10,528 bases of DNA. Source: Planctomycetaceae bacterium UBA4732 (GTDB taxonomy: Bacteria; Planctomycetota; Planctomycetia; Gemmatales; Gemmataceae). Of this stretch, positions 1-10,528 are shown one piece after another. The stretch is from the NCBI GenBank assembly GCA_002404095.1, contig DHJA01000034.1:600-11127 (forward strand), written 5' to 3'. How positions within the stretch are numbered: position 1 is the first letter of the stretch; every line of letters starts with the position of its first letter. A program made the translations under genes and the position numbers. The notes beneath the pieces are model-generated. The model was not told the origin of the DNA. It saw nothing but the letters and a program-made list of their open reading frames with translations, and made no database searches.

Positions 1-1
1 C

Positions 2-118
2 GTCACCGTCGCGCTCGGCGTGAACGCGACGGTGATCGAGCGTACCGGCGGTGGTGTGGACATTGTCAAGCCATATACCCTCAACGCGAAGGAGGGCGCA
101 GCGACGCGGACAGAATAA
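2..118 (+). CDS. C-terminal end of an unidentified protein (5' partial)
   Basis: The window opens inside a plus-strand reading frame that ends with TAA at 116-118. The visible 38 residues run from VTVALGVNATVIERTGG to a hydrophilic tail ending ATRTE. Codon third positions are nearly all G or C, which fits real coding sequence in this GC-rich genome. A strong hairpin starts 13 bases after the stop, as expected at a gene end. The fragment has no motif I recognise, so no function is given. It converges on cas7 and shows no link to the CRISPR operon. Frame 1 is also open across this stretch, so the frame choice rests on codon use and the terminator. Confidence 0.55.
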   Translation, partial: VTVALGVNATVIERTGGGVDIVKPYTLNAKEGAATRTE

Positions 119-130
119 GAGGTGGTTAAG

Positions 131-164
131 GGCCGACAGCGACGGGTAATCGTCGCTGTCGGCC
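131..164. terminator. Perfect 14-bp hairpin between convergent genes
   Basis: GGCCGACAGCGACG (131-144) is followed by the 6-nt loop GGTAAT and its exact reverse complement (151-164). It lies between the stop of the plus-strand partial gene (118) and the stop of cas7 on the minus strand (197), so it can end transcription from both sides. Neither side has a clear T run, so rho-independent termination is inferred from stem strength and position. The arm core GGCCGACA recurs in another hairpin at 6973-7014. Confidence 0.65.
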
Positions 165-196
165 GAGGGAATGACCGGCAAGGCGGTAGACATGGT

Positions 197-1150
197 TCAC
201 CCCACCATGCGGTGCAGCGTGACGCCCGCCGGCAGGTTGGCGTCTTGAATCCTAATGCGATCCTTGTAGTCCGAAAAGCTCCGCGGCGCGGCTTCGCCGC
301 CCAGCGCGGAAAACTCGATGCGGTCGAACAATTCATGGGTCGGCGCGTTGCCTAGAGGCGAGGAGTGTTCAAAGACGTATAGCCCGCGCGTGGCCATCAG
401 GCCGCGGCTGGCCGAGCGGTCGATCTCCCACATTGTCCCTCGCAGCGATTGCCACAGGAGTTCCAAGTCGCCGAAGGTAAAGCCGGTGTCGCGCGCCAGG
501 TACGGGTTTACGAATCCGTATCCGCGATAGAGGCCGTAGGGGATAGTGTTTTTGCGGCCCATCGTGCCGGTGATCGAGCCGTCCTTTAGCACCTGAGCCT
601 TCGCGTCGTCCTCCGTCGTCACTGACTTACGGGTGATGGCGAACTCCAGGGGTACGACCGGGTCGATGGAGCGGGCGAATGTCAACTGCACCGGGCCGCG
701 GACCTGGCCGCAGTTCACCCCCGTCGTCATTACCGCCCCAAAGCCGCGGATGTCGTAAAAGTTGTCGCACATCCACTTGCGGGCCTTGCCGGTCTTGTCG
801 GACTCGGTCTTGGCGTCCTTGTCCTTTACCTTCTTCTCCTTTTCGCCGCTGCCCATTTCGAGCGCGGTATAGGCTCGCTGGTGCTGGAGGTTGAGGACAC
901 GCCGCTCGTACACGCCATCTTGGGTCTGGAAATACAGTTCCATCCTTGGCTTGCCTTCGCCAAGAATGGCCACGGCGTTACGGATTTTGCGCTTCAGGCA
1001 AACGTCGGTGACTAGCCCTTGCAGCGACTGCGGATCGAGGCGCGGCATGTTGCCGGCGTCGGGGTCGCCATTGGGGTTGCCGTCGCTCACGTCGAAAAGG
1101 AACACGAAGTCATACCGGCGGTTGACCACTTCGGTCGGATTGGGAGTCAT
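197..1150 (-). CDS. cas7: Type I-C Cascade backbone protein Cas7 (Csd2)
   Basis: Cas7 is the RAMP-fold subunit that polymerises along the crRNA spacer and forms the Cascade backbone; its thumbs flip out every sixth guide base. The 317-residue product shows the Csd2 signatures: RRYDFVFLFDVSDGNPNGDP near the N-terminus, then GLVTDVCLKRKIRN, then FGAVMTTGVNCGQVRGPVQL and TFARSIDP in the middle, and the YGLYRGYGFVNP region. A lysine- and aspartate-rich loop (EKEKKVKDKDAKTESDK) sits around residues 110-130. I start at ATG 1150-1148 because AAAGGA lies 6 bases upstream and the YDFVFLFD signature follows after 12 residues. A GTG at 1171, overlapping the cas8c stop as GTGA, is the alternative and would add seven residues. 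It is the last gene of the operon, 17 bases after cas8c. Confidence 0.96.
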   Translation of the reverse strand: MTPNPTEVVNRRYDFVFLFDVSDGNPNGDPDAGNMPRLDPQSLQGLVTDVCLKRKIRNAVAILGEGKPRMELYFQTQDGVYERRVLNLQHQRAYTALEMGSGEKEKKVKDKDAKTESDKTGKARKWMCDNFYDIRGFGAVMTTGVNCGQVRGPVQLTFARSIDPVVPLEFAITRKSVTTEDDAKAQVLKDGSITGTMGRKNTIPYGLYRGYGFVNPYLARDTGFTFGDLELLWQSLRGTMWEIDRSASRGLMATRGLYVFEHSSPLGNAPTHELFDRIEFSALGGEAAPRSFSDYKDRIRIQDANLPAGVTLHRMVG

Positions 1151-1167
1151 GGCTTTCCTTTCAGATG

Positions 1168-1593
1168 TCACGAGTTTTGGGTGTCCGATTTATCGCTCTT
1201 TGCCTCCGCCTTAGCGGCCTTCCGCTCGGCGATTTCCTCAAAACGCTTGGCCTTTTGGTGGTAGTAGCCAAGAGCAAAACGACCTTGGTCGCGCAGCGAC
1301 AACTGCCGATCCGGTGGGACCGCCAACTTCTGCGACATCTCGGCCAGCAGTTTGTCGAGGACGACCGCCTGCCCCGGTTTCTCCCCACGAAGCCTGCGTA
1401 GATGGTTCTGAGAGTTGGCGAATAGTCGGCCCAGGACCATCGCGGGGGCGACGCTGAATGTGCCGAAATACTTGTCGGTCACGCTGGAATTCACGTCGCC
1501 TAGGGCGGCATACTGGATTTGCTCAAACACGGACAGCAATCGGCCACAGATGTAGGCCGGATGCGTCTCTTCTTCATTCAAGGTCGCGGTCAC
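1168..1593 (-). CDS. cas11c: Cas11c small subunit from an internal start in cas8c
   Basis: In studied type I-C systems the small subunit Cas11c is made by internal translation of the 3' part of cas8c. It lines the Cascade belly and steadies the R-loop. Here a strong Shine-Dalgarno, AGGAGG (minus strand, 1608-1603), lies inside the cas8c codons 9 bases before an in-frame GTG (1593-1591). Translation from there gives 141 residues starting (V/M)TATLNEEETHPAYICGRLL, which covers the helical C-terminal domain of Cas8c through the RDQGRFALGYYHQ signature to the shared stop. Length and starting point match the internal product described in Desulfovibrio I-C. The RBS and frame are seen directly; translation is inferred. 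Confidence 0.72.
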   Translation of the reverse strand: MTATLNEEETHPAYICGRLLSVFEQIQYAALGDVNSSVTDKYFGTFSVAPAMVLGRLFANSQNHLRRLRGEKPGQAVVLDKLLAEMSQKLAVPPDRQLSLRDQGRFALGYYHQKAKRFEEIAERKAAKAEAKSDKSDTQNS

Positions 1594-2976
1594 GGGAACG
1601 TCCCTCCTCAGGAGAGTAAGTTTGATTAAGGCCATGCGTGCGGGGCGGAAACCATCGCCGCCCTCGACGCGAAGGCGCCCAAGGCAAGCGGCAAGGACGG
1701 AATCGGGAATGGAGTCGCCCTTCAGTGCGGCACGGGCCAGACGCCTGGTGGCGTTCGGGTCCACCCTATCCGCCTCCATAGCAGTGGAAACAACGAGTTG
1801 CCAAAGCGGGAACAGACAAGTTGGTTTCCCCGCTCCATCCCAACGGGCGTCCGCAATCATCAGATCATCAAACCAGCGGCTCAGGTTGGCCTTCGCCACT
1901 GGCAACGGAAGTTCGATGTAGTCGCGTACGACGGCCCGCGCCGCGTTTCCAGACAGGCAAAGCAGGTAAAAGTCGTTGGCGTCAGCCGCACGAGACTCGG
2001 ACCCCGCCGTCGCCGACCGTAACAGCCGCTCGACCTGCGCCGGTTCCGGGGCGTCCAACGCCATCATGTCCGTCGTGTCCGCCGGCTCCCGTGTCCAGAA
2101 CAGGAACAGCACACCGCCGATACGGAGGCTGGTGCGCGGATTGCCCTTTAGCTTGTTGCCTATCAGGGCGTTGACTGCCCTTCCGTAGCCGTCCGCCGCC
2201 CGGTAGCCAATGCCCGCGTTCGCCGTCCCTTCCAGTCCGTAGCTCTCGAAAGCCGCCTTATCGTAAGAGACAAAGCTCACGCCGGTTGGCAGTCCGCCGG
2301 GGACGCCGCTTATCCGAATCGGATGTGTTCTCGGCATCGGACCCACCGTTCCGGTGATCTGGCACAACCCGGTCGGCCCCGCCTCCTCCTTTTGACTCAT
2401 GACGCCGCCATAGAACCGCCGGTACCACTCCCGGATCGCTTCCCGCTCTAGGATTACCTTGTTCCGATCCGGCGCCCAGGCAAACGAGCAACGCTCGCCG
2501 GCCCCCGCTTTAAGACTTTCCAGGTCCGCTTTGATTCGCGCCGCCAAGCCGCCGTCCTCCGCGATCTGACGGCCAAAGGCCAGAAGGGCCGCTAGCGCCT
2601 TGTCGCCCGTAGTCTCCGCAGCTTGACCAATCTGCTTCCAGAATGTTTCTCGGCTACGCCGGCTCTTCTCGTCGTCGGTGATAGGCAGAACGCGCGGCAA
2701 CGTGTCAGCGAAGAAACGGGCGGCGCCGGGGTTATTGGGGCTGTTATGAGGCCGCGGCACGGAAAGCGGCTTGCCCTTATCTGGGACTCGCTTCGGTTCG
2801 CCTCCCTTCTTCCGCGCGGCCAGCAGAATTTCGCCACGCCGCTCCTCGACGCCTAGATACTGGCCGTCGTCGCCAAGTTGAACAATGAAGGGGACGGGCA
2901 TATCCTCGAATGCCGCCTCATCCAGCAGCCCTTCTCCGGGCCGTATTGCTAGCTCATAAAGCCGTTGCAAGATCAT
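1168..2976 (-). CDS. cas8c: Type I-C Cascade large subunit Cas8c (Csd1)
   Basis: Cas8c is the large subunit that reads the PAM, opens the target duplex and later recruits Cas3. The 602-residue product begins MILQRLYELAIRPG, as Csd1 proteins typically do. It carries FWKQIGQAAETTGDKALAAL around residues 110-130, a central LFLFWTREPAD segment, and FYLLCLSGNAARAVVRDYIE further on. The C-terminal domain has HPAYICGRLLSVFEQIQYAA and DQGRFALGYYHQ. The start is ATG 2976-2974, preceded by GGGAGG at 5 bases; an upstream in-frame extension to 3051 would overlap cas5c and has no Csd1-like sequence. Cas5c stops 11 bases upstream and cas7 follows directly, so the genes are co-transcribed. The 3' part also encodes Cas11c. 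Confidence 0.95.
   Translation of the reverse strand: MILQRLYELAIRPGEGLLDEAAFEDMPVPFIVQLGDDGQYLGVEERRGEILLAARKKGGEPKRVPDKGKPLSVPRPHNSPNNPGAARFFADTLPRVLPITDDEKSRRSRETFWKQIGQAAETTGDKALAALLAFGRQIAEDGGLAARIKADLESLKAGAGERCSFAWAPDRNKVILEREAIREWYRRFYGGVMSQKEEAGPTGLCQITGTVGPMPRTHPIRISGVPGGLPTGVSFVSYDKAAFESYGLEGTANAGIGYRAADGYGRAVNALIGNKLKGNPRTSLRIGGVLFLFWTREPADTTDMMALDAPEPAQVERLLRSATAGSESRAADANDFYLLCLSGNAARAVVRDYIELPLPVAKANLSRWFDDLMIADARWDGAGKPTCLFPLWQLVVSTAMEADRVDPNATRRLARAALKGDSIPDSVLAACLGRLRVEGGDGFRPARMALIKLTLLRRDVPVTATLNEEETHPAYICGRLLSVFEQIQYAALGDVNSSVTDKYFGTFSVAPAMVLGRLFANSQNHLRRLRGEKPGQAVVLDKLLAEMSQKLAVPPDRQLSLRDQGRFALGYYHQKAKRFEEIAERKAAKAEAKSDKSDTQNS
1603..1608 (-). promoter_or_regulatory. Internal Shine-Dalgarno for Cas11c
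   Basis: AGGAGG on the minus strand, within TGAGGAGGG, sits 9 bases upstream of the in-frame GTG at 1593. It is the best ribosome-binding sequence I see inside cas8c. It encodes part of Leu-Arg-Arg-Asp, so it is compatible with the Cas8c protein sequence. Confidence 0.7.
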
Positions 2977-2987
2977 CGTCGCCTCCC

Positions 2988-3785
2988 TTAATCCCAGCCC
3001 AGGACTTCGACCGGCGCTTCGCCGTTCGGCCCCGGTCCTTTGGTGTCGCAATGCAGGACGCCCTTATCCACCTTGGCGAAGAAGAATCCCGGCCGGTTCG
3101 CGCCTTTTGGGTCAAAGCGGATGTCATATAGCATCAATCCAAGCGATTCCGACCACCCGGCCAGTGGCTTCTCGCTCCCGTCGGGCGCGGCGAAGTGACA
3201 GGCGAATTCCCGGCATCCGAGGTAAGGACAGTGAAAATACTGGCCCTTCACCACGCGCCGCTGGAACATACCAACGTACTTGGCCGGCGTATCCAGGCCA
3301 TGGTCTTCTTCGTCCTCCGGTTTGGCGCGCGGGCGATTGGCCCGGTTGGTCAGCAGGGGGGTGGCGTCGATGCGATAGGCGACGTGCTGAAGTATGAGGC
3401 TGTTGCGCTGAGTGCGGTTCTGTCCTTGCGCCCCTTCGCGGCCCGCCGAATCAACGAGGTACGGCTCAAACGAGGACGGGCTTTTCATCCAGCCCTCAAC
3501 CGTGCGCGGGGCGATCTTGCCCTGAATCTCATTGCGGCGAATGCCGATGAGGCGGTAAGGCTGTTGCGCCGCTTGTTTAGGGAAGTCGGCGGGAAAGGTC
3601 GGTTCCAAGACCGTGATGCGCCGGACATGCCATGACATCTGCGGCCGGTATACAATGGCATCTAGGACGCCGCGAGCGGCCGATGGCGTCATAAGGGGAT
3701 AGGAGAGCCTTTCCACCTTTAGTTCAGGCCGGGTGAATAGCGCGAACTCGCCCCAGACTTTGACGGAAACGATGTCGGCGGACAC
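2988..3785 (-). CDS. cas5c: Type I-C crRNA-processing endonuclease Cas5c (Cas5d)
   Basis: In type I-C, which lacks Cas6, Cas5c cuts pre-crRNA at the 3' base of the repeat hairpin and then stays bound to the resulting 11-nt 5' handle in Cascade. The 265-residue protein has the family opening VKVWGEFALFTRPELKVERL (residues 8-27), MTPSAARGVLDAI (32-44), and NRTQRNSLILQHVAYRI (123-139). Tyr46 matches the catalytic Tyr46 reported for Bacillus halodurans Cas5d. Where that enzyme has Lys116-His117, this one appears to have Gln133-His134. I start at GTG 3785 because AGGGGG lies 7 bases upstream and the VWGEFALF core follows at once. An ATG at 3827 would add 14 residues overlapping the small ORF. The small ORF stop is only 2 bases upstream, which suggests coupled translation. 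Confidence 0.94.
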   Translation of the reverse strand: MSADIVSVKVWGEFALFTRPELKVERLSYPLMTPSAARGVLDAIVYRPQMSWHVRRITVLEPTFPADFPKQAAQQPYRLIGIRRNEIQGKIAPRTVEGWMKSPSSFEPYLVDSAGREGAQGQNRTQRNSLILQHVAYRIDATPLLTNRANRPRAKPEDEEDHGLDTPAKYVGMFQRRVVKGQYFHCPYLGCREFACHFAAPDGSEKPLAGWSESLGLMLYDIRFDPKGANRPGFFFAKVDKGVLHCDTKGPGPNGEAPVEVLGWD

Positions 3786-3787
3786 AG

Positions 3788-3997
3788 TTAGACCCCCTGA
3801 GTTTGACCGCGTGATAATTTGCCGCACTTGCGAAGGTTCAAGAGGCGCCGAAGGATCTCGTCGTCTTCCATAGCACGGAATTCTTCTGGCAGGATGGCTC
3901 GGAATTCCGTTCGCTTCGCCGCCGAAGTGGCCATCCGATCCACCGACGTATCAAAGGAGGTGTACGCCCGAATCAAAGCATCGTTGAAATCGCTCAT
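3788..3997 (-). CDS. Small unidentified protein, first gene of the cas5c-cas8c-cas7 operon
   Basis: A 69-residue ORF starts at ATG 3997 with AAGGGG six or so bases upstream and ends TAA at 3788, two bases before the cas5c GTG. The protein is soluble and predicted mostly helical. The N-terminal half reads MSDFNDALIRAYTSFDTSVDR, and the C-terminal half is basic, with DDEILRRLLNLRKCGKLSRG. The LLNLRK.G.L.R ending recalls short conserved hypothetical proteins I have seen in many bacteria, but I cannot name a family. It is not Cas11, which is encoded inside cas8c, nor any standard I-C gene. Its place as the leading cistron, just after the guide-targeted promoter, makes a regulatory or accessory role plausible. 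That is inference. Confidence 0.72.
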   Translation of the reverse strand: MSDFNDALIRAYTSFDTSVDRMATSAAKRTEFRAILPEEFRAMEDDEILRRLLNLRKCGKLSRGQTQGV

Positions 3998-4018
3998 CGT
4001 GTCCCCTTGCTCTTAGTT

Positions 4019-4045
4019 TGGCAGCCCTGTTCACTCAGCTACTTA
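4019..4045 (-). promoter_or_regulatory. Pseudo-protospacer: predicted Cascade binding site at the cas5c operon promoter
   Basis: Read on the minus strand from 4045 downward, this stretch matches the pseudo-spacer at 4119-4145. Position 1 differs; positions 2-19 agree except at 6, 12 and 18; from 20 on the match is lost. The bases just before it (4048-4046) read GTT, not the usual I-C PAM TTC. The site starts 4 bases downstream of the -10 box (4054-4049) and spans the expected transcription start, so a bound Cascade should block initiation. Short complementarity plus a poor PAM would favour binding without Cas3 cleavage, as known for CreA/CreR-type guides. Confidence 0.75.
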
Positions 4046-4048
4046 AAC

Positions 4049-4078
4049 AGTATACCGACAGGGGCGGGGGGTAAACAA
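4049..4078 (-). promoter_or_regulatory. Promoter of the small ORF-cas5c-cas8c-cas7 operon
   Basis: On the minus strand, TTGTTT (4078-4073) and TATACT (4054-4049) are separated by 18 bases, a fair match to the sigma-70 -35 and -10 boxes. Transcription would start near 4042, about 45 bases before the small ORF. The -10 overlaps the palindrome GTATAC, which also offers TATACC on the plus strand, so a divergent start for the guide RNA here is possible but weaker. Confidence 0.55.
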
Positions 4079-4083
4079 GCCCT

Positions 4084-4118
4084 TTCGCGCATTTTTTCTC
4101 GTGCGCGCGGATTGAAAT
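4084..4118 (+). repeat. Single degenerate type I-C CRISPR repeat
   Basis: The segment begins TTCGCGC, like the GTCGC start of I-C repeats. It forms the hairpin CGCGCA (4086-4091) with TGCGCG (4102-4107) around a T-rich 10-nt loop, and ends CGGATTGAAAT. Type I-C repeats end TGGATTGAAAC or TGGATTGAAAT, so 10 of the 11 handle bases agree with the latter. The stem is shorter and the loop longer than in true repeats, and there is only one copy. That argues for a derived regulatory element, not a working array. Confidence 0.78.
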
Positions 4119-4145
4119 CAAGTCGCTGATTGAACGGTGTACATT

Positions 4146-4180
4146 GCCGGGCCGGAGTCTTCTCCGGTCCGGCACATTTT
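4146..4180 (+). terminator. Rho-independent terminator of the crRNA-like RNA
   Basis: A 12-bp stem pairs 4146-4157 with 4162-4173 around the loop TCTT, then ACATTTT. One pair is G-U in plus-strand RNA (4151 with 4168) but would be A-C in minus-strand RNA, and the T run lies on the plus side. The element therefore serves the plus-strand RNA best. It also sits just past the cas3 stop on the minus strand and may help end cas3 transcription. Confidence 0.72.
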
Positions 4181-6414
4181 CAAACCAACAATAATACATC
4201 TGCATTGTCCCCAACTAGCCCAAGCTCGTCGTCATAGCCGCCGCGCCAGACGAATAGCTTGTCTGCCTCTGGCCCAGCCGGGCAACCTGGCTTGGCCAAC
4301 TCGTAACGGCGCATGTTGACTTGGTAGGGGGCGAGTTTGCGGAAGTTGGCTCGCGTGGCGCGACGATGAACCGCATCCAACAAAGCTGCGACCTCCTTTC
4401 TTTTTTCCTCCCACGTCGCCACAACGACGCTTTCGCCGTCGTCGTCAATGAGCCGATAGGATTCCTTCACCTCCTTGAACGCAAAACGTTCGCGAGCCGG
4501 TTGAATCTGTTTGCCGTCAAGCGAGCCGGTGCGATAAAGGCGCTCGAAATACTCCCTCATATCCTCCACGGCGTCGATGCGCGGCTCGCGACCCGCGTTG
4601 AGGAAGGTCGTTTCCAGCACAGAGCGGCCTGCCTGATACCAGCGATCCGGGGGGTAGTATTTCTTCGGCTCCGCCACAGCGGCAGCGCTACGGAACACCA
4701 CAACCCGGCCGCCTGGCGATCCGTCTACGCCGTTCAGCAATCCCTCGCGGTTACAGCGGCCGGCCGCCTGAATGATCGCCTCTAGCGGCGCCAACTCCCG
4801 CAGCACGATCGGAAAATCAACATCTACGCCCGCTTCAATTAACTGGGTTGAAACGAGGAAGCACGGCTCCCCCGACTTCAGGCGCCGCCTTACTTCGTCC
4901 AACTTCGCCATACGGTGCGCCGGGCACATGCTCGTTGACAGATGAAAGGCGTTCCCTTTGTCCTTCAGGACGGCGAACAGTTCGCGGGCGGCCCGCTTCG
5001 AGTTGACCACACATAGGGCTGCCGTTTTCTCCCGCATCCGCTCCGCGACCTGCTGCCAGGTGAGCGGGGCGTCGTCGCGTTTCGGCCACTCCACTCGCAC
5101 GCGCCGCAGCCGGGCGAACAGGTCCAGGCCGGGCGGGGCGATTTCGGTCACGTCGCGCAACCGTTCCGGCATATCGGCATGGTCAAAGGCCGGCTGTGTC
5201 GCCGTACACAAGACAATCGTGCTTCCCAAAATGTCGGCAACTTGGCCGAGTATTGAGCAAGTTGGTGCGACAAACTCGGGTGGCAGCGTTTGGCATTCGT
5301 CGAGGAGGATAACGCTCCGGGCGATGTTGTGGAGCTTGCGGCAGCGACCCGGCTTATTAGACAACAGACTCTCGAAGAACTGCACATTGGTGGTGAGAAC
5401 CACGGGCGCGTCCCAATTTTCGGCGCGCCGGGCGGCCGCCGCGCGGGCGGTCTCGTTCATATCCTCGTCACCCGGCGGTTCGGCCAAGCTATGGTGTTCA
5501 AAGACGGCCGGGTCGTCGCGTTCAACTCCCAATGCCTTGCGCACCACGGCGGCGTTCTGGTCAAGGATGCTAAGGTATGGCGCCACATAGATCACGCGGC
5601 GTAGGCCGTATAGTTCAGCGTGTTTGAGAGCGAATGCCAATCCGGAAAGCGTCTTACCGCCGCCCGTCGGCACGGTAAGCGAGAACAGGCCGGGCTTTTG
5701 CTCCGCGGCGGCGAGACAAGCCTTGAGAACTTCATTGCGAATCCCGGCAATGTATGGCTCCTTACAGTCTTTCGCCCGTTCGACGATGTAGGCTAGGACG
5801 TGACGTCGCCACGCCACGGCGTCCAGCGTCGGCGGCTCCGGGAGCGGGGCGCGGCCATGGACTTTGTCATCATGTGCGCACGTGTCAGTCCAATCGGCAT
5901 CCACGAGGCAGCTGAAGAGAAGGCGGGTGAGTACGTCGGCAGTGAGCTTGTTTGGAAGCGGTGGAGAGGCGAGCGACAGTTTCAGCAGAGAGGGACAATC
6001 CTTAGCCGCCTTGGTCCAGACGGCGGCGGCAACGGGTTGGCCCGATGGACCTTTAATGAGGTCTGCAAGGTCCGCACGATCCGGAATACCACCATGATGG
6101 CCGGCGATTGCGAAGGCCACAGGTCCATTACCGGCGCTAGAAGCCTTTGCCGCCCCCGCTTGCTTGTGGTAGGTCAGTTCGCGCGGGACGGGCAGCGAGT
6201 GAAGATAGCTCTGGAACTCCGGCCGATACTTGCCCAGATCGTGCAGCAACCCCGCCGCGTACGCCGCGTCCGACAGCGGCGCATCACCGGGCCGGGCCGC
6301 CGCCATATGATCGCGAGCGAGCTGGGCCACCTGTTCTAGATGTTCCCTCAGCAACTGCCAATCGCCGTGGCCGGTTGTCGTCGATAAACCCGTATGGGCG
6401 AAAAACGAGTCCAT
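4180..6414 (-). CDS. cas3: CRISPR-associated helicase-nuclease Cas3 (HD domain fused)
   Basis: Cas3 is recruited to Cascade R-loops, nicks the displaced strand and degrades it while moving 3' to 5' with ATP. The 744-residue protein has an N-terminal HD nuclease with His25, LLHDLGKY (His58-Asp59), His83 and GHHGG (His106-His107) as metal ligands. The helicase follows: Walker A TVPTGGGKT (247-255), DECQ box (372-375), TATQ (404-407), STQLIEAGVDVDFP (about 522-535) and motif VI QAAGRCNREG (549-558). A ~180-residue C-terminal region completes it. All key residues look intact, so the enzyme should be active. The start is ATG 6414, with AGGGGG 4 bases upstream and the usual MDSFFAHT opening; an ATG at 6525 would run into promoter sequence. 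It appears to be a separate transcription unit from cas5c. Confidence 0.96.
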   Translation of the reverse strand: MDSFFAHTGLSTTTGHGDWQLLREHLEQVAQLARDHMAAARPGDAPLSDAAYAAGLLHDLGKYRPEFQSYLHSLPVPRELTYHKQAGAAKASSAGNGPVAFAIAGHHGGIPDRADLADLIKGPSGQPVAAAVWTKAAKDCPSLLKLSLASPPLPNKLTADVLTRLLFSCLVDADWTDTCAHDDKVHGRAPLPEPPTLDAVAWRRHVLAYIVERAKDCKEPYIAGIRNEVLKACLAAAEQKPGLFSLTVPTGGGKTLSGLAFALKHAELYGLRRVIYVAPYLSILDQNAAVVRKALGVERDDPAVFEHHSLAEPPGDEDMNETARAAAARRAENWDAPVVLTTNVQFFESLLSNKPGRCRKLHNIARSVILLDECQTLPPEFVAPTCSILGQVADILGSTIVLCTATQPAFDHADMPERLRDVTEIAPPGLDLFARLRRVRVEWPKRDDAPLTWQQVAERMREKTAALCVVNSKRAARELFAVLKDKGNAFHLSTSMCPAHRMAKLDEVRRRLKSGEPCFLVSTQLIEAGVDVDFPIVLRELAPLEAIIQAAGRCNREGLLNGVDGSPGGRVVVFRSAAAVAEPKKYYPPDRWYQAGRSVLETTFLNAGREPRIDAVEDMREYFERLYRTGSLDGKQIQPARERFAFKEVKESYRLIDDDGESVVVATWEEKRKEVAALLDAVHRRATRANFRKLAPYQVNMRRYELAKPGCPAGPEADKLFVWRGGYDDELGLVGDNADVLLLV

Positions 6415-6445
6415 TGCGCCCCCTGGTAAAATCAGGTCAGGCCAG

Positions 6446-6474
6446 ATTATTGCCCCGGCCGCGCGCGATAGCAA
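6446..6474 (-). promoter_or_regulatory. Likely cas3 promoter
   Basis: On the minus strand TTGCTA (6474-6469) and AATAAT (6451-6446) are exactly 17 bases apart, matching sigma-70 boxes at 4 and 5 of 6 positions. Transcription would start near 6439, about 25 bases before the cas3 ATG. I found no seed-quality match to the pseudo-spacer here, so cas3 is probably not a target of the guide RNA. Confidence 0.5.
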
Positions 6475-6504
6475 GGTCGGTAGGCGATAATTCGCCCCGC
6501 CGGG

Positions 6505-6589
6505 CGTAACTTTTGATTGCGGCAATCGGCGTCGCCGACTCTCGCAGCGACAAGCGCGACGCCTGTCGCTGCGAGGGCCGCGGAATCAA
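6505..6589 (+). repeat. Palindromic mobile-repeat-like element, copy A
   Basis: About 85 bases start with TTTTGATTGCGGCAATC and end near GGAATCAA, an imperfect terminal inverted repeat. The core is a perfect 12-bp hairpin, CTCGCAGCGACA (6541-6552) with TGTCGCTGCGAG (6564-6575). An inverted copy lies at 7083-7169; the first 35 bases of the two differ at one position. There is no coding capacity, so this resembles a MITE or REP-type element moved by an enzyme encoded elsewhere. Confidence 0.7.
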
Positions 6590-6693
6590 TAGCTATAGCC
6601 GTGCCCCACTGACTTCCATACTCCGCTACTCCTATCCCCATTCGGCATGGTACACTTGGGGTCTTTGTCTCAACCGCACGCAGAGGACCGCTC

Positions 6694-6780
6694 ATGCCCT
6701 TCGACGACCCCGCCTGTTTCCGCCTCGACCGCATCCCGGTTCGGCCCATCCACTGGCTGTGGCGGCCCTACCTGGATTGC
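6694..6780 (+). pseudogene. Possible 5' remnant of an ATPase gene
   Basis: An ATG with AGAGGA 6 bases upstream, and a possible -10 TACACT at 6651, begins MPFDDPACFRLDRIPVRPIH followed by WLWRPYL. This resembles the N-terminus just before the Walker A region of RepA-like AAA ATPases, where an arginine/proline-rich segment and WLW.P.L precede the nucleotide loop. No GxxGxGK(S/T) motif follows. The resemblance stops at the bases GATTGCGGCAAC (6775-6786), which match the terminal motif of the flanking repeat elements. The frame stays open further but the sequence is arginine-rich and unlike a protein. The family match is from memory and weak. Confidence 0.35.
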
Positions 6781-6972
6781 GGCAACCCAGCCCTTCGCGA
6801 CGGCGTGCAGGTCGGAAGCGCCGACGGCGCCGAGGCGTCGTTGCGCCCGGACGCGGGAGCCGGCCAAGCGGCGCCTTGGCGCGGCCGCTCGGCGTGCGCG
6901 GAAGGACGGCCAAACGCTCAGGCAATGGTCCGATCCAGACTTGCCGCACGGCGCCGGATGACGCCGTTAAGG

Positions 6973-7014
6973 GTAAGGCCGACAGACCCCCGTCGCGCGC
7001 CGTGTCGGCCTTAC
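6973..7014. repeat. 12-bp hairpin related to the hairpin at 131-164
   Basis: GTAAGGCCGACA (6973-6984) pairs exactly with 7003-7014 around an 18-nt loop. The arm shares GGCCGACA with the terminator at 131-164, and both are preceded by GTTAAGGG. It may be a terminator remnant or a dispersed repeat. The rest of 6590-7082, apart from the ATPase-like remnant and this hairpin, shows no recognisable gene. Confidence 0.5.
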
Positions 7015-7053
7015 GGCCTTGGCCGGCGGCGAATCCGAGGCACGGACGGAACG

Positions 7054-7072
7054 AGCCGCGACCGTAAGGGAG
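7054..7072 (+). repeat. Partial copy of the GCCGCGACC..AAGGG palindrome family
   Basis: AGCCGCGACCGTAAGGGAG resembles one arm of the long palindrome at 9467-9533 and the truncated copy at 10509-10528. Only one arm is present here, so no stem can form locally. Confidence 0.4.
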
Positions 7073-7082
7073 GAGTATGGCC

Positions 7083-7169
7083 TTTGATTCCGGCAACCTT
7101 CGCAGCGACAAGCGCGACGCTTGTCGTTGCGAGGGTCGGCGACGCCGATTGCCGCAATCAAAAGCTACG
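7083..7169 (-). repeat. Palindromic mobile-repeat-like element, copy B (inverted)
   Basis: This is the inverted partner of the element at 6505-6589. Its core hairpin pairs 7100-7114 with 7118-7132, 15 pairs with one G-U and a 3-nt loop. Terminal motifs are TTTGATTCCGGCAACC at the left and the reverse complement of TTTTGATTGCGGCAATC at the right. It ends 39 bases before the GTG start of the oxidoreductase fusion gene and so may affect its leader RNA. Confidence 0.7.
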
Positions 7170-7208
7170 CCCCGCCCCGCTCTTGTAATTTCGTTGCGAG
7201 GCGCCGTC

Positions 7209-9464
7209 GTGAAGAAAACTCCCCTCGTCCGTCTCCTATTCCTCGGCGTCCTCGTCGCGGCCGGCGCTTTCTGCGCCTGGTATTTCCGTGACAAACTCGA
7301 ACCTGCCCTCAATTGGGTCCGCGATCTCGGCTATTGGGGCTTGGTCATTCTCGGTGCGGCCTATCTGCCGTCCGCCCTCGTCGCCTTTCCGCCCGCGTTT
7401 CTTTTAACCATCGCGGCCGGCGCCTTTTACGATATTGTACCGGCTGTTATCGCCATTTCCCTCGGCAGCACCCTGGCCGCGACGTGCGCCTTCCTCCTCG
7501 GCCGCACCCTCGCCCGCGGCTGGGTGGAGGCCAACGTCGCCAATCGGCCCGTTTTCAAGGCGCTCGATACCGCCGTGGCCGAGGGCGGTTTCAAGATCGT
7601 CCTGCTTACCCGCCTGTCGCCGCTGCTGCCGTTTTTCGTACTCAATTACGCCTATGGTCTCACCAAGGTGAAGTTGCGCGATTTTGTACTGGCGTCCTGG
7701 ATCGGCATGTTGCCGGGCACGTTACTCTATGTTTACATCGGCTCGACGGTGGGCAGCGCGGCCGCGCTGGCCGGCGGCAAGCCGCCCGACTCCGGCATTC
7801 TTGGAAGGGTGTTGTGGTGGGTCGGACTTGGCGCCACAGTACTCGTTACCGTCCTGGTAACGCGGCAGGCGCGGCAGGCATTGCAAAAAGCACTGAAAAC
7901 CAAAGAAGGCGACGACAAGGATAAGGGACCGCCCACGCCGCAAGGCGACGACCAGGGCGCCGAACCGCTGACGGTCGCGCCGTCAGACGAATTCAACCGC
8001 AAGCTGCTGGACAACGTCCATCCGTCCCACTGGGTCAACCCGGCGCCGCCGCCGCGCTATCATCTCGTCGTCGTCGGCGCCGGCACGGCTGGGTTGGTGA
8101 CGGCCGCCGGCGCGGCCAGTCTGGGGGCGCGCGTCGCCTTGATCGAACGGGACCTGTTCGGCGGCGACTGTCTCAACGTGGGGTGTGTACCGTCCAAGGC
8201 GTTGTTGCGCGCCGCCCGCGCCGCCGCGGAAGTTCGCGCGGCCGGCCGGTTTGGCGTTCACACCGGCGAAGCGGCCGTCGATTTTCCCGCGGTGATGGAG
8301 CGCATGCGCCGCCTGCGGTCGGACATGAGCGGCAACGACTCCGCTTTGCGGTTTCGCGGCCTCGGCGTCGATGTGTACCTTGGCGGAGGTCAATTCACCG
8401 GCAAGGATACGGTCGAAGTTGCGGGAAAGACCCTGCGCTTCCGGCGCGCCGCCGTCACGACGGGCGCGCGGGCGGCTAAACCGGACATTTTAGGGTTGGC
8501 GGATGTCGGTTATCTCACAAATGAAACCGTGTTCAACCTCACGGAATTGCCGCGACGCCTCGCCGTCGTTGGCGCGGGACCGATCGGCTGCGAGCTGGCG
8601 CAGGCGTTCGCCCGCTTCGGCAGCGAGGTTGCCTTGCTGGGAACACAACTCGTCCTCCTACCGCGAGAAGACGCAAAGGCGTCGGAGCTGGTGAAGCAAG
8701 CGATGGTACAAGACGGCGTGAAACTCTTCCTTGGCGTTGGCGTCGTGCGGGCTGAGATAAATGGGATGGACAAGGTACTTCACTTGGCGGACGGCCGCGA
8801 AGTGCGCGCGGATGCGATCTTAGTGGGAGTCGGCCGGACGCCTAACGTCGCGTGGCTCGGCTTGGAAGCGGCCGGCGTTACCTACGATCCAAAAAAGGGC
8901 ATTCACGTTGACGACCGCCTGCGCACCAGCAACCCGCGCATCTTCTCGGCCGGCGACGTTTGTTCGCGCTATCAGTTCACCCACGCGGCCGACGCCATGG
9001 CGCGGATCGTGATCCAGAACGCCTTGTTTTACGGCGGCGCCAAAGTGAGCAGCCTGACTATTCCGTGGTGTACCTACACCGAGCCGGAGGTCGCCCACGT
9101 CGGCCTATATGAGCATGAGGCCAAGGAGAAAGGCGTCAAAGTGGATGTCTTTATGCAAGAAATGGGTCACGTTGATCGCGCGATACTCGACGGCGATACG
9201 GAGGGATTCGTGAAGGTACTGGTTCACAAAGGTACCGACCGAATCGTCGGCGCCACTATCGTGGCGCGGCACGCGGGCGAGATGATTAGCGAATTGACGG
9301 CATTAATTGTCGCAAAAGGCGGACTGCGCACCCTTGGTCAAACGATTCATCCCTATCCCACGCAAGCGGAAGCGCTTCGCAAGGTCGCCGACGCTTACAG
9401 CCGTTCACGACTAACGCCGTTTGTCAAAGAGCTGTTCCGGAAGTGGTTCCGTTGGACCGAGTGA
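7209..9464 (+). CDS. TVP38/DedA-like membrane domain fused to FAD-dependent disulfide oxidoreductase (MerA/Lpd family)
   Basis: A 751-residue inner-membrane flavoprotein. Residues 5-25 are a hydrophobic helix; 40-220 hold the TVP38/TMEM64 (VTT) domain with several membrane segments and LLTRLSPLLPFFVLNYAYG (132-150). A charged linker (230-280) leads to the pyridine-nucleotide disulfide oxidoreductase: FAD loop VVGAGTAG (288-295), redox pair Cys321-Cys326 in GGDCLNVGCVPSK, NAD(P) loop VVGAGPIG (453-460), second FAD motif FSAGDV (579-584), and dimerisation domain to the end. The Lpd catalytic His is replaced by Tyr716 (HPYPTQAE), as in mercuric reductase, but the C-terminal MerA cysteine pair is absent. 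True substrate is unknown. GTG 7209 is preferred (GAGG 7 bases before, then MKKTPLV and a helix). An ATG at 7077 would add 44 residues, most of them from repeat copy B. Confidence 0.9.
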   Translation: MKKTPLVRLLFLGVLVAAGAFCAWYFRDKLEPALNWVRDLGYWGLVILGAAYLPSALVAFPPAFLLTIAAGAFYDIVPAVIAISLGSTLAATCAFLLGRTLARGWVEANVANRPVFKALDTAVAEGGFKIVLLTRLSPLLPFFVLNYAYGLTKVKLRDFVLASWIGMLPGTLLYVYIGSTVGSAAALAGGKPPDSGILGRVLWWVGLGATVLVTVLVTRQARQALQKALKTKEGDDKDKGPPTPQGDDQGAEPLTVAPSDEFNRKLLDNVHPSHWVNPAPPPRYHLVVVGAGTAGLVTAAGAASLGARVALIERDLFGGDCLNVGCVPSKALLRAARAAAEVRAAGRFGVHTGEAAVDFPAVMERMRRLRSDMSGNDSALRFRGLGVDVYLGGGQFTGKDTVEVAGKTLRFRRAAVTTGARAAKPDILGLADVGYLTNETVFNLTELPRRLAVVGAGPIGCELAQAFARFGSEVALLGTQLVLLPREDAKASELVKQAMVQDGVKLFLGVGVVRAEINGMDKVLHLADGREVRADAILVGVGRTPNVAWLGLEAAGVTYDPKKGIHVDDRLRTSNPRIFSAGDVCSRYQFTHAADAMARIVIQNALFYGGAKVSSLTIPWCTYTEPEVAHVGLYEHEAKEKGVKVDVFMQEMGHVDRAILDGDTEGFVKVLVHKGTDRIVGATIVARHAGEMISELTALIVAKGGLRTLGQTIHPYPTQAEALRKVADAYSRSRLTPFVKELFRKWFRWTE

Positions 9465-9466
9465 CG

Positions 9467-9539
9467 CCGTTTAGCCGCGACCCAAAGGGGAGCGCGTCTC
9501 CCTCGCGCTCCCCTTCGGGTCGCGGCTAAACGGTTTTTT
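9467..9539 (+). terminator. 30-nt-arm terminator between convergent genes, with T6
   Basis: Arms 9467-9496 and 9504-9533 pair throughout except A9484/C9516, with a 7-nt loop, and are followed directly by six T's (9534-9539). It begins 3 bases after the stop of the oxidoreductase fusion gene, so it is a very strong rho-independent terminator for that gene. On the minus strand the same bases encode the last 20 residues of the dehydrogenase. A truncated copy lies at the right window edge, so this is a dispersed genomic palindrome used as a terminator. Confidence 0.88.
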
Positions 9540-10373
9540 ATCCGTTGATATCTTGCTCGCGGCGATCTCCTCGCGGAACACCTGCCGCACCTTACGCCGG
9601 GCGATGGAGTCCGCCAGCCGGGGAAAGAATCGGCTCACGAACACCAGCAGCCGCCCTTGAAATGTCAAGTTTATGTCGTGCCGGCCGCGCTCCAGCGACT
9701 TCAACACTTCGTCCGCCACCGTCTCGGAAGTCATGCCGCGCAGGTGGTCGAGTTGCACCCGAGACTTCTTTTCGATCATGTTCTGCGAGAAATTCGTTTG
9801 CGTCAAACCCGGACATACGACCAGCACGTCGATGCCGTCCTTTTCCACTTCCGCCCGCAACGCCTCGCTGAAACCCTGCACCGCGAACTTGCTGGCCGAG
9901 TATTCACTGCGGCCCGGCATGCCGAACTTGGCCACAATGGACGAAATGTTCATGATCGCCGGCGTCACGCCCGCGCGGAGCAGCGGCAGAAACACGCGCG
10001 TCGTTTCTGTTAGGCCGAAGAAGTTGACCTCCATGATGTCGCGCAAGCGCTCGGGCGACGCCTCGGCGAAATGGCCGGTCGCGCCGATGCCGGCGTTGTT
10101 GACTAGCACGTCCAAGCCGCCAAAGTGCCGCACCGCCGCTTCGACCATACGTTGTCGGTCGTCCGCCGAGGTCACATCAGCCTGCACCGTCTCCAAGGCG
10201 CCGCCGCCCGGCCGCGACTCACGGCTTAGTTCGGTAAGCAAAGGCGCCGAGCGCGCGGCGGCCAGAACCTTGGCGCCGCGCCCGGCGGCGGCAAGCGCCA
10301 GCGCCCGGCCGATGCCCTGCGAGGCGCCCGTGATCAAAATCCGTAAACCCGCGATCTTGCGACGCCGGCCCAT
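9471..10373 (-). CDS. Short-chain dehydrogenase/reductase (classical SDR)
   Basis: A 300-residue NAD(P)-dependent oxidoreductase with a Rossmann fold. The cofactor loop is TGASQGIG (15-22), NNAG is at 92-95, the catalytic serine lies in NISSIV (Ser144 or Ser145), and YSASK gives Tyr158 and Lys162. VVCPGLTQT (185-193) follows as usual. Arg41 after the second strand favours NADP. The helical C-terminal part with FVSRFFPRLADSIARR resembles SDRs acting on lipids or membrane-linked substrates, but the substrate cannot be read from sequence. The ATG at 10373 has AAGGAG 7 bases upstream. Residues 281-300 and the TAA stop are encoded wholly within the palindrome 9471-9533, so the native protein probably ended near Lys280. 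It converges on the upstream fusion gene. Confidence 0.93.
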   Translation of the reverse strand: MGRRRKIAGLRILITGASQGIGRALALAAAGRGAKVLAAARSAPLLTELSRESRPGGGALETVQADVTSADDRQRMVEAAVRHFGGLDVLVNNAGIGATGHFAEASPERLRDIMEVNFFGLTETTRVFLPLLRAGVTPAIMNISSIVAKFGMPGRSEYSASKFAVQGFSEALRAEVEKDGIDVLVVCPGLTQTNFSQNMIEKKSRVQLDHLRGMTSETVADEVLKSLERGRHDINLTFQGRLLVFVSRFFPRLADSIARRKVRQVFREEIAASKISTDKKPFSRDPKGSARETRSPLGRG

Positions 10374-10508
10374 GACTGCGCTCCTTTATTGCAATGCCGC
10401 TCAGCCTTCTATCATTGTGCGCGCGGCGAGGCGTATTGAACAAGCGAGACAAGCGTGGGGAGCCGTGGAATGAGCGTAAACAGTAGCGGCTGTAACGAAG
10501 AGACGGGT

Positions 10509-10528
10509 CGTTTAGCCGCGACCCGAAG
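10509..10528 (+). repeat. Truncated copy of the GCCGCGACC..AAGGG palindrome at the window edge
   Basis: CGTTTAGCCGCGACCCGAAG matches the arm of the terminator palindrome at 9467-9533; it is read in full on the complementary arm there, including the G that replaces A9484. The window ends inside it, so its second arm is not seen. The stretch from 10374 to 10508 is the upstream region of the dehydrogenase; beyond its RBS I see no confident promoter. Confidence 0.7.

Follow-up and report, generated by a model that had tools for sequence, protein, structure and literature searches.

The solitary CRISPR-like repeat between cas3 and the Cascade genes in the analyzed stretch of 10,528 nucleotides (hereafter, the window) and the guide that follows it very probably form a type I-C CreR, a crRNA-like element that would send Cascade to repress the orf69-cas5c-cas8c-cas7 operon, as judged from the sequences of this and related loci. 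More generally, we regard it as probable that a one-repeat, hairpin-ended CreR occurs in Planctomycete I-C loci with Cascade genes apart from cas3, and that guide and target are rewritten together there with about 14 Cas7-presented positions held. The 27 guide-target pairs collected here would then record, on an evolutionary scale, base flipping in I-C Cascade, the length of pairing (16-17) at which binding occurs without cutting and, in one Cas8c clade, a change of the PAM from TTC to GYY.

Organization of the type I-C locus

The window carries a type I-C cas locus that reads, along the minus strand, cas3, gap, orf69, cas5c, cas8c and cas7c. Pfam and NCBIfam assigned cas3 (4180-6414), which lies upstream of the gap, cas5c (2988-3785, with a putative GTG start at 3785), cas8c (1168-2979) and cas7c (197-1171), all on the minus strand. 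The gap between cas3 and orf69 measures 190 nt. The first ORF downstream of the target described below is the 69-codon orf69 (3788-3997, minus), not cas5c; it encodes a small protein with relatives in the loci L053, L055, L056 and L121. An earlier reading of the window made from the letters alone (the sequence-only reading) had named the regulated operon as cas5c-cas8c-cas7, which stands for these three genes, and had missed the small extra gene at the start of the transcript. Since orf69 ends 2 nt before cas5c, the two genes are likely co-transcribed.

Elsewhere in the window, positions 6499-6577 and 7097-7175 form a 79-nt inverted repeat with 89 percent complementarity around a 519-nt stretch, an arrangement (6499-7175) as in a small mobile element. 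One reading frame at 7077-9464 combines a VTT membrane domain with a pyridine nucleotide-disulphide oxidoreductase (Pfam).

The solitary repeat, its guide and the hairpin end

A degenerate 37-nt type I-C repeat, CTTTCGCGCATTTTTTCTCGTGCGCGCGGATTGAAAT, occupies positions 4082-4118 of the plus strand. By a gapless alignment made by eye, it lines up with solitary repeats of the same genome and with array repeats of relatives. This CRISPR-repeat-like element adjoins the cas genes and has kept its handle and hairpin: the RNA hairpin ends at nucleotide 26 of the repeat and is followed by the 11-nt handle CGGATTGAAAT. The guide, or pseudo-spacer, comes next at 4119-4144 (plus), its positions 1-19 being 4119-4137. 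RNA folding then places a stable hairpin with a short T-rich tail, CATTTTCAA, at 4145-4174 (plus), starting 26 nt after the start of the guide; the fold of 4082-4186 has -47.1 kcal/mol and a z-score of -5.6. This hairpin is likely the 3' end of the RNA; a strict terminator scan did not call it as a terminator. No second repeat follows the guide, and with its single repeat the element is not an ordinary CRISPR array of at least two near-identical repeats with spacers. Arrays were found neither in or near the window nor in the first 20,000 of the 21,772 bases of the contig. Rfam gave no match at its gathering threshold, and comparison of window positions 4000-4200 with phage records gave none either.

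A search of the own genome (an assembly about 90 percent complete) found no I-C array and no I-C cas1, so an ordinary supply of crRNA is unproven. The sole Cas1 match of the genome falls on Cas4g/Cas1g in a type I-G locus. This locus (L027, contig C235) looks complete, with Cas3g, Cas8g/Csx17, Csb1, Csb2, Cas4g/Cas1g and an array. Five solitary I-C-like repeats, for example GTTTCCCCTGGCCTTCGGGCTGGGGGCGGATTGAAAC, lie on five contigs of the genome (L028, L029, L030, L031 and L015); in two cases a possible start codon follows closely. As candidates for further regulators all five were rejected, with no local target and a best match of 10/14.

Match between the guide and the start region of the cas operon

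Guide positions 2-19 (4120-4137, plus) are identical to minus-strand 4044-4027, AAGTAGCTGAGTGAACAG, at 15 of 18 letters, with mismatches exactly at positions 6, 12 and 18. Re-reading the sequence confirmed this match as it was given in the sequence-only reading, which had omitted position 1; there C at 4119 is mismatched to T at minus 4045, a point against the CreR reading, and the identity over positions 1-19 is 15/19. The target site for these positions (4027-4045, minus) lies over the predicted transcription start. Two promoter elements were predicted by eye on the minus strand: a -10 box, TATACT (4049-4054), with 5/6 consensus letters, and a weak -35 box, TTGTTT (4073-4078), with 3/6 consensus letters and 18-nt spacing. 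The bases at the PAM position, GTT (4046-4048, minus), are the three letters that separate the predicted -10 box from guide position 1. The guide partly matches the predicted promoter region of its own cas operon. A consensus scan of the gap called neither a promoter nor a terminator, so both remain predictions; over four loci, such scans gave promoters for L055 and L056, and L055 alone had a terminator call.

When the guide was shuffled 200,000 times, not one shuffled guide matched at all 14 of positions 2-5, 7-11 and 13-17 on either strand of the 190-nt gap, and 69 reached 15/19 in this gap in any arrangement. Given four mismatches in 19 positions, the chance that positions 6, 12 and 18 are all included is 0.004 for the window locus alone.

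Recurrence of the element in Planctomycete type I-C loci

The first set of loci comprised the window and 64 others (8 of the window family, 3 from genome contigs and 53 of the class). A cas3-cas5c gap could be defined in 61 of these 65 loci, and 32 of the gaps contained repeat-like handles, 36 altogether. Scores were computed for every guide and the gap of its own locus, on both strands, at 14 positions (1-5, 7-11 and 13-16), so that the selection was independent of positions 6, 12 and 18. A single handle pattern and a single score were applied, which would miss forms with other handles, and many of the loci come from draft assemblies. A match of at least 12/14 to the own gap was obtained for 23/36 handles versus 18/2160 guide/gap swaps, and a match of at least 13/14 for 19/36 handles versus 1/2160 swaps. 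The sense handle of L088 was dropped from the 23 as a palindrome matching itself, which leaves 22 loci.

A second set of 40 further loci of the phylum was analyzed under unchanged criteria; 38 had a gap, mostly shorter than 100 nt, and 3/5 handles matched their own gap versus 0/185 swaps. Family searches yielded a last seven loci, six of them new since L227, with 15,037 bases like L033, is probably a repeat of that contig; in these seven loci 2/4 handles matched their own gap. The total is 27 guide-target pairs in 27 loci (22 + 3 + 2), 26 of them besides the window.

Across the first and second sets, the element is present in 25/99 cas3-cas5c gaps of Planctomycete type I-C loci (98 distinct gaps, as L034 and L125 are the same contig). 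Gaps with a length of 150 nt or more hold it in 25/56 cases and shorter gaps in 0/43; in the remaining 31 of the longer gaps the criteria used here revealed none. In the region upstream of cas3, 12/93 loci had handles, 13 in total, with best matches of at most 11/14. The restriction of the element to the longer gaps and the absence of matches upstream of cas3 indicate that it accompanies Cascade operons with enough space for a promoter of their own. The gaps of L049 and L050 hold a degenerate repeat that overlaps the region just before cas5c and is conserved in two genomes of one genus; no target was found for this remnant, and it was rejected as an element.

To look outside the phylum, a looser handle was applied to 10 of the 47 plasmid records that matched, and none of the ten reached 13/14. 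One 12/14 match in Zymomonas was rejected, as it lies in AT-rich sequence and has no proper handle. Tistrella mobilis pTM3 (L206) carries a handle, GGGTTGAAAC, an 11/14 match with TTC and a hairpin after the guide; it is below the threshold and is taken as a lead only to an element outside the phylum.

Covariation of guide and target

The sequence-only reading had expected guide and promoter to covary across homologous loci with drift at every sixth position, and this was found in the 27 pairs. Within the 22 pairs of the first set, pairing at the readable positions (2-5, 7-11 and 13-16) was kept while the guide letters changed, as would follow from the selection on readable positions that it had proposed. 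The 22 guides are mostly unrelated, with a mean of 4.8/17 letters in common. The guides of L127 and L128 differ at readable positions 1, 5, 7, 9 and 14, and each of these changes is matched in the target; their differences at positions 12 and 17 have no matching change in the target. L130 and L233, from one genus, have identical guide positions 1-14, and within positions 1-20 their targets differ only at 6 and 15. Evidence against strict covariation comes from L116 and L117, also of one genus, in which the guide differences at positions 15 and 16 are uncompensated and the pairing is shorter.

Positions 2-5 are matched in 22/22 pairs, positions 7-11 in 20 to 22 and positions 13-16 in 18 to 22. 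Position 1 is matched in 20/22 and position 17 in 11/22, and later positions fall to background. Mismatches were observed in 17/22 pairs at position 6, 15/22 at position 12 and 17/22 at position 18; together these positions mismatch in 49/66 cells (0.74) versus 0.75 for unread letters (p = 0.89). Most readable positions had been used in the selection of pairs, so the fair comparison is with readable positions left out of it. Choosing pairs on positions 1-5 and 7-11 gave 24 loci, of which three are seed-only; mismatches then fell in 19/96 cells at positions 13-16 and in 55/72 at positions 6, 12 and 18. Choosing them on positions 1-5 and 13-17 gave 19 loci, with mismatches in 9/95 cells at positions 7-11 and in 43/57 at positions 6, 12 and 18.

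In these alignments, positions 6, 12 and 18 drift freely and are neutral rather than always mismatched, so the three mismatches of the window are a common outcome. The drift proposed for the sixth positions was thus borne out; position 6 is matched in 5/22 pairs (5/25 in the larger set). The type I-C Cascade flips every sixth base like that of type I-E. PMC5904413 describes every sixth base as flipped out in type I-E Cascade and also reports that type I-E off-target sites match position 6 in 45 percent of cases, above chance. The 5/25 matches at position 6 in our pairs are unlike that figure and count against the CreR reading.

PAM, handle and 3' stem across loci

The PAM, taken as the three bases ahead of guide position 1, is TTC in 14, GCC in 7, GTC in 2, GTT in 1 (the window) and CTT in 1 of 25 pairs. 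The GTT of the window differs from the TTC of most loci, which is a point against the CreR reading. In a Cas8c tree of 93 sequences, all 12 GCC/GTC/GTT loci fall in one clade of 31 members (support 0.98) that holds 0/16 of the other labelled loci (15 TTC and 1 CTT); three of the 28 PAM labels on the tree (L111, L121 and L122) rest on seed-only matches. The window belongs to this clade, whose other labelled members have GCC, GTC or GTT, and its predicted PAM fits the labels of 12/12 labelled members.

The repeat hairpin ends at nucleotide 25-27 in 23/25 pairs, leaving about 11 nt before the guide, the expected length of a Cas5c-cut handle. A second handle within 110 nt downstream was found in 0/22 loci. 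In 22/22 loci a stem starts 22-43 nt after the start of the guide, by a stem search that included no random-sequence comparison, and at least four T in the nine bases after the stem were found in 15/22 by our own count. The guide corresponds to the coding strand in 23/25 pairs; L088 and L182 are exceptions, with the target on the antisense strand. L116 and L117 are exceptions of another kind: their element lies close to cas5c on the sense strand, and an ECF-sigma-like ORF, named by eye, separates target and cas5c.

First genes of the targeted operon and alternative explanations

The orf69 family is rare, small and helical, with 14 database proteins including the window's own kind. Orf69 had no match in Pfam or NCBIfam, and the KilA-N domain typical of CreP was not found in it by Pfam. 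Comparison of its fold model (pLDDT 78.9) with the PDB gave nothing significant (best E 1.3); only weak winged-helix-like hits were seen. In L104, L109, L112, L113, L115 and L139 the place of orf69 is taken by small proteins of another group, marked by a DRLPYT motif and without a Pfam match; a test of kinship between the two groups by hhalign gave a probability of 16 and an E-value of 0.0016.

These small proteins bear on an alternative of the CreTA/CrePA kind, a CRISPR-regulated toxin-antitoxin pair in which the guide would act as the antitoxin RNA and Cascade would silence a toxin, either orf69 itself or the RNA of orf69. Such a pair would fit the place of orf69 directly after the target in the window and its relatives, and that of the DRLPYT group in six loci; CreTA also works by the same guide principle and has a cas3-adjacent place in Acinetobacter (PMC10097628). 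However, L102, L088, L119, L123 and L128 have no ORF of either group before cas5c, and in L102 the cas5c ORF itself begins within the target. The likely co-transcription of orf69 with cas5c, 2 nt apart, and its lack of a Pfam match also speak against a toxin. What the loci have in common downstream of the target is cas5c-cas8c-cas7, which favours autoregulation, and we consider the toxin-antitoxin explanation improbable.

The two copies might also lack any guide function and be an inverted repeat bound by a protein or the trace of an old duplication at this place, as they lie on opposite strands near the promoter region in 20/25 pairs. The site of a regulator would be common to the loci, whereas the guides share so few letters, and neither an inverted repeat nor a duplication explains why a handle immediately precedes position 1, why there is a PAM, why pairing stops near position 17 or why the period is six; the chance that this holds is very slight. 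It is just as hard to credit a CRISPR remnant in decay that matches by accident, an explanation that would suit a degenerate repeat standing alone in the window but not the shuffles, the swap control and hold-out loci, the 13 handles without a match upstream of cas3 or the recurrence in 27 loci.

Proposed mechanism

Under autoregulation by a type I-C CreR, the element at 4082-4174 would be transcribed from the plus strand. Its RNA would be trimmed to the 11-nt handle, with the hairpin replacing the next repeat, and the crRNA-like product would be loaded onto the type I-C Cascade of the same cell. Cascade would then likely be guided to the operon start (minus 4045-4027) and would block transcription there. 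As the guide has the coding-strand sequence, it can pair with the template DNA strand only and not with the mRNA, here as in all 23 pairs of this orientation. Full pairing recruits Cas3 in type I systems. With a PAM and pairing to about position 16-17, Cascade would bind the start region without cutting by Cas3, because the pairing ends near there. Free Cascade would in this way limit its own supply, and crRNAs or anti-CRISPRs that occupy Cascade would relieve the repression. Relief of CreR repression by crRNAs or anti-CRISPRs is described in PMC12737573.

If this reading is true, type I-C joins the systems in which Cascade regulates itself through a self-targeting guide, and the arrangement, compact and with one repeat, is common in one phylum. 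Each locus would amount to a natural experiment on the guide letters that matter, and genomes could be used to test how much pairing allows binding without cutting of the cell's own DNA and what PAM is recognized by a Cas8c clade.

Comparison with known systems

A limited search of the literature, with the original CreR paper outside its range, did not find a type I-C CreR, neutral sixth positions over many loci or a clade-linked PAM; that these are unpublished is not established. CreR has been reported for types I-B, I-E and V-A (PMC13131331). The window element resembles CreR, as portrayed in PMC13131331 and PMC12737573, in being a predicted crRNA-like RNA with a partial match to its own predicted cas promoter. 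It differs in belonging to type I-C, in having one repeat and a hairpin end, in a target within the cas3-cas5c gap that leaves out cas3, and in the drift of the sixth positions across loci.

The CreA of the type I-F CreTA of Acinetobacter is close in its pairing. According to PMC10097628, 17/20 positions are paired, with 6, 11 and 18 unpaired; guide positions 2-5, 7-9 and 13-17 are needed, and loss at 10, 12, 19 and 20 is tolerated. The needed positions come close to the readable set found here, and this CreA likewise has a PAM beside its target and a place between cas3 and the Cascade genes (PMC10097628). In contrast to the single repeat and the cas operon target of the window, it has two repeats and a toxic RNA as target (PMC10097628). 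The CreA of type I-B haloarchaea is described with one or two degenerate repeats and a guide that partly matches a nearby promoter, as here, but it represses the gene of a toxin RNA (PMC9458426). CrePA is similar in that a guide and Cascade hold down a protein gene (PMC12737573). Its CreP is typically a KilA-N protein in that account, whereas orf69 has no Pfam match and lies inside the cas operon.
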